Shown: positions 1 to 64,000 of the stretch, one piece after another
Layout: every line of letters starts with the position of its first letter
Position numbering within the stretch: position 1 is the stretch's first letter
DNA from: Microvirga sp. ACRRW
GTDB taxonomy: Bacteria; Pseudomonadota; Alphaproteobacteria; Rhizobiales; Beijerinckiaceae
Reading direction: 5' to 3'
Length of the DNA stretch: 64,000 nt
Assembly (NCBI RefSeq): GCF_022346925.1
Contig: NZ_JAKRNJ010000003.1
Coordinates: forward strand, 496,001 to 560,000
The notes under the pieces: model-generated
Told to the model about the DNA's origin: nothing
The model's database searches: none
Seen by the model: only the letters and a program-made list of their open reading frames with translations
Made by a program: the position numbers and the translations under genes

Positions 1-134
1 CCCTTGCTGAGGCCCGCCCGTTCGGCCACCGCGTCCAGCGTCAGACGCCCTGCGCCGATCTCGGCAACGAGTTCGGCCGCCGCGTCGAGGATCTTCTCGC
101 GGGAACTCTTACGGCCTCGGGCATTTTCTAACAT
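1..134 (-). CDS. TetR-family repressor, N-terminal part only
   Basis: The first 44 codons of a TetR/AcrR-type regulator are present; the rest lies beyond the window edge. The start codon is the ATG whose complement lies at 132-134. The translation has the usual TetR helix-turn-helix opening: a basic start (RGRKSSREKILDAAAELV) and then the HTH segment ending AVAERAGLSKG. The gene diverges from an RND efflux pair 145 bp away, with an operator-like inverted repeat in between. It is therefore probably the local repressor of that pump; this is inferred from position. The ligand-binding domain is not visible, so no ligand can be suggested. Confidence 0.85.
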   Translation of the reverse strand, partial: MLENARGRKSSREKILDAAAELVAEIGAGRLTLDAVAERAGLSK

Positions 135-150
135 TGGCAACTCTTGCAAC

Positions 151-170
151 TAAACCGTCCAGTCGGTATA
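151..170. promoter_or_regulatory. TetR-type operator between regulator and efflux genes
   Basis: ACCG at 154-157 and CGGT at 164-167 form an inverted repeat centred near 160.5, inside a TA-rich divergent promoter region. Operators of this form are common for TetR regulators of RND pumps. The site is 17 bp from the TetR start codon and about 110 bp from the efflux adaptor gene, so it could control both. This is inference from pattern and position. Confidence 0.5.
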
Positions 171-278
171 TAAATGGTGCCGCGGCATTGGCGTCAAGAG
201 CAAGTTGAGCTATTGCCGCACCTCCACCTTTAATGTCTGTAGCCCGCCCGGCGGGCCTGTAACTTCTGGAAGAAGCCC

Positions 279-1412
279 ATGAAACGGCGCCTCGTAGTCG
301 GTCTCGTCTTTACTCTTGCGATTTTGCTCTGTGCCGGGCTGATTTGGTTCAACTTCTTCCGGGACAAGATGATCACCCAGTTCTTCGCGAACATGCAGCA
401 ACCCCCGCAGGTGATCTCTGCCGCCAAGGTTGAGGCGAAGACTTGGACGCCCAGCATCAGCGCCATCGGTACGGCCAAGGCTGCCAACGGCGTCGAGCTG
501 GCCTTCGAGACGCCTGGCATCGTCAAGGAGATCAAGTTCAAGGCGAACCAGAAGATCCAGAAGGGCGATGTGCTCGTTCAGCTCGACGATACGGTCGAAC
601 GCGCGGACATTCAGGACGTTCAGGCCAATGTGAAGACGGCGGAAAGCGCTTACGAGCGTGCCAGGACCCTGTCGACTCGTGGCTATGGCACGGAAGCCAA
701 TCTCGATCAGGCAAGCGCTCTGCTCGCTGCGGCGCGCTCGCGCCTCGCGCGCCTGGAGGCCACCATCGAGCAGAAAGCCCTGAAGGCTCCGTTCTCTGGC
801 GTCATCGGCATTCCGCGCGTTGATGTGGGTCAGTACCTGCAGCCCGGTTCGGTGATCGCGAGCTTCCAGGATCTCGATTCCATGAAGGTCGATTTCACCG
901 TGCCCGAGCAGATGGCCGATCAGGTCAAGCTCGACCAGGAAGTCCGCTTGGGGGTGAGCGAAACCGATCTGCCCTTCAAGGGCCGCGTGATCGGTAAGGA
1001 TCCGCGCGTCGATCCCAAGACCCGCCTCGTCTCCGTGCAGGCTCTCATCGAGGACAACAAGAGCCGGGCCATCCTGCCGGGACAGTTCCTGCATGTGGAA
1101 GTGGTTCTGCCGGAACAGCCTAACGTCATCACCGTGCCGCAGACGGCCGTCATCACCAGCTTGTACGGCGACTACGTCTACACGATCGATCAGGAAGAGC
1201 GGGCCGGCAATCAGGTTCAGGTCGCCAAGCAGGTCTTCGTGAAGACCGGCCGCCGCCGCGGCGGCGTGCTCGAAGTCCTGTCGGGCATCCAGCCGGGTCA
1301 GCAGGTCGTGGCTTCGGGCCAGAACAAGCTGCAGTCCGGCGCGACCGTCAAGATTGATAACACCATTGATGTGACAAAGCTCGACGCGACCAAGCTCGCA
1401 AACGGGCAGTAG
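279..1412 (+). CDS. RND efflux periplasmic adaptor (membrane fusion protein)
   Basis: This 377-residue HlyD/AcrA-family adaptor would bridge an inner-membrane RND pump to an outer-membrane channel. Residues 4-24 form an N-terminal membrane anchor or uncleaved signal. A lipoyl-like half-motif follows (GIVKEIKFKANQKIQKGDVL, about 84-103), then an alpha-hairpin rich in Ala and Glu (about 120-165), the second lipoyl half (KAPFSGVIG), and beta-barrel and membrane-proximal domains. The start ATG follows a purine-rich GGAAGAAG stretch. The gene lies 11 bp before the RND permease, so the two form one transcription unit. No outer-membrane factor gene is adjacent, so the pump probably borrows a TolC-like channel. 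The substrate cannot be told from sequence. Confidence 0.93.
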   Translation: MKRRLVVGLVFTLAILLCAGLIWFNFFRDKMITQFFANMQQPPQVISAAKVEAKTWTPSISAIGTAKAANGVELAFETPGIVKEIKFKANQKIQKGDVLVQLDDTVERADIQDVQANVKTAESAYERARTLSTRGYGTEANLDQASALLAAARSRLARLEATIEQKALKAPFSGVIGIPRVDVGQYLQPGSVIASFQDLDSMKVDFTVPEQMADQVKLDQEVRLGVSETDLPFKGRVIGKDPRVDPKTRLVSVQALIEDNKSRAILPGQFLHVEVVLPEQPNVITVPQTAVITSLYGDYVYTIDQEERAGNQVQVAKQVFVKTGRRRGGVLEVLSGIQPGQQVVASGQNKLQSGATVKIDNTIDVTKLDATKLANGQ

Positions 1413-1423
1413 GCAAAAACGCC

Positions 1424-4400
1424 ATGAGTTTCACAGAGCTTTTCATTCGCCGCCCCGTCCTGTCGATGGTGGTGAGCCTTCTGATCCTGCTGCTTGGCGC
1501 GCAGGGACTGATGAACCTGCAGGTGCGTCAGTACCCCGAGGTCAAGGAGACCACGATCACGGTCACCACGGCCTATGTGGGTGCCAGCGCCGACCTGATT
1601 CAGGGCTTCATCAGCACCCCCATCGCCAAATCCGTCTCGAGCGCGGAAGGCGTGGACTACGTGACCACGCAGAGCCGTCAGGGCGTCAGCACGGTGTCCG
1701 TGCGCATGCGCCTGAACACGGACCCGAACGCCGCGCTCACCGAGGTGACCGCCAAGGTGCAGCAGATCCGCGCGCAGCTTCCGCAGGAGGCTGAAGACCC
1801 GGTGATCATGAAGGGCACAGGCCAGAGCTTCGCGCTGATGTACATCACCTTCGGCTCGACGGAGATGAACTCGGAGCAGGTCTCGGAATTCCTGACCCGC
1901 GTCGTGCAGCCGCGTTTCGCGACGCTTGAGGGTGTCGGCAACGCCGAGATTCTCGGCGGTCGCGACTTCGCCATGCGCGTCTGGATCGATCCCGTGCGCC
2001 TTGCCGCTCGCGGCGTGACGGCGGGCGACGTGGTGCAGGCGATCAACTCCAATAACTTCCTTGCCGCTCCCGGCAAGACGAAGAACGAATACGTCGCCTA
2101 CACCCTCGACATGCAGACCACCCTGCAGACGCCTGACACCTTCGGCGCGCTGCCGATCCGGTCCGCGGGCGATCAGGTCGTTCGCTTGCGCGACGTAGCG
2201 GATGTGGAACTCGGCCCCAAGAGCACGGACACCATCGTCAGCTTCAACGGCAGCGAAGGCACCTTCATCGGCATCGTGCCGACGCCTTCGGCCAACCCGC
2301 TCACGGTGGCCGAGGAAGTGACGAAGGCCATCGACACGATCCGACCGACCCTGCCCAAGGGCATGACGGTGGAGATCGTCTACGACGCTTCAAACTTCAT
2401 CTCGGCGTCCATCGGTGAGGTGTTCAAAACCATTGCCGAGGCAGCTCTCATCGTCGTGGTGGTGATCCTGCTGTTCCTGGGCTCCTTCCGCTCGGTGCTG
2501 ATCCCGGTCGTCACGATTCCGCTCTCGCTGATAGGCGTGTGCTTCTTCCTTTACGCACTGGGCTATTCGATCAACCTGCTCACGCTGCTCGCCATGGTGC
2601 TTGCCATCGGTCTCGTGGTGGATGACGCCATCGTGGTGCTGGAGAACATTCACCGGCATATCGAGGAAGGATTGAAGCCCGTCGACGCGGCCATCGTGGG
2701 CATGAAGGAAATCTTCCTTCCCATCGTCTCGATGACCATCACTCTTGCTGCCGTGTATGCTCCCATCGGCTTCACGCAAGGTCTGACGGGTTCGCTCTTC
2801 CGCGAGTTCGCCTTCACGCTGGCGGGCGCGGTGATCATCTCCGGTATCGTCGCCGTGACGCTCTCGCCGATGATGTCCTCGAAGCTCCTGAAGTCGCATG
2901 GCTCGCAGAGCCGCTTCGCCTCCTTCGTGGACCGCACCTTCACGAAGCTCGAGAACTGGTATGCGCGCCGTCTCAAGGGCTCGCTCGATTATCGCGCGGT
3001 GACGCTCGTGATCGTCGCGGTTCTGCTGGGCACCACGGCCTTCCTGTTCATGAAGACCAATTCCGAGCTTGCACCGGAAGAGGATCAGGGCGCCTATCTC
3101 GGCATCGTCAACGTGCCGAAATATGCGACGGCCGAGTATACCCAGGCTTTCTCCAAGCAGTTCACGAACGCGGCGGAAAAGATCCCTGAGATCGAAGACA
3201 GCTTCATGATCATCGGTATCGATGGCGGCGGCGGCGGCTTCTTCGGCTTCAAGCTCAAGGAGTGGAGCGAACGCGAGAAGAAGGGCGAGGCCACCAAGCA
3301 GGACATCCAGAATCTCCTGAATCAGAATGCCGGCGTCCAGGCTTTCGCTTTCGCGCCTCCTTCGCTGCCCGGTGGTGGTGACGGCCTGCCGATCCAGTAC
3401 GTCCTACGCACGATCGGCGATCCGGCGCAGGCCTACGAGGTCGCAGAGCAGATCCGCGCACGGGCCATGAAGTCCGGCAAGTTCATCGTGGTGCAGAACT
3501 CGATCTCCTACGAGACGCCGCGTGCGCGCATCATCATCGACCGCGACCGTGCAGCGGCGCTGGGTGTGCAGGTCTCCGAGATCGGCAACACGCTGGGTGC
3601 GCTCGTGGGCGGCGCGTCGATCTCGAAATTCGACCGCGACAACCGCAGCTATGACGTGGTGAGCCAGGTGCGCCAGCAGGACCGCCTGAATCCGGAGCGT
3701 CTGGCCGAGTACTACGTGCGCGCTTCCGACGGCTCCATGGTGCCGCTCTCCGCGCTCGTCAGCATCAAGACGGATGCGGCGCCTGCGGTGATCGAACAGT
3801 TCAACCAGCTGAACTCGGCCACCGTCAGCGCTCTTCCACTGCCTGGCGTGACGACCTCGGAAGGCTTGGCAACGCTGCGCTCCATCGCGCAGGAGGTCAT
3901 GCCCCAGGGCTTCTATGTGGATTACGCCGGTCAGTCGCGTCTCGAGGTGCAGGAGGGAAGCTCCATCTTCCTTGCCTTCGGCCTCGCCATCATCGTGATC
4001 TATCTGGTGCTGGCGGCGCAGTTCGAGAGCTTCCGCGATCCGTTCATCATCATGATGTCGGTTCCGCTCTCCATGTTCGGCGCGATGATCTTCCTGAATG
4101 TCGGGCTGGCGACGCTCAACATCTATACGCAGGTGGGCCTGATCACCCTCGTGGGCCTGATCACTAAGCACGGCATCCTGATGGTGGAGTTCGCGAACGA
4201 CCTGAAGGAGAAGAACGGCGTCAACAGGCGCGAGGCGATCGAGGAAGCCGCCCGCGTCCGTCTGCGTCCGATTCTCATGACCACGGCCGCCATGGTGCTC
4301 GGCGTCGCTCCCCTGCTCTATGCGAGCGGCGCAGGTGCGGCGGCCCGTTTCTCCATGGGTCTCGTGATCGCGGCGGGCATGTCCATCGGCACGATCTTCA

Positions 4401-4507
4401 CGCTCTTCGTGGTGCCGATGTTCTACACCTTCATCTCCAAAGAGACTGTGCGCCGCGAGCAGAAGGATGAGGAACGCGCTCACCATCGGGCACTTGCCGC
4501 AGAGTAA
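1424..4507 (+). CDS. RND efflux permease, HAE1 family
   Basis: This 1027-residue proton-driven resistance-nodulation-division permease has the normal length for the AcrB/MexB/MdtC group. It starts with the typical MSFTELFIRRPVLSMVVSLL first membrane helix. The TM4 motif GLVVDDAIVVLENI carries the paired aspartates at about 400-401 needed for proton relay. Two large periplasmic loops and the C-terminal half with a second set of helices (from about 840) are intact. It is co-transcribed with the upstream adaptor and followed at once by two terminator hairpins. The lone-permease layout resembles multidrug or solvent pumps, but no substrate can be assigned. Regulation is probably by the divergent TetR gene. 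Confidence 0.95.
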   Translation: MSFTELFIRRPVLSMVVSLLILLLGAQGLMNLQVRQYPEVKETTITVTTAYVGASADLIQGFISTPIAKSVSSAEGVDYVTTQSRQGVSTVSVRMRLNTDPNAALTEVTAKVQQIRAQLPQEAEDPVIMKGTGQSFALMYITFGSTEMNSEQVSEFLTRVVQPRFATLEGVGNAEILGGRDFAMRVWIDPVRLAARGVTAGDVVQAINSNNFLAAPGKTKNEYVAYTLDMQTTLQTPDTFGALPIRSAGDQVVRLRDVADVELGPKSTDTIVSFNGSEGTFIGIVPTPSANPLTVAEEVTKAIDTIRPTLPKGMTVEIVYDASNFISASIGEVFKTIAEAALIVVVVILLFLGSFRSVLIPVVTIPLSLIGVCFFLYALGYSINLLTLLAMVLAIGLVVDDAIVVLENIHRHIEEGLKPVDAAIVGMKEIFLPIVSMTITLAAVYAPIGFTQGLTGSLFREFAFTLAGAVIISGIVAVTLSPMMSSKLLKSHGSQSRFASFVDRTFTKLENWYARRLKGSLDYRAVTLVIVAVLLGTTAFLFMKTNSELAPEEDQGAYLGIVNVPKYATAEYTQAFSKQFTNAAEKIPEIEDSFMIIGIDGGGGGFFGFKLKEWSEREKKGEATKQDIQNLLNQNAGVQAFAFAPPSLPGGGDGLPIQYVLRTIGDPAQAYEVAEQIRARAMKSGKFIVVQNSISYETPRARIIIDRDRAAALGVQVSEIGNTLGALVGGASISKFDRDNRSYDVVSQVRQQDRLNPERLAEYYVRASDGSMVPLSALVSIKTDAAPAVIEQFNQLNSATVSALPLPGVTTSEGLATLRSIAQEVMPQGFYVDYAGQSRLEVQEGSSIFLAFGLAIIVIYLVLAAQFESFRDPFIIMMSVPLSMFGAMIFLNVGLATLNIYTQVGLITLVGLITKHGILMVEFANDLKEKNGVNRREAIEEAARVRLRPILMTTAAMVLGVAPLLYASGAGAAARFSMGLVIAAGMSIGTIFTLFVVPMFYTFISKETVRREQKDEERAHHRALAAE

Positions 4508-4511
4508 AAAC

Positions 4512-4542
4512 AAAAGGCCGGGCAGCGATGCCCGGCCTTTTT
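4512..4542 (+). terminator. Rho-independent terminator, likely bidirectional
   Basis: A 12-bp stem (AAAAGGCCGGGC / GCCCGGCCTTTT) with the 6-nt loop AGCGAT is followed by a T run. It starts 5 bp after the RND permease stop. Read on the minus strand the hairpin also ends in a T-rich tract, so it could also stop transcription of the Fur-like gene that converges on it. Confidence 0.9.
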
Positions 4543-4560
4543 CATCTTCCCCAAAGGAGA

Positions 4561-4590
4561 GGCGGAGGCGCTGGGCGCCTCCGCCTTTTT
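4561..4590 (+). terminator. Second, tandem terminator after the RND genes
   Basis: A perfect 11-bp stem (GGCGGAGGCGC / GCGCCTCCGCC) with the 3-nt loop TGG is followed by TTTTT. It lies 18 bp after the first terminator and 19 bp before the 3' end of the convergent Fur-like gene. Two strong terminators in tandem would prevent read-through antisense to the regulator. Confidence 0.85.
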
Positions 4591-4609
4591 CCTGGTCCTC
4601 TTATAATTT

Positions 4610-5068
4610 TTAGGCCTGGCGGGTCAGTTCGCCTTCGACTTCCATGAAGGGCGAAACCGACTTGAACCCGGCCTGCTCGGCAGCCTTGCGGACCGCTTCG
4701 GCCACTTCCGTGGAATGGACCTCGATGGTCTCGCCGGTCTTCGAATCCACGAACATGATCTTCATGGCGTTCACTTCCGGCTGGCCGTGGGACACCACGT
4801 AGGAGTTCTGCGTGGCGAGACGGTGAACCAGGCCGGCATCGCGCAGGAAGTCGAGAGCGCGATAGATCGTGACCGGAGCCAGACGCTTCTTGTCGCTGCT
4901 GAGACGATCGACAAGATCGTAGGCGCCGACAGGACCGCCGCTCTGAACCAGCTCACGGTAAACGCGCTCCCGGATGGGGGTCAGGCGAAGGTTGTTCTGA
5001 CGGCAGAGGTCGTCTGCACGGCGGAGGAGGTTGTCTTCTTCTTCTTTCCTGAGGGCTCTTGTGCTCAT
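4610..5068 (-). CDS. Fur-family regulator lacking the metal ligands (Zur-like)
   Basis: This 152-residue protein has the Fur-type winged helix: LTPIRERVYRELV, then GAYDLVDRL, then TIYRALDFLRDAGLVHRL (about 28-88), closest in wording to Zur. The metal-binding half is degenerate. There is one Cys in the whole protein (residue 22), both CxxC pairs are gone, and the His-rich stretch of Zur is replaced by SHGQPEVNAM followed by a strand and turn (KIMFVDSKTGETIEV). It lies 201 bp downstream of a canonical Zur paralogue on the same strand. It probably still binds DNA but cannot hold structural zinc in the usual way. It may be a metal-independent or differently sensing paralogue. Family membership is secure; function is not. 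Confidence 0.85.
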   Translation of the reverse strand: MSTRALRKEEEDNLLRRADDLCRQNNLRLTPIRERVYRELVQSGGPVGAYDLVDRLSSDKKRLAPVTIYRALDFLRDAGLVHRLATQNSYVVSHGQPEVNAMKIMFVDSKTGETIEVHSTEVAEAVRKAAEQAGFKSVSPFMEVEGELTRQA

Positions 5069-5269
5069 GGTCCACGCTCCTGTTATTTCAAAACCTACAT
5101 ATTCATATAGGGGAAGTGCCGCCTGAACAATGTGTTATCGTTGCAATAAGCATTTGCAATTACGCATATTACGTTACGGTAGTTGGCGAATAGGCAGAGT
5201 GCTTCCCTAAAATCAGCTCTTGTGCATCGTAGTAACGTTTAGGGAGAGGATAGGTTCCAAGTTATAACA

Positions 5270-5677
5270 TCACTTGGAGCAGGTCTCGCAGAGACCGCGT
5301 ATCTCAACGGTAACCTTCTTGGAACAGAAGGAATTTTCGTCGCTCCACTGGGTCAGGCGCTCATTGATATTCGGATCGCTGAATTCAGTGACGAGGCCGC
5401 AATTCTCACAGATGGCGAAAGCCGCCATCTCGTGGTGATGGGGGTGCTTGCAGGCCACATAGGCATTGAGGCTCTCGAGCCGGTGGGCCAGCCCCTTTTC
5501 GATGAGCTTGTCGAGGGAGCGGTAGACCGTGGGCGGCGTGACGGCGCCCTTGGCGCGCATCTTGTCCAGCACCTCATAGGCCGAGAGGGGATTCTGAGCA
5601 GCCGTCAGGATCCGGTGAACGCGCTTCTGCGTGTCGTTCAACTCCTCAAGGGCATGGTGATGATGGTGTGCGGCCAT
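5270..5677 (-). CDS. zur: Zinc uptake regulator Zur (Fur family)
   Basis: This 135-residue Fur-family repressor keeps all expected features. The HTH includes TPPTVYRSLDKLIEKGLAHRL. The metal site contains ACKHPHHHEMAAFAICENCG, with the first CxxC, and the protein ends with a second CxxC pair (GLCETCSK). The N-terminus has a run of five histidines (MAAHHHHHALEEL), which could scavenge metal. I chose the ATG at 5675-5677; an in-frame TTG six codons upstream is an alternative. Zur with zinc would repress zinc uptake genes elsewhere, as none are in the window. The wording GLAHRLESLNAYVAC favours Zur over Fur or PerR. Confidence 0.9.
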   Translation of the reverse strand: MAAHHHHHALEELNDTQKRVHRILTAAQNPLSAYEVLDKMRAKGAVTPPTVYRSLDKLIEKGLAHRLESLNAYVACKHPHHHEMAAFAICENCGLVTEFSDPNINERLTQWSDENSFCSKKVTVEIRGLCETCSK

Positions 5678-5796
5678 GACGGGTCGGGTTTCCAATGAAG
5701 GCTGGATCGAGCCCTATACGTCATGATTGTACGGATGATTTCAAGACATCGGACATGGCTCTGTGCTGATCGGGCACATCGAAAGCCGAATATCCC

Positions 5797-5827
5797 CCGC
5801 TGTCCCGTTCAAATGACGGGACAGCGG
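5797..5827. terminator. 12-bp hairpin after the sugar-oxidoreductase operon
   Basis: A perfect 12-bp stem (CCGCTGTCCCGT / ACGGGACAGCGG) with a 7-nt loop lies 17 bp past the stop of the Gfo/Idh gene. It has no T run on either strand, so it may be a transcript-end stabiliser or a Rho-assisted terminator rather than a classical intrinsic one. Confidence 0.6.
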
Positions 5828-5843
5828 ATCGTAAGAATGGCCG

Positions 5844-7019
5844 TTACACGTCCACCCAGGCGGCCTTTCCTTGCGAGGACTGCACAGCCGCATCGATGAA
5901 GCGCACGCCGCGCACGCCGTGTTCAACAGTCGGGACCTGCAGCGAGAAGGGGTTGGGCTCGCGGCCTTCGATTCGCGCGGCGATCTGCTCCGCAATGTCC
6001 GCATAGAGCTGGGCGAACCCTTCGAGATATCCTTCAGGATGCCCGCCGGGAATGCGGGAGGCCGCCCGCGATACGTCGTTGGCGCCATAACCGTTGCGGC
6101 GGATGATCCGGGGCGGCTCTCCGAGCGGAGAGAACAGCAGGGCGTTCGGGTTCTCCTGGTGCCATTCGAGCCCGGCCTTGTCGCCATAGATGCGAATGCG
6201 CAAACCGTTCTCGAGGCCCGAAGCCACTTGGCTGCACCAGAGCATGCCCTTCGCGCCGGACGCGAAGCGCAGCATCATATGCGCATTGTCGTCGAGCCTG
6301 CGGCCCTGCACGAACGTGTGCAGTTCGGCGGAGAGGGACGCGACCTCGTCCCCGACGATGAACTCGGCGAGGTTGAAGGCGTGGGTGCCGATATCGCCGA
6401 CGGCCCCCGCAGGGCCCGAGCGGGAAGGGTCGGTGCGCCATTCCGCCTGCTTGCTGCCGGTCTCCTCGACGCGCGTGGCGAGCCAATCCTGCGCATATTC
6501 CACCTGCACGACGCGGATCGCGCCGAGCTCGCCTTCCGCCACCATGGCGCGCGCCTGCCGCACCAGCGGATAGCCGGTGTAATTGTGCGTGACGGCGAAG
6601 ATCAGGCCCGACTCTTTCGCGAGCTGTGCCAGCCTGTCGGCTTCCGGCCGTGTCGTGGTGAGCGGCTTGTCGCAAATCACATGAATGCCCGCTTTCAGGA
6701 ACGCTTCGGCGGCGGCGGCATGAGCGTGGTTGGGCGTAACGATGGAAACCGCATCGATGCCGTCTTCCCGCTCCGCCTCGCGCTGCGCCATCTCCTGGAG
6801 GCTGCCGTAGTTGCGGTCGGCGGGCAGGAGGAGATCCTCGCCCGAAAGCCGCGCCCGCTCCGGTTCGGACGAGAGCGCACCCGCCACCAGCTCCCAGCGG
6901 TCGTCTATACGGGCGGCGATGCGATGCACGGCACCGATGAAAGCGCCGCGTCCGCCGCCGACCATGCCGAGGCGGAGGCGGCGGTTCAGTTTCTGGTCGC
7001 GTGATCCTGCAATGGTCAT
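5844..7019 (-). CDS. Gfo/Idh/MocA-family NAD(P)-dependent oxidoreductase
   Basis: This 391-residue cytoplasmic dehydrogenase starts with a Rossmann fold (LGMVGGGRGAFIG, about 18-29). It has the family motifs TPNHAH (95-100) and DKPL (117-120), whose Lys is the catalytic or nicotinamide-positioning residue in this family. The C-terminal half is the alpha/beta substrate domain. Family members oxidise or reduce sugars, inositols and their derivatives. It is the last gene of a minus-strand cluster with a ribose-type ABC transporter and a TIM-barrel isomerase, so it probably works on the imported sugar or polyol. The start ATG follows GAGGGAA. The exact substrate is unknown. Confidence 0.9.
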   Translation of the reverse strand: MTIAGSRDQKLNRRLRLGMVGGGRGAFIGAVHRIAARIDDRWELVAGALSSEPERARLSGEDLLLPADRNYGSLQEMAQREAEREDGIDAVSIVTPNHAHAAAAEAFLKAGIHVICDKPLTTTRPEADRLAQLAKESGLIFAVTHNYTGYPLVRQARAMVAEGELGAIRVVQVEYAQDWLATRVEETGSKQAEWRTDPSRSGPAGAVGDIGTHAFNLAEFIVGDEVASLSAELHTFVQGRRLDDNAHMMLRFASGAKGMLWCSQVASGLENGLRIRIYGDKAGLEWHQENPNALLFSPLGEPPRIIRRNGYGANDVSRAASRIPGGHPEGYLEGFAQLYADIAEQIAARIEGREPNPFSLQVPTVEHGVRGVRFIDAAVQSSQGKAAWVDV

Positions 7020-7032
7020 GGCGTTCCCTCAC

Positions 7033-8091
7033 TCAAGAGCCGATGCCGAGCAGACGGCGGTTGGCTGCTTCATCCGTTCCGCCTGCTGCGAAATCGTCGA
7101 AGGCCTTTTCCGTAACGCGGATGATGTGCGCCTTGATGAACTCCGCGCCTTCCCGCGCACCATCCTCCGGATGCTTCAGGGCGCATTCCCATTCCAGCAC
7201 GGCCCAGGAATCGTAGTCGTATTGCGCGAGCTTGGAGAAGATGGCGTTGAAATCCACCTGTCCGTCGCCGAGCGAGCGGAAGCGGCCCGCGCGGTTGATC
7301 CAGCTCTCGTAGCCGCCGTAAACGCCGACGCGGCCCGATGGATTGAACTCCGCGTCCTTCGCGTGGAATGCCTTGATGCGCTCGTGATAGAGGTCGATGA
7401 AGGCGATGTAGTCGAGCTGCTGCAGAAGGAAGTGGCTCGGGTCGTAATTGATGCAGGCACGCTTGTGTCCGCCGACCGCATCCACGAAGCGCTCGAAGGT
7501 GGCGCCGTCATGGATGTCCTCGCCGGGATGGATTTCGTAGCAGACATCGCAATCCGCATCCTCGTAGGCATCGAGGATCGGCTTCCAGCGCCGTCCGAGT
7601 TCCTCGAATGCGGTCTCGATTAGGCCTGCCGGACGCTGCGGCCAGGGATAGACGAAGGGCCAGGCGAGCGCGCCGGAAAAAGTGACGCTGGTCTTCAGGC
7701 CCAAACGCTTGGAGGCTTTTGCCGCCATTATCATCTGATCGACGGCCCAGGCCTGACGCGCTTTCGGATTGCCGCGCACTTCGGGAGCGGCAAAGCCGTC
7801 GAAGGCTTCATCGAAAGCCGGATGCACGGCGACCAACTGTCCTTGAAGATGCGTGGAGAGTTCCGTGATCTCCAAACCGTGAGAGCGGACGATGCCTTGG
7901 ATCTCATCGCAATAGGCGCCTGACTCGGCTGCTTTCTTCAATTCGATCAGGCGCGCGTCCCAGGTGGGAATCTGAACGCCCTTGTAGCCGAGGGAAGCTG
8001 CCCAGCGGCAGATCGAATCGAGTGAGTTGAACGGCGCTTCGTCGCCTGCGAATTGAGCGAGGAAGAGGCCGGGACCCTTCATGGTCTTCAT
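7033..8091 (-). CDS. Sugar phosphate isomerase/epimerase-type TIM-barrel protein
   Basis: This 352-residue protein is of the xylose-isomerase-like (AP endonuclease 2) TIM-barrel superfamily. Visible landmarks are YKGVQIPTWD near the N-terminus, CYEIHPGEDIHDG with the barrel Glu and His metal-ligand candidates, CINYDPSHFLLQ, AFHAKDAEF, and WAVLEWECA with a late Glu. These alternating His, Asp and Glu strands are typical of divalent-metal sugar isomerases and epimerases. The gene lies 13 bp before the Gfo/Idh gene and downstream of the ABC transporter. Such isomerase plus dehydrogenase pairs often process a keto-sugar or inositol intermediate. The start ATG is preceded by GGGAG. The substrate is not known. 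Confidence 0.85.
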   Translation of the reverse strand: MKTMKGPGLFLAQFAGDEAPFNSLDSICRWAASLGYKGVQIPTWDARLIELKKAAESGAYCDEIQGIVRSHGLEITELSTHLQGQLVAVHPAFDEAFDGFAAPEVRGNPKARQAWAVDQMIMAAKASKRLGLKTSVTFSGALAWPFVYPWPQRPAGLIETAFEELGRRWKPILDAYEDADCDVCYEIHPGEDIHDGATFERFVDAVGGHKRACINYDPSHFLLQQLDYIAFIDLYHERIKAFHAKDAEFNPSGRVGVYGGYESWINRAGRFRSLGDGQVDFNAIFSKLAQYDYDSWAVLEWECALKHPEDGAREGAEFIKAHIIRVTEKAFDDFAAGGTDEAANRRLLGIGS

Positions 8092-8166
8092 GGATGAACT
8101 CCCGAGATGCGGCTGCAGAAAGAAGGCAAGGGGAAGCCGCTCGCATTCGCAGGCGGCTTGCCGTTG

Positions 8167-8194
8167 CCTCGCCCCTCGGTGAGGAGGGGCGAGG
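8167..8194. repeat. Intercistronic hairpin after the sugar-binding protein gene
   Basis: A perfect 11-bp stem (CCTCGCCCCTC / GAGGGGCGAGG) with a 6-nt loop lies between the binding-protein gene and the isomerase gene. With no T run it is more likely a stabiliser of the upstream mRNA than a full terminator. This would give the high binding-protein to enzyme ratio usual in ABC operons. The function is inferred. Confidence 0.6.
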
Positions 8195-8206
8195 GCTCGC
8201 AGCCGA

Positions 8207-9157
8207 TTAGAACGGCGAGTTGGGGAAGTAGTGGTTCTTCGCGTTGTCCTTCGTGATCAACTCGGCGTTGAGCACGTAGGTGCCGCGCATGGGCGCATTG
8301 GTGTAGAACTGCGCCGCGGTGACGCCCATGGCCGTGGAGATCATCGACGGCGGATAGGATACGTCTGCGGGGATCATCTTGTCGCCGTCCATGACCTTCT
8401 TGATCATGTCCTTCATGCCTGCACCGCCGAGCACGAACTTGATGTCCTCGCGCTTGGCCTGGCGGATCGCTTCCATGATGCCGAGCGCCATGTCGTCGTC
8501 GGAGGCCCACACGGCGTCGATCTTCGGATGCTTGGACAGGAAGTCCTGCATCACCTTGAAGGCGTCGTCACGGTTCCAGTTGGCGTATTGCTTGTCGATC
8601 ACCTTCACGCCGGAGCCTTCGAGGGCCTTCTCGAAATTGGACACGCGCTCCTCGTCGATCACGGTCGGAATGCCGCGGAAGACGACGACGTTGCCCTGCT
8701 TCAGGTTGTCGACGAAATACTTGCCCGCCACGCGTCCGAATTCGGGGTTGTTGCCCGCAACGTAGATGTCCTGGATCGAAGGATCCTTCAGGCCGCGATC
8801 TACGATGGTGACGAAGGTACCGCGCTTCTTGATCTCGCGCATGGGGTTCGTCAGCTCGTCCGAGTTGAACGGCAGAACCACGAGAGCGTCCACTTTCTGC
8901 GAGGTGAGGTCGTCGAGGGCGTTCGCCTGCGCTGCACCGTCCGGCGAGGTCTTCACGATCACCTTGAGGCCGGGATAGCCCTTCTCGAGGGCCTTGGCGG
9001 TTTCCTGCGCGTGATAGACGACGCCGCCGGTCCAGCCGTGGGTGGCGGCCGGAATCGAGACGCCGATCGTCACATTCTTCTGCTGGGCCATCGCACCGGT
9101 GGCGACGCCCGTCATCAGGCCCGCCGCGAGAGCGATCTTCAGTGCTGTAGCTTTCAT
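8207..9157 (-). CDS. Sugar ABC transporter substrate-binding protein (RbsB type)
   Basis: This 316-residue periplasmic-binding protein of the ribose/galactose group (Periplasmic_binding_4) has a Sec signal peptide, MKATALKIALAAGLMTGVATGAMAQQ by pattern, cleaved near residue 23. The mature part begins VTIGVSIPAATHGWTGGV, the first strand and sugar-contact loop. It continues with NALDDLTSQKVDALVVLPFN and VWASDDDMALGIMEAI, the usual hinge and second-lobe segments. The start was set at the ATG at 9155-9157 because GGGAGGAA precedes it; a longer in-frame ORF exists. It supplies substrate to the permease and ATPase encoded just upstream. The ligand is an unidentified sugar or polyol. Confidence 0.93.
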   Translation of the reverse strand: MKATALKIALAAGLMTGVATGAMAQQKNVTIGVSIPAATHGWTGGVVYHAQETAKALEKGYPGLKVIVKTSPDGAAQANALDDLTSQKVDALVVLPFNSDELTNPMREIKKRGTFVTIVDRGLKDPSIQDIYVAGNNPEFGRVAGKYFVDNLKQGNVVVFRGIPTVIDEERVSNFEKALEGSGVKVIDKQYANWNRDDAFKVMQDFLSKHPKIDAVWASDDDMALGIMEAIRQAKREDIKFVLGGAGMKDMIKKVMDGDKMIPADVSYPPSMISTAMGVTAAQFYTNAPMRGTYVLNAELITKDNAKNHYFPNSPF

Positions 9158-9220
9158 CCGTTCCTCCCTAGAGGGTTGTTTTGAGCCCATGAGTTCTTGC
9201 CGGTGGGCTTAGTTCCGGCT

Positions 9221-10219
9221 TCATCGCCCGCGGTGGACTGACCGCTGCAAGAGCATGGCGATAATGATGATGGCGCCCTGAACCGCTCCCACGAGAAACT
9301 CGGAGACGAAATTCGACAGCACCATGATATTGGCGACGAGTTCCAGGATGATGGCGCCGACCACCGTGCCCCAGATGCGGCCGACGCCGCCCTTGAGCGC
9401 AGTGCCGCCGATGACCACGGCGGTGATGGCCTGGAGCTCCCAGAGCAAGCCGGTGGTGGGCGTGGCCGAACCGAGACGCGGCACGTAAACCAGCACCGCG
9501 ATGCCGACGCAGATGCCCTGGATGATGTAGGTGAGGGTGCGCACGCGCCAGATCGGCACGCCGGAATAACGCGCCACGTCCTCGTTGGAACCGAGCGCCA
9601 CCACATGACGGCCGAAGGATGTGCGGTAGAGGATCAGCGCGCCGATGGCGGCAACCACGATGAACGCGATGATCGGCACCGGAATGCCGAAGACGCTGCC
9701 GAAATAAACCGGGCGATAAAGCTCGCGCAGCTCGAAATTGCGCATGGTGATGGTGCCGCCCGCTGCCAGCCAGATGACGAGCGAACGGTAGATGCCCATG
9801 GTGCCGAGCGTCACGATGAAGGGTTCTATTCGCCCGAAGGTGACGATAAGCCCGTTGGCCAGCCCGCAGGCCGCGCTGAGCGCGATGGCGGCCAGCATGC
9901 CGAGGGCCAGCGTTCCCATGTCCCCGCCGCCGAGATTGTTCAGGGTCAGGATCATCACGCCTGCGGTGAGCGCCGCCATGGAGCCGACCGAGAGATCGAG
10001 CCCGCCGCCTGCGATCACGAAGGTGGCACCGACCGCGATGATGGCGATGAAAGCCGAGCGCGTGACGACGTTGAGAATGTTCGACGCGGTCAAGAAGTCG
10101 GGATTGATGAGCGCGCCCGCAATCGCGAGCGCAATGAGCGCGATGAAGGGCGAGAGCGCCCGCATGTCGAGTTTGAACTTGCGCTTCTCGGCGCCGGTGC
10201 GAAGCACGGTTTCGGTCAT
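9221..10219 (-). CDS. Sugar ABC transporter permease (RbsC type)
   Basis: This 332-residue inner-membrane permease of the branched-chain amino acid/ribose permease family has about 8-10 hydrophobic segments. It includes the family signature near ALGSNEDVARYSGVPIWRVR and the glycine-rich helix TAVVIGGTALKGGVGRIWGT. The reading frame overlaps the upstream ATPase gene by 4 bp (ATGA), showing translational coupling. The binding-protein gene follows 63 bp downstream. It forms the transmembrane channel of the sugar importer. Confidence 0.93.
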   Translation of the reverse strand: MTETVLRTGAEKRKFKLDMRALSPFIALIALAIAGALINPDFLTASNILNVVTRSAFIAIIAVGATFVIAGGGLDLSVGSMAALTAGVMILTLNNLGGGDMGTLALGMLAAIALSAACGLANGLIVTFGRIEPFIVTLGTMGIYRSLVIWLAAGGTITMRNFELRELYRPVYFGSVFGIPVPIIAFIVVAAIGALILYRTSFGRHVVALGSNEDVARYSGVPIWRVRTLTYIIQGICVGIAVLVYVPRLGSATPTTGLLWELQAITAVVIGGTALKGGVGRIWGTVVGAIILELVANIMVLSNFVSEFLVGAVQGAIIIIAMLLQRSVHRGR

Positions 10220-11736
10220 GCGTGGCCCGCGGCGATTTCCGCCGCCCTTTCTTCATGAACGCCAGTGGCGAGGTAAACGATGGAATCTTCGGACAAATCG
10301 GCTTGGGGCACTTCGCCCGCGATGCGCCCGTTGCGCATCACCACGACCCGGTGGCAGAGGCCGATCAGCTCCTGCATCTCGGACGAGATGACGACGACCG
10401 AGAGACCGTTTTCCGCAAGCCCGGCGATGAACCGGTAGATCTGCTCCTTGGTGCCGATATCGACGCCGCGCGTGGGCTCATCGATGATGATGACGCGCGG
10501 GTTGAGAAGCATCATCTTGGCGAGCAGCAGCTTCTGCTGGTTGCCGCCGGAAAGCTGCCCCGCCAGGAGGTCGCGGGCCCGGGTGCGGATGTCGAAATCC
10601 TTGATCGCGCCATCGAGCGCCTTCTCCTCCGCGCCTACATCGATGAACGAGCCGCGGGTGAACTTGTCGAGGGCGGCAAGAGAGAGATTGACGCGAAGGT
10701 TCTGCTGCAAGAGCAGGCCTTTGCCCTTGCGGTCTTCCGAGAGATAGACGATGCCCGCCGCCATGGCCTCGCGTGCATCGCGGAAATGAACGCTTTCGCC
10801 TCTGAGAGAGATCTTGCCCTGGCTTGGGCGCAAGCCGACGATGCCCTCGAACAGTTCCGTGCGGCCGGCGCCGATCAGGCCGCCGAAGCCCAGGATCTCG
10901 CCGCGCTTCAAGGTGAAGGACGCATGCTCCACATAGCCGGGCACCACCATGTCGCTGACCGAGAGAATGACCTGGTCGGAGGCGGTGGCAGGCTTGTCGG
11001 GATAGAGTTTCGACATGTCGCGCCCGACCATGAGGCGCGCCATTTCGAGCGGCTCCAGACCTTCGATGTCGCGCGTCACGATATGGCGGCCGTCGCGCAG
11101 GACCGTGACACGGTCGGCAACCGCCTTCACCTCATTGAGGCGGTGGGAGATGTAGAGCACCGCCACACCGTGCTCGCGCAGCTTGCGGATGATGGTGAAC
11201 AGGCTTTCCGCCTCGATGGGCGTGAGAACGGCGGTGGGCTCGTCGAAGGCGACGAGCTTGTGCGGTACGAGAAGTGCGCGGGCGATCTGCACGAGCTGCC
11301 GGTCGGCGATGGAGAGGCGGTGTACCGCGATATCCGGATCGATATGCGTGCCGAGCTCTGCCAAGATGCCGCGCGTGCGCTCGCGCATAGCCCTGTCGTC
11401 CACGAAGCCGAAGCGCTTGATCTCGCGGCCAAGAAACAGGTTCTGTGCGACCGTCAGATCCGGCGCGAGCAGGATTTCCTGATGCACGAGAACGATGCCA
11501 TGGGCTTCGGCGTCAACGGGGCCGGAAAAGGTGATCGGCTGGCCCTGCAAATGCAGCTGGCCCTTGGTCGGCGCGATATGGCCTGAGAGAATGCGCATGA
11601 GGGTCGACTTGCCCGCGCCGTTCTCGCCGATGATGGCGTGAACCTCGCCGGGCCTCAGGTCGAGCGAAATGCCGCTCAAGACCTCGTTCGGTCCGAAGGA
11701 TTTGGAAATGTTCTCTGCGCGAAGAACGGAATCCAT
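10216..11736 (-). CDS. Sugar ABC transporter ATPase with two ABC domains (RbsA type)
   Basis: This 506-residue duplicated ATPase has the normal length for RbsA/MglA/XylG. Domain one has Walker A GENGAGKST (about 37-45), a degenerate signature (LSIADRQLVQIA) and Walker B VAFDEPT. Domain two has GLIGAGRTE in place of a strict Walker A, the signature LSGGNQQK and Walker B IIIDEPTRGVD. This asymmetry is normal for the family. It is the first gene of the sugar operon and starts 201 bp from a LacI-type operator on the divergent promoter. Confidence 0.94.
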   Translation of the reverse strand: MDSVLRAENISKSFGPNEVLSGISLDLRPGEVHAIIGENGAGKSTLMRILSGHIAPTKGQLHLQGQPITFSGPVDAEAHGIVLVHQEILLAPDLTVAQNLFLGREIKRFGFVDDRAMRERTRGILAELGTHIDPDIAVHRLSIADRQLVQIARALLVPHKLVAFDEPTAVLTPIEAESLFTIIRKLREHGVAVLYISHRLNEVKAVADRVTVLRDGRHIVTRDIEGLEPLEMARLMVGRDMSKLYPDKPATASDQVILSVSDMVVPGYVEHASFTLKRGEILGFGGLIGAGRTELFEGIVGLRPSQGKISLRGESVHFRDAREAMAAGIVYLSEDRKGKGLLLQQNLRVNLSLAALDKFTRGSFIDVGAEEKALDGAIKDFDIRTRARDLLAGQLSGGNQQKLLLAKMMLLNPRVIIIDEPTRGVDIGTKEQIYRFIAGLAENGLSVVVISSEMQELIGLCHRVVVMRNGRIAGEVPQADLSEDSIVYLATGVHEERAAEIAAGHA

Positions 11737-11936
11737 GCGCGGCTCCGAGTAGACACAACATTAAGCGACACCGTTCGCTGCCGCGGTCGCGGCAGCGTTG
11801 GTTCAAAGCGATCAGGGGGTGGCGGTCAGCAGGATAAAGCGCGTGCTGGCATTCATTTTCCTCCGGCCTTTTGGGGCGCCCTCTGGTGGGGCGTCTTTTA
11901 TCGAACTAGGAGCATTCCATTGATTGGCAATGCCAC

Positions 11937-11954
11937 CATGTAAACGATTACATG
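11937..11954. promoter_or_regulatory. LacI-type operator in the divergent sugar promoter
   Basis: The 18-bp site CATGTAAACGATTACATG is palindromic at 16 of 18 positions with the central CG typical of LacI/GalR operators (TGTAA-N-CG-N-TTACA). It lies 56 bp before the LacI gene and 201 bp before the ATPase gene. A second short palindrome, TGGCA-A-TGCCA at 11925-11935, sits beside it. The site probably controls the transport operon and autoregulates the regulator. Confidence 0.8.
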
Positions 11955-12009
11955 GGCACTTTACCGCAACGGCACGTTCTGTCAAACAGGACCAAGGTAG
12001 GGGAGGATC

Positions 12010-13128
12010 ATGGACGAAAGTGGGTCTTCAGGCAGGCTGGAGCAGGATTATGCTTCCGGTCATCGCGCGGTGCGCATTCACGATGTGGCGAGGCTTGCGG
12101 AAGTTTCGACCGCCACGGTGAGCCGCGCGCTGGCAACCCCTGAGCGCGTCTCGCCGGAAGCGCGCGCCCGGGTGCTGGAGGCCATCGCCAAGACGGGCTA
12201 TGTGCCCAATCCCGCAGCGCGTTCCCTCCGCTCCCAGAAAACCTACATGGTGCTCGTCGTCCTGCCGGACCTGTCGAACACGTTCTTCTCCAAGATCCTG
12301 CGCGGGATCGAGGAGCGATTGTTCGAGGCAGGCTACGGCATGATCATCAGTGATCTCGACGGCTCGCCCGAGAAGGAGGCGCATTTTGCAGCCTTTATCG
12401 CCGCAGGGCGCGTCGATGGCGCGATTCTTCTCAACGGGCACCTGTTCGGCCAGATCCGTGACGGGGAGGGGCCGCCCGACAAGGCCGGCATTCCGCTCGT
12501 GGCACTCTGCGAGGCCATTCCCTCAGCTGACATTCCCCAGATCGAAATCGACAACCGGTCGGCTGCCAGTCGCATGACACAACATCTCGCATCATTGGGG
12601 CACCGCAGCATCGCTTATGTCAGCGGGCCGGAGAGCAACATTCTCGAGCGCGAGCGCTTCCTGGGATATCAGGACGGCCTCAGGGCGGCAGGCCTGCCTT
12701 TCGATCCGGAATTGGTGCTTCCAGGCGACTACACCATCGAGGCCGGCGTGGCGGCAGGGGAAAACCTCGTCGCCCGCTCGACACGGCCATCCGCCGTTTT
12801 CTGCACCAGCGATGAAATGGCCATCGGCCTCATGCGCACGCTGTTGTCAGCAGGCCTGAGGGTTCCTGACGATATTTCGGTGGCGGGTTTCGACGATATC
12901 GAATTCGCGGCCGTTGCCGAGCCTGCGCTGACCACGATCCATCAGCCGCGTCGGGAATTGGGGCAGGCGGCAGCCTCCGTCCTCATCGATCTCCTGCAGG
13001 GACGATCTTCGCCCAAGCACATCCGTCTAGAGACGGAGCTCGTGTTCCGCGACAGCGTCGCTGCGCCTCAGAACATGGAGAAGGCGCCCGCGAAGACCAC
13101 GAGGACAAGGGCGATGAAGCCCACATAG
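12010..13128 (+). CDS. LacI-family transcriptional regulator
   Basis: This 372-residue regulator has the LacI headpiece after a 20-residue extension: RIHDVARLAEVSTATVSRAL (about 22-41), then the hinge YVPNPAARSLRSQKTY. The periplasmic-binding-like sensor domain follows, with CTSDEMAIGLM and ISVAGFDDIEFA late in the protein. The start ATG follows GGGGAGGATC. It is divergent from the sugar ABC operon and flanks a matching operator, so it most likely represses that operon until the sugar or a metabolite binds. The last 20 codons overlap a convergent minus-strand gene, and this C-terminal tail (NMEKAPAKTTRTRAMKPT) is not typical of the family. Confidence 0.93.
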   Translation: MDESGSSGRLEQDYASGHRAVRIHDVARLAEVSTATVSRALATPERVSPEARARVLEAIAKTGYVPNPAARSLRSQKTYMVLVVLPDLSNTFFSKILRGIEERLFEAGYGMIISDLDGSPEKEAHFAAFIAAGRVDGAILLNGHLFGQIRDGEGPPDKAGIPLVALCEAIPSADIPQIEIDNRSAASRMTQHLASLGHRSIAYVSGPESNILERERFLGYQDGLRAAGLPFDPELVLPGDYTIEAGVAAGENLVARSTRPSAVFCTSDEMAIGLMRTLLSAGLRVPDDISVAGFDDIEFAAVAEPALTTIHQPRRELGQAAASVLIDLLQGRSSPKHIRLETELVFRDSVAAPQNMEKAPAKTTRTRAMKPT

Positions 13129-13448
13129 GCATAAAGCGCCTTGCGAGAGTTCTGGTGGGCGTAGCTGTCCTTGTCGTTGTCGTTCTTCCAGCGATCCACA
13201 CTCTCCTGGCGGCGCGCGAGGTCGACTTGCTCAGGACTCGGCGAAGTGCCGGCGGCCTCGTCATCCGTGCCGAGAGGTGACAATCCAGGGTCGAGGACCG
13301 GGTTCTTGTCGCCCGTACGCCCACTATCGATGTCACCTTTCAGCTGCGCCGAGGTCGAGCCTGCCGTCATAGGCGGCGCGGCCACCGGCATGATGGTGTA
13401 CGTGCGCGGAATATCTCTATCGTTCGGTTTATCTGAGCGGGTCGCCAT
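13068..13448 (-). CDS. Small C-tail-anchored membrane protein, unknown function
   Basis: This 126-residue protein has a long polar, probably disordered N-terminal part (MATRSDKPNDRDIPRTY onward) and one C-terminal hydrophobic segment, ALYAYVGFIALVLVVFAGAF, just before the stop. This would anchor it in the membrane with the bulk in the cytoplasm. The ATG at 13446-13448 was chosen because GGGAGAG precedes it; the frame stays open 31 codons further upstream. The 3' end overlaps the LacI gene tail-to-tail by 61 bp. I do not recognise a family. Confidence 0.6.
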   Translation of the reverse strand: MATRSDKPNDRDIPRTYTIMPVAAPPMTAGSTSAQLKGDIDSGRTGDKNPVLDPGLSPLGTDDEAAGTSPSPEQVDLARRQESVDRWKNDNDKDSYAHQNSRKALYAYVGFIALVLVVFAGAFSMF

Positions 13449-13543
13449 TAAACTCTCCCGGGGTCCTTCGGGTGGAAAACCGCCGGGAATGCACGAGGTT
13501 CCTGGAAGGAGCCTCCGCACCTCAACCCATTCTTCGGACAAGA

Positions 13544-13636
13544 AAAAAGGCCGCTGTCACCAGCGGCCCGAAGTTTAGGGAGGAAACGCCCAAGAAGGGC
13601 AGCAACACTGCGACGCCAATCGCCGTGCTGCACTGC
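13544..13636 (-). ncRNA. mmgR: MmgR/suhB-like (alpha-r8) small RNA
   Basis: The minus strand carries TTTCCTCCCT (complement of 13577-13586) in a single-stranded stretch between two hairpins. From memory, this decamer is the conserved core of the alphaproteobacterial MmgR/suhB (alpha-r8) sRNA family. Upstream of it is a small GCCC-TTCTT-GGGC hairpin and a longer imperfect stem. Downstream is the terminator stem GGCCGCTG / CAGCGGCC (13549-13568) followed by six T. A plausible promoter is CTTGCG, 17 bp, TTACTT, placing the 5' end near 13636. No protein gene on this strand would otherwise use the terminator. MmgR in Sinorhizobium limits polyhydroxybutyrate storage; that role here is by analogy. 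Confidence 0.75.
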
Positions 13637-13791
13637 AATAAGTAAGGATTGCCCAATAAAACCGCAAGATTAAAAGGTCAGCATAACTGCCCAATTTTTC
13701 GCCTCTTTAAAAGGCAGGCCCAGCAAGGCGAAATGAGCAGATTTTGGGATAAGCTGATGAAAATTGATGCAACATTGCTACGGGAGCCGCC

Positions 13792-14205
13792 ATGCCGAAG
13801 CTGAACGCAATCCTCGAAACCGCTCTTTATGTAGACGACTTGGCCCGCGCTAAGACCTTCTATGAAAGCGATCTTGGTCTGCCGCTTCTCATGGAAAACA
13901 AGCGCATGTGCGCCTTCGATGTGGGTGGTCGAAGCGTCCTCCTGCTTTTCCTGCGTGGAGCTTCCGCCGAGGACATGGCAATGCCGAGCGGCACTATCCC
14001 GGGCCATGATGGGCATGGACCGCTTCACATGTGTTTTGCCATCGAGCCTGATGAGCTTGCCGCTTGGGAAGAGAGACTGCGTGAGCGCGATATTCCAGTT
14101 GCGAGCCGAGTGACGTGGTCGCGCGGCGGCACGAGCATCTATTTTCACGATCCCGACGGACACGTGATGGAACTGGCAACGCCCGGTCTATGGGCGACCT
14201 ATTGA
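13792..14205 (+). CDS. VOC/glyoxalase-family protein
   Basis: This 137-residue vicinal-oxygen-chelate protein has paired beta-alpha-beta-beta-beta modules. The first starts AILETALYVDDLARAKTFYE and the second HMCFAIEPDELAAWEERL. The end SIYFHDPDGHVMELATPGLW carries the conserved late Glu, and the His in PLHMCF is a second likely metal ligand. Members act as glyoxalases, dioxygenases or antibiotic-binding proteins; nothing here selects one. It stands alone between a candidate sRNA and phosphoglucomutase, with GGGAGCC before the start. Confidence 0.85.
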   Translation: MPKLNAILETALYVDDLARAKTFYESDLGLPLLMENKRMCAFDVGGRSVLLLFLRGASAEDMAMPSGTIPGHDGHGPLHMCFAIEPDELAAWEERLRERDIPVASRVTWSRGGTSIYFHDPDGHVMELATPGLWATY

Positions 14206-14226
14206 TCGCCCATAGGAACGAGCACG

Positions 14227-15987
<1,761 letters not shown>

Positions 15988-16136
15988 CTATCTCGGGAGT
16001 GGAGCGCCTTTCTTTCCCGAAGGGTATGGTTAAGAGCGGCCTCGTCAGCCCCTGACAATTTGCCCGTCCGAGGACCCTCGTCCCCGGGCGCAACCCATGC
16101 CATAAGGCCGCCGCAACTGCTTTAGGCCTTGGAATT

Positions 16137-17759
16137 ATGATTCGCGTCGAGAACGTCAGCAAACAGAACAGCCACCGCATCCTCTTCATCGAGGCTGCCG
16201 CCACTCTTCAGAAGGGCGAGAAGGTCGGCCTCGTGGGTCCGAACGGCGCGGGCAAGACGACGCTTTTCCGCATGATCACCAAGGAGGAGCAGCCCGACGA
16301 GGGCCAGGTCTCCATCGATCGCGGCGTGACCATCGGCTATTTCAGCCAGGATGTGGGTGAGATGGAAGGCCGCAGCGCTGCTGCCGAGGTGATGAACGGT
16401 GCGGGGCCCGTGAGCGAAGTGGCAGCCGAGCTGAAGCAGCTCGAAGCCGCCATGGCGGACCCGGACCAGGCCGCGAATTTCGACGAGATCATCGCCCGCT
16501 ACGGCGAGGTGCAGGCGCGCTATGAGGAACTCGACGGCTATTCGCTTGAAGGCCGCGCGCGTGAGGTGCTGGCGGGTCTGGGCTTTTCCCAGGAGATGAT
16601 GGACGGCGATGTGGGCGGCCTCTCCGGTGGCTGGAAAATGCGCGTGGCGCTCGGGCGCATTCTGCTGATGCGTCCTGATGCGATGCTCCTCGACGAACCA
16701 AGCAACCACCTCGACCTTGAGAGCCTGATCTGGTTGGAGGAGTTCCTCAAGGGGTATGAGGGCGCGCTGCTCATGACCTCGCACGACCGCGCCTTCATGA
16801 ACCGCATCGTGAACAAGATCATCGAGATCGACGGCGGTTCACTCACCACCTATTCCGGCGATTACGAGTTCTACGAGCAGCAGCGCGCGCTGAATGAGAA
16901 ACAGCAGCAGGCGCAGTTCGAGCGCCAGCAGGCGATGCTCGCGAAGGAAATCAAGTTCATCGAGCGCTTCAAGGCCCGCGCCTCGCATGCCGCGCAGGTG
17001 CAGAGCCGCGTGAAGAAGCTGGATAAGATCGAGCGTGTGGAACCGCCGAAGCGACGCCAGTCGGTCTCCTTCGACTTTCTGCCTGCGCCGCGCTCCGGCG
17101 ACGATGTGATCAGCTTAAAGAATGTGCACAAGAGCTACGGCACGCGCAGCATCTATGAGGGGCTGGACTTCTCCGTAAGCCGTAAGGAGCGCTGGTGCGT
17201 GATGGGCGTGAACGGCGCGGGCAAGTCCACGCTGCTGAAGCTGGTCGCGGGCACTACCGAGCCCAACCAGGGCACAGTCACCATCGGCGCCAGCGTGAAG
17301 ATGGGCTATTTCGCGCAGCACGCCATGGAGGTTCTCGAAGGCGACCGCACGGTGTTCGAGTTCCTGGAGGATTCGTTCCCGCAGGCCGGGCAGGGCTCGC
17401 TGCGCACCCTTGCCGGATGCTTCGGCTTCTCAGGCGACGATGCGGAAAAGAAATGCCGCGTGCTCTCGGGCGGCGAGAAGGCGCGCCTTGTGATGGCGAA
17501 GATGCTTTACGATCCGCCGAACCTGCTGGTGCTCGACGAGCCGACGAACCATCTCGACATGGCTACAAAGGAAATGCTAATCGACGCCTTGTCGAAATAT
17601 GAAGGCACCATGCTCTTCGTCTCGCACGATCGCCACTTCCTGGCAGCGCTCTCCAACCGCGTACTGGAGCTGACGCCCGAGGGGATCCATCAATATGGCG
17701 GCGGCTACACCGAATACGTGGCGCGTACGGGCCAGGAGGCTCCGGGGCTACGGCACTGA
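16137..17759 (+). CDS. ABC-F family ATPase (ribosome-associated type)
   Basis: This 540-residue soluble protein has two ABC domains and no membrane segments. Walker A sequences are GPNGAGKTT (about 34-42) and GVNGAGKST. The signatures are LSGGWKMR and LSGGEKARL, and Walker B is DEPSNHLD and DEPTNHLD. The interdomain linker, about 245-310, is long, charged and Gln-rich, as in translation-factor ABC-F proteins. Members bind the ribosomal E site to aid translation or resist antibiotics. It resembles general housekeeping members rather than a known resistance type. The gene is monocistronic and ends at a strong terminator. Confidence 0.9.
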   Translation: MIRVENVSKQNSHRILFIEAAATLQKGEKVGLVGPNGAGKTTLFRMITKEEQPDEGQVSIDRGVTIGYFSQDVGEMEGRSAAAEVMNGAGPVSEVAAELKQLEAAMADPDQAANFDEIIARYGEVQARYEELDGYSLEGRAREVLAGLGFSQEMMDGDVGGLSGGWKMRVALGRILLMRPDAMLLDEPSNHLDLESLIWLEEFLKGYEGALLMTSHDRAFMNRIVNKIIEIDGGSLTTYSGDYEFYEQQRALNEKQQQAQFERQQAMLAKEIKFIERFKARASHAAQVQSRVKKLDKIERVEPPKRRQSVSFDFLPAPRSGDDVISLKNVHKSYGTRSIYEGLDFSVSRKERWCVMGVNGAGKSTLLKLVAGTTEPNQGTVTIGASVKMGYFAQHAMEVLEGDRTVFEFLEDSFPQAGQGSLRTLAGCFGFSGDDAEKKCRVLSGGEKARLVMAKMLYDPPNLLVLDEPTNHLDMATKEMLIDALSKYEGTMLFVSHDRHFLAALSNRVLELTPEGIHQYGGGYTEYVARTGQEAPGLRH

Positions 17760-17786
17760 ATTTCCGCACGAGCTGAAAGAACAGAA

Positions 17787-17819
17787 AAGGGCACGGGCGA
17801 GAATGTCGCCCGTGCCCTT
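17787..17819. terminator. Bidirectional terminator between ABC-F and UPF0114 genes
   Basis: A perfect 14-bp stem (AAGGGCACGGGCGA / TCGCCCGTGCCCTT) with the 5-nt loop GAATG lies 28 bp after the ABC-F stop and 20 bp past the 3' end of the convergent UPF0114 gene. A-rich sequence on one side and TT on the other allow use in both directions. Confidence 0.8.
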
Positions 17820-17838
17820 CATCATTCTTGGCTTTCGC

Positions 17839-18393
17839 TTAGTGGTCTTTCGCCTGCGTCATCCGGTCGACATAGGCGATGCCGATGGCCGATAGGATGA
17901 AGACGGAATGAATCACCGTCTGCAGGATGATGCCGGCTTCGGTATAGGTGCTTTTCGCCGTGCCGACATAGCCCGCCTCGATGAACGTGCGCAGCAGATG
18001 GATCGACGAAATGCCGATGATCGCCATGGCGAGCTTCACCTTGAGCACGCCGGCATTCACATGGCTCAGCCATTCCGGCTGGTCCGGATGCCCATGCAGG
18101 TGCAGGCGCGACACGAAGGTTTCGTAGCCACCCACGATGACCATGACGAGCAGATTGGAAATCATCACCACGTCGATGAGGCCCAGCACCACCAGCATGA
18201 TCTGCATCTCGCTGAAGTCGGCCGCATGAAGGACGAGGTGCACCAGCTCCTTGAGGAACAGGAAAACGTACACGCACTGGGCGACGATCAGGCCGAGATA
18301 CAGGGGCAGCTGAAGCCAGCGCGAGCTGAAGATGAGAGAAGGCAGGGGCTTGAGAGCAGCCGGCCGGGAGGGCTTGTCGTGAATATGGTCCAT
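17839..18393 (-). CDS. UPF0114 (YqhA-type) integral membrane protein
   Basis: This 184-residue inner-membrane protein matches the TIGR00645/YqhA family by wording: SSRWLQLPLYLGLIVAQCVY, IDVVMISNLLVMVIVGGYE, VKLAMAIIGISSIHLLRTF. There are four hydrophobic segments at about 30-50, 65-90, 118-135 and 150-172. The function of the family is not established. The gene is monocistronic and converges on the ABC-F gene. Confidence 0.85.
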   Translation of the reverse strand: MDHIHDKPSRPAALKPLPSLIFSSRWLQLPLYLGLIVAQCVYVFLFLKELVHLVLHAADFSEMQIMLVVLGLIDVVMISNLLVMVIVGGYETFVSRLHLHGHPDQPEWLSHVNAGVLKVKLAMAIIGISSIHLLRTFIEAGYVGTAKSTYTEAGIILQTVIHSVFILSAIGIAYVDRMTQAKDH

Positions 18394-18532
18394 CGGTCTT
18401 CTGTGATTTTTTGGAGAAGGAAGAGGGGAAGGCGAGGTACGGTGTCAGGCCCGGACATATGATGGCAAAAGCCAAGATACAAGATTGCCCATGCGCCAGC
18501 CGAGAAGCTTACCTCCGAGTCCTTACTTCAAT

Positions 18533-19291
18533 TCAGGCGTAATAGATCGAAATCCGCCGCCCCTGAACCTCCTGGATCTTCACATCCATGTCATAAACCT
18601 CCCGGATCACCTCGCTCGTCATGATGTCTTCGGGAGCGCCATGGCGGATGACAGCTCCATCGCGCATGGCGACGATGTAATCCGAGTAGCAGGAGGCGAA
18701 GTTGATGTCGTGGAGCACGAGCATGATGGTCTTGTCCAATGCATCGGCCGCTTCCCGTAAGAGCTTCATCATGCCGACCGCATGCTTCATATCGAGATTG
18801 TTCAGCGGCTCGTCGAAGAGCACGTAATCGGTGTCCTGGCAAAGCACCATGGCCACATAGGCGCGCTGGCGTTGTCCGCCCGACAATTCGTCGAGGAAGC
18901 GGTCTGCCAGGGCTTCGAGACCGAGAAAACTGATAGCGCGGGCGGCCTGTGCGCGATCCTCGAGGGTGAGGCGGCCCTTAGAATAGGGATAGCGCCCGAA
19001 CTCAACGAGATCACGGACCGTCAGCCGCGAGCCGACCCGGTTGTCCTGCCTGAGGATAGACAGACGCTTCGCCAGAACATCGGATGGCGTGCTGGTGATG
19101 TCGAGCCCATCTACCGTGACCGTACCAGCGCTCATGGGTACGAGACGGCTGATCATCGACAGAAGCGTGGATTTGCCCGCTCCGTTCGGACCGATGATGG
19201 ACGTGATGCCCTTGCGCGGAATCCGTAGCGATACATCGCGCACGACGAAGGTATCGCCATAGCTTTTGCGGACATTGGAAATCTCGATCAT
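18533..19291 (-). CDS. Ferric-siderophore ABC transporter ATPase (YclP/CeuD type)
   Basis: This 252-residue ATPase has Walker A GPNGAGKST (about 34-42), signature LSGGQRQRAYVAM, Walker B VLFDEPLNNLD and switch His in VLHDINFASCYSDY. The phrases VEFGRYPYSKGRLT and NNLDMKH place it with YclP, CeuD and VctC, the ATPases of ferric catecholate and petrobactin-type importers. It is the last gene of a minus-strand uptake cluster and its start overlaps the preceding permease stop by 4 bp. The siderophore itself cannot be named from sequence. Confidence 0.92.
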   Translation of the reverse strand: MIEISNVRKSYGDTFVVRDVSLRIPRKGITSIIGPNGAGKSTLLSMISRLVPMSAGTVTVDGLDITSTPSDVLAKRLSILRQDNRVGSRLTVRDLVEFGRYPYSKGRLTLEDRAQAARAISFLGLEALADRFLDELSGGQRQRAYVAMVLCQDTDYVLFDEPLNNLDMKHAVGMMKLLREAADALDKTIMLVLHDINFASCYSDYIVAMRDGAVIRHGAPEDIMTSEVIREVYDMDVKIQEVQGRRISIYYA

Positions 19292-20247
19292 CGGGCAACT
19301 CCTCTGATCAGCAAGGCAAGGAAGACGATCCCGCCCACGAACTCGACGACGATGCTCAGGGCGGTGTCGAAGGCGAAGACGCGCTCGAGAATGAGCTGGC
19401 CGCCGATGAGGCAGATGATGGCAAGCAAGATCGCGACAGGCAGCACGAAGCGGTGCTTGTGCGTGCCGGCGATCTCGTAGGCGAGATTGGCAACGAGCAA
19501 CCCGAAGAAGGTGACTGGTCCAACCAGGGCTGTGGAGGCCGCTACGAGAACAGCCACCATCATGAGGATGAGGGTGACCGCGCGGTTGTGATTGATGCCG
19601 AGATTAACGGCGGTCTCTCGGCTCAGAGCCAGCACGTCATAAACATGCATGAGGCGCCATCCGAAGATCGAGACGATCAGGATCGTCGCCGTGGAAATGG
19701 CGAGAAGGTTGCTATCAACGGTATTGAAGTTCGCGAACAGTCGATCCTGCAGCAGGACGAATTCGTTGGGGTCGATGATGCGCTGCATGAAGCTCGACAG
19801 GCTGCGGAACAGAACGCCGAAGACGATGCCTACGAGAACGAGGAGATGAAGACTGCGGCTGCTGCCGGAGAAGAGCCAGCGATAAAGCACACTCGAGAAC
19901 AGCACCATGGCCGTCACGTTGAAGGCGAACATCAGGCGCGTGTCCAGCGCGGTCAGTTCGGCCGATCCGATGGTGAAGACTAGGCTCGTCTGGATCAGGA
20001 TGAAGAGCTGATCGAAGCCCATGATCGAGGGCGTCAGGATCCGGTTATGGCTCACCGTCTGAAACAGCACGGTCGAGACGGCGACGGCATAGGCGACCAG
20101 GACCATGGTCAGGACCTTCGTGCCGCGGAAAGCCAGGATGAAATCCCATTGCCCCCTGGCATTCAGGGTCATGAACAACGCGATCACACCCACTGCAAGT
20201 GCAGTCAGGATCAGAAGCGCGCGGATCGGCTGCCTGTTCTCACGCAA
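19288..20247 (-). CDS. Ferric-siderophore ABC permease (FecCD family), second subunit
   Basis: This 319-residue polytopic permease of the FecCD/BtuC family has about nine hydrophobic helices. It includes TPSIMGFDQLFILIQTSLVF and the cytoplasmic coupling region near GINHNRAVTLILMMVAVLVA. I propose the TTG at 20245-20247, which overlaps the stop of the upstream permease, as start. It gives MRENRQPIRALL and a length equal to the partner. The open frame extends further upstream inside the partner gene with an improbable Ser-Pro-rich sequence. It pairs with the other permease to form the membrane channel. Confidence 0.88.
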   Translation of the reverse strand: MRENRQPIRALLILTALAVGVIALFMTLNARGQWDFILAFRGTKVLTMVLVAYAVAVSTVLFQTVSHNRILTPSIMGFDQLFILIQTSLVFTIGSAELTALDTRLMFAFNVTAMVLFSSVLYRWLFSGSSRSLHLLVLVGIVFGVLFRSLSSFMQRIIDPNEFVLLQDRLFANFNTVDSNLLAISTATILIVSIFGWRLMHVYDVLALSRETAVNLGINHNRAVTLILMMVAVLVAASTALVGPVTFFGLLVANLAYEIAGTHKHRFVLPVAILLAIICLIGGQLILERVFAFDTALSIVVEFVGGIVFLALLIRGVAR

Positions 20248-21199
20248 GACGTTCGCGTCCTTTGACCAGGAGGAACAGGAACAGGGCGCTGCCGGCGATC
20301 CCCATGATCGTGCCGATGGGGATCTCATAAGGATAATACACGACGCGCCCGATGATGTCGCACGTCAGAACGAGGCCTGCGCCCAGCACCGCGATCCAGG
20401 GCAGGGAGCGGCGCATGTTGTCTCCCATTATCAGGCTGACGACGTTCGGCACGATCAAGCCGAGAAATGGCAGCATGCCAACGGTGACGACGATGGTGGC
20501 GGTCACCATGGATACGATGATGAGGCCGAGCGATACGACGCTGCGATAGCGCAGGCCGAGATTGGTGGCGAAGTCCTGCCCCATGCCGGCAAGGGTCAGC
20601 CTGTCGGCGGCGAGATAGGCCAGGAAGGTCAGCGCGAACGCAACCCAGAGCAGTTCGTAGCGTCCCCGCAGGACGCCAGAGAAATCGCCCGTCGTCCAGG
20701 CGTTGAGGGATTGCAGAAGGTCGAAGCGATAGGCGAAGAACGTGGTAATGGCCCCGATGATGCCGCCCAGCATGATGCCGACGAGCGGCACGGTCAGCAC
20801 GGAGCGCAGGGGCACGAGCCTGAGGATGCGCAGGAACAGGGTGGTTCCGGCCAATGCGAAGCCTGCCGCGACCAGCATTTTCACGATGACCGGAGCATCC
20901 GGGACAAACAAAGTCACGGCAAGCAGGCCGAGGCTGGCGGATTCCACCGTGCCGGCGGTGGAAGGCTCCACGAAGCGGTTCTGGGTGAGAGCCTGCATGA
21001 TCGTGCCCGCGACTGCCATGGCCGTGCCGGACAGAATGAGGGCCAAAGTTCGGGGAATACGGGAGATCAGCAGGATCTGCGCCGCATGCTGCCCGTCCTG
21101 CGGCCACAGAAGCGCCGTCAGCGACAGATCGCCGGCACCGATCAGAAGGCTGATCGACGCCAGAATGACGATGACGGATGCGGCGAGGAGGAGTTTCAC
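20240..21199 (-). CDS. Ferric-siderophore ABC permease (FecCD family), first subunit
   Basis: This 319-residue inner-membrane permease of the FecCD family carries the family motif SRIPRTLALILSGTAMAVAGTIMQALTQNRFVEPS by pattern (about 45-80). Further landmarks are the coupling helix near GQDFATNLGLRY and VGMLPFLGLIVPNVVSLIMG. It is translated just before the second permease with an 8-bp overlap. The binding-protein gene lies upstream, separated by a hairpin. Together they import an iron-siderophore complex delivered from the outer membrane by the TonB-dependent receptor. Confidence 0.92.
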   Translation of the reverse strand: MKLLLAASVIVILASISLLIGAGDLSLTALLWPQDGQHAAQILLISRIPRTLALILSGTAMAVAGTIMQALTQNRFVEPSTAGTVESASLGLLAVTLFVPDAPVIVKMLVAAGFALAGTTLFLRILRLVPLRSVLTVPLVGIMLGGIIGAITTFFAYRFDLLQSLNAWTTGDFSGVLRGRYELLWVAFALTFLAYLAADRLTLAGMGQDFATNLGLRYRSVVSLGLIIVSMVTATIVVTVGMLPFLGLIVPNVVSLIMGDNMRRSLPWIAVLGAGLVLTCDIIGRVVYYPYEIPIGTIMGIAGSALFLFLLVKGRERLA

Positions 21200-21257
21200 A
21201 GTGGGCCGGGAGCGCTCGTGCCGAGCACCTCCAATTCAAGGGGTTTTACATGACAAA

Positions 21258-21282
21258 GCGGATCACCCAGGGGGCGATCCGC
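21258..21282. repeat. Intercistronic hairpin after the siderophore-binding protein gene
   Basis: GCGGATC (21258-21264) pairs with GATCCGC (21276-21282) across an 11-nt loop in the 117-bp gap between binding-protein and permease genes. There is no T run. As in the sugar operon, it may protect the upstream message and lower permease expression. The role is inferred. Confidence 0.5.
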
Positions 21283-21316
21283 GCTCAATGCCCTGAAGGG
21301 CAGGTCCGTTCAAGCC

Positions 21317-22252
21317 TTATTTCTTGGCGAAGGCCTTCGAGATCTGGTCGAGGCTGGCCTGAATGGCCGTCAATCCGCCGCCGATCAGGTACCAGTTGAC
21401 CGGGTCGAGATAGACGATCTGGTTGTTTTTCCAGGCCGTGGTTTGCGCGACGAGATCGTTGTCCAGCACCTTCTTGGCTGCGCCCTCGGCCCGGCCCGTG
21501 GCCATGTCGCGGTCGATCACGAAGAGCCAGTCGGGATTGGTCTTGAGGATGAACTCGGCGCTCACGGCCTGGCCATGATTGGTGGTGGCAAGCCCCTCGA
21601 CGGCCGGCACGACACCGAATTCGCCGTGCAGCAGCCCGAAGCGCGAGCCTGGACCATAGGCGCTCATCTTGCCGCCGGTGGTGAGCACGAGAAGGCCTTT
21701 GCCGGCTTTCGCGGCTTCCTGACGAAGAGCAGCCATGGATCGTTCGAGCGTGGCGAGCTGCGAATCCGCTTCCGCCTGCTTGTCGAAGATCTTGGCGAGG
21801 GTCTGAACGTTGCGCTTGACGCTACCGACGTAATCCTTGGGGTCGACGGTCATGTCGATGGTGGGAGCGATCTTAGCCAAGGCGTCGTACTTGGCGCTGG
21901 AGCGGCCGCCGATAATGATCAGGTCGGGCCTGGCGGCATTGACGGCTTCAAAATCCGGCTCGAAGAGCGTGCCGACCTTCTCGTACTGATCGGAGCCGTA
22001 TTTCGCGAGATACTCGGGAAAACGTGCGGTGGGTACGCCGGAGACCTCGACGCCGAGCACATTCAAAGTGTCGAGCGAGGCAAGGTCGAAGGCCAGAACC
22101 TTCTTCGGCTTTGCAGGGACCGTCGTCTCACCTTTCGCGTGCTGGATCTTGAGATCCTGAGCGCTGACATTCCCTGTCAATGCGCCGAGCGACAGGGCGC
22201 CTGCGAGAATGGCGGCAAAGGTGCGGGGCAATTGGGAAGAGAAGTTCATCAT
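21317..22252 (-). CDS. Siderophore ABC transporter substrate-binding protein
   Basis: This protein of about 311 residues has the TroA/FepB-type fold, with a signal peptide (LPRTFAAILAGALSLGALT) cleaved near VSAQ. Landmarks are KPKKVLAFDLASLDTLNVLG, LFEPDFEAVNAARPDLIIIGG and the late TAWKNNQIVYLDPVNWYLIGGG. These are typical of YclQ/CeuE/FatB-type binding proteins for ferric catecholates or petrobactin. The ATG at 22250-22252, after GGAGAG, is the likely start; an ATG directly adjacent is equivalent. It collects ferri-siderophore in the periplasm for the two permeases downstream. Confidence 0.92.
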   Translation of the reverse strand: MMNFSSQLPRTFAAILAGALSLGALTGNVSAQDLKIQHAKGETTVPAKPKKVLAFDLASLDTLNVLGVEVSGVPTARFPEYLAKYGSDQYEKVGTLFEPDFEAVNAARPDLIIIGGRSSAKYDALAKIAPTIDMTVDPKDYVGSVKRNVQTLAKIFDKQAEADSQLATLERSMAALRQEAAKAGKGLLVLTTGGKMSAYGPGSRFGLLHGEFGVVPAVEGLATTNHGQAVSAEFILKTNPDWLFVIDRDMATGRAEGAAKKVLDNDLVAQTTAWKNNQIVYLDPVNWYLIGGGLTAIQASLDQISKAFAKK

Positions 22253-22335
22253 GTATTGCTCTCCAGAAAATGGTTTCGGTTGTCGCTGCACGATGCGTCA
22301 GTCGTCGAGACAATCGTGGCCGCCTGTCAGCTGGA

Positions 22336-24525
22336 TCAGAAGGTGGCGGACATGCTCACCCAGAGACGCCGGCCCTCGACCACAGTGTTGTAGTCGGTAG
22401 GCTCTATCTCCTTGTCGAAGACGTTGTAGACGGCGGCATTCAGGGTCAGTTGTTCCGTGAAGTCGTAGGACAGGCCGACATCCATCGTGGCATAGGCGTC
22501 GTATTTGCGGCCCGCCATGCCATTGATGAGCACCGGGGTGCCATTGGTGCCGATGCGCGCGCCGCCCACGATTTCGGAGCCGTGGTAGTTGAGCGCAGCC
22601 CATGTCTCCAGGCCGGTCACGGGCGTGATCCAATCCACGCGGGCATTCGCGGCATGACTCGGCGTGCGGGCAAGAGGGAAGCCCGCATAGTTGCCGGTCT
22701 TCTGCTCGGAATCCGTGTAGGTATAGTTGCCGCGAACCGAGATCGCGTCCGTCGCACGCCACGTGGCAGCCAACTCGACGCCCTGGATGATCGCATCGTC
22801 GATGTTGTAATTGTACCAGAGGCGATAATTCGGATCTTCCGACCACCGCACGGGATTGCCGGCATCGTCCAGCACCAGCGCATTGGTGATCTTGTCCCTG
22901 AAGTCCGTGTGGAAATAGGTCGCGCTGGCAGTGAAGCCTGTGAGGCTGTCCCATAGGGCGCCGATTTCGTAGCTCGTGCTGGTTTCGGCCTGCAGGTCCG
23001 GATCGGCAATGATCACGCCGCAGGTCCCATTCGGGCCGTATGAGCAGCCCGCGCCGCCGGTGGTGTAGGCGTAGCCCGGCGCGATCTGGCGGATTTCAGG
23101 GGCGCGGAAGCCCGTGGACACACCACCCTTCACGGTGAGGTTGTCGGTCGCATGCCACACCGCATAACTGCGCGGGCTGTAATGGGCGCCATAGACCTCG
23201 TGGTGGTCCATGCGCAGGCCGTTCGTGATCGAGAAGGTGTCCGTCAGGCGCCACTCGTCTTCGGCAAAGAGAGCCCATTGGTTGATGCTGAACGTCTCGT
23301 CGCGGCCGGTGCGGTAGCCGGGGTTCTGATCCGTCAGGGTGGCGTTGTTCCACTGGCCGCCAGTCACAAGCGTATGGGTACCGAACAACTCGAAGGGCGT
23401 CGTGAACTTGCCGTCGACGATTGTATTGCGGATCTCCGGCGAGCGGGGATTCTTGTCGAAGACGGAGGTGCGTGGATTTTCCGTGTAGTTCCGCCGGTCA
23501 GCCCACTCCTGCAGGATGGAGAAATTCAAGGTCGTCGGTCCCCAGCGGCCTTCATGCGTCAGCGACCAGTATTTCCGGTCGTTATAGTTGTAGGTGTCGT
23601 TGGCGGCCCCTTCGAGTGTTCCCCACTTCGAAGCATCGCGGCGAATGCGCGTGAAGCCGCTTTCAAGCATCAGATCATGATTCTCGTTGGGCGAGAACGT
23701 CAGACGTCCGCCGACATTGCCTTCGCGCGCGCCGGTAATGCCGCTCAGGATCTGGTCCTCTTCGCGGGCGAAGCCGCGTCCCCACATCTGCAAGCCGAGC
23801 ATCCGGTGAATCAACGGGCCGCTCGTATAGAAAGAGCCTTGAGCAGAGTTTCCGAAATAATCGTGCTGCTGGAGTGTGCCGTCTGCCATGACGGTGCCCG
23901 ACCACTTGTCGGAGACTTTGCGAGTGATGATATTGATCACGCCGCCCATGGCGTCGGAGCCATAAAGAGACGACATCGGGCCGCGCACGACTTCGATGCG
24001 ATCAATGGCCGAGACCGGCGGAATGAAGCTCTGCTCGAAGCCTGAATTGCCGTTGGTGCGAGCATCGCGCGTGCTCTGGCGCTTTCCGTCGACGAGGATC
24101 AACGTGTAAGTGCCGGGAAGGCCACGGATGTAGATGTCCTTCTCGTTGGCGATCCCGGTCACCGTGACGCCTTGAACCTCCCTCAAGGCATCCGCCAGAT
24201 CGCGGAAGGAGCCCTTTTCGAGTTCCTCACGGGTGATGACGGAGATGCTCGCCGGAGCATCCTTGACGCTTTGCTCGAAGCCCGAGGCCGTGACGACGAT
24301 TTGATCCAGCGTGATCACATCTTCGTTAGCAGAGGCCGCAACATGGGCTGCATTCTGCGCGAAAGCTTCCGTAGAAACGAAAGAGAGAGAAGCTGACAAA
24401 CTGGTGCAGGCAAGAAGCATGAGCATCCGGCTTGCTCTGTTATTTTCTGCCAGTCCGTTGCCGGTAATCTTCCGATCCGAAGCTCCAAATCCCATCGCTT
24501 GCCCCAACCCTGTTAGAAAAATCAT
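22336..24525 (-). CDS. TonB-dependent ferric-siderophore receptor (FepA/IroN-like)
   Basis: This outer-membrane receptor of up to 729 residues has a TonB box near DVITLDQIVVTAS and a plug domain (SISVITREELEKGSFRDLAD, YIRGLPGTYTLILVDGKR, IEVVRGPMSSLYGSDAMGGVINIIT). A 22-stranded barrel follows and ends in aromatic WVSMSATF. The motif LYGSDAMGGVINIITRK and the overall length fit catecholate receptors. The signal peptide core (MLMLLACTSLSASLSFVSTEAFA) lies about 33 residues inside the frame, so starts at 24495 or 24426 are possible. It heads the iron uptake cluster, 84 bp from the binding-protein gene. No clear RirA or Irr box was seen, only a palindrome at 24587-24600. Confidence 0.93.
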   Translation of the reverse strand: MIFLTGLGQAMGFGASDRKITGNGLAENNRASRMLMLLACTSLSASLSFVSTEAFAQNAAHVAASANEDVITLDQIVVTASGFEQSVKDAPASISVITREELEKGSFRDLADALREVQGVTVTGIANEKDIYIRGLPGTYTLILVDGKRQSTRDARTNGNSGFEQSFIPPVSAIDRIEVVRGPMSSLYGSDAMGGVINIITRKVSDKWSGTVMADGTLQQHDYFGNSAQGSFYTSGPLIHRMLGLQMWGRGFAREEDQILSGITGAREGNVGGRLTFSPNENHDLMLESGFTRIRRDASKWGTLEGAANDTYNYNDRKYWSLTHEGRWGPTTLNFSILQEWADRRNYTENPRTSVFDKNPRSPEIRNTIVDGKFTTPFELFGTHTLVTGGQWNNATLTDQNPGYRTGRDETFSINQWALFAEDEWRLTDTFSITNGLRMDHHEVYGAHYSPRSYAVWHATDNLTVKGGVSTGFRAPEIRQIAPGYAYTTGGAGCSYGPNGTCGVIIADPDLQAETSTSYEIGALWDSLTGFTASATYFHTDFRDKITNALVLDDAGNPVRWSEDPNYRLWYNYNIDDAIIQGVELAATWRATDAISVRGNYTYTDSEQKTGNYAGFPLARTPSHAANARVDWITPVTGLETWAALNYHGSEIVGGARIGTNGTPVLINGMAGRKYDAYATMDVGLSYDFTEQLTLNAAVYNVFDKEIEPTDYNTVVEGRRLWVSMSATF

Positions 24526-24586
24526 TGATGGGAGGAGCTACTAGGTTGTGTGGAAGAAGAGGGTCAACGGCTATGTTTGAGAGTCG

Positions 24587-24600
24587 TTCTGAGTTCAGAA
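24587..24600. promoter_or_regulatory. Palindrome in the receptor/HTH-TrpD2 divergent promoter
   Basis: TTCTGA-GT-TCAGAA is a perfect 14-bp palindrome located 62 bp before the longest receptor start and 137 bp before the divergent HTH-TrpD2 gene. It has the TTC/GAA half-sites of iron-control elements but in reversed order compared with the Irr box, so a known regulator cannot be assigned. Confidence 0.35.
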
Positions 24601-24736
24601 AAACGCAATTTGTAAAAGCTCTAAACTCACCTTTTGCGGGTTGAAAGGCATGACGGAATAAGGATAGGCAAAAGACATCGACTAAACCTGACCAATAGTC
24701 CGCTGTTTGCGGCTTAGCCTTTGAAACAGAGTTATT

Positions 24737-26203
24737 TTGGATTCCGATCCGCACGCACCTGGTTTGAAACTTGGACGTCTCCGGCTCCTCCTGGCGCTGG
24801 ACGCTTTGCTCGTGGAAGGCAGCGTCAACCGCGCCGCCGAGCGACTGGGAATGAGCGCGCCTGCGATGAGCAGGCTGCTCGGGCAGGTGCGTGAGATCTA
24901 CGACGATCCGCTCTTCGTACGCTCATCCCGACGTCTGATCCCGACACCGTTCGCGGAAGCCATGCGCCAGAGATTGCGCGCTCTGGCCGCGGAGGCCGAG
25001 GCGTTGTGCCAACCGCAGGAAAAGACTCCGAATGATGCTCTCACCGATTTTGAGGCCTGGACGGCCGCGCCCGTCATCGAAGCGGCGCCTTTGACGTCGC
25101 GACGCAGTGTGCTGATCGAAGGGGAGCCCTCTCCAGAAGCTATCGCACGCAAGCTCGTATCTCTGGGAAAGGTCGAGGATACGCGCAAAAGGCTTGCCAG
25201 GCACATTGCGACGATGGGAGCGGGGATCGGCCACAGTCGTCCTCTCACACTCAATGAGGCGGAGGATGCATTCTCCATCGTGCTCGATGGCGAAGCAGAT
25301 CCCATCCAGATCGGTGCGCTTCTCTCCATCATGAATTTCAGGGGAGAGACGGCTGCGGAACTCGCCGGCTTCGTTCGCGCGGCACGTGTCCATATAGGCG
25401 CTGCAAATCCGGAAACATCGCGCATCGATCTGGATTGGCCGGCCTATATCTCTCCGAAATCCCGCAGAATGCCCTGGTTTCTGCAGGCGGCTTTGCTCCT
25501 GTCTCAGGCAGGCCACAAAATCCTTCTCCACGGCATGGACGGCGGCAGCGGTACGAAAGGCAAGCTTGTTACGGCAGCAAGCGCCATCGGCATTTCGGTT
25601 TGCTCAAACACGGCAACAGCCGCAGACGCCATCGCCGAGCATGGGATCGCCTATCTTCCCCTGGCCGCGATGTCGTCCCAGCTCCATCGCCTGCATATGC
25701 TTTATGGGTTGCTCGAGACGCGCTCGCCCGTCAATTCGTTGATGCCGCTTCTCAACCCTCTCGGTGCGCCGTCGATCATGATGGGCGTCGTGCGTCCGGC
25801 CTATCGCGAGCTGCATTGCGATACGGGGGCGCTTCTCGGCAGCCGCAATCTTACCGTTCTGGGCGCAAGTCGTGATTCTGCCGAGGCAACGCCTTTCCGC
25901 TCAAGTACGCTTCTTCGTCTCGTCGCCGGAAAAGTGGATCATCTGTTCATCCCCGCTGTTCCGGAACCGCCGGCCTATCCAGCGACGGGCATGGCAAGCC
26001 TCGAATATTGGCGCGCCGTCTGGACAGGAGCCATACATGACGAGCGCGCCGCCGCCATAATCACAGCCACCGCAGCGGCAGCGCTTCTCACCTTGAGTGG
26101 CGGCGATGCGGATCGTTTCGTAGAGTGCCAAAGAGCGGCAAGGAAGCTTTGGGAGGGACGCAATGGTAATGCTCTGCCGCGAAGACGTCGTTCATACGGA
26201 TGA
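24737..26203 (+). CDS. LysR-type HTH fused to a TrpD2/YbiB-like domain
   Basis: This 488-residue protein joins two families. Residues about 10-75 are a LysR-style HTH (LLALDALLVEGSVNRAAERL, SAPAMSRLLGQVREIYDDPLFVRS). Residues about 140-480 resemble glycosyltransferase family 3 in its TrpD2/YbiB version: a helical domain (LTLNEAEDAFSIVLDGEADP), then LLHGMDGGSGTKGK and TLLRLVAGKVDHLF. The strict PRPP-binding motif of TrpD is altered, as in TrpD2 proteins, which bind nucleic acid instead. No LysR effector domain is present. The start is probably the TTG at 24737. An EamA transporter gene follows 9 bp later, so both are one operon. The function is unknown; DNA-binding control is likely. Confidence 0.8.
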   Translation: MDSDPHAPGLKLGRLRLLLALDALLVEGSVNRAAERLGMSAPAMSRLLGQVREIYDDPLFVRSSRRLIPTPFAEAMRQRLRALAAEAEALCQPQEKTPNDALTDFEAWTAAPVIEAAPLTSRRSVLIEGEPSPEAIARKLVSLGKVEDTRKRLARHIATMGAGIGHSRPLTLNEAEDAFSIVLDGEADPIQIGALLSIMNFRGETAAELAGFVRAARVHIGAANPETSRIDLDWPAYISPKSRRMPWFLQAALLLSQAGHKILLHGMDGGSGTKGKLVTAASAIGISVCSNTATAADAIAEHGIAYLPLAAMSSQLHRLHMLYGLLETRSPVNSLMPLLNPLGAPSIMMGVVRPAYRELHCDTGALLGSRNLTVLGASRDSAEATPFRSSTLLRLVAGKVDHLFIPAVPEPPAYPATGMASLEYWRAVWTGAIHDERAAAIITATAAAALLTLSGGDADRFVECQRAARKLWEGRNGNALPRRRRSYG

Positions 26204-26212
26204 GGTTTCCCG

Positions 26213-26650
26213 ATGAGATCGGTTCTTCTGTCTTGGCAGTTCTGGGCGCTTCTCTCGGCATCTTTCGCGGCCCTGACCGCTGTCTTCGCGAAAGTCGGGA
26301 TCGAGAACGTCAATTCGGATTCTGCAACCTTCATTCGAACCTGCGTGATCCTGTGCGCTCTTGGTGCAATCCTCGTCGCTACGGGGCAATGGCAGCCGCT
26401 CGAGTCGATCTCAGGCCGAAGCTATGTTTTCCTTGTGCTCTCAGGTCTTGCGACCGGAGCGTCGTGGATCTGTTACTTCCGCGCTCTCAAGCTTGGTGAT
26501 GCCGCGCGTGTCGCGCCCATTGACAAGTTGAGCGTTGTCCTCGTTGCGCTCTTCGGAGTTACTTTCCTCGGGGAACGCTTGTCGCTGTCCAACTGGCTTG
26601 GTGTCGGCTTCATCGCTGCCGGCGCGGTGTTCGTGGCCTATCGAGGCTGA
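26213..26650 (+). CDS. Single-repeat EamA/DMT-family transporter
   Basis: This 145-residue membrane protein has one EamA repeat and about five hydrophobic helices. It includes FAALTAVFAKVGIENVNSDS at the first helix and a typical end, FLGERLSLSNWLGVGFIAAG. Most EamA proteins carry two such repeats, so this one would work as a dimer, like EmrE-type small transporters. It directly follows the HTH-TrpD2 gene with a 9-bp gap, and the two are probably co-transcribed. The substrate is unknown. Confidence 0.85.
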   Translation: MRSVLLSWQFWALLSASFAALTAVFAKVGIENVNSDSATFIRTCVILCALGAILVATGQWQPLESISGRSYVFLVLSGLATGASWICYFRALKLGDAARVAPIDKLSVVLVALFGVTFLGERLSLSNWLGVGFIAAGAVFVAYRG

Positions 26651-26820
26651 TCGATGCTTCGCCGGTGGCGAGGAGGCGATTCGTCCACGAAGCACCTATG
26701 ATACAAGTGCATGACGATTCAGAGATATTCTAAGGCAAGAGCAGATACGGCCATGGTTTGAACAAGTTTTGGTCTACGTTGGCTCAGGCGCCCGTGAACC
26801 GGAACGTTGGAGGAAATACC

Positions 26821-27447
26821 GTGGCTCTGCTGCACAGAGGAAGAGGCTGGACGTTAGATCGCGCGGCTGTCCCTGTTCTGACACTCATGACTGTCGTGGG
26901 ATGGGGTGCGTTCGGCTATGCGGCCTTCACGTCAGCAGACATTGAAGAAGAGCTGCAGAAGCAGGCTGCAGCCCTGAGCGATTTCCAGACACAGTATATG
27001 ACGCAGCAGAAGATGGCCGAGAAGACGGTGAAGGAGAATGCCAGCCTCCGGGAACGGCTCACGGCATCCAGGGCAGAAATCCAAAGTCTCTCGGTGAGGA
27101 ACAAGGAAATCGATGCTGAGCTTGCGAGTGCGAGAAATCGGGCGGCTGCAGCTTTGCAAAATGGATTGCCCCATGGCATCGGCAGTTCGCCGGAACTGAT
27201 GGCCATCAAGCCGCGCCCGACAAAACAGGATGTGATTGCTGCTCAAGAGGCGCTGACGCAGCTCCGTTTCGGAAATCTCAAGCCGAATGGCGTGATCGAC
27301 GCGTCGACGCGTCAGGCGGTCGAAGAGTTCCAGCGCACTGTTGGGCTGCCCGTCACGGGTGAGCTTCAGGCTCAAACGCTGCTTGCCTTGGTCCGGTCCG
27401 CCAAGGTCATGGCGGCGCAAGGCGAGAAAGCTGCGGGATCTCTTTGA
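26821..27447 (+). CDS. Membrane-anchored coiled-coil protein with peptidoglycan-binding domain
   Basis: This 208-residue protein has a basic start, one membrane segment (VPVLTLMTVVGWGAFGYAAF, about 16-35), a coiled coil rich in Gln, Glu and Lys (about 38-110), and a C-terminal PG_binding_1 domain. The domain contains DVIAAQEALTQLRFGNLKPNGVIDASTRQAVEEFQ by pattern. The GTG at 26821 was chosen because GGAGGA lies 6 bp before it. The frame is open for 21 codons more, to a TTG without a ribosome site. It would sit in the inner membrane and bind the cell wall. No enzymatic domain is visible. Confidence 0.8.
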   Translation: MALLHRGRGWTLDRAAVPVLTLMTVVGWGAFGYAAFTSADIEEELQKQAAALSDFQTQYMTQQKMAEKTVKENASLRERLTASRAEIQSLSVRNKEIDAELASARNRAAAALQNGLPHGIGSSPELMAIKPRPTKQDVIAAQEALTQLRFGNLKPNGVIDASTRQAVEEFQRTVGLPVTGELQAQTLLALVRSAKVMAAQGEKAAGSL

Positions 27448-27639
27448 ATGATGCCCAGAATCTTCGGACTATAAACCGTTTTCTCACGATCTGTTGAAGA
27501 TGGCGCAAGCTCCTATAAGTTCTATTGAAATCGGCTTGGCGTTAGACATTGTCTCTCGATCCGAGGGAATGTTTACATTCAGGTAACCTCGCCTTGGAAG
27601 TTTGCGGGCCCCGCAATTTCCAAAGTGAGTATCCTGTAG

Positions 27640-28137
27640 ATGAAGTTTCTGAGCACTGTCTTTGCATTCCTTGTCTTCTCGAGCACCTGCGCTTTCGCGC
27701 AAAATCCCCATCTGCTTGGAGCAAACGAACGCTGGAGTGCTTGGAAGGCCAGGGAGGGAAATGCTGCTGTCTGCTATGCATTTTCCGATGCCGCTTCGAA
27801 GAAGCCGGAAAACCTTGATCACGGGCGGGTCACCCTGTTCGTCCGTCAGCTCGGCAGCGGAAAAGTTCGTACGGAAGCCAGCCTGCAGACCGGTTATGCA
27901 TTTGCGCCGGTTGCAATTCGTATTTCAATCGACGGACAAGAATTCACCATGATCCCTCGCGGCAATTATGCATGGCTTCGTCGTACGGAACGTGAGGCCG
28001 AATTCGTGCGCGCTTTGGAGAAGGGACGTGTAGCGGTCGTCGAGGCAACATCGAGGCGCGGCAACAAAACTACTTATGCTTTTCCGCTCAAGGGCTTTAC
28101 GGCAATGATCCGAAAAGCCCGTCGGGAATGCCGTTAG
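27640..28137 (+). CDS. IalB-like (invasion-associated locus B) secreted protein
   Basis: This 165-residue protein has a Sec signal peptide (MKFLSTVFAFLVFSSTCAFA, cleavage before QNP). The mature part looks like the IalB family: WSAWKAREGNAAVCYAFSDA, VRQLGSGKVRTEASLQTGYAF, then a C-terminal AFPLKGFTAMIRKARREC. The two cysteines (AVCYA and the near-terminal REC) could form a disulfide. In Bartonella, IalB is linked to host-cell invasion, but homologues are common in free-living Hyphomicrobiales and their role there is unknown. It is monocistronic. Confidence 0.8.
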   Translation: MKFLSTVFAFLVFSSTCAFAQNPHLLGANERWSAWKAREGNAAVCYAFSDAASKKPENLDHGRVTLFVRQLGSGKVRTEASLQTGYAFAPVAIRISIDGQEFTMIPRGNYAWLRRTEREAEFVRALEKGRVAVVEATSRRGNKTTYAFPLKGFTAMIRKARRECR

Positions 28138-28157
28138 AAGTACCGCACTGCTCGGGA

Positions 28158-29171
28158 TCAGCGAGCTTCAGGCGGGAAGATGACCTTCCAATCGCGCTTC
28201 ATGTCGACGACGGTCCACCGATCTAGTGCTGCTGCATCGAGTGCCTTGCCGAGGCGACCGACCTTGGATTCGCGGTCATAGGCGTATTCGCGTTCCGCAT
28301 CGGTGTGATGGACCAGAACGCCGAGACGCCGCCCGCCGCTCTCCGTCGTCCATTGCAACATTTCAAGGTCGCCATCGGAATTGCCGAAAGCAGCGACGGG
28401 ACGCAGGCCGATATGCTGATTGATGCCGACCGGCTTGCCAGGGCCATCATCAACGAAGTTGACTTTCGGCAGCCGAAATAGCGTCGGCTTGCCATCACGG
28501 CGCTCGAAGCTCGTGACGATGCTGGACCCTACGATCTGCTCGGAAGGAATGCCGTACCTTTCCGGCGCGAAGGCTCGCATGAACTCGATGCCGCCACCCG
28601 AGACGATGAATGTCTTGAAACCGTTGGCGCGCATGTAGGCCAGGACTTCGAGCATCGGCTGGTAAACGAGTGTGTCGTAGCGGCGGCCGAAGCGGGGATG
28701 CTTGGCGGTTGCCAGCCACTCCATGGCAATCTGCTTGAAATCGGCTGGCGTCATGCCCGCATGTGTTGCGGCGACGATCTCGACGGCGCCATGCTCGCCC
28801 GCGGCCGCCACCGCCGCCATATCGCCTTCGAGAACGCTTTTGAAGGGCTGCTTGTCCTTCCATTCCGGATGCTGTGGCGCCAGCACCTTGACACGGTCCA
28901 GCGCGAAGGCGAACTGGACATAGATCGGTTGTTCGATCCAAAGCGTGCCGTCATTGTCGAATGTGGCGATCCGCTCCGGTTGCGGGATGAAGTCCTGCGA
29001 ACCCTCCCGTGTCACATCGGTGACGAACGCGATGATCGCCTGCTTGGCCGGGCCATCGGTCCATGATGGCAGCGGATCGGTCTGCGCGACGGCAATCGAA
29101 AGCCATGCCGAAACCAGAGACAGAGCCCAGAAGCCGGCGAAGTGAAGCTTCAGCCAACCCATTTTGGTCAT
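28158..29171 (-). CDS. Exported HAD-superfamily phosphatase
   Basis: This 337-residue HAD-superfamily hydrolase has an N-terminal signal peptide (about residues 1-29, FWALSLVSAWLSIAVAQ). Motif I is FDNDGTLW with the catalytic aspartates at about 72 and 74. Motif II is in the stretch TFIVSGGGIEFMRAFA, and the later NFVDDGPGKP and GNSDGDLEML supply motifs III and IV. Export to the periplasm would make it a phosphatase for organic phosphates. The ATG at 29169-29171 has GGAG before it; a GTG four codons upstream is less likely. It follows an arylsulfatase gene on the same strand. Confidence 0.88.
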   Translation of the reverse strand: MTKMGWLKLHFAGFWALSLVSAWLSIAVAQTDPLPSWTDGPAKQAIIAFVTDVTREGSQDFIPQPERIATFDNDGTLWIEQPIYVQFAFALDRVKVLAPQHPEWKDKQPFKSVLEGDMAAVAAAGEHGAVEIVAATHAGMTPADFKQIAMEWLATAKHPRFGRRYDTLVYQPMLEVLAYMRANGFKTFIVSGGGIEFMRAFAPERYGIPSEQIVGSSIVTSFERRDGKPTLFRLPKVNFVDDGPGKPVGINQHIGLRPVAAFGNSDGDLEMLQWTTESGGRRLGVLVHHTDAEREYAYDRESKVGRLGKALDAAALDRWTVVDMKRDWKVIFPPEAR

Positions 29172-29317
29172 GTTGCTCTCCACACCTTATTCATCATGTC
29201 CTGAGGAGTTCTATGGATCGACGCGCTTTGGTTGCTTGGCGATCGTGACCTTCTCCTCTGGACGCTCGCTACATGTGACGAGGTTCATCCCGGCACAGGC
29301 TTTTCCTTTTTGTGGAT

Positions 29318-29348
29318 CGGTGGGCACATGGTCTGAGGGTGCCCACCG
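29318..29348. repeat. Hairpin between arylsulfatase and HAD phosphatase genes
   Basis: A perfect 10-bp stem (CGGTGGGCAC / GTGCCCACCG) with an 11-nt loop lies 41 bp past the arylsulfatase stop on the minus strand. There is no T run on either side. It may be a weak terminator or an mRNA stabiliser between two genes that are otherwise co-oriented. Confidence 0.5.
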
Positions 29349-29388
29349 ACGTCGGCTGATCGATCATATGGCGTTGTTTCGGATCGTA

Positions 29389-31155
<1,767 letters not shown>

Positions 31156-31975
31156 GGGATCTTCCTCTCTGATGGTGCAGCAAAACCCGACATCGTTCAT
31201 CAATGTGTCTAGCAGCTGCGGGTGATGCGCCGCCCGTCGGCAGCGCTAACAGTATGTCGATGCACAAAGAGACGAGCTTCCTTGGCAGCGTTACGCGCAG
31301 CTCCTGTCTTCGGTTGGCGTGGACGTAGGGTGAGCCTCTTGTCCATCGCGCGGGTTTTCGGGAATGCAGCAGGCTTGGCGGCATCGGCCCGATGCATGAG
31401 CGAGGAGAGGTCGGATGCGCACTCTCAGGCATTGCCGATCACATCGCAGAGGCCGTGGGCGAAAAGCGGTCCGTCATGGCAGACCACTCAAGCCCGGCAG
31501 AGCGGGTGCTCCGCAATGTGTTGCGGGAGTTCCAGGCCATTCCCGGATGCAACGGCTCCCATGGCGGTGAGATCGATGAATTTCTGGTCCGATCAGCGTC
31601 ATGACGACAAGCCTTTCGCTTCGGCGGGCCTTTTCACGCACAACTTGGTCTGCTGAAGAATCACTATAAGCGAGGCTTGGAAGTCTGCTTGACTGAGAAA
31701 GACATTGGGTTGACAGATTGCGACTGCCGGACCGCCATGGACGTTTGGAAACATTCACTAGGAAACCGCAGCGAAGGTCGTGTCCTCGAGAGAGTTACGA
31801 TCAAGAATGGCTCTTGGCACTTTCCGGGCTAGATCGAATGTCTGCATATGGTCACAGACTTGCTATCTGACCCCGAAACGATATCCCATATGTGAGAGAT
31901 GTGGTCAGCGCACTCTGACGGGCGGCACCATACCTACGAGAATAACTGGGGGGCGAAAGTCTCTTGCTCAACCGT
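31156..31975. other. 820-bp stretch without a recognisable gene
   Basis: Several short open frames exist on both strands, but none has a family match I recognise, a good ribosome site or a natural composition. The best is a 70-codon plus frame at 31392-31604 (starting MHERGEVGCALSGIADHIAE). It should hold the promoter of the arylsulfatase gene at its left end. No repeat ends or transposase remnants were seen. Confidence 0.5.
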
Positions 31976-34039
31976 CTAGTAGCCGGTCAGCTCGTCGGCC
32001 TTCGGGGGATGCGGCACCGGTTTTCCTAAAATCCTCGACATGATTGTCTTGAGAGTTTCAGCATCGTTGTCGAATCCGCCATGAGAGCAAGACGCTGTCT
32101 TACCGCCGCTGCCAGTCGAGTAAGCGATTTCAAGTTTCGAGTGTGAAGGCATCTCCCGCGCATAAGCCTGCATTCCGACAATCGGCGTGTTCGGCATCTG
32201 CTCATAGGCGCGAGAAACGAGATAGAGCAGGGAGCGGCCGTAGGACGGCAGCAGGGGGACATTGGCGGAGACGGTATCGTCCTGTTCCAGTTGATCGGTC
32301 AGGTTATACAGGTAGATCCGGTCCTGCAGCTTCATTGCCCCTTTGCCGGTTAAATACGGCTCGTAATGATCCTTGAAGAAAGCGACCGTGCAGGCAGGCG
32401 CCATCAGGTGGATTGATCCCAACTCGATCTTGCTCAGGTTGAACCGTCCCAGAGAGGAGAGCAGGTAGCCGAGCATGTTTGCGCCGGCACTATGCCCGAC
32501 AAGATGAAGCTTGGGGCGCCGGCGGGCCTTGTCGAGACCCGAGAGCAGCGGCGACAATCCCTTGAACCCGCCATCATACTCCGATCCCCGGTTGAAGGAC
32601 ATCAGAGCATCCTGCTTCATGTTTCTCCAGGCATATGAGCCTGTCTGCTTTCCGATGCCGGCCTCGAAGAACCAGTCGGACAGCGCGCCTCCGATGCGGC
32701 CGACGGCCGGCGACCGGGACAGCTGCCCGAACACCTCGTCGATGAAGCCTGCGTCCCACATCAGATGGAAATTGTAGAGGCGGTTCCGGCCATAGATGTT
32801 GTTCCGCTTCCATGTCGCAATGCGCTGAGCCTCGGCCCCGAGCGGGTTCAGGCCGCCATGGGCATAGATGATGAGGTGTTCGTAGCCGAGATCGTCGTTC
32901 GCGTCGGCCTTGGTCAGACGCTCGACGGTCTCCTGCATCTCCGTCTCCGTCGGTGAGCCGTACTTGCCCGATGTGACGAGAAGCCCGTCATCGATATTGA
33001 TGAAGTGGCCGATGATGTCGCCTCGTGTCGGATCGTTGTAGCCGAAAAGACCCGTTGTGCTCGTGGGCGTTGCCCCTGGGGCGGCTCCGAATGCGGCCGG
33101 CGCGCGGACACCGATCTGCAGCACCCATGCATCCATGATCGTGTTCGCCCAGTCCGCATAGGTCCACTTCGCAATGCCGTTCACGCCCCAGTCCGGTCCC
33201 CAGGAGTTCAGGACCCAGAAGCCTGTGTCGTCATATCCCACGATGGCAAAGGCGTGGCCGCCGACGGGATCGCCGCCGGGCTCGATGAGATCGTCCTTGG
33301 GTTTCTCCCAGTGCGAATGGATCTGCGCCGATGCGTAGATCACGCCGATCTCATTGAGCGCCGCGTGATAGTCGCTGATATCCGGCTGGAGCCGGAAATA
33401 GGCACCGAGCCGCGTTTCTCGCGCTTCCTTCGCCATAATGTAGGTGAGCGCCCAGTCCTGGATGCCAGGTTCGTCCGGCGCGGTGGCATCGGTGCAGACT
33501 CCGTTCTGGTAAAAGCCCTTGATCGCTCCGCGCAGGCTCGACCCTTCATAGGCTGTGCCATCCCACTCATCATTGCGCTTGGCCATCTCGTAGAGCATGC
33601 GCGAACTCACAGGCTCTGGCCGGTCGGAGCCGATCTCCCGGCACCGCAGAAAGTCGATCACGTGCGCCAGGGCAAAGCCTGTGCAGCTGGAATCCTTGCC
33701 TTGATCCCGCACAGGAAAGGCAATCCGCGGATAGATGCCAGGATGGAGGGATCTCAAGTGGGGAAGATAGAGACGATCCCGGATGTCGGGCATGTCGGGG
33801 AGGATATCGAGCACGCGCGGGCCGAGTTTCTTGCTCACTCCGGCGAACTCGCGGTTGCCGACGCGGATCCCCGTCGGGACCGATGTCGATGTGCTTGCAT
33901 CGGCAGGAAGGCTGTCGGGTATCGCCGCGGAAGCGGATTGAGGGGCGTTGCTAATCGTGTTCGGCCGGGAGGAGGCATCCGACCGGCTGGTCTTGCGCTG
34001 TCCCTTGCCGGGGTTCGATTGGGCTCGTGCTCGTGCCAT
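31976..34039 (-). CDS. Papain-like (C1) protease fused to an alpha/beta hydrolase
   Basis: This 687-residue two-domain protein has no signal peptide. Residues 1-60 are a Ser/Pro/Thr-rich linker-like leader. Residues about 75-310 form a C1A peptidase: oxyanion Gln about 113 and catalytic Cys about 119 (DQGKDSSCTGFALAHVIDFL), His about 262 (VGGHAFAIVGYDD) and Asn about 278 (WVLNSWGPDWGVNG). Residues about 385-660 look like a serine hydrolase, with HLIIYAHGGLN, then the nucleophile elbow LVGHSAGANML (Ser about 517) and a late SCSHGGFDN that could hold the His. Both active sites appear intact. I know no characterised protein with this order. It stands alone. Confidence 0.8.
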   Translation of the reverse strand: MARARAQSNPGKGQRKTSRSDASSRPNTISNAPQSASAAIPDSLPADASTSTSVPTGIRVGNREFAGVSKKLGPRVLDILPDMPDIRDRLYLPHLRSLHPGIYPRIAFPVRDQGKDSSCTGFALAHVIDFLRCREIGSDRPEPVSSRMLYEMAKRNDEWDGTAYEGSSLRGAIKGFYQNGVCTDATAPDEPGIQDWALTYIMAKEARETRLGAYFRLQPDISDYHAALNEIGVIYASAQIHSHWEKPKDDLIEPGGDPVGGHAFAIVGYDDTGFWVLNSWGPDWGVNGIAKWTYADWANTIMDAWVLQIGVRAPAAFGAAPGATPTSTTGLFGYNDPTRGDIIGHFINIDDGLLVTSGKYGSPTETEMQETVERLTKADANDDLGYEHLIIYAHGGLNPLGAEAQRIATWKRNNIYGRNRLYNFHLMWDAGFIDEVFGQLSRSPAVGRIGGALSDWFFEAGIGKQTGSYAWRNMKQDALMSFNRGSEYDGGFKGLSPLLSGLDKARRRPKLHLVGHSAGANMLGYLLSSLGRFNLSKIELGSIHLMAPACTVAFFKDHYEPYLTGKGAMKLQDRIYLYNLTDQLEQDDTVSANVPLLPSYGRSLLYLVSRAYEQMPNTPIVGMQAYAREMPSHSKLEIAYSTGSGGKTASCSHGGFDNDAETLKTIMSRILGKPVPHPPKADELTGY

Positions 34040-34217
34040 CACGTCACCGCGGAAGCCAACCCCCGCAGCATCATCTCACGCGCAAGCGTAACCGTCGACT
34101 CGGGAAACTCGTTTTCCCGGTGCTGGGTTAAAATGGGCTCTCGCCCCTCGCAAAGGCTTGTGGCTTACAATGCTTATTTGGGGAAGAGTTGGTGGAGCGG
34201 GAGCAGCTAAAGACCTG

Positions 34218-34628
34218 TTAGTCAGCACTCGTGGTGTTGATCTCGATGACATTGCGGTCAGGGTCGAGAATATAGATCTGCGGATATCCAACACGCATCG
34301 AAGTCCTGATGCTCAGTGGATCATCAGGGTCAGCATCCTCGCGATAACCTTTGGCTCTGAGTGCTTCTAGAGCCTGTGTGTAGCTGGTGACCCGAATGGC
34401 GAAGTGGATGTCGTTGGCATCCATCCCTTTCCTGCTCCGAAATGTGGCCTGCGCATCACCAACAACCAGATGCAATTCCTGGTGATCGCCGATCCGGAAC
34501 CAGGCCCCCGCCACAGGCAAGGCAGGCCGCGGAATTTCCGTCAAGCCGAGGACCTCCTGGTAGAAGCGACGGGAGCGCTCCAAGTCAGCGCATGGGAGAG
34601 CCACATGGTGGAGGCCGTCTATCTCCAT
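34218..34628 (-). CDS. VOC/glyoxalase-family protein
   Basis: This 136-residue VOC protein has two beta-alpha-beta modules. It starts IDGLHHVALPCADLERSRRF, with the His of the first metal-ligand strand, continues HQELHLVVGDA and DIHFAIRV, and ends YILDPDRNVIEINT with the conserved Glu. This His/His/Glu arrangement fits a metal-dependent glyoxalase or dioxygenase fold. It resembles the lactoylglutathione lyase-like group, but no substrate is implied. The gene is monocistronic and 178 bp from the start of the protease-hydrolase fusion. Confidence 0.88.
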   Translation of the reverse strand: MEIDGLHHVALPCADLERSRRFYQEVLGLTEIPRPALPVAGAWFRIGDHQELHLVVGDAQATFRSRKGMDANDIHFAIRVTSYTQALEALRAKGYREDADPDDPLSIRTSMRVGYPQIYILDPDRNVIEINTTSAD

Positions 34629-35210
34629 GACCCTCTCCTAGCTGGGCGCCCTCAGATCATATCAAGCGAGTGCTGGAGCGTGTCCTCGCCACTATGACGA
34701 GGCTTAGAGCGCCTCTGCAACTCGCCTTGGGAGGTATGTTGCGCCGTATTCAACCGAGAAACCTATGGTGACTCCTTGAGCGAAGGGCCGCTCCTGGCGC
34801 ATTGCAGACTTTACTCGGAGTTCAGGTCTCAAGCTCAGTGGTCATTGGTCAAATCGACCGCATACGCACTTGCCTGTCGCCCACAACCGGACTGACCGGC
34901 TTTTAGGCGGAGCAAAGTGGCAAAGCTGAAGTCGGAAAAGCCCTCTCCGGTGCCCAAAGAACGCCTGCTGGAGAATGACGTTCGCGGAAGTGGCACGGGA
35001 AATCTGACGCTTGGAGGCAGTATTCTGTAGCAAAAATTCTTTGATTCCAGAGGCTTAAATAATGGCGGTGGAGACAGTCATCTGCGAACCTGTCTCCAGT
35101 CAACGTTCCCTGTTTTCAACGAAAATACTGGGAAACTAACCTCATCAGATTGCAGTCAGAGTGTCTTCTGGCCAGAATTGTGAAGAAGCACACGCGGCTT
35201 AGACGCATTC

Positions 35211-35531
35211 TCACTGTAAGACAGAACAGGGAATATCCTTGGTCAAACTGGGAGTTCCGGTGAATGGAAAAGGGTAGCCGATTTTGACGCAAAGATCCTG
35301 GCTTCGAGCCCTCCGCTGGATATCATTCCTGGACACGCTCAGCTTGAAATCTTCGTCATCCCATTGCGGCATCGCAAACAAGACAATTGCTGGAATATGG
35401 CCCTCTAACGCGCTTGGCTGATCTGTGTATGTTTCCGGCATTGGACATAAGCGGACCTTAGCCTTGAGCGTTTTGAAGACCCTGTGAGCGGCTTGGCATG
35501 GATCTGACCGGCATCCATTCGCCCCGTTCAT
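35211..35531 (-). CDS. Hypothetical protein, doubtful
   Basis: A 106-codon open frame; an internal ATG gives a version of about 76 residues beginning MPETYTDQPSALEGHIPAIV. The composition is fairly protein-like (PAIVLFAMPQWDDEDFKLSV), unlike the Arg/Ser-rich shadow frames nearby. No family is recognised and no good ribosome site is visible. It lies in a gene-poor region. Confidence 0.25.
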   Translation of the reverse strand: MNGANGCRSDPCQAAHRVFKTLKAKVRLCPMPETYTDQPSALEGHIPAIVLFAMPQWDDEDFKLSVSRNDIQRRARSQDLCVKIGYPFPFTGTPSLTKDIPCSVLQ

Positions 35532-35563
35532 GAAGGTTCACAGATGACTGGCGCCTGGACCTG

Positions 35564-35589
35564 AAAGTGGGGCTTCCCGCTTTTGTTTT
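35564..35589 (+). terminator. Orphan terminator-like hairpin
   Basis: AAAGTGGG (35564-35571), loop GCTT, CCCGCTTT (35576-35583, one G-U pair) is followed by TGTTTT. No plus-strand gene lies upstream for over a kilobase, so it may end a small RNA or a decayed gene. Confidence 0.45.
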
Positions 35590-35711
35590 CAGGGTCGTCC
35601 CCAATAGTGAGACCGAAACTTACTTATGCTCGCTCATTGCCCTGGAGCAAGGAGTGCAGCCCGGAGGCGGATTATACTGTCGGTACATGTTCCAATCGAG
35701 AGGATCCGTCC

Positions 35712-36011
35712 ATGGGATCAAGAGTGCCCAAGAGGCCGATGCCGCGTGCGCGGTCATGGCCGAAAAGCCGATGGGTGGAGCAGCAGGCCAGCCTGTTCGG
35801 CCGGATGATGGAAAGGGTGAGAGCTGATCCCGGCGCGACAGCCCGGGAGGGGTTCGAGGGCGGCTTCGCGGCCGCGTGCCGTCGATGCCTGGCCTGCCCG
35901 AACGCGACTGACTGCCATCGCTGGCTTGAGAGCGGGGGAGCCGATGCCCCGCCGGCCTTCTGCGCGAATGCCGCCTTCCTCAACCATGTGCGGGCATCGG
36001 GCGCGGCTTGA
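35712..36011 (+). CDS. DUF6455-type small cysteine-rich protein
   Basis: This 99-residue protein has a basic N-terminus, then LFGRMMERVRADPGATAREG and a Cys cluster CRRCLACPNATDC (Cys about 56, 59, 62, 68) with a further Cys at 84 in PPAFCANAAFL. This matches the DUF6455 pattern common in Alphaproteobacteria. The spaced cysteines could bind iron-sulfur or zinc. The ATG at 35712 follows GAGAGG; an internal Met at codon 10 is an alternative. It sits just before the respiratory island. Its function is unknown, though the Cys set suggests a redox or metal role. Confidence 0.7.
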   Translation: MGSRVPKRPMPRARSWPKSRWVEQQASLFGRMMERVRADPGATAREGFEGGFAAACRRCLACPNATDCHRWLESGGADAPPAFCANAAFLNHVRASGAA

Positions 36012-36162
36012 GTCGCCGGCAAGCCGCGGCACTGCTGCAGGAGTCTGTGTTGCAGGATGGCGTCACCTCCAGGGCCCTCATGCTGCGGGCTCCATGAGTG
36101 CGAAGGCGTAACGATATCGTTGGCAGTCAGCTATGCAGCTCCCATGGGCTACTGAACTGGGA

Positions 36163-36534
36163 TCAACGGCTTATGACGCTGGTGATGCCCTCGAGCAGGG
36201 CACCATCTTCCAAGGGCTTCTCAAGCACCAGCCGAAAGCCCGCCCGCATGGCAAGCTCGCGCAGGTGCGGGGGAGCGGATGTGGTGATCAGGATCGCGGG
36301 GAGCGCAACATGACGCTCCCGCAGCCTGTCCATGAGAGCGATGCCATCCATCCCGGGCATTGTGAGGTCGACGACAAGGCAGCCGCTCGGAGGCAGCGCT
36401 CCGTCCGCGAGGAGTTGGGTGCCATCCCCGTAGAGGCGCACCTCGAAGCCCTCCTGTTCCAGGGCGAACTTCAGCGATTGCCGGACGGCATCGTCATCAT
36501 CGACGACAAGGACCGGTCCCATGGGCGTGGGCAT
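36163..36534 (-). CDS. Single-domain response regulator (REC only)
   Basis: This 123-residue CheY/FixJ-type receiver has acidic pocket residues VDDDD (about 11-15), phospho-acceptor Asp about 56 in VVDLTMPGMDG, a switch Thr in ILITTSAPPH and conserved Lys about 106 in LEKPLEDG. There is no output domain and no partner kinase gene beside it. A perfect FNR-type box lies 63 bp upstream of the start, so it is probably made under low oxygen or with nitrogen oxides. FixJ-like wording and its place next to the cbb3 genes suggest a part in a FixL-type phosphorelay, perhaps as a phosphate sink. Confidence 0.88.
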   Translation of the reverse strand: MPTPMGPVLVVDDDDAVRQSLKFALEQEGFEVRLYGDGTQLLADGALPPSGCLVVDLTMPGMDGIALMDRLRERHVALPAILITTSAPPHLRELAMRAGFRLVLEKPLEDGALLEGITSVISR

Positions 36535-36590
36535 GGTGAAGCCTGATGTTGTGATGATGGCAATTTTACGCGATCCGCGCCATGCAACAG

Positions 36591-36604
36591 TTGATCTGCA
36601 TCAA
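36591..36604. promoter_or_regulatory. Perfect FNR/NNR-type box before the response regulator
   Basis: TTGAT-CTGC-ATCAA matches the FNR/FixK/DNR consensus exactly. Its centre is 63 bp before the response-regulator start on the minus strand. This leaves a leader of about 20 nt if the box is at -41.5. It differs by one base from the nosR box at 53658-53671. It probably responds to the Crp/Fnr-type regulator encoded at 55063-55761 or a FixK elsewhere. Confidence 0.8.
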
Positions 36605-36856
36605 GCATCCATTGTCGTCCGTCTCAGGATTTTCCCGTAGGCGTGCAAGGATGCTGGAGCGCGGTAGGCTGCTCCTCGTGCAGGCATCCTTTCAGACCCG
36701 CCGATGCTTGCATCCCGACCTGCCGGCCAGCGCGCGTGATCGCGCTCTCGATTTCTGCGCTCTTTGGGCCAAAGGCATCAGACTGTTTGAGTTGACCTCT
36801 GGAACGGAAGCGATCTGGAATCCGTTGGGTGTCATTGGGAAAGGATGAGCGGATCG

Positions 36857-36970
36857 TGCCTCGCTTCGTTGATAAGCCGTTCGAGTGGGTGACGATACTC
36901 GCTGTGGCTTCGGGGGCCGCCGTGCTGGTGCCGAGTCTCGCGGCACTCGGCATGACGCTGGTGGCCTTGA
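36857..36970 (+). CDS. Possible 37-residue membrane peptide
   Basis: A GTG-initiated frame encodes MPRFVDKPFEWVTILAVASG and then a hydrophobic stretch ending in GMTLWP, a single membrane helix. AAGGATGAG lies before the start. It is between the response regulator and ccoS, on the opposite strand to both. It may be a small membrane subunit or a chance frame. Confidence 0.3.
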
Positions 36971-37077
36971 TCCTCCACCTTGCCTAACAGAGGCTACATA
37001 GTTTCAATTAGTCCTGGCCTGATCACTCTCGTCTGGATTGCGGTGGCACCGATCGCGCTCCGGCAATGCGGGAAGCA

Positions 37078-37251
37078 TTACCTTTCCTGACGGGCCTGAC
37101 CTTTGTCTCCCGGATCTTCTTCGAGAAGGACCCGTTCCGCTGCCCCATCCAGATCGTCGTATTGACCATTCCGCAGCGACCAGAGGAACGCGGCCAATCC
37201 GGCACTCGCCATGCCCAGCCCAATGAGGATCAACCACCACATTGACCCCAT
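37078..37251 (-). CDS. ccoS: cbb3 oxidase assembly protein CcoS (FixS)
   Basis: This 57-residue single-pass membrane protein has the CcoS pattern: an N-terminal helix (MWWLILIGLGMASAGLAAF), then WSLRNGQYDDLDGAAERVLL with the conserved Gly-Gln-Tyr-Asp-Asp. CcoS is needed for cofactor insertion into the cbb3 oxidase. The start ATG overlaps the ccoI stop (TGATG), so translation is coupled. An in-frame Met at codon 4 is also possible. It ends the cco operon. Confidence 0.9.
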   Translation of the reverse strand: MGSMWWLILIGLGMASAGLAAFLWSLRNGQYDDLDGAAERVLLEEDPGDKGQARQER

Positions 37252-39491
37252 CAGTTCCTCCTCACAGCATCGTTCGGGATGGATGGGAGCCTCAGGGCGT
37301 TGGCGACCACGATGATCGAGGACAGCGACATGGCGACGGCCGCGATGAGGGGCGTCACGTAGCCTAGCACCGCCACGGGCACCGCCAGGGCATTGTAGCC
37401 GACCGCGAGGGCGAAGTTCTGGAAGATCAGCGTCCTGGACCGGCGCGCGATCCTAAAGGTAGCGCCGACAGCGGAGAGGCTTTCGTTCAGGAACACGAAG
37501 TCCGCCGCGTTGCGGCCGATATCCGCCGCCGTGGCGGGCGCCATGGAGACATGGGCGGCGGCGAGGGCAGGCGCATCGTTCAGCCCATCGCCGACCATCA
37601 GGATCTTTCTGTTCGCTTGGTCGTGCAACGCGACCCGGGCGACCTTCTCTCCCGGGAGCAGGCCGAATGAGACTGCGTGGATGCCGAGCTTCGATGCCAG
37701 GCCTTCGACCACGGCCTTCCGGTCGCCGGAGACGATCTCTACCGACAACCCCTGACGCACCAGATCGATCACGGTCTCCTGCGCATCGGGACGGACGCTG
37801 TCTTCCAGGACGAATGCCGCGAGTAACTCTCCGTTCCTCGCCAGATAGGACATGGATGCGGCGAGACCGTTGTCGGGATGTCTTTCTTCGAGCGCCCATT
37901 CCGGCCGGCCGAGCCGATACCTGTCACCGCCCCGGACAGCCTCGAGTCCCAGGCCGGGTATCTCCTCGATGTGATCGAACGCCATGATCCGGCTCGTCCC
38001 ACGCGCGGCGGCATCCGCGATCGCCCTTGCTGCCGGATGGCGGGAACCGATGGTCATCCCGAGCGCGATTCCCATGGCTGACGGCGGGATCTCCTCCGCA
38101 TTGGCGAGGGAGGGGCGGCCAAGCGTCAGAGTGCCGGTCTTGTCGAAGGCCACGCCGTCGATCTCGGCCATGCGTTCGAGGGCCGAGCCGTCCTTGACCA
38201 TGATGCCCCGTTCGAATAGGCGGCGCGCGGCCACGACCTGCACGATGGGAACGGCCAGGCCCAAGGCGCAGGGACAGGTGATGATCAGCACCGCGATGGC
38301 GATGGTAACGGATACATGCCAATCCCCGGTAAGATAGAGCCAGCTCAGGAAGGACAGCAGGGCCATCGTGTGAACGAGGGGCGAGTAGAGCGCGGCGGCG
38401 CGGTCGGCCAGCCGCCGGTAGCGGGCACGGCCGCCCTCGGCCGCCTCCATCATCCTGACCATCTCCATCAGGAAGGAGTCTTCTGCTCCTGCCGTCGCCC
38501 TGACCGTCAGCGGCCCGGTGAGGTTCATCACTCCCGCCCGCACTGTTTCACCGGGGGCAATTCGCCGAAGGGCAGACTCGCCTGAGACCAGCGAGCAGTC
38601 CAATTCTGACATTCCATGCTCGACCACGCCGTCGACCGGAACACGCTCGCCTGCAGCGACGAGCACCGTTGCCCCGGGTTCGATCTCCGATACGGGGACG
38701 TAGAGCGGTCGGTCACTCCGGATGACTATGGCACCACGTGGGGCAAGCCTCGCAAGGCCGGCTACGGCGGAACGTGCCCGCTCACGCATCACGTGATCGA
38801 GCGTGCGACCGATGAGCAAGAAGAATAGCAGTGACGTCGCCGCGTCGAAGTAGGCGTGCGGCGCGTTGTGGAGCGTGTCATAAATGCTGAGGGCGAAGGC
38901 GAGCGATACGCCGATGGAGATCGGCACGTCCATATTGGTGCGGCCATGGCGCAACGCCGACCAGGCCGAGGCATAGAAAACGCGGCCGGAATAGACGAGG
39001 GCCGGGAGGGCGAGCAGCGCGGAGATGAGGTGAAATCCCTGCCGCGAGGTGGCGTCGGCCCCCGACCAGACCGACATCGACAGCATCATGATATTCATCG
39101 CGCAGAAGCCCGCCAACGCGAGCGCCTTGACGAGGCGTGCAAGCTCCGGATCCCTCGCGTCCTGATCCATCGTGAACAGGTGGGATTCGTAGCCGATGAC
39201 GCGCAGGGCGCCGATCATGTCGGGCGGAGTTCCGTCCGCGGTGCGCCACGAGACTGCGACGCGCTTGGTGGACAGGTTGACCCGCGCCCTCTCGACGCCG
39301 GGCAGCCGCGCCAGCGTCCGCTCTACCGCTGCGATGCAGGTGGCGCACCTGACGCCCGGCACCGAAAGGTCCGTCTGATACGTACCGTCGCCGAGATCGC
39401 GGCTGGCGAGCCGGATTTCGTCCGCCAAGGTGTCGAGCTGGGTTGGCTCTCCGAGGGCGACCTGTACGTCGACGGGCGCGCAACAGCTCAT
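37251..39491 (-). CDS. ccoI: Copper-translocating P1B-type ATPase CcoI (FixI)
   Basis: This 746-residue heavy-metal ATPase exports or delivers copper for cbb3 oxidase assembly. An N-terminal Cys-rich start (MSCCAP) precedes a metal-binding domain with CATC (about 49-52, GVRCATCIAAVERTL). Eight membrane helices follow, with the CPC ion motif (IITCPCALGLAVPI), phosphorylation loop DKTGTLT and nucleotide motif GDGLNDAPAL. The start ATG follows GGCGGAG; the longer open frame has an Arg-rich upstream part. CcoI-type wording and its place in front of ccoS support this over a general copper exporter. Confidence 0.93.
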   Translation of the reverse strand: MSCCAPVDVQVALGEPTQLDTLADEIRLASRDLGDGTYQTDLSVPGVRCATCIAAVERTLARLPGVERARVNLSTKRVAVSWRTADGTPPDMIGALRVIGYESHLFTMDQDARDPELARLVKALALAGFCAMNIMMLSMSVWSGADATSRQGFHLISALLALPALVYSGRVFYASAWSALRHGRTNMDVPISIGVSLAFALSIYDTLHNAPHAYFDAATSLLFFLLIGRTLDHVMRERARSAVAGLARLAPRGAIVIRSDRPLYVPVSEIEPGATVLVAAGERVPVDGVVEHGMSELDCSLVSGESALRRIAPGETVRAGVMNLTGPLTVRATAGAEDSFLMEMVRMMEAAEGGRARYRRLADRAAALYSPLVHTMALLSFLSWLYLTGDWHVSVTIAIAVLIITCPCALGLAVPIVQVVAARRLFERGIMVKDGSALERMAEIDGVAFDKTGTLTLGRPSLANAEEIPPSAMGIALGMTIGSRHPAARAIADAAARGTSRIMAFDHIEEIPGLGLEAVRGGDRYRLGRPEWALEERHPDNGLAASMSYLARNGELLAAFVLEDSVRPDAQETVIDLVRQGLSVEIVSGDRKAVVEGLASKLGIHAVSFGLLPGEKVARVALHDQANRKILMVGDGLNDAPALAAAHVSMAPATAADIGRNAADFVFLNESLSAVGATFRIARRSRTLIFQNFALAVGYNALAVPVAVLGYVTPLIAAVAMSLSSIIVVANALRLPSIPNDAVRRN

Positions 39492-39528
39492 GGCCGTTCT
39501 CCGCCGGGTATTGCGCGTTGCGGATGCA

Positions 39529-40335
39529 TCAGCGCATCGCCCGATAGGCATGCCATGTGGCATGACCCAGCAGCGGGAAGATGAGAATGAAACCGAGGAA
39601 GCCGGTCACGGCACTGGCGGTGAACAAGGCGAGCACGATGGCACCCCATGCGATCATCGGCATGAGATTGTTCCACACCATTGCCATGCTCGTGCCCATG
39701 GCCGTCAGCGCGTCCGTTCGCGTATCGAGCAGCATGGGAATCGAGAACACGCTGATTGCGAACGCGAATGCTGCGAACAGCCCGCCGATCGCGATGCCGA
39801 CGAGCAGCATGGCCCAGCCCGTCGGCGTCGTCAGCAACATGCCGACGACCCCATCGAAGCCCGGGAACGGCCGGACGCCGAAGAACAGGGCATAGATCAG
39901 GACAGCAGCCCGCATCCACAGCAGCATCAGCAGGCAGAGCAGAAGCCCGGTGAAGAAGATCTGCGCCCCGGCCCTCGGCTGGACGAGCGCCATGGTGCGC
40001 AGCGTCGGATGCCCGCCAGCCTCCAGGACGCGGCTCTTCTCATAGAGGCCCATGGCCAGTACGGGCGCGACGATCATGTATCCGGCAATGGCGGGAAACA
40101 GGATGTAGTCACGACCCGATGCGATCAACGTCCAAACGAGGATGGCAGTGATGGCGAAGACCGCGACCCCATAGGCGATGCTGAGGCCCGGCTGGGCCAG
40201 AAGGTCGTGCCAGCCCGCCTTCAGCCAGTCGAGCGCCGCGTGCGCCGGCAAGTGACGCTGCCGCGCGGGGTTGCGCGTTTCCGCGATCGTGGAAACCTCG
40301 CTCAGCAGACCGTAGGATTTATCCTCTTCGCTCAT
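39529..40335 (-). CDS. DUF2189 integral membrane protein
   Basis: This 268-residue membrane protein has six or seven hydrophobic segments and matches DUF2189 by pattern: WLKAGWHDLLAQPGLSIAYG, FPAIAGYMIVAPVLAMGLYE, SIPMLLDTRTDALTAMGTS, FPLLGHATWHAYRAM. Its role is not established. It lies inside the cco operon, 36 bp after the 66-residue gene and 37 bp before ccoI, where ccoG and ccoH are often found. It may therefore take part in oxidase assembly or in membrane redox work; this is inference from context. Confidence 0.85.
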   Translation of the reverse strand: MSEEDKSYGLLSEVSTIAETRNPARQRHLPAHAALDWLKAGWHDLLAQPGLSIAYGVAVFAITAILVWTLIASGRDYILFPAIAGYMIVAPVLAMGLYEKSRVLEAGGHPTLRTMALVQPRAGAQIFFTGLLLCLLMLLWMRAAVLIYALFFGVRPFPGFDGVVGMLLTTPTGWAMLLVGIAIGGLFAAFAFAISVFSIPMLLDTRTDALTAMGTSMAMVWNNLMPMIAWGAIVLALFTASAVTGFLGFILIFPLLGHATWHAYRAMR

Positions 40336-40371
40336 ATGTCTTCCCCGAAATCGTGCATCGGTCGATCTCTC

Positions 40372-40572
40372 TCAGCAGGCTGGTTTCGCAGCCCGGAACG
40401 CGCCCGCCTTGGACCCGACCTCCTTCAGGTGGGCGACACATTCGGGTTGGGATTCCACCGCAACATAGACGAGATGGACATTGGCGGCTGCCACGACGAG
40501 GAGTACAGCCGCTGCCAGGCTCCACGCCAGAACGGGCCATCTGGACCGCTTTGTCACGGCAACGTTCGTCAT
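40372..40572 (-). CDS. Small single-pass membrane protein of the cco operon
   Basis: This 66-residue protein has an N-terminal basic stretch, one helix (WPVLAWSLAAAVLLVVAAAN) and a periplasmic tail with two cysteines (QPECVAHLK and the terminal AKPAC). Its ATG overlaps the ccoP stop as ATGA, so it is translationally coupled to ccoP. No family is recognised. Position and size suggest an accessory subunit or an assembly factor standing where ccoH would be. The paired Cys could hold a disulfide or a metal. Confidence 0.8.
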   Translation of the reverse strand: MTNVAVTKRSRWPVLAWSLAAAVLLVVAAANVHLVYVAVESQPECVAHLKEVGSKAGAFRAAKPAC

Positions 40573-41450
40573 GGCTTCTCGACTCCCAGCGAATTGACGT
40601 ACAAGGACAGGATCTTGATCTCTGCCGGGGTCAGGCGCTCGTCCCATGTCGGCATGTGTCCCTGCCGACCGCCGTGGATCGTGTTGATCAGGGTCTGAAG
40701 GTCGCCGCCATAGACCCAGAACTGATCGGTCAGGTTGGGAGCTCCGACCTCCCGGTTGCCCTTGCCATCCTCGCCGTGGCAGGCCGCGCAGGTCGTGAGG
40801 AAGACCTCTCGCCCAGCCTGGATCTGAGCAACATTCTGCGGTGTGGACGCTGCCGGATTGGACAGGGATTGGACGTAGGTCGCTACGTTCGTGACCTGGG
40901 TCCGGTCGAGCATCGCATCTCGCCCGAAGGCCGGCATCTGTGCGACGCGTGTGTTCTGATGGCGCGAGTTGATGCCAAGCCGCAGGGTCTCGGCGATCTT
41001 CTCCGGACCGCCGCCCCAGAGCCAGTCGTCGTCCGTTAGGTCGGGATAGTTGGCGCGGCCTTTCCCGTCTGCCCCGTGGCATGCGGCGCAGTTGTCGCCG
41101 AAGAGCTGGTGACCCGTTGACCGGACGACCTTCATCAGGTCCTCGTTGGCCTGGATTTCCTCGAACGTGCCCGTCTCGATGGCCTTCATCCAGGCCGCGC
41201 GCTGGGCTTGGGCCGCGACCAGATCCTGCTCTACGATCTTGCGCTGATCGGTGTTCAGGATTCCTCTGGTATGGGTCGTGATCAGCGGCCAGGTCGGCAT
41301 CAGGATCCACCAGACCAGCGCCCACAGGTGCGTGACGACGATGAAGATCAGCACGCCGAGCGGTACCGCCGTGTCGAGCTCCTTGATGCCGTTCCATTCG
41401 TGCCCGGTGGTCTTTTGACCGCTGACGGGATCGCGTTCCTCTACTGCCAT
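40569..41450 (-). CDS. ccoP: cbb3 oxidase diheme cytochrome c subunit CcoP (FixP)
   Basis: This 293-residue subunit has an N-terminal membrane region (VPLGVLIFIVVTHLWALVWW) and two class-I heme sites, each CAACH. They lie in LFGDNCAACHGADGKGRANY and TCAACHGEDGKGNREV, with distal Met candidates in AQMPAFGRD and GHMPTWDER. It passes electrons to CcoO and CcoN. The start overlaps the end of ccoQ by 10 bp. The operon order N-O-Q-P is normal. Confidence 0.95.
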   Translation of the reverse strand: MAVEERDPVSGQKTTGHEWNGIKELDTAVPLGVLIFIVVTHLWALVWWILMPTWPLITTHTRGILNTDQRKIVEQDLVAAQAQRAAWMKAIETGTFEEIQANEDLMKVVRSTGHQLFGDNCAACHGADGKGRANYPDLTDDDWLWGGGPEKIAETLRLGINSRHQNTRVAQMPAFGRDAMLDRTQVTNVATYVQSLSNPAASTPQNVAQIQAGREVFLTTCAACHGEDGKGNREVGAPNLTDQFWVYGGDLQTLINTIHGGRQGHMPTWDERLTPAEIKILSLYVNSLGVEKP

Positions 41451-41611
41451 GGCCGGTCGTCCTCATCGAGAATGTTCCGTTTGGCGTCGTCGAACCGTTT
41501 CCGGTTCGACGGCCAGAATGCGTAAATGACGACGCAGACGCTAAACGCGATCAGATAGAACAGCCCCCAACTCTTGGCGAAACCGACGAGAGTGTCATGG
41601 TCGATGTCCAT
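41441..41611 (-). CDS. ccoQ: cbb3 oxidase subunit CcoQ (FixQ)
   Basis: This 56-residue protein has one membrane helix (LFYLIAFSVCVVIYAFWPSN) and the usual polar tail RKRFDDAKRNILDEDDRPWQ. CcoQ stabilises the cbb3 complex. It lies between ccoO and ccoP, 18 bp after the ccoO stop, and overlaps ccoP by 10 bp. Confidence 0.92.
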   Translation of the reverse strand: MDIDHDTLVGFAKSWGLFYLIAFSVCVVIYAFWPSNRKRFDDAKRNILDEDDRPWQ

Positions 41612-41629
41612 CAGCCGTCCTCTCTGTCG

Positions 41630-42382
41630 TCAGTTGGTGGGATTGGGCGCCTGTTCCGGCGCGGCCGTGTTGGAATAAGCGGCATTGGTGAGCTGTCCGA
41701 GCACTTGCAGATAGGCGACCAGCGCGTCCATTTCGGTGAGCTGCGTGACCACGCCGTCAAAGGCGCTGACCTGCGTCTTCTCGCCATAGCGCTGGGTTAC
41801 CCCCGCAGCGAACGGACTGTCAGGCGCGGCCTGACCGAAGGCGTCGGCGGCGGCGTTGGCGATCATCTCGCTGGTGTATGGGACGCCGAGCGCTTGTTGC
41901 GCTTGAAGATGTCGCCCGAGGTCCGCGGTCTCGAGCGCAGTCCGGGCGAGCCAACGATAGGCCGGCATGTTGGATTCCGGCACCACGTCGCGCGGATTGG
42001 TGAGGTGCGCGACATGCCAGAAGTCGGAATACTTGCCGCCGATGCGGGCGAGGTCGGGACCGGTGCGCTTCGAGCCCCACAGCATCGGGCGGTCGTACTT
42101 GGACTCCACGGCCAGCGAATACGGGCCGTAACGCTCGACCTCGTCGCGCAGCGTGCGGATCATCTGGCTGTGGCAGGCGTAGCAGCCCTCGCGGACGTAG
42201 ATGTTGCGGCCCGCCAGCTCCAGCGGGGTGTAAAGGCGCATGTCCGGCGCCTCCTCGACGGTCTCGTCAATGGTGAAGAGCGGTGCGATTTCGACGATGC
42301 CGCCGACGCTGGCGGCGGCGATGATCGCAATCACGAAGCCGATGGCGGTGCGTTCGATCTTGCGGTGAAACAGTTCGGCCAT
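41630..42382 (-). CDS. ccoO: cbb3 oxidase monoheme cytochrome c subunit CcoO (FixO)
   Basis: This 250-residue membrane-anchored cytochrome c has an N-terminal helix (AIGFVIAIIAAASVGGIVEI), the heme motif CYACH (Cys about 67 and 70, His 71), and the CcoO signature MIRTLRDEVERYGPYSLA. The distal Met is probably in ESNMPAYRWL. It carries electrons to the CcoN active site. It starts 4 bp after the ccoN stop. Confidence 0.96.
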   Translation of the reverse strand: MAELFHRKIERTAIGFVIAIIAAASVGGIVEIAPLFTIDETVEEAPDMRLYTPLELAGRNIYVREGCYACHSQMIRTLRDEVERYGPYSLAVESKYDRPMLWGSKRTGPDLARIGGKYSDFWHVAHLTNPRDVVPESNMPAYRWLARTALETADLGRHLQAQQALGVPYTSEMIANAAADAFGQAAPDSPFAAGVTQRYGEKTQVSAFDGVVTQLTEMDALVAYLQVLGQLTNAAYSNTAAPEQAPNPTN

Positions 42383-42386
42383 GATG

Positions 42387-44042
<1,656 letters not shown>

Positions 44043-44381
44043 GTCGATCCCTCTCCATGGACATGACGGGTTCAAGCTAGGAACCCCGAACCCGATTGCT
44101 TAAGCTTCACTAACTGGAAGCTGTCGGCGCGACGTCAACTACCTGCCATGCAACGGCAATGCGGCATCGGATTCCACTGCATCGTTGGCTGGCGACGGGA
44201 CCGGGTTGGTGTCATTCGCTTCACCATGTCAGGCCGCCTCGGACCGGGAGTTCGCCTGCATGAGGAGCATGGACCGCCACTGACATCGTCCCAATTCAGG
44301 GAAATCCCGTAGGTAGCCGGTAGAATCGGGCCAATCATGATCGTCGCTGAAGGGACTCCTGTTTGCGCGTATTTGCGGATC
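44043..44381. other. Promoter region of ccoN and end of nosX
   Basis: A 339-bp gap between ccoN and nosX, both transcribed leftward. It holds an inverted repeat, AGCTTC-N8-GAAGCT (44103-44122), about 60-80 bp before the ccoN start. No TTGAT-N4-ATCAA site, terminator or gene is visible. The ccoN promoter must lie here. Confidence 0.5.
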
Positions 44382-45380
44382 TCATGACGGAAGGGCGATG
44401 GCCTCCCCCGTCTCCGTCGTCAGGCGGGCCTGCCCCTCTCCGAGTTGCCGGAGTGTCCGGGCGATTGCCGTGATCGGCATGAGGCTGAAGGCCGTCGAGA
44501 GGGCGTCCGCCGTCATCGCACTCGGCATGACGGTGGTCACGCTGCGATACAGGTGGGCCGAGGCACCCGTGCGCGGATCGAGCAGGTGATTGAAGTGTCC
44601 GGCCACGTCGAAATGGAATCCATAGGTCCCGGAGGTGGCGACGGCTTGATCGACCACGTTCAATGTCTCGCCAACGCGGTCCGGATTATCCGGATCGGCG
44701 ATGCCGACGCGCCACGGATCGCCGGAAGGATGCGAACCCACGGCTCGCGGCTCACCCATGTCGACGAGGCTGCTCGCGATCCCGCCTTCGTGCAGGATAC
44801 TGACGATCCGGTCGGTGACGTATCCTTGAGCGATGCCGTTCAGCGTCAGGCCCATGCCACGTCGGGATAGGGCGATCCGATTGGCGTCGAACGTCACCTT
44901 GTCGAAGCCTACACGCTCCAACGCTTCGCGCAGCGCGGATTCGGGCGGGCCATCTGAATTCGCATCGGGTCTGGAGAAATGATCTCGGTAGAGGGTCCAC
45001 AGCGCCTGCACCGTCGGATCGAAGGCGCCTCCGGTCAGCTCCCAGCAGCGGCGACACTCGGTCAGCACAGTGACCAGATCCGCAGGCGGGGCGATGAGGA
45101 TGCCTTGGCGGTTCAGCGCCGCCAGAGCGGTGTCAGCCCGATAGAGACTGAACACCGCCTCAAGGCGCCGGACCTCGGCAAGCGAGCGCTCGACCAGGCG
45201 TTCGGCGACGGCACGGTCGTGATGGTGGACTTGCAGGCTCGCTACCGCCCCCATCGCCTGGCCGCGCCACGTCACGAGATGGGCCTCAGTCCTTGGCGCG
45301 CGTCCGAACGGCACGACGCCGAGGCCGACCGCTGCCGCAGTGACTCCTATGAAACGTCGGCGGGAGAGACGAGGGAACAT
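44382..45380 (-). CDS. nosX: NosX, ApbE-type FAD:protein FMN transferase
   Basis: This 332-residue ApbE-family enzyme has a twin-arginine signal (LSRRRFIGVTAAAVGLG, about 5-21). Conserved pieces are GQAMGAVASLQVH, the FAD/Mg site YRADTALAALNRQG, GGAFDPTV, LTLNGIAQGYVTDRIV and the late SVTTVMPSAMTADALSTAF. NosX attaches FMN to the periplasmic domain of NosR. The start ATG follows AGGAAAGAAACC. It is the last gene of the nos operon, 10 bp after nosL. Confidence 0.93.
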   Translation of the reverse strand: MFPRLSRRRFIGVTAAAVGLGVVPFGRAPRTEAHLVTWRGQAMGAVASLQVHHHDRAVAERLVERSLAEVRRLEAVFSLYRADTALAALNRQGILIAPPADLVTVLTECRRCWELTGGAFDPTVQALWTLYRDHFSRPDANSDGPPESALREALERVGFDKVTFDANRIALSRRGMGLTLNGIAQGYVTDRIVSILHEGGIASSLVDMGEPRAVGSHPSGDPWRVGIADPDNPDRVGETLNVVDQAVATSGTYGFHFDVAGHFNHLLDPRTGASAHLYRSVTTVMPSAMTADALSTAFSLMPITAIARTLRQLGEGQARLTTETGEAIALPS

Positions 45381-45390
45381 GGTTTCTTTC

Positions 45391-45987
45391 CTAATGAGCG
45401 TGACCGTCCTTCGTGACCGGGGCGGCATGGCCCTGATGCTGATCCGCTAAGTTGGGCGCCTGTCCGGCGGAACCCGTCACTTCTGCGGTGCCGCCCAGGA
45501 CATAGTCTTCCGGCACGTCTGCGAAGGCCACAACGCGTCCGCCGTTCTCGGCAGCGAACTTTTCCGCAGCAGACTTGTCGGAGAACGGGACCGCCTCGTC
45601 GCCGCCCATGCCGCCCTGCATCCGGCTGCCGATCACGAACGAGGCCCGTTTCGCATCGACCCAGTTGTTGACGCCGGGCTTGTCCCAGTTCGGAGCCTTC
45701 GCCATGTCGGAGACGTAGATCGCACGGATGTCTCTCGGCTCCTCCGGCAACAGCGTGAACGAGATCGCGTCCCGCGCCGACGAGAACCAGACCGGCTCCT
45801 TGCGGCTTGCCAGAATGATCTGCCCCTTCGGACCGGTATGCTCGAGCACGTTCATGCCGCAGTAATGGCCGATGGCCGAGTCCGTCATCTCCTGTGGCGG
45901 CGGCGGAGCCTCGGCGGTTTTCTCGGCGTTGCAGCCCGCCAGCGCGAGAGCGCCCGCGAAGGCCGCGAAGAGGATGGTCTTTCTCAT
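45391..45987 (-). CDS. nosL: NosL, copper-binding lipoprotein
   Basis: This 198-residue lipoprotein has the lipobox LAGC (Cys about 19) after a signal peptide. It continues with the NosL pattern HYCGMNVLEHTGPKGQIILA, WFSSARDAISF and AYVGSRM-like RASFVIGSRMQGGMGGDEA. The CGM motif with nearby Met and His residues binds Cu(I) for NosZ. The His-rich end (HQGHAAPVTKDGHAH) could hold extra copper. The gene overlaps nosY by 4 bp. Confidence 0.93.
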   Translation of the reverse strand: MRKTILFAAFAGALALAGCNAEKTAEAPPPPQEMTDSAIGHYCGMNVLEHTGPKGQIILASRKEPVWFSSARDAISFTLLPEEPRDIRAIYVSDMAKAPNWDKPGVNNWVDAKRASFVIGSRMQGGMGGDEAVPFSDKSAAEKFAAENGGRVVAFADVPEDYVLGGTAEVTGSAGQAPNLADQHQGHAAPVTKDGHAH

Positions 45988-46814
45988 AGTTCTCTCCTGG
46001 AGAAGGCAAGCGCCGCGAGGCCGAGCGGCAGGAGGGCCCAGGCGGCCAGCGCCGCGAGCAGGACGGACGGACCCAAAGTCGTGGTCTGCGCGACTCCGGC
46101 CATGCCGGAGAATGCGCTGACATTGTCGGAGCCGGTCAGGTTGAACAGGCGGTAGGCATCGGTCGGGTTGAGCAACAGCAGGGCATTCAGCAATCCTCCC
46201 GAGAGGACCTGTCCCTGATCGACCACGAGCAGCCCGAGCAGGGCCATGTCGTAGATCAGCACGAATACGAGCCAGATGCCGATGGCGATGCCGGCGGCGG
46301 TTCCGCGCTCGCGCACGAGCGCGCTGACGAGATAGCCCACTGCAATGAACGCAGCCCCGAGCAGGATTGAAGAACCGATCATCGATGAGAATGCCATCCA
46401 GCTCTCTCCATCGATGATTTCACCGGTTGCGATCAGCGCTCCCGCCGCAGCCCCGTAACCCAGCAGCGTCGCGAAGGCCAGGATCGACAGGTGGCCCACG
46501 AACTTGCCGAGCAGCACCTGCCAGCGCGCCACCGGGTAGCTCAGGAGCAGCAGCATGGTGCCGCGTTCCATCTCGCCGACAATGGCGTCGTGCGAAATCA
46601 GCAGCGCAATCAACGGCAGCAGGAAGATCGTGAGGCTGGACAGACTGACGATCACCACGTCGAGCGCGCGTGCGCCTACATTGCCGGTCGGAGCACTGCC
46701 GAGAAAGGTGAGCGAGAGGGCAAGCGCTGCCAGCAAGAGCGTTGTGGCGAGAACCCAGCGGTTGCGCAGACCCTCCTGGATCTCCTTGCGCGCGACGATC
46801 AGGATGTTTCTCAT
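45984..46814 (-). CDS. nosY: NosY, ABC permease for CuZ maturation
   Basis: This 276-residue ABC-2 type permease has six hydrophobic helices. It starts with ILIVARKEIQEGLRNRWVLA and contains FLLPLIALLISHDAIVGEME and GTMLLLLSYPVARWQVLLGK. NosY with NosF and NosD forms the transporter needed to build the Cu4S centre of NosZ. It overlaps nosF and nosL by 4 bp each. Confidence 0.94.
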   Translation of the reverse strand: MRNILIVARKEIQEGLRNRWVLATTLLLAALALSLTFLGSAPTGNVGARALDVVIVSLSSLTIFLLPLIALLISHDAIVGEMERGTMLLLLSYPVARWQVLLGKFVGHLSILAFATLLGYGAAAGALIATGEIIDGESWMAFSSMIGSSILLGAAFIAVGYLVSALVRERGTAAGIAIGIWLVFVLIYDMALLGLLVVDQGQVLSGGLLNALLLLNPTDAYRLFNLTGSDNVSAFSGMAGVAQTTTLGPSVLLAALAAWALLPLGLAALAFSRREL

Positions 46815-47731
46815 CGCGCGGTCTCCTGCGACAGAAGGAAGTGGGCGTAGAGCTCATCGAGCGTTGGCGGCATGACGTCGAGATCCTCGACTGGCGCACC
46901 TTCGTCGGTGGCGCGCCGCAGCACCTCGATCTTGCGCTCGGGTGCGGCATCGATTTCGACCATATGGCCGTTGACCTGACGCCACCCGTCGACCGGACCA
47001 AGCCAGTTCGGCACGTTGGCCAGCCCTGCATCGGTCACCTTGAGTCGGATACGGGTCGGCAGGCGCGCGATGCGGCGCAGCTCGTCGAGCGTTCCGTCCG
47101 CGACCTTGATGCCGTGGTTCATGATGATGACCCGTCCAGCACGTTCCTCCAGCTCAGTCAGGGCGTGCGAGGACAGCAGCAGCGTCGCGCCGCGCCCGCG
47201 CAGCTCCTCGACGATCTCGTAGAAGCTCAGTCGCAGGGCAGGGTCGAGGCCGGTGGTAGGCTCGTCGAGCAAAAGGACCCTCGGCTCGCCCAGCAACGCC
47301 TGCGCGAGCCCGAGACGCTGGCGCATGCCTTTGGAGTAGGTTCCGACCCGTCTGTCCGCAGCAGGGGTGAGGCCGACGCGATCGAGAAGCGTTGCAACAG
47401 ACTTCGCCGGCTCGCGCTTGAGACGGGCGTAGAATGCCAGGGTCTCGTAGCCCGTGAGTGACGCGTTGAAGGAGACGTTCTCCGGCAGATAGCCGAGCCG
47501 CCGGCGGGCGGCGAATTCGCCCGCAGCCGGATCTTCGCCCAGCACCTTGATGTGGCCGCTGGTCGGGCGGATCAGACCCAGCATCAGCTTCATCAGAGTC
47601 GTCTTGCCGGCGCCGTTGTGGCCCACAAGCGCTACCGTCTCGCCTTCGGGCAGCATGAACGAGACGTCACGCACCGCCTCGACCTTGCCGAAGCGCTTGA
47701 CGATGTTCCTGATCTCAACGGTTCCGGTCAT
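46811..47731 (-). CDS. nosF: NosF, ABC ATPase for CuZ maturation
   Basis: This 306-residue ATPase has Walker A GHNGAGKTT (about 38-46), signature YSKGMRQRLGLAQALLG, Walker B VLLLDEPTTGLD and switch His SSHAL. The length and gene order fit NosF. It energises the NosDFY complex and overlaps nosD and nosY by 4 bp each, showing strong coupling. Confidence 0.95.
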   Translation of the reverse strand: MTGTVEIRNIVKRFGKVEAVRDVSFMLPEGETVALVGHNGAGKTTLMKLMLGLIRPTSGHIKVLGEDPAAGEFAARRRLGYLPENVSFNASLTGYETLAFYARLKREPAKSVATLLDRVGLTPAADRRVGTYSKGMRQRLGLAQALLGEPRVLLLDEPTTGLDPALRLSFYEIVEELRGRGATLLLSSHALTELEERAGRVIIMNHGIKVADGTLDELRRIARLPTRIRLKVTDAGLANVPNWLGPVDGWRQVNGHMVEIDAAPERKIEVLRRATDEGAPVEDLDVMPPTLDELYAHFLLSQETAR

Positions 47732-49134
47732 GGTCTTGCTCCTTCGGCGGGCTTAGGGCGTGCGGGCGGGGCCATGAGGGGATGCATGAGAGGATGACTG
47801 TCGACCACGCCGCCCGGCAGCAGTGCCGGGAACTGCGCCTGCGCCCATCGGATCACCTGCACGGCCGGGCTGTTCATCAGCACCTTGGCCTGCGGCGCGG
47901 TCCAGAGAACGCGGTCGACGAGATCGTTCGGACGGTAGGCGCCGTCCCCCAGGCCGTCGCCGTCGAGATCGAAGGCCGGGTTGTCGCTCCAGTAGTTGCC
48001 GCGCCCGTCCTTGGACCAGTCGAGATAGCGAGTGCCGACGTATTTCACTTGGTTCTGGTTCCTGATGAAGGCGTTGCCCGCGATCTCGTTGCCTTCGGAG
48101 CCGGCAGTGAAGTGGATGCCGATCTCGCAGCCTTCGAACCAGTTTTCGCGGAAGCGGTTTTTGTTTGTGTTGTAGATGAACACGCATTTTTCCGGGCCAA
48201 TGCGGTCGCCCGTCGCGAATGTCTGCTTGGGCTCGGCTTCTTCGGGTAGGCCGTGCTCGCTCGTCTCGTTGCCTCCAAGGCCCGATCTGGTCCAGCGCTC
48301 GGCGGCCTGGATGCGCCCCACGACGGCATTGCCGGAAATCTGCGAGCCGTTGGCGAAGTTGAACAGGAAGCCGCGGTCGCGGTCGCCGTCCGACACGTTG
48401 CCGCGGATCGTCAGCCGGTGCGAGTACATGATCGCGTAGCCGACGGTGTTGTTGGTCGACACGTTGTCCGTGACCTCGCCGTCGTTGGTGTACATGTAGT
48501 GGACGGCGAAGCGCAGGTCCTGGAAGCGGTTGCCGGAGAACACGTTCTTGCGGCTGGCAATCGAGAAGATCCCGTCGCGCCCATACCGGAAACTGTTGTC
48601 GAGGACCTTGGCGCCCGGTGCATCCCAGACAGAGACGCCGTTGCCGGCCTCGTTCATGCGGCCTGTTCTGATTCCGATGATCTCGTTCCGGCGCACGACC
48701 GCATCGGGTGAGCCGTGGATATAGATTCCGTAGAGATTACCCTCGACCCGGTTGTTCTCGACGATGGCACCCGCAGCGCTCTTTTCGATGAAGATGCCGG
48801 AATCCATCTTCTCCAGGTCGCGGCCCGAGCCGCGCACGGTCAACCCGCGCACGATGGCTCCAGGTGCCGAAATGGTCACGACACTCCCCTTGCCCGATCC
48901 GATCAGGACCGCGCCGGGCTCGCCTTCCACGATCAGCTTGCGGGTGATCCGGATGGGACCGTGATGTTCGCCGGTCTTGAACACCACAGTGTCTCCGTCC
49001 ACCGCCAGGTCGATGATGTCCTGAGAGATGTCTCCAAGACCGATCGAGACACGCTCCGCCCTGGAAGGTGTGACGAGGCCGGCGGCGAGTGCCGCCGCCA
49101 GCCCGAGACGCACGATGGTGCAAGCGCCCGCCAT
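47728..49134 (-). CDS. nosD: NosD, periplasmic beta-helix protein
   Basis: This 468-residue secreted protein has a signal peptide (IVRLGLAAALAAGLVTPSRA) and CASH/right-handed beta-helix repeats: VENNRVEGNLYGIYIHGS, VRRNEIIG, VLDNSFRYGRDGIFS, FSGNRFQDLRFAVHYMYTND. NosD works with NosF and NosY to assemble CuZ. It starts 4 bp after the nosZ stop and overlaps nosF by 4 bp. Confidence 0.95.
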   Translation of the reverse strand: MAGACTIVRLGLAAALAAGLVTPSRAERVSIGLGDISQDIIDLAVDGDTVVFKTGEHHGPIRITRKLIVEGEPGAVLIGSGKGSVVTISAPGAIVRGLTVRGSGRDLEKMDSGIFIEKSAAGAIVENNRVEGNLYGIYIHGSPDAVVRRNEIIGIRTGRMNEAGNGVSVWDAPGAKVLDNSFRYGRDGIFSIASRKNVFSGNRFQDLRFAVHYMYTNDGEVTDNVSTNNTVGYAIMYSHRLTIRGNVSDGDRDRGFLFNFANGSQISGNAVVGRIQAAERWTRSGLGGNETSEHGLPEEAEPKQTFATGDRIGPEKCVFIYNTNKNRFRENWFEGCEIGIHFTAGSEGNEIAGNAFIRNQNQVKYVGTRYLDWSKDGRGNYWSDNPAFDLDGDGLGDGAYRPNDLVDRVLWTAPQAKVLMNSPAVQVIRWAQAQFPALLPGGVVDSHPLMHPLMAPPARPKPAEGARP

Positions 49135-49138
49135 GGCG

Positions 49139-51088
49139 TCAGACCGCCTGCGGCTCGACGAGCATGCGGCCCTGCATCTCCATGTGCATGGCGTGGCAGA
49201 ACCAGGTGCAGTAGTACCAGTACACGCCCGGCTTCGAAGCCGTGAAGGTGACGGATGCCGTTGCCTGCGGTGCCACCTCCATGTTGACGCCGTAATTGAC
49301 GATGCAGAACCCGTGCGTCAGGTCTTCCACATCGTCGATGTTGGTGACGTAAACCGTGACCTCGTCGTTCTGCTTGACCTGGAAACTCTCCAAGCCGAAC
49401 GCGGGCGCAGCCGAGGTCATGTAGACCCGCACCTTGCTGCCGTCGCGGATCACCTTGGAATCCGTCATCAGATCGACGCCGTCGGTCTTGGCCTGCTGCA
49501 CTGCGTCGGCGAAGAACGGGTCATCGCGCTTCCACACATGCAGCGGGTTGATCTTCGAGCGATGCACGATGGTGGCGTCGTGCGGCTCGGCAAAGCTCGG
49601 GCCGTCATGCACGATCACCATCTGGTCGCCGGAGATGTCGATGAGCTGATCGTTTTCGGGCTTGAGCGGGCCGACGTTGAGGAATCGGTCCTTCGAGAAC
49701 TTGTTCAGCGAGATCAGCCATTTGCCGTCCGCATCCTTGGTCTGGCCCATGGAGGTGTGATTGTGGCCCGGCTGGTAGTGGACGTCGAGTTTCTGTAGGA
49801 CCGGGTTGACCTTCTCGCCCTTGAACGCCCGTATCGCGAGGTCGATGTTCCACTTGCACACCTGGCTGTCGAGGAACAGCGTCGTGTAGGCGTTGCCCTT
49901 GCCGTCGTAGGCGGTGTGTAGCGGGCCGAGGCCGATTTCCGGCTCGGCGACGACCGTATCCCGCGGCTGGATCTTGTCGTCGAACAGGTCGTCGAACTTG
50001 CGCACGTCGAAGACCGTGACGGTCGGCGAGAGCTTGCCGTTGGCGACGACATGGATGCCGTCCGGCGCGGTGTTGATGCCGTGCGGGCTGTTGCCGACCG
50101 GGACGTAGCGGGTGTAGGGCGAGCCCTTCTTGCCGTCGAGGACGGGGACACCGTTGATCATCTCGGCCTTACCGGCCTTCACCGCCTCCTCAATGCGTTT
50201 GAGGTTGAAGATGACGACCCAGTCCTGCTCCTTGGCCATCATCTCGGCCAGCGTGACGCCTTCCTCGGAGTTGTAGCAGGTCGAGAAGCAATACTTGCCC
50301 TGGTAGTCGGCATCGACGTTGTCGAGGTTGCCATCGACCTTGATCTGCCAGGCGACCTTCATGGTCTCGCCATCGACAGCGGTGAACATCGACGTGTATT
50401 GCTTCGGGTCGTCAAGAATCTTGCCGTCGTTCGGGATCGGCACCCGGTCCTCGCCATTGCAGAACACGTAGCCGGTCTTTGGATACTTCTGGACGCGCAA
50501 GCCGTGCACGGTGGATTGGTTCGGCAACTGGATGATCTTGTCGCACTTCATCACGTCGAGGCGGATGCGGCAGACGCGGGTGTTGGACTTGTCGTTGGCG
50601 AACAGGTATCGCCCGTCATAGGTGCCGTCGGTGAACGACGGATGCGGATGGTGGAGATCGCCGTTCATGTAGATGCCGCCGCGATCCTTCAGGAACTCGC
50701 GGTTCTGCGGCGTGAGACCTTCGGTCAGGATCTTGAGACTCTCGTTCGTCTGGCCCCAGCCGGTGGCGCTGTCGCGGTTGAACACCGGGATACGCATCAA
50801 CTCGCGCATCGACGGCAGGCCGATGATGCGGACCTCGCCGGTCTGGCCGCTGGAGAAGAACACGTAGTATTCGTCAAGCTCGCCCGGCTTGACCTCGTAC
50901 TTGTTCGCGATGGCGGGGCGTGCCGCAGGCGCGGCCGGACGCGTCTGCGCCTCGGCGGATGTGATCACGCCCGTATCCTTCAAGGAAACGCCGCCCGCGA
51001 CACCGGCGGCTCCTGCCGCAGCTGCGGCTGCGGTCGTCGCGATTACCTGACGGCGGCTGAGACCGTTCGTTTTCTCTTCCCGTGACAC
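49139..51088 (-). CDS. nosZ: Nitrous-oxide reductase NosZ (Tat-exported type)
   Basis: This 649-residue enzyme reduces nitrous oxide to dinitrogen in the periplasm. The N-terminus has a twin-arginine signal ([20 protein letters not shown]), which marks the typical (clade I) form. The propeller domain includes [20 protein letters not shown] with CuZ histidines, and [14 protein letters not shown]. The C-terminal cupredoxin carries the CuA ligands [16 protein letters not shown]. The GTG at 51088 follows AAGGAGG. It starts 17 bp after nosR. Electrons may come from the pseudoazurin encoded at 56055-56510. Confidence 0.97.
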
Positions 51089-51105
51089 GTGTGCCTCCTT
51101 CTCGC

Positions 51106-53619
51106 TTATGAAGCGGTGGTGGGGACGTCGGCCTTACCCGGCGCGTCCGTGGGTGTTCCGATCATCTTGCCCTTATGGGTGATGATCGGTTTAGCAGGGC
51201 CCTGGCCGCCGTCTTTGCTCTGGCGCATGGACGGGGACGAAAGTGCCTCGCGCTTCTCGCGCTTGAGCCGCACCTGGATCATGTGCGGGCAGCGCTGATC
51301 GTCGTGGTATAGCTCCTGGCAATGCATGCAGTAGATGCACTCGTTGACGTTGATCTGTCCCTCGGGATGGATCGACTGCACCGGGCATTCCTTGGCGCAG
51401 CGCTGGCACGGCGAGCCGCATTCGGGCCAGCGCCTGAGCCACTCGAAAGTGCGGATCTTGCCTGGGATCGCGAGCGCAGCACCGAGGGGGCAGAGATAGC
51501 GGCAGAAGAAACGCTCGATGAATAGCCCGACCGACAGCAGCGCGAGCGCGTAGATGACGAACGGCCAGTCGCGGACGAACTTCAGGATGATGGATGTCTT
51601 GAACGGCTCGACCTCGGCGAAGGTCTCGGCCAGCGCGACGTCGTAAAGCGAGAGTCCGAACAGGCCGAGAAAGATCACGTACTTGATCGGCCACAGACGC
51701 TCATGCAGGCCCCAGGGCACCGTGATCTGCGGCACCTTGAGCCACCGGGCGACAGTATTGGTGAGCTCCTGGAGTGCACCGAACGGACAGAGCCACCCGC
51801 AGAAGGGACCACGGCCCCAGAACAGCAGCCCTGCAGCGACCGCGGCCCACAGAATGAAAATCAGCGGCGCCGCGAGGAAGAACTCCCAATTGAAGTCGGT
51901 GATGAGCGAGTTGGTGAAAGTAAGGACGTTGACGACAGAGAGTTGGGCGTTGGCATACCAGCCGAGCCAGACCAACGTGAAGGTGAGGTAAGCGCCCCGG
52001 ACCCAGATGTAAACCGCGGGGCGACGCACCAAAGCGTCCTGGAAGAAGAAGATCGCAGTGAGGACGAACAGAGCAAACGCTGTGATGCCGATGGAGACGG
52101 TGTTGGTCTTCCAGATCTTGAGCCAGAGCGGCTCCTCGATCTCCCCCGCCGCGAGTGCGTTCGCGTCGCTGAGAGACGATGCTGCAGGAGCCGGTGCCGA
52201 TATCGACGGAGCAGGCTGGACTTGCGCCTGGGCGGGATCCTGCGGGGCCGTTGCACGGGCAGGGGGCTGCTCGACCCGCAGATACTGGTCCGGCAGGATG
52301 TATTCGAGATCGAATGTCAGGAAGGCCTTGTCGCGTGCGCCGACATTGCGCTGCACAAGCAGCTGCAATTGCCACGGCTCGGTGAGGTCGAGCCTGAAAT
52401 CCTCCGGCACGACGAACAGGGCGATCTCGCGCAAGGCCGGCGCACCGGCCGCGGCGAGGTCGCCGAGGCGGGTGTGGTTGCGGTCGCGGAAGCGCGTGCC
52501 CTGCCCCTCCTGAAGGAGTTCGATGCGGTCGAAGATGCCGCCGCGGACATAGCCGGAGCCTTTGAACGAGTAGGCGCCTTCGCCTGCCACGACAACGGCC
52601 TGCTGGTCCGGCTTGAGCCGCGCCTTGAGCTGCTCGTAGGCCACATCCCCAAGCAGGCTGCGCCCGATGGCAGGAACGCTCACGGGGGCGACGTAGAGAT
52701 CGATGAAGGTGTCGTTTGGATCGGCGGTCTCGGGGTTGTTCGCCGCTTCCCGATTGCCCGCCTGCGCGAAGCGGTCATTGACCTCGCCGACGGTGAGGGA
52801 CAGGCGCCGGACCGAGCCGTCACCGAGCAGGCTCTGCCAGTCGCGGATCTCGCTCTTCGACAGATCGACGCTCTTTACGGCGGCTGGCGCCGTGGCGGTG
52901 GCAGGAGTGCCTTGTGCGGCGCCGAGGCGGCCGCTGCGGATCAGGCGCACGGCCGAGCGCACGACGCTGTCGCCCATGACAAGCACCGTCACGGTTGCGC
53001 CGCTGACGATGTCGACCTGAGGCGGCCGCTCGGCTCCGGTTGCGACCGGCTTCATGTCTTTGCCGACGAGCGTATTCACCGCGTCGACGATGCGCCGCTC
53101 CGGGATGCCGACGAGAACGATTGGCTCCTTATGATCGACGAGCTTGATCGCCGTGATGACGCCGTTCGGATCGATGCCGACCAGGAGGTTGATCGGTTTG
53201 CCTGAATAGCCGGTGGCGTTCGTGACATCAGTGTTCAGATAGACGTAACCGAGCAGGCGGTCGCCCTGATGGATAGGGACGAGCGGCGGATCACCCTGAG
53301 GTGCTCCGAAGCGGTCGGCCCCAGGAAAAAAGTCTGCGGGCTGCGCCTTCGTGAGGAATTCCTGCACGCGGCCTGCCGCCATGCCGGGCCCCGTCCAGAG
53401 AAGGAGGATCACGAACCCAAGCAGAGCCGCAATCCAAAGACGCTTGAAATCGGTATTCGCGAGATGTCGGTCGGGGTTAAGCGAGTGCGCTTTTGCCAAC
53501 AGGGGACCGTCCAGGATAGCGTTCGTGCTTCTGAACAGAAAAACTTCAGCGGCCTTGAATCGGATCGGTTCCGATGGAAAGCTGCGATCTTTCCGGGGCC
53601 GTTGAAATCGATCTCGCAT
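51106..53619 (-). CDS. nosR: NosR, membrane flavo-iron-sulfur protein
   Basis: This protein of about 837 residues supports nos transcription and passes electrons to NosZ. Parts in order are: N-terminal helix ([18 protein letters not shown]), periplasmic FMN domain with the attachment threonine region [20 protein letters not shown], helices from about 520, [14 protein letters not shown] and [13 protein letters not shown], then two 4Fe-4S clusters ([17 protein letters not shown]). The start is uncertain. The only ATG codons are at 53628 and 53619, but an FNR-type box at 53658-53671 puts the transcript start near 53623. A non-ATG start further in is possible. Confidence 0.93.
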
Positions 53620-53657
53620 GGCCCACAACCATCATGCTTCGTATGGTCAGGTGAACA

Positions 53658-53671
53658 TTGATCTGCGTCAA
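53658..53671. promoter_or_regulatory. FNR/NNR-type box between nosR and the ferritin-like gene
   Basis: TTGAT-CTGC-GTCAA matches the consensus at 9 of 10 defined bases. It is shared by divergent genes: its centre is 45 bp before the nosR ATG at 53619 and 61 bp before the ferritin-like ATG at 53726. It is likely the site through which the DNR/NnrR-type regulator activates nosRZDFYLX. Confidence 0.8.
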
Positions 53672-53725
53672 ACTCATCGCAGGAAAGATGACCTGTCAAT
53701 GTTTCAGAATTGCCAGGAGAGGACC

Positions 53726-54613
53726 ATGTCGCTGTTGAAGCGGGAGCCCGCCGATTCCGTGAAATCCCTCGACGAACTGTTCGCGATAGCGGCGGCCATG
53801 GAGCGGGAGGCGGCAACCCGCTATGCCGAGATCGCCGCGCGCATGCGGCAGGAGGGCGATCCGGCACTGGCGGAGGTGTTCGAGCGCCTCTCCGCCGACG
53901 AACAAGGCCACCTCGACATTGTCATGCATTGGTCGCAGAGGAGGAAGGGGCATGCGCCCGATCCGGCGTCGATCCGCTGGGAGATGCCGGAAACGTTCGA
54001 CGACGAGGGAGTGGCGACGGCCCATCCCCGGCTGCTGAGCGCCTATCGCGCGCTCTCGATGGCAGTGCGCAACGAGGAGCGCGCCTTCGCCTTCTGGAGC
54101 TACGTCGCAGCCCATGCGCAAGCCCCCGAGATCCGGCAGGCGGCTGAGGCCATGGCGCATGAGGAACTCGGTCACGTCGCCATCCTCAGGCGGGAGCGGC
54201 GGAGCGCCTTTCATGCCGAGCGGTGGCAGCCGGATGCCCAAGGGTCCGATGGAATGACTGATCTCGCTGCTCTCGAACGCCGGCTTGCCGACCTGCTTGA
54301 GATCCTCGCGGGCAGGGCGCCGCCGCAGGACCGCGGTCGCCTTGCCGGGCTCGCGGAGGAAGCGCGGCGGCATGCCGGCGAGCCCGATCCGGCAGCAGTC
54401 TCCGTGGCCGTTCCCGGCCAGGGGATTTCGGACGACCCGGTTGCGCTCGCGGAGCTGCTCGCGGACCGCTACCTCGAAGCGGGTGACGGCTTGAAGGACG
54501 ATGTGTCCCTGGCGCGGGTCCAGGAACTGGCCGGACAGGCCATCGCCCGTCTGGCCTGGTTGCGATCGGACCTGCCGGAGGTGCACGACGAACGGGCGGG
54601 GATTCCGGACTGA
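53726..54613 (+). CDS. Ferritin-like (rubrerythrin-family) di-iron protein
   Basis: This 295-residue protein has an N-terminal ferritin-like four-helix bundle: AMEREAATRYAEIA, then SADEQGHLDIV (E about 59, H 62), then RNEERAFAFWSYVAAHA and MAHEELGHVAILRRERR. The E and ExxH residues can bind two irons. No rubredoxin Cys site is present. The C-terminal third (about 190-295) is helical and unassigned. The ATG at 53726 follows GGAGAGG. It is divergent from nosR and shares its FNR-type box, so it is probably part of the low-oxygen/NO response, perhaps against peroxide or iron release. Confidence 0.85.
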   Translation: MSLLKREPADSVKSLDELFAIAAAMEREAATRYAEIAARMRQEGDPALAEVFERLSADEQGHLDIVMHWSQRRKGHAPDPASIRWEMPETFDDEGVATAHPRLLSAYRALSMAVRNEERAFAFWSYVAAHAQAPEIRQAAEAMAHEELGHVAILRRERRSAFHAERWQPDAQGSDGMTDLAALERRLADLLEILAGRAPPQDRGRLAGLAEEARRHAGEPDPAAVSVAVPGQGISDDPVALAELLADRYLEAGDGLKDDVSLARVQELAGQAIARLAWLRSDLPEVHDERAGIPD

Positions 54614-54827
54614 AGTCGGGGCCGGATGGCGATGGTGCTCTCGAGCCTCGCCTGCTCGAAGTCGTCGATCAGGATTACGATCATTGCCTGCCGTGATCCG
54701 TGACGAGGGCAGGTGATGAGCATGCCGAGGGATCGGCAACATGACAGCGGCTTGGTTGCGCGAGGACAAGGAGCGACGTGGGAATTCGGCCTAGGCTTCA
54801 TGCTCGATCCCAGCCTTGGAGGTCCCC

Positions 54828-55052
54828 ATGACCATCGAATGCACCCGGCCTGTCGACGACGTCATGCGGCGATGGCCCGCGACGATCCGCGTGTTCCTGA
54901 ACCGTCAGATGCACTGCGTCGGATGCCCGATCGCCTGCTTCCATACCATCGAGGACGCCTGTCGCGAACACGGCGTCGATCCCGATGCGTTTCTGGCCGA
55001 GATCAGGATGGCTGCCCGTTCACATGGCACCGCCTACCCGTGCCAAACCTGA
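54828..55052 (+). CDS. DUF1858 small redox-disulfide protein
   Basis: This 74-residue protein matches DUF1858 (hybrid-cluster-associated redox disulfide domain): DDVMRRWPATIRVFLNRQMH, then CVGCPIACFHTIEDAC with Cys at about 30, 33, 37 and 45. Such domains are found alone or in ScdA/RIC proteins that repair iron-sulfur or di-iron centres after NO damage. The ATG at 54828 follows GGAGG. It lies between the ferritin-like gene and the Crp/Fnr-type regulator, which fits a role in NO stress. That role is inferred. Confidence 0.85.
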   Translation: MTIECTRPVDDVMRRWPATIRVFLNRQMHCVGCPIACFHTIEDACREHGVDPDAFLAEIRMAARSHGTAYPCQT

Positions 55053-55062
55053 CTGGGCCCGC

Positions 55063-55761
55063 TCAGCTTGGCGAGCCTTCGGCGAGCAGCAGCAGTTTGT
55101 GCGGCTCGCGGATCATGATCTTCTGGCGTCCGCCTGCGATGAGCCCCTGGCTTTCCCAGGCGCTCAGGACGCGGCTCACGGTAAACAGCGTGGCACCGGT
55201 CATCTCGGCGACGTCCTGACGCGTGATCGGGAAATCGATCTGCACCCCCGCCTCGACCTTGCGCCCGGCCTGTTGCGCAAGCCGGAGCAAGGCATGGGCG
55301 ATGCGGCGCTCGACCTGCTCAGTCGACATCTCGACCACGCGCGTGTGGGCATCCTGGAGTCGGCTGCCCACGGTCTGGAGGGTGTTGACCGCAAGGGCGG
55401 GATGGGTCGCCACGAGGCGGGGCCATGCGGCAGAGGGCCAGACCAGGGCAATGCTGTCCACCACCGCCGTCGCAGTTGCCGGATAAGTCTTGCGGCCGAT
55501 GGCGATGGCGACGCCGAACACCTCGCCCGGCGTGACGAAGCGGACCACCACCTGTTGTCCGTCCGGGGTGAGCTTGAACACCCGCAGGTGCCCGTGCAGC
55601 AGGATGAAGAAGGAGTGGGCCTCCTCGTCCTGCTGGAACACGTTCGTTCCTTTGGGATAGCGCACCGACTGCGCCTCCTGGAGCAACTCGTCGATCTGTT
55701 CCGGCACAAGACCGGCAAACATCGGAAGGTCCGCCACCAGGGATCGATCAACGTTGGGCAT
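55063..55761 (-). CDS. Crp/Fnr-family regulator (DNR/NnrR-like)
   Basis: This 232-residue regulator has a cyclic-nucleotide-like sensor (FQQDEEAHSFFILLHGHLRV, FVTPGEVFGVAIAIG), a long dimer helix and a C-terminal winged HTH (ITRQDVAEMTGATLFTVSRV). FNR's N-terminal iron-sulfur cysteines are missing, as in the DNR, NnrR and FixK groups. The VSR recognition helix suits a TTGAT-type half-site. The nearby nos, pseudoazurin and response-regulator genes carry such sites, so it is their likely activator in response to NO or low oxygen. It converges on the DUF1858 gene with a 10-bp gap. Confidence 0.9.
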   Translation of the reverse strand: MPNVDRSLVADLPMFAGLVPEQIDELLQEAQSVRYPKGTNVFQQDEEAHSFFILLHGHLRVFKLTPDGQQVVVRFVTPGEVFGVAIAIGRKTYPATATAVVDSIALVWPSAAWPRLVATHPALAVNTLQTVGSRLQDAHTRVVEMSTEQVERRIAHALLRLAQQAGRKVEAGVQIDFPITRQDVAEMTGATLFTVSRVLSAWESQGLIAGGRQKIMIREPHKLLLLAEGSPS

Positions 55762-55838
55762 CCACCTGCCTTTACCGAAGCGGCCGCGGACGTGGCATCT
55801 GCGGACCTGCCGTCATACGGGAACAACCGCCAAACGTT

Positions 55839-55860
55839 CCGTTCCGTTCGAATGGAACGG
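55839..55860. promoter_or_regulatory. 22-bp palindrome between the regulator and pseudoazurin genes
   Basis: CCGTTCCG-TTCGAA-TGGAACGG is symmetric at all but one base pair. Its centre is 88 bp before the Crp/Fnr-type gene and 205 bp before pseudoazurin. It is not an FNR-type site, so a second regulator may act here. The protein that binds it is unknown. Confidence 0.5.
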
Positions 55861-55956
55861 CTCCTGATTGGCAACGGGTGGTGTTCCACATCGTTCGCCG
55901 CTGCGTAAACGAAGCCCCGGCCAAGCGACGATTATCGCGCAAAAGGCGCCAACTCA

Positions 55957-55970
55957 TTGCGCAAGATCAA
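55957..55970 (+). promoter_or_regulatory. FNR/FixK-type box before pseudoazurin
   Basis: TTGCG-CAAG-ATCAA has one perfect half-site (ATCAA) and one partial (TTGCG). It fits the looser FixK/NNR pattern TTG-N8-CAA. Its centre is 91 bp before the pseudoazurin ATG, leaving a leader of about 50 nt. Confidence 0.6.
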
Positions 55971-56054
55971 TCACGTCAATCTCCGCAAGGCGTATCACCA
56001 ACCCAGGGGTTCTGGACAGGGCCCTTCGGTTTCGCAAGGCAACAGGAGACTATC

Positions 56055-56510
56055 ATGCGGAAGGTCATCGTGCTCGGCGCCATCGCGGCAGCCCTCGGCT
56101 TCGCAGGTGCCGCCAGCGCGGCCGAGGTCGAGGTGAAGATGCTCAACAAGGGCACCGAAGGTGTGATGGTGTTCGAGCCCGCGCTGGTGAAGGTCAATCC
56201 GGGCGACACTGTGAAGTTCATTGCCGTAGACAAGGGCCACAACGTCGAGAGCATCGAGACGATGCTCCCCGAAGGCGGCAAGGCCTTCGTCGGCAAGGTC
56301 AACGAGGAATTGACAATCACCTTCGACAAGGCTGGCGTGTACGGCTACAAGTGCAAGCCGCATTACGGCATGGGCATGGTCGGCATGGTCGTCGTCGGCG
56401 AGCCGGCGAATACGGACCAAGCCAAGGCCGCCACCCATCCCGGCAAGGCCAAGCAGACGTTCGCTACCCTGTTCGACAAGCTCGCGGCAACCCAGACCGC
56501 GGCCAAGTAA
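56055..56510 (+). CDS. Pseudoazurin, periplasmic copper electron carrier
   Basis: This 151-residue protein has a signal peptide (MRKVIVLGAIAAALGFAGAA) cleaved before AEVEVKML. The type 1 copper ligands are all present at correct spacing: His 62 (KGHNVES), Cys 100, His 103 and Met 108 (YKCKPHYGMGMVG). Pseudoazurin donates electrons to nitrite and nitrous-oxide reductases. The ATG at 56055 follows CAGGAG. An FNR-type box upstream and the nearby nos operon point to NosZ as a partner; no nitrite reductase gene is in the window. Confidence 0.95.
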   Translation: MRKVIVLGAIAAALGFAGAASAAEVEVKMLNKGTEGVMVFEPALVKVNPGDTVKFIAVDKGHNVESIETMLPEGGKAFVGKVNEELTITFDKAGVYGYKCKPHYGMGMVGMVVVGEPANTDQAKAATHPGKAKQTFATLFDKLAATQTAAK

Positions 56511-56634
56511 CGCTCTCATCGAGGTTCATGCGCCGCCGCGGCATGTCCGTCGCGGCAGCGCCAAGGTCGTTGCGGAGACCGGGGCAATGATCCCCGTCGC
56601 CGTCGACCGCATGAGCCTGAAAAGGAGGTCGACG

Positions 56635-57816
56635 ATGGCTCCAATTCCACGCCTGCGGGACTACAAGGGACCCGCGCTTCTTTCTTACGGCTTCCGACCG
56701 TTCTTTTTGTTCGGCTCACTCTATGCCGGTTTGGCCATCCTCGCGTGGCTGCCGATATTCTACGGCGAGCTGGAGCTGTCGACGGGCTTCGCGCCTCGCG
56801 ACTGGCATGTTCACGAGATGCTCTACGGCTATCTCCCAGCCGTGATCACGGGTTTCCTGTTGACCGCAGTTCCGAATTGGACCGGTCGCATGCCGCTCCA
56901 AGGCCGGCCACTGCTCGTCCTCGTTCTTGTCTGGATAGCCGGCCGCTTCGCCGTGACGAGTTCGGCCTGGATCGGTTGGGGAGCCGCGGCCGTCATCGAC
57001 AACGCATTCCTGCTGCTCGTCGCGGTCTCCTTGGCTCGGGAGATCGTCAGCGGGAGGAACTGGCGCAACCTCAAGGTCCTGATCGCGCTCGGCGTCCTGA
57101 TGGCAGGCAACATCGTCTTTCACGTCGAGGCCCATGTTACGGGCGCCGCCGATTACGGCATCCGCTTCGGAATCGCCGCCACCATGATGCTGATCATGCT
57201 GATCGGCGGCCGCATCATCCCGAGCTTCACTCGCAACTGGCTCGCGCGCGAGAATCCCGGTCGCCTGCCAACCTCGTTCGGCGCTTTCGACGTGGTCTCC
57301 ATGATTGCTGCGGGCGCCGCGCTCCTGGCCTGGATCGTTGGCCCGGACTGGCGCGTCACCGGCGTGGCATTGATCGCCGCGGGCATGCTTCAGGCGGTTC
57401 GGCTGGCGCGATGGGCGGGCGAGCGCACGTGGCGTGACCGTCTCGTTCTGATCCTGCACGTTGCCTACGCCTTCGTGCCTTTAGGCTTTGTCCTGGTGGG
57501 TCTTGCTGCCTTGGGAGTGCTGCCGCCCGGCGCGGGCATCCATGCCTGGACTGGCGGCGCCATGGGCATCATGACCCTGGCGGTGATGTCGCGTGCGAGC
57601 CTCGGACATACGGGTAGGGCGCTCATCGCAACGGCATCCATGCAGGGATTCTACCTGTTGCTTGTCGCGGCTGCGCTCGCCCGGATTTGCGCCGCGATTC
57701 ATCCGGCCTGGAGCGGCACGCTGCTGCATGTGGCGGGCTGTGCGTGGGCAGGGGCGTTCGTCGGCTTCGCGCTGGCCCACTGGAAGGTGTTCACCCTCCC
57801 ACGCGTGACGGCGTGA
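56635..57816 (+). CDS. nnrS: NnrS, heme-copper membrane protein of the NO response
   Basis: This 393-residue integral membrane protein has about 12 hydrophobic helices. The NnrS pattern is clear: LLSYGFRPFFLFGSLYAGLA, WHVHEMLYGYLPAVITGFLLTAVPNWTG, GNIVFHVEAHVTG, GGRIIPSFTRNWL, HAWTGGAMGIMTLAVMSRASLGHTGR. NnrS is linked to NO resistance in denitrifiers. The ATG at 56635 follows GGAGGT; a longer frame exists. It lies 124 bp after pseudoazurin and may be co-transcribed. Confidence 0.94.
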   Translation: MAPIPRLRDYKGPALLSYGFRPFFLFGSLYAGLAILAWLPIFYGELELSTGFAPRDWHVHEMLYGYLPAVITGFLLTAVPNWTGRMPLQGRPLLVLVLVWIAGRFAVTSSAWIGWGAAAVIDNAFLLLVAVSLAREIVSGRNWRNLKVLIALGVLMAGNIVFHVEAHVTGAADYGIRFGIAATMMLIMLIGGRIIPSFTRNWLARENPGRLPTSFGAFDVVSMIAAGAALLAWIVGPDWRVTGVALIAAGMLQAVRLARWAGERTWRDRLVLILHVAYAFVPLGFVLVGLAALGVLPPGAGIHAWTGGAMGIMTLAVMSRASLGHTGRALIATASMQGFYLLLVAAALARICAAIHPAWSGTLLHVAGCAWAGAFVGFALAHWKVFTLPRVTA

Positions 57817-57865
57817 AACGGCGAAAACATAGCCTCCGATCTCGCTGCCGTGCGGTCTTACATCG

Positions 57866-58597
57866 ATGCTGCCCGTGCTCCCTGATCTTGAGATCCAGGA
57901 AGCCAAGGTCGAATGGAAGCAGGCCTGGCGCATCATTGCCTCGCGCTACCCTCCCATTGATCTGTTCGAGCGCATCTCATCGAATCCCGCTGTGTGGGAT
58001 GCGCTTATCGAGCTTGAGATGCTGACCAACCTTCGTGTCCGGGATGAAGCGGGCTTGATTCATCTAGTGCCACCAGAGCGGCGGATCAGCGGTCCCAATG
58101 CCTCATGGGTGATAGCGTCGTTCACGCATGTAAATCCAAAGGGCTCGAGGTTCGCGGATGGCAGCTTTGGGGTCTACTACGCGGGTGACCAGCTTGAGAC
58201 CGCAATTGCTGAGACAGTCCACCATTTTGCAAGCTTTGCGCGTGATGCGAATGATCCGCCGCGGCGTGAGGACATGCGCGTGCTTGTGGGAGCGGTCTCA
58301 AATCGCTTTCATGAGGTTGAAACGCTTCAAGTCAATCAGCGCGATGCTGTTCTGGATCCAGGGTCATATACAGCCAGTTAGGAGCTGGCTCGCACCTTAC
58401 GAGAGGCTGGCAGCAACGGGCTGCTATATCCCAATGTGCGTCATACAGCTGGCCACTGCATTGCAGCGTTCTGGCCGGATGTCGTTGGGGTGCCCAAGCA
58501 GGAACGTCACCTGCAGTACGAGTGGAAAGGTCAGGCCATGACGCGCTACTTCGACTATAGCCTGAGCGAGTGGATGCCGATGCCAGGAGCAGTCTGA
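57866..58597 (+). pseudogene. RES-domain toxin broken by an in-frame amber codon
   Basis: The frame encodes a RES-family (NAD-degrading toxin) protein: WRIIASRYPPIDLFERIS, GSFGVYYAGDQLETAIAETV, DAVLDPGSYTAS, then TAG at 58379-58381. The same frame continues without a shift for 71 more codons with the normal RES end (ELARTLREAGSNGLLYPNVR, RHLQYEWKGQAMTRYFDYSL) to TGA at 58595. RES proteins usually read SQ-x-LA here, so a single CAG to TAG change explains the stop. No DUF2384/Xre antitoxin gene lies beside it. The 171-residue product would lack conserved C-terminal residues, so the toxin is probably dead. Confidence 0.85.
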
Positions 58598-59089
58598 TCA
58601 CAGCACTGGCAGAGGGGGAGCCTTAGCTTCGTGCTCGTGATATGCAAGAGAGCGAAACTCGCCTTCCACACTGCATCCTCGTAGTGACGGGCACCGTTGT
58701 ATCGATTGTGCCGCTTCCTGAGGTGTTTAAGATCTCAGCTTTGATCGCATCGATCATTCGTGGTATCTCGATTGGAAGGTAACTCGCTCCCACCGAATAG
58801 GCGCTTCGTCTGGTCGTGAAGTGAAGGCGTGTGCATCCGCTCCGAATGCTGAACCGCGTGATATATCCGCGAAGGCCGCACAACAACTTGCCGCCACGTT
58901 CTGCAGCATGCGGCTCAACCTCGAGCGCGCGGCATGTGATCGCTTGCTTGGACTGGACAGATGCAGCTGGCAGGACTACAGGCGCTTCACGTAGGGATCA
59001 CAAGGTCTAGCAAAGATAGCGTGAGCCAATCGGTGCAGCACCTACCGCATTCTTGCTGGGCAAATGTTTTCGATTTGAAAGAGATAACG
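58598..59089. other. 492-bp stretch without a recognisable gene
   Basis: A minus-strand frame of 87 codons (58623-58886) is open but has no known motif and an Arg/Ser/Thr-rich composition typical of chance frames. No clear hairpin or repeat is visible. The NIPSNAP promoter should be at the right end. Confidence 0.5.
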
Positions 59090-59404
59090 ATGCTTATTGA
59101 AGAGCGTATCTACACTATCGCGGCAGGTAAGCTGCCAACCTATCTCGCGTTATACACGAACGGCCCGCTCGACTTGCAAACGCGAATCCTAGGCAATCTA
59201 CTTGGTTATTTTACCAGCGAAATTGGTCCACTCAGCACGCTTGTTCATCTTTGGGGTTACACCTCGTTCGAGGACCGCATTTCGCGTCGGGAGGCTCTGG
59301 CGGCAGAGCCTGAGTGGCAAAACTACCTCTCGGCCGTCACGCCTATGATTGTGAGGATGGAGAATCGATTACTCGTTCCAACTGCCTTCTCGCCAATCCA
59401 ATAA
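59090..59404 (+). CDS. NIPSNAP-family small protein
   Basis: This 104-residue protein has the NIPSNAP (ferredoxin-like) pattern: MLIEERIYTIAAGKLPTYLA, GPLSTLVHLWGYTSFEDRIS, and EPEWQNYLSAVTPMIVRMEN. The ATG at 59090 follows GAAAGAGATAACG; the longer frame adds 43 atypical residues. NIPSNAP domains appear in bacterial catabolic gene clusters; a defined reaction is not known. It converges on the FAH-family operon, so it may belong to the same pathway. Confidence 0.85.
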   Translation: MLIEERIYTIAAGKLPTYLALYTNGPLDLQTRILGNLLGYFTSEIGPLSTLVHLWGYTSFEDRISRREALAAEPEWQNYLSAVTPMIVRMENRLLVPTAFSPIQ

Positions 59405-59489
59405 GGGCTAGCGTGCAAAACACATCATGACGCGAGGATGAGGTGGAACGCGATTGTAATTGGCGCAGGTAGAAGCTCCTGCACGTCTA

Positions 59490-59514
59490 CGTTCGGCAGA
59501 GATACTGCCGAACG
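59490..59514. terminator. Hairpin between convergent NIPSNAP and FAH genes
   Basis: A perfect 10-bp stem (CGTTCGGCAG / CTGCCGAACG) with a 5-nt loop lies 86 bp after the NIPSNAP stop and 34 bp past the FAH stop. It lacks a clear T run but is well placed to end both transcripts. Confidence 0.6.
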
Positions 59515-59547
59515 CTAAAAGATCGAAAGTCAGCGATGTGCAGCTCT

Positions 59548-60441
59548 TTATGCGAGTGCGACGTCGGAGTTGCCATACAAATCCGTTTCGACAACGCGAT
59601 TGCGAAGTTCTCCAAGGCCTGTCCCGCGAACGATGACTTCGTCGCCGTTCTTTAGGAACACCTGAGGATCGCGTGCCATCCCGATCCCGCTGGGTGTCCC
59701 GGTCAGGATGATATCTCCAGGATAGAGTGTCATTCCGAAGGACAATTCAGCGATCAGCTGACCAACATTGAAAGCCATCTGTTTCGCATAGGCATCCTGC
59801 CGCTTCTCGCCGTTGACAAAGGTCTCAAGCCTCACAGAGGGGAGGTCGATCTCGTCTGCGGTGACAAGAAATGGCCCGAGCGGCGTGCTGCGATCGATGC
59901 TCTTGCCCTTGAACCATTGGCCTCCGTGTCGGCGTTGAAGATCGCGCTGCGACACGTCGTTGGCCAAGGTGTAGCCGAAAATATGATCGGCCGCACGGTC
60001 CGACGGAATGCTGCGACCTTCCTTGCCGATGACGATAGCGATTTCACCCTCGTAATCCCACTTCTGCGAGATGCGGAGATCGAAGGCGATATCCTCCCGA
60101 GCGCCGATCAAAGCGTTCGGAGCTTTGTTGAAGAATGTGGGAGCGGTTGGACGTTCGACCTCCTGCCCGTCGCGTTTGCCGATGCCTTCTTCAAAGTGGT
60201 CCCAATAGTTCCACCCGGTGCACAACACATCCCGGCGGAACCGCCGGATCGGCGGCAGGAAATGAGCGCTCTCAATCGGTAAAGTTTCATCGGAAGCGGC
60301 TTCCAGCTCAGACAATATGCCGAGCCCCAGATTGATGAGGTCGATCATGTCGCCGCTTGATGCGGGGAGAAGGGCAACCTGGTCACCGCGGACAATCCCG
60401 ATCCGCTCCATGTCCCCGACTTTAACGCACGCAAGTTTCAT
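59548..60441 (-). CDS. Fumarylacetoacetate hydrolase (FAH) family protein
   Basis: This 297-residue FAH-superfamily enzyme has the metal-binding core KWDYEGEIAIVIGKEGR and the catalytic region GYTLANDVSQRDLQRR, then WFKGKSIDRSTPLGPFLV and LYPGDIILTGTPSGIG. These enzymes hydrolyse or decarboxylate beta-diketo or 2-oxo acids with a divalent metal. With the two upstream SDR dehydrogenases it probably forms the last steps of a sugar-acid or aromatic-acid pathway, as in 2,4-diketo-3-deoxy sugar acid breakdown. The substrate is not certain. Confidence 0.9.
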   Translation of the reverse strand: MKLACVKVGDMERIGIVRGDQVALLPASSGDMIDLINLGLGILSELEAASDETLPIESAHFLPPIRRFRRDVLCTGWNYWDHFEEGIGKRDGQEVERPTAPTFFNKAPNALIGAREDIAFDLRISQKWDYEGEIAIVIGKEGRSIPSDRAADHIFGYTLANDVSQRDLQRRHGGQWFKGKSIDRSTPLGPFLVTADEIDLPSVRLETFVNGEKRQDAYAKQMAFNVGQLIAELSFGMTLYPGDIILTGTPSGIGMARDPQVFLKNGDEVIVRGTGLGELRNRVVETDLYGNSDVALA

Positions 60442-60505
60442 CGTCGTATCCTGATTGTTAAGTCATTGCGGAATCGCCGGAAAGATCTCTTCCGGCCACT
60501 GCGAT

Positions 60506-61318
60506 CTAGTCGAGCAGGCCCGTTTCTTCCGATACACGGCGGTATGCGGCGCCGGCGGTGAAGCCTCCATCGATCGTGAAATCCTCGCCTGTGATGAAGC
60601 TGGCTTCTTCGCTGACCAGAAATGCCACCAGCCGTGCGACTTCCTCATCGGCGGCAGCGCGTTTCATGGGCGTCATCGCAATCATGGGTGCAAGATGGGG
60701 CGACTCGCTGTTTAGCTTGGTTAAAACAAGACCGGGGCAAACTGAATTCACGCGAATGCCACGGCCGGCGAATTCCATGGCCGCGGCCTTGGTCAGTCCT
60801 CGCAATCCCCATTTGCTGGCCGTATAGGCCGGGTCATAATGGGCTGAGAACGCCGAGTTGGACGATATATTGACGATTGCGCCACCCCTGCTGCGCGCCA
60901 TCTCGGCGCTCACGCAGCGAACCCCAAGGAAGGCGCCAGTCAGGTTGATATCGACAAGGCGGCGCCATTGATCGGGAGAAGTTTGGGCGATCGATTTGCG
61001 GTTGATGATGCCGGCATTGTTCACGAGTATATCGATCGCACCTCGCCAGTTCACTACGCTCTCGACAAGAGTCGTCCATTCATCCTCTCGGCTGACATCC
61101 AGCTTGAAGAAGCGAACATTCAGTCCTGCATCGGTCAATGCTTTCGTGGCTTCCCGGCCTTCATCTTCGAGGACATCGCAGAGAGCAACGTTTGCACCGC
61201 GCTGCGCGAGGAGGCGGGCCTCAGCAAGGCCTTGACCACGGCTTGCGCCAGTGACGATTGCCACCTTGCCTTCCAGAGTAGCCGGCATCGCCGAGGTTGC
61301 ATTCGGAATATTCGCCAT
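60506..61318 (-). CDS. SDR-family NAD(P)-dependent dehydrogenase
   Basis: This 270-residue short-chain dehydrogenase has the cofactor motif TGASRGQG (about 24-31), NNAG, and the catalytic Ser in ISSNSAFSAHYDPAYTASKWG with Tyr-x-x-x-Lys. The C-terminus (SFITGEDFTIDGGFTAG) is typical of classical SDRs. The ATG at 61316-61318 overlaps the upstream SDR stop as TAATG, so the two are coupled. It would oxidise an alcohol in the pathway shared with the FAH gene, which follows 64 bp later. Confidence 0.92.
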   Translation of the reverse strand: MANIPNATSAMPATLEGKVAIVTGASRGQGLAEARLLAQRGANVALCDVLEDEGREATKALTDAGLNVRFFKLDVSREDEWTTLVESVVNWRGAIDILVNNAGIINRKSIAQTSPDQWRRLVDINLTGAFLGVRCVSAEMARSRGGAIVNISSNSAFSAHYDPAYTASKWGLRGLTKAAAMEFAGRGIRVNSVCPGLVLTKLNSESPHLAPMIAMTPMKRAAADEEVARLVAFLVSEEASFITGEDFTIDGGFTAGAAYRRVSEETGLLD

Positions 61319-62058
61319 TAGTAAGTCGCCCTTCCGCCGGAGAGATCGTAGACTGCTCCAGTCGAGAATGAGCAGCCATCGGAGGCGAGCCATGCGGCGA
61401 GTTCGGCTACCTCCCGAGGTGTACCTGCACGTCCCATTGGGATCTTGGCCAGATTGGTGGCAACCATCTCAGAGGACATTTGCTGCAGTAGATTTGTTTC
61501 GATGAGCGCAGGCGCGATGCTGTGGACGCGAATGTGAGTGTTCGCCAATTCCTTTCCCAGCGCCTTTGAAAAGGCGATGACGCCCGCTTTCGCTGTAGAA
61601 TAGGCGGCCATGCCCGGATTGCCGTCTTTCCCGGCAATGGATGCGATGTTGATGATCCGGCCGCTACGTGCGGGGTTCATCAGCTGCAAGGCTGCATGCG
61701 AGCAGTAGAAAACGCTCGTGAGATTGACGGCGAGTGTTGCTTGCCATTCGGCTGCGGTGTAGTCGGCGACGTTTTTTGTCGGCCCGGTGACGCCCGCAGC
61801 ATTGACCAGAAGATCGAGGCCCCCGAGATCGCCTGCCGCATCCGCCATGGCCTGATTGACGGCATCCGCATTCGTGACGTCGACCGCCCGGAACGTGAGA
61901 TCTCCCCGAAGCTGTGAGGGCCTCTGCCTGTCCCAAACCTGCACCTTGGCGCCGGATTCCAGGAAGATATCTGCGATCGCGCTGCCAATCTGTCCGCAGC
62001 CTCCCGTGATAATGGCTAGGCGGTTCTGCAAGCTGTAGCTGTTCTTCCCGATTGTCAT
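61318..62058 (-). CDS. SDR-family NAD(P)-dependent dehydrogenase
   Basis: This 246-residue classical SDR has TGGCGQIGSAIA at the cofactor site (about 18-29), NAAG, and NIASIAGKDGNPGMAAYSTAKAG with the Ser-Tyr-Lys triad. The C-terminal GAVYDLSGGRATY is intact. An acidic residue after the second strand (VWDRQR) favours NAD over NADP. It is the first gene of the minus-strand operon and is divergent from the TRAP binding protein gene, with matching operator-like elements in the gap. Confidence 0.92.
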   Translation of the reverse strand: MTIGKNSYSLQNRLAIITGGCGQIGSAIADIFLESGAKVQVWDRQRPSQLRGDLTFRAVDVTNADAVNQAMADAAGDLGGLDLLVNAAGVTGPTKNVADYTAAEWQATLAVNLTSVFYCSHAALQLMNPARSGRIINIASIAGKDGNPGMAAYSTAKAGVIAFSKALGKELANTHIRVHSIAPALIETNLLQQMSSEMVATNLAKIPMGRAGTPREVAELAAWLASDGCSFSTGAVYDLSGGRATY

Positions 62059-62114
62059 CTCTGTTCCCAGCTTCTTGTCCGCTTGGTCCCAACCATAAGA
62101 CCATCCTCATAAAC

Positions 62115-62136
62115 GTCAAATAATTATCATATTATG
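62115..62136 (-). promoter_or_regulatory. Operator-like element A, before the SDR operon
   Basis: On the minus strand this 22-bp element contains the inverted repeat ATAAT-N6-ATTAT. It matches element B (62293-62314, plus strand) at 17 of 22 positions. It lies 57 bp before the SDR start. A shared local regulator, not in the window, probably binds both copies. Confidence 0.65.
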
Positions 62137-62292
62137 CGACTTTGGTATTGCTTCAAAAGGCGTGCGGGTTGGTAAACCGGCGCGCTTAAATGGCTGAGTT
62201 TCCTAAAATACTGCGGGAAAATTGTATCTAGACGGAAGCCTTATCGAGAGGGAAAGTCAGCCTGACTCTGATAGTGATCTATTGACTTGTCT

Positions 62293-62314
62293 CATAATGC
62301 GAGAATTATTTTGC
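62293..62314 (+). promoter_or_regulatory. Operator-like element B, before the TRAP binding protein
   Basis: The plus-strand copy of the element: CATAATGCGAGAATTAT then TTTGC, again ATAAT-N6-ATTAT. It lies 34 bp before the dctP-like ATG. The two copies point outward, each toward its own gene, which suggests coordinated control of uptake and breakdown. Confidence 0.65.
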
Positions 62315-62347
62315 CCATCGAGGACATTAACTCGGGAGGAGATAACG

Positions 62348-63358
62348 ATGAAGAAGTCTACGTTGCTGAATGCAGCTCTCTTGGGCTCCGCCATGGCACT
62401 TGGTCTTGCGGGCGGTGCATCGGCTCAGACTATCAAGTTTAGCTACCCTGTGGCGAAGACAAGCACGATGGGTCAGACGATCGACCATTTCGGTGGCCTG
62501 ATCGAAAAGAGCACCAATGGCGCTCTCAAAGTCCGTGGCTTCTCCGATGCCCAGCTCGGCAACGAAATCCAATCCGCATCCTCAGCGCAGGGCGGGATCG
62601 TGGAGATGGCGGTGACGACCACCGCCGCGCTTGCGAGCACGGTCAAGGACTTCGATCTTTTCCAGCTTCCGTTCCAATTCCCGACTTACCAGGAACTCGA
62701 TACTGTTCTGCGCGGAAAGACCGCCCGAACAATGCTCGACAAGCTGTCGGCCTCCAATCTGATTGGCCTGTGCTATTGGGATTACGGCTTCCGTAATGTC
62801 ACGAACAACAAGCGTCCGATCGAGAAGCTGGAGGATATGAATGGTCTCCGGATCCGAACCATTCAGAATGCCGTCTATCTCGATGTTCTGAAGGCGCTCG
62901 GCATGAATCCCACGCCGCTGCCGTTCCCCGAGACCTTTACCGCCATTGAAACCGGGGCAATCGACGGCAACGAGGTTGCAAACGACGTCACGCGTGCAAC
63001 CTCATTCTATGAAGTTCAGAAATACCTGACGGAAACGCGCCACTTCCCGACATCAAGCGTGGTTCTCGTCAGCAAGCGATTCTGGGACAAGCTCGATACG
63101 CAGAAACAAGACGCTATGCGTGCGGCTTGCGATGAAGCCGCAATCTTCAACCGTAAGGCTATTGAAGCCTCTGACGTCGATACCCGCAAGTTCCTGGCCG
63201 ACAAGGGCATGCAGATCAACAAGATCTCCGACGAAAACATGCAGAAAGTGCGTGAGGCTGTAAAGCCTGTCATCGAGCGCGTTACAGCAGGCCTCGATCA
63301 GGAGGTCGTGAAGAGCTTTAATGCCGAGCGCGAAGCTGCCAAAGCGAAGAGCCAGTAA
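62348..63358 (+). CDS. TRAP transporter substrate-binding protein (DctP family)
   Basis: This 336-residue periplasmic protein has a signal peptide (LNAALLGSAMALGLAGGASA, cleaved before QTIKF). DctP landmarks include IDHFGGLIEKSTNGALKVRG, QSASSAQGGIVEMAVTTTAA, LEDMNGLRIRTIQNAVYLDV with the carboxylate-binding Arg region, and AIETGAIDGNEVAND. The ATG at 62348 follows GGGAGGAG. TRAP transporters import organic acids using ion gradients. The membrane subunits DctQ and DctM do not follow directly; an SDR gene does, so they may be further downstream. Confidence 0.93.
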   Translation: MKKSTLLNAALLGSAMALGLAGGASAQTIKFSYPVAKTSTMGQTIDHFGGLIEKSTNGALKVRGFSDAQLGNEIQSASSAQGGIVEMAVTTTAALASTVKDFDLFQLPFQFPTYQELDTVLRGKTARTMLDKLSASNLIGLCYWDYGFRNVTNNKRPIEKLEDMNGLRIRTIQNAVYLDVLKALGMNPTPLPFPETFTAIETGAIDGNEVANDVTRATSFYEVQKYLTETRHFPTSSVVLVSKRFWDKLDTQKQDAMRAACDEAAIFNRKAIEASDVDTRKFLADKGMQINKISDENMQKVREAVKPVIERVTAGLDQEVVKSFNAEREAAKAKSQ

Positions 63359-63526
63359 CGTGTAGATTACGGCTGTGCTCGCACTGGCGAGCGCAGCCGC
63401 TCCACTTAATCCTTGTGTTTGCCGGCGATGGTGCAGCCGCTTTTCCGTAGGCGCGCCTGTCGGCCAGTGGAACGATTCATTCCTGCGCACGGTGGATGAA
63501 TCCAATAGAAAAGAAAGTGAGCCGTG

Positions 63527-64000
63527 ATGCTGCTGAAAGAGAAGGTTGCGATCGTGACCGGCGCCGGAAACACCCAAGGCATAGGCTTTGCCGCAGCTCG
63601 AATGTTTGCGCGCAACGGCGCATCCGTGATCCTCGTTGATCTCGATAAGGACGGAGTCGAAGCTGCTGCACGCGAGATCGGAATTGATGCTCTCGGGATC
63701 GCGGCGGATGTCAGATCCCAAGAGACATCCAAGCCTGTGTATGCCGCCGCCATGGAGAGGTATGGCAGGGTCGATATTCTGCTGAACAATGCCGGGATTA
63801 CTCAGCCGCGTAAAACCGTCGATATCACCCGCGATGAATACGACGCCATCATGGACGTAAACCTGCGCGGCACTCTGATTATGTCGCAGCAGGCACTCCG
63901 TGTGATGAAGACCGGAAGCTCGATCATCTGCATCGCGTCTATCGCTGCACAGCGCGGGGGCGGCCTTATGGGAGGTCCCCATTACGCGGCCTCCAAGGGC
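63527..64000 (+). CDS. SDR-family dehydrogenase, C-terminus beyond the window
   Basis: The first 158 codons of a short-chain dehydrogenase are present. The cofactor motif is TGAGNTQGIG (about 11-20), an acidic residue follows the second strand (LVDLDKDG), then NNAGITQPRK and the catalytic region IASIAAQRGGGLMGGPHYAASKG up to the window end. The ATG at 63527 is the likely start; the ribosome site (AAAGAAAG) is weak. It follows the TRAP binding protein by 168 bp and likely belongs to the same catabolic locus. Confidence 0.9.
   Translation, partial: MLLKEKVAIVTGAGNTQGIGFAAARMFARNGASVILVDLDKDGVEAAAREIGIDALGIAADVRSQETSKPVYAAAMERYGRVDILLNNAGITQPRKTVDITRDEYDAIMDVNLRGTLIMSQQALRVMKTGSSIICIASIAAQRGGGLMGGPHYAASKG

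Follow-up and report, generated by a model that had tools for sequence, protein, structure and literature searches.

The predicted VMAP conflict systems described by Kaur et al. 2020 (PMC7159879) never have a caspase without an α/β-hydrolase gene next to it. The same paper describes 'System 3', which is found mostly in alphaproteobacteria and has a core made up of a NucA-type nuclease (Endonuclease NS) and a trypsin; its lysozyme and papain-like effectors are attached through EAD1, and the papain-like domain is called a peptidoglycan peptidase. In experiments on phage defence, pro-nucleases of one kind were activated by a trypsin-like protease (Hachiman, AVAST) or by a caspase (canu; PMC12799240). 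α/β hydrolases are listed among the effectors for membrane lipids (PMC8195603), and multidomain C1 peptidases of prokaryotes are acknowledged to be a gap in knowledge (PMC10380794). Each of these papers is cited here for its passages on such proteins.

Here we describe a fusion of a papain-like C1 peptidase to a predicted α/β hydrolase (C1–ABH), encoded in a 64,000-nucleotide stretch of a Microvirga genome (the window). Like the VMAP pairs, whose hydrolases are known here by their description in PMC7159879, it combines a cysteine peptidase with an α/β hydrolase; unlike them, it has a papain-like C1 peptidase, fused to the hydrolase, and no MoxR-vWA-VMAP genes were recognised in the window. System 3 is approached by one relative (locus L151), where a trypsin-Endonuclease_NS gene identified by Pfam (L151:3198-5378) lies 27 bp upstream of the C1–ABH gene on the same strand, whereas no NucA-trypsin core lies near the window gene and the Pfam scan gave no EAD domain. 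As in Canu, Hachiman and AVAST, one kind of effector can have a protease of one or the other of two unrelated types as its partner, but in those laboratory-tested systems the effector is a metallo-β-lactamase-fold nuclease and the proteases are trypsin-like and caspase (PMC12799240). By analogy, the fusion would work like the caspase–hydrolase pairs of predicted conflict systems. We file it in no named system, because the 20 other window proteins scanned included no caspase, core-gene product or sensor. An earlier note on this DNA, made from the sequence alone, had called the order of domains uncharacterised; we found no description of a C1–α/β hydrolase fusion in the literature searched, and the passages found in PMC10318531 and PMC10907252 do not mention one.

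The fusion gene and its surroundings

The fusion is a single ORF on the minus strand (34039..31976), which encodes 687 residues from the ATG at 34039 and ends with the stop codon at 31978-31976. An alternative in-frame GTG at 34042, one codon upstream, would give 688 residues (ORF 31976-34042). The plus strand at 31976-34039 is interrupted by stops, and the coding strand is the minus strand. By eye, a frame of 11 codons (34039..34074, minus strand) ends in a TGA that overlaps the ATG of the fusion gene (TGATG), so that translational coupling with the putative start is possible. A chance ORF can be ruled out, because the catalytic motifs are kept across many genera.

The protein begins with a basic, Ser/Ala/Pro-rich tail of 78 residues (33806..34039), delimited by sequence and hydropathy, which is reduced or absent in distant relatives in the alignment. 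This is followed by the papain-like C1 domain (33107..33805; Pfam, PDB match and alignment), an Ala/Pro/Gly/Thr-rich linker of ~33 residues (33008..33106; sequence) and the α/β-hydrolase half (32024..33007; motifs and profile matches of relatives), all on the minus strand. There is no hydrophobic N-terminus or transmembrane segment, as the maximum hydropathy over 19 residues was 1.16 in the whole protein and 0.31 in the first 80 residues, in keeping with the earlier claim that a signal peptide is lacking. The claim of a fusion within one 687-residue protein also held, at the same coordinates, and both halves form one ORF in 67 rows of relatives. NCBIfam gave no match to the protein, and 0 families of the PADLOC 2023 anti-phage profiles matched it.

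Pfam domains near the gene were those of a sulfatase, a HAD hydrolase, a glyoxalase, a response regulator and a P-type ATPase; a small PG_binding_1 protein is encoded 4.5 kb away on the opposite strand, and nitrous-oxide-reductase and oxidase genes lie farther off. A scan of 20 other window proteins revealed no recognisable sensor, NTPase or caspase, and MoxR-vWA-VMAP and NucA-trypsin core genes were absent from the same set. The two caspase matches in this genome lie on contigs other than that of the window. The earlier note had stated that no neighbours explain the protein; this stands for the 20 window proteins scanned, but in some relatives a role is suggested by the genes nearby. Two side observations concern the window itself. 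At 42390-53628, on the strand of the fusion gene, COX1, ApbE, NosD, nos propeller and FMN-binding/4Fe-4S domains occur, by which this region is probably an ordinary denitrification cluster, and at 24737-26200 a single ORF contains both a LysR-type HTH and a glycosyl transferase family 3 domain.

The C1 peptidase half

The C1 catalytic set is complete in the window protein, with Gln113, Cys119, His262 and Asn278 (687-residue numbering) placed by alignment at minus-strand codons 33703-33701, 33685-33683, 33256-33254 and 33208-33206, respectively. Together with the GHSAG serine at residue 517, these are the residues that had been picked out from the sequence before. Peptidase_C1 (PF00112) matched above the Pfam gathering score (23.8 versus 20.7 bits, E 5e-5). 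The nearest solved chain was 3ois_A, named 'Cysteine protease', which matched residues 79-309 with an E value of 2e-14 and which we take to be xylellain. The C1 domain is homologous to this peptidase over that span, although the 3ois chain, of 291 residues, has no hydrolase partner, unlike the fusion. A whole-genome search with PF00112 reported zero C1 peptidases; it also missed the window protein itself, and therefore says little about other C1 peptidases in this genome.

All four C1 residues were kept in 66/66 aligned C1-bearing sequences, a set that includes the window copy and excludes L010, L155 and the fragment L154. The set is also intact in two proteins outside this count, L045 and L046, in which Pfam places a trypsin domain fused to the C1 domain. 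The C1 set is thus kept in every copy examined, and the hydrolase, to judge from the aligned residues, can be lost.

The predicted hydrolase half and its dead copies

The GHSAG nucleophile elbow of the window protein (codons 32497-32483, minus strand) contains Ser517. On the same strand, alignment places an HGG motif at 32860-32852, the Ser codon at 32491-32489, the Asp predicted to be the acid, a role that we infer, at 32278-32276, and the hydrolase His at 32083-32081. The order of G-x-S-x-G elbow, acid and His is the canonical one for α/β hydrolases and is conserved, with Ser kept in 62/66, Asp in 61/66 and His in 63/66 aligned sequences.

The domain search called for earlier gave a divided answer: Pfam C1 scored above its cut-off, but the hydrolase half of the window protein had no Pfam match at E <= 1, though DUF900 (PF05990), an α/β hydrolase family, was matched by 14/67 relatives at E <= 0.01 (best E 8e-4). 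At the same threshold Hydrolase_4, LIDHydrolase, Abhydrolase_6, Abhydrolase_3 and Ser_hydrolase were each matched by 1-3 of the 67 relatives. A profile of 45 hydrolase halves retrieved 16 chains from the PDB, none of them significant (best E 0.06); 14 of the 16 are named esterase, lipase or hydrolase, and in the three alignments printed the match falls at the nucleophile elbow. An hhalign profile comparison with a PGAP1-like hydrolase encoded by a neighbour gene was weak (probability 9%). From the order of the motifs and the weak profile matches, the second half is predicted to be an α/β hydrolase.

The hydrolase Ser is absent from 4/66 sequences (L044, L142, L152 and L047). These four also lack the Asp and both the His and the second Gly of the HGG motif, and the C-terminal His is missing in just part of them. 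The Ser is missing as well in the trypsin fusions L045 and L046, whose hydrolase halves are too diverged for the family profile. Since these dead-hydrolase copies keep the C1 set, the idea that both domains always act on one substrate, which follows from a suggestion in the earlier note, is weakened for the family as a whole. The four copies cluster together in both trees. We also considered one origin for all dead hydrolases and found it unsupported: in one tree L045 and L046 fall elsewhere, on very long branches, and a common single loss is therefore not established. As a separate observation, three of the four members of the sub-family with a dead hydrolase and an intact C1 set adjoin a GDSL lipase-caspase gene.

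Caspase or C1 peptidase as the partner of the hydrolase

Relatives of the hydrolase without a C1 domain have a different protease partner. Among the fetched loci, a caspase was fused or within 300 bp in 12/14 C1-less rows (4 in the same ORF and 8 adjacent, with 7 of the 14 loci found using a single caspase-linked hydrolase as query), compared to 3/67 C1-fused rows under the same definition (Fisher p = 5e-10, uncorrected for kinship). The comparison covers 81 rows and excludes the window copy; four duplicates or fragments (L015, L002, L154 and L041) and the unrecognised L045 and L046 were dropped before counting. In L170 the hydrolase spans two frames, of which the caspase-bearing one was used for the count. 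In 8 rows of the 81, 6 of them C1-bearing, the flank was shorter than 1500 bases on one side. The two C1-less exceptions are L146, with a radical-SAM enzyme downstream, and L169, a partial hydrolase. All three C1-bearing rows with a caspase are dead-hydrolase copies beside a GDSL lipase-caspase gene: L044, with same-strand neighbours CHAP and GDSL-caspase (the GDSL score below the Pfam cut-off), L142, with GDSL-caspase-M15, and L152, with GDSL-caspase, all by Pfam and on the same strand.

Because a caspase accompanies 12/14 C1-less rows and only 3/67 C1-fused rows, the hydrolase family mostly travels with a cysteine peptidase, either caspase or papain. This suggests that the papain-type C1 domain fills the place of a caspase beside the hydrolase. 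In a quick tree the C1-less copies can form one side of one branch, which carries no support value, so the exchange of caspase and C1 may have been a single event, and the Fisher p of 5e-10 therefore overstates independence.

Whether the halves occur as separate genes in relatives had been set beforehand as a test of the fusion. With the family profile, no separate C1-only ORF was found beside the hydrolase in the loci fetched with flanks, leaving L045 and L046 aside, and both halves share one ORF in all 67 C1-bearing rows. Strong clustering of caspases around active C1–ABH genes was looked for and not seen. In a position test over 43 genomes, caspases near C1-bearing genes were in weak excess (2 seen versus 0.22 expected, P ~0.02), and both copies concerned have a dead hydrolase, as do the other C1-bearing copies with an adjacent caspase.

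Proposed role

The caspases, trypsins and peptidoglycan hydrolases that keep company with relatives of the fusion point to a conflict or cell-death effector. We consider the chances about even that the protein is a cytosolic two-enzyme effector of this type, in which a papain-type peptidase replaces the caspase and gates a hydrolase that cleaves lipids or other esters. A signal of stress or invasion would make the C1 peptidase active, and it would then cut the linker, the hydrolase or another protein; the Ala/Pro/Gly/Thr-rich linker would be a natural place for such cleavage and is our candidate site. The released or activated hydrolase would attack membrane lipid or another ester and so damage the envelope of its own cell, and lysis would be completed, in some relatives, by a peptidoglycan hydrolase that is fused to the protein or encoded next to it. 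As the window gene stands alone, the sensor would be either the protein itself or encoded elsewhere. We hold more tentatively a specific form of this proposal, namely programmed cell death by a papain-gated lipase, with papain standing in for caspase and with the dead hydrolase of one lineage replaced by the neighbouring GDSL lipase-caspase.

The association ties a C1 family to the caspase–α/β-hydrolase pairs of predicted immunity, which gives this family of multidomain C1 peptidases a testable role. Caspase and papain around one effector would also amount to a natural swap experiment and, if the proposal is true, the papain family joins the proteases of bacterial cell death.

Fused domains and neighbours in relatives

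Some relatives carry domains that act on peptidoglycan. By Pfam, a muramidase is fused in L139 and GH19 in L135 (below cut-off in L138), and in L132 a lysozyme-like stretch, below cut-off, shares one protein with C1 and ABH; no Pfam lysozyme match was found in L130, a relative of L132. The C1-less L143 and L144 combine Amidase_2, ABH and caspase in one protein. Genes of this kind also occur as same-strand neighbours, such as PG_binding-M15 beside L013 (Pfam) and an annotated amidase beside L042.

These fusions and neighbouring peptidoglycan-hydrolase genes raise the alternative that the C1 half is a peptidase of peptidoglycan stem peptides, and the whole protein a lysin-type enzyme that degrades the envelope, not a signalling protease. 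The C1 half also matches, weakly, a Gordonia phage protein annotated 'putative lysin' (E 8e-7), and the passages on System 3 in PMC7159879 assign its papain-like domain to peptidoglycan. We nevertheless regard this alternative as unlikely, as the closest relative with a solved structure carries the name 'Cysteine protease' and the window protein has no secretion signal. The partner of the hydrolase, moreover, alternates with caspase, which is a protein-cleaving peptidase.

Other same-strand neighbours identified by Pfam were GDSL in L127 (below cut-off in L125), An_peroxidase and trypsin in L124, An_peroxidase in L047, and FGE in L133 and L160. The scans of relatives' neighbourhoods took in 46 proteins, many of them selected by clustering or annotation, from surroundings in which the first, greedy longest-ORF gene calls gave 1013 ORFs within 9 kb of family genes in 71 loci; later neighbour genes were called with a codon-usage caller. 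About one third of the 46 had no family, and others belonged to ordinary ones (BTAD, MS channel, methyltransferase, sulphotransferase, radical SAM, DUF1800 and pyridine-nucleotide oxidoreductase). The largest 'recurrent neighbour' clusters were set aside as generic by sequence (an ABC-transporter ATPase and a histidine kinase), and one cluster was mixed by Pfam, with GDSL, caspase and peroxidase genes.

Animal-type haem peroxidase genes lie near the C1–ABH genes of L124, L047 and L042, the last of which also has an annotated cytochrome P450. Our guess is that these loci perform oxylipin-like chemistry. In the 43-genome set, An_peroxidase was near a C1-bearing gene in one genome (G351). The trypsin-C1 proteins of L045 and L046 lie beside a divergent giant gene of >2200 residues that is cut by the end of the locus (L045:1-6849, L046:3-6665) and had zero Pfam matches above cut-off.

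Distribution

The closest named relative is that of Microvirga guangxiensis, at 90% identity. In our genome collection 16 loci matched, of which 13 (L001-L013) align to 598 or more query positions; L014 and L016, gammaproteobacterial by name, are ~40% identical, and L015, at the end of a contig, is fragmentary. Matches were found in 11/101 genomes drawn as relatives. Counted from the match tables, both halves are present in 11/385 genomes of the window's class, 12/398 drawn from the phylum and 15/369 of the class of genome G532, presumably Gammaproteobacteria; these three samples have a few genomes in common. Adding matches to one half only brings the totals to 16 (of 385), 25 (of 398) and 31 (of 369). 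The fusion is thus spread over Pseudomonadota, but sporadically.

Within Microvirga, similarity at the DNA level to four other loci (L001, L147, L148 and L155) extends over the gene and fewer than 100 flanking bases; outside the gene, translated matches reach at most 69 residues, at 28% identity. A conserved operon in Microvirga is ruled out, as similarity ends at the gene edges in 4/4 of these loci. The earlier note had proposed to look for the same fusion in other genomes and for its conserved neighbours; the fusion was found there, and conserved neighbours were absent from these four loci. Because DNA similarity stops within 100 bases of the gene, the fusion gene seems to move alone, which, like the sporadic spread and the copies on plasmids, counts in favour of the proposed effector.

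Matches were also present in 25 plasmid records, and in 10 of these they span 80% or more of the query. Rhizobium, Sinorhizobium or Mesorhizobium account for 12/25 of these records, which, with the lack of a signal peptide and the peptidoglycan-hydrolase fusions, would suit an effector that a secretion system delivers into a plant host or into other bacteria. We think this quite improbable: neither the annotated neighbourhoods nor the scanned neighbours had a conspicuous secretion-system gene, and copies are also present in Marinicella and Thiolapillus, which are free-living marine bacteria. Still less credible is a metabolic or processing enzyme (peptide maturation with ester or thioester hydrolysis) that has no conflict role and whose relatives' neighbours are coincidental, since the isolation of the window gene among unrelated genes and the many relatives with no telling neighbour are outweighed by the patchy distribution (both halves in few genomes of the window's class), by synteny limited to the gene itself, and by the partners that recur in some members of the family, namely caspase, trypsin and peptidoglycan hydrolase.

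A phage origin of the whole protein was also considered and set aside. The four matching records of the phage collection all cover the C1 half alone, and a single contig with a C1–ABH gene was found in the viral collection (L171, from IMG/VR; an 802-residue frame, in one scan).

Several rhizobial regions bring these genes together. An R. gallicum plasmid region (L174:19665-39793) contains an ABH-caspase pair and two different C1–ABH fusions within ~20 kb. In R. leguminosarum, caspase, YLATT (three-TM) and trypsin genes adjoin the C1–ABH gene on the opposite strand (L037:4192-9323). On pSymA of S. meliloti strain ml28 (L172:4890-11492), lysozyme, ABH, caspase and pYEATS genes are consecutive on one strand, in what looks like an uncharacterised conflict system; an IS21 element lies downstream of this row.
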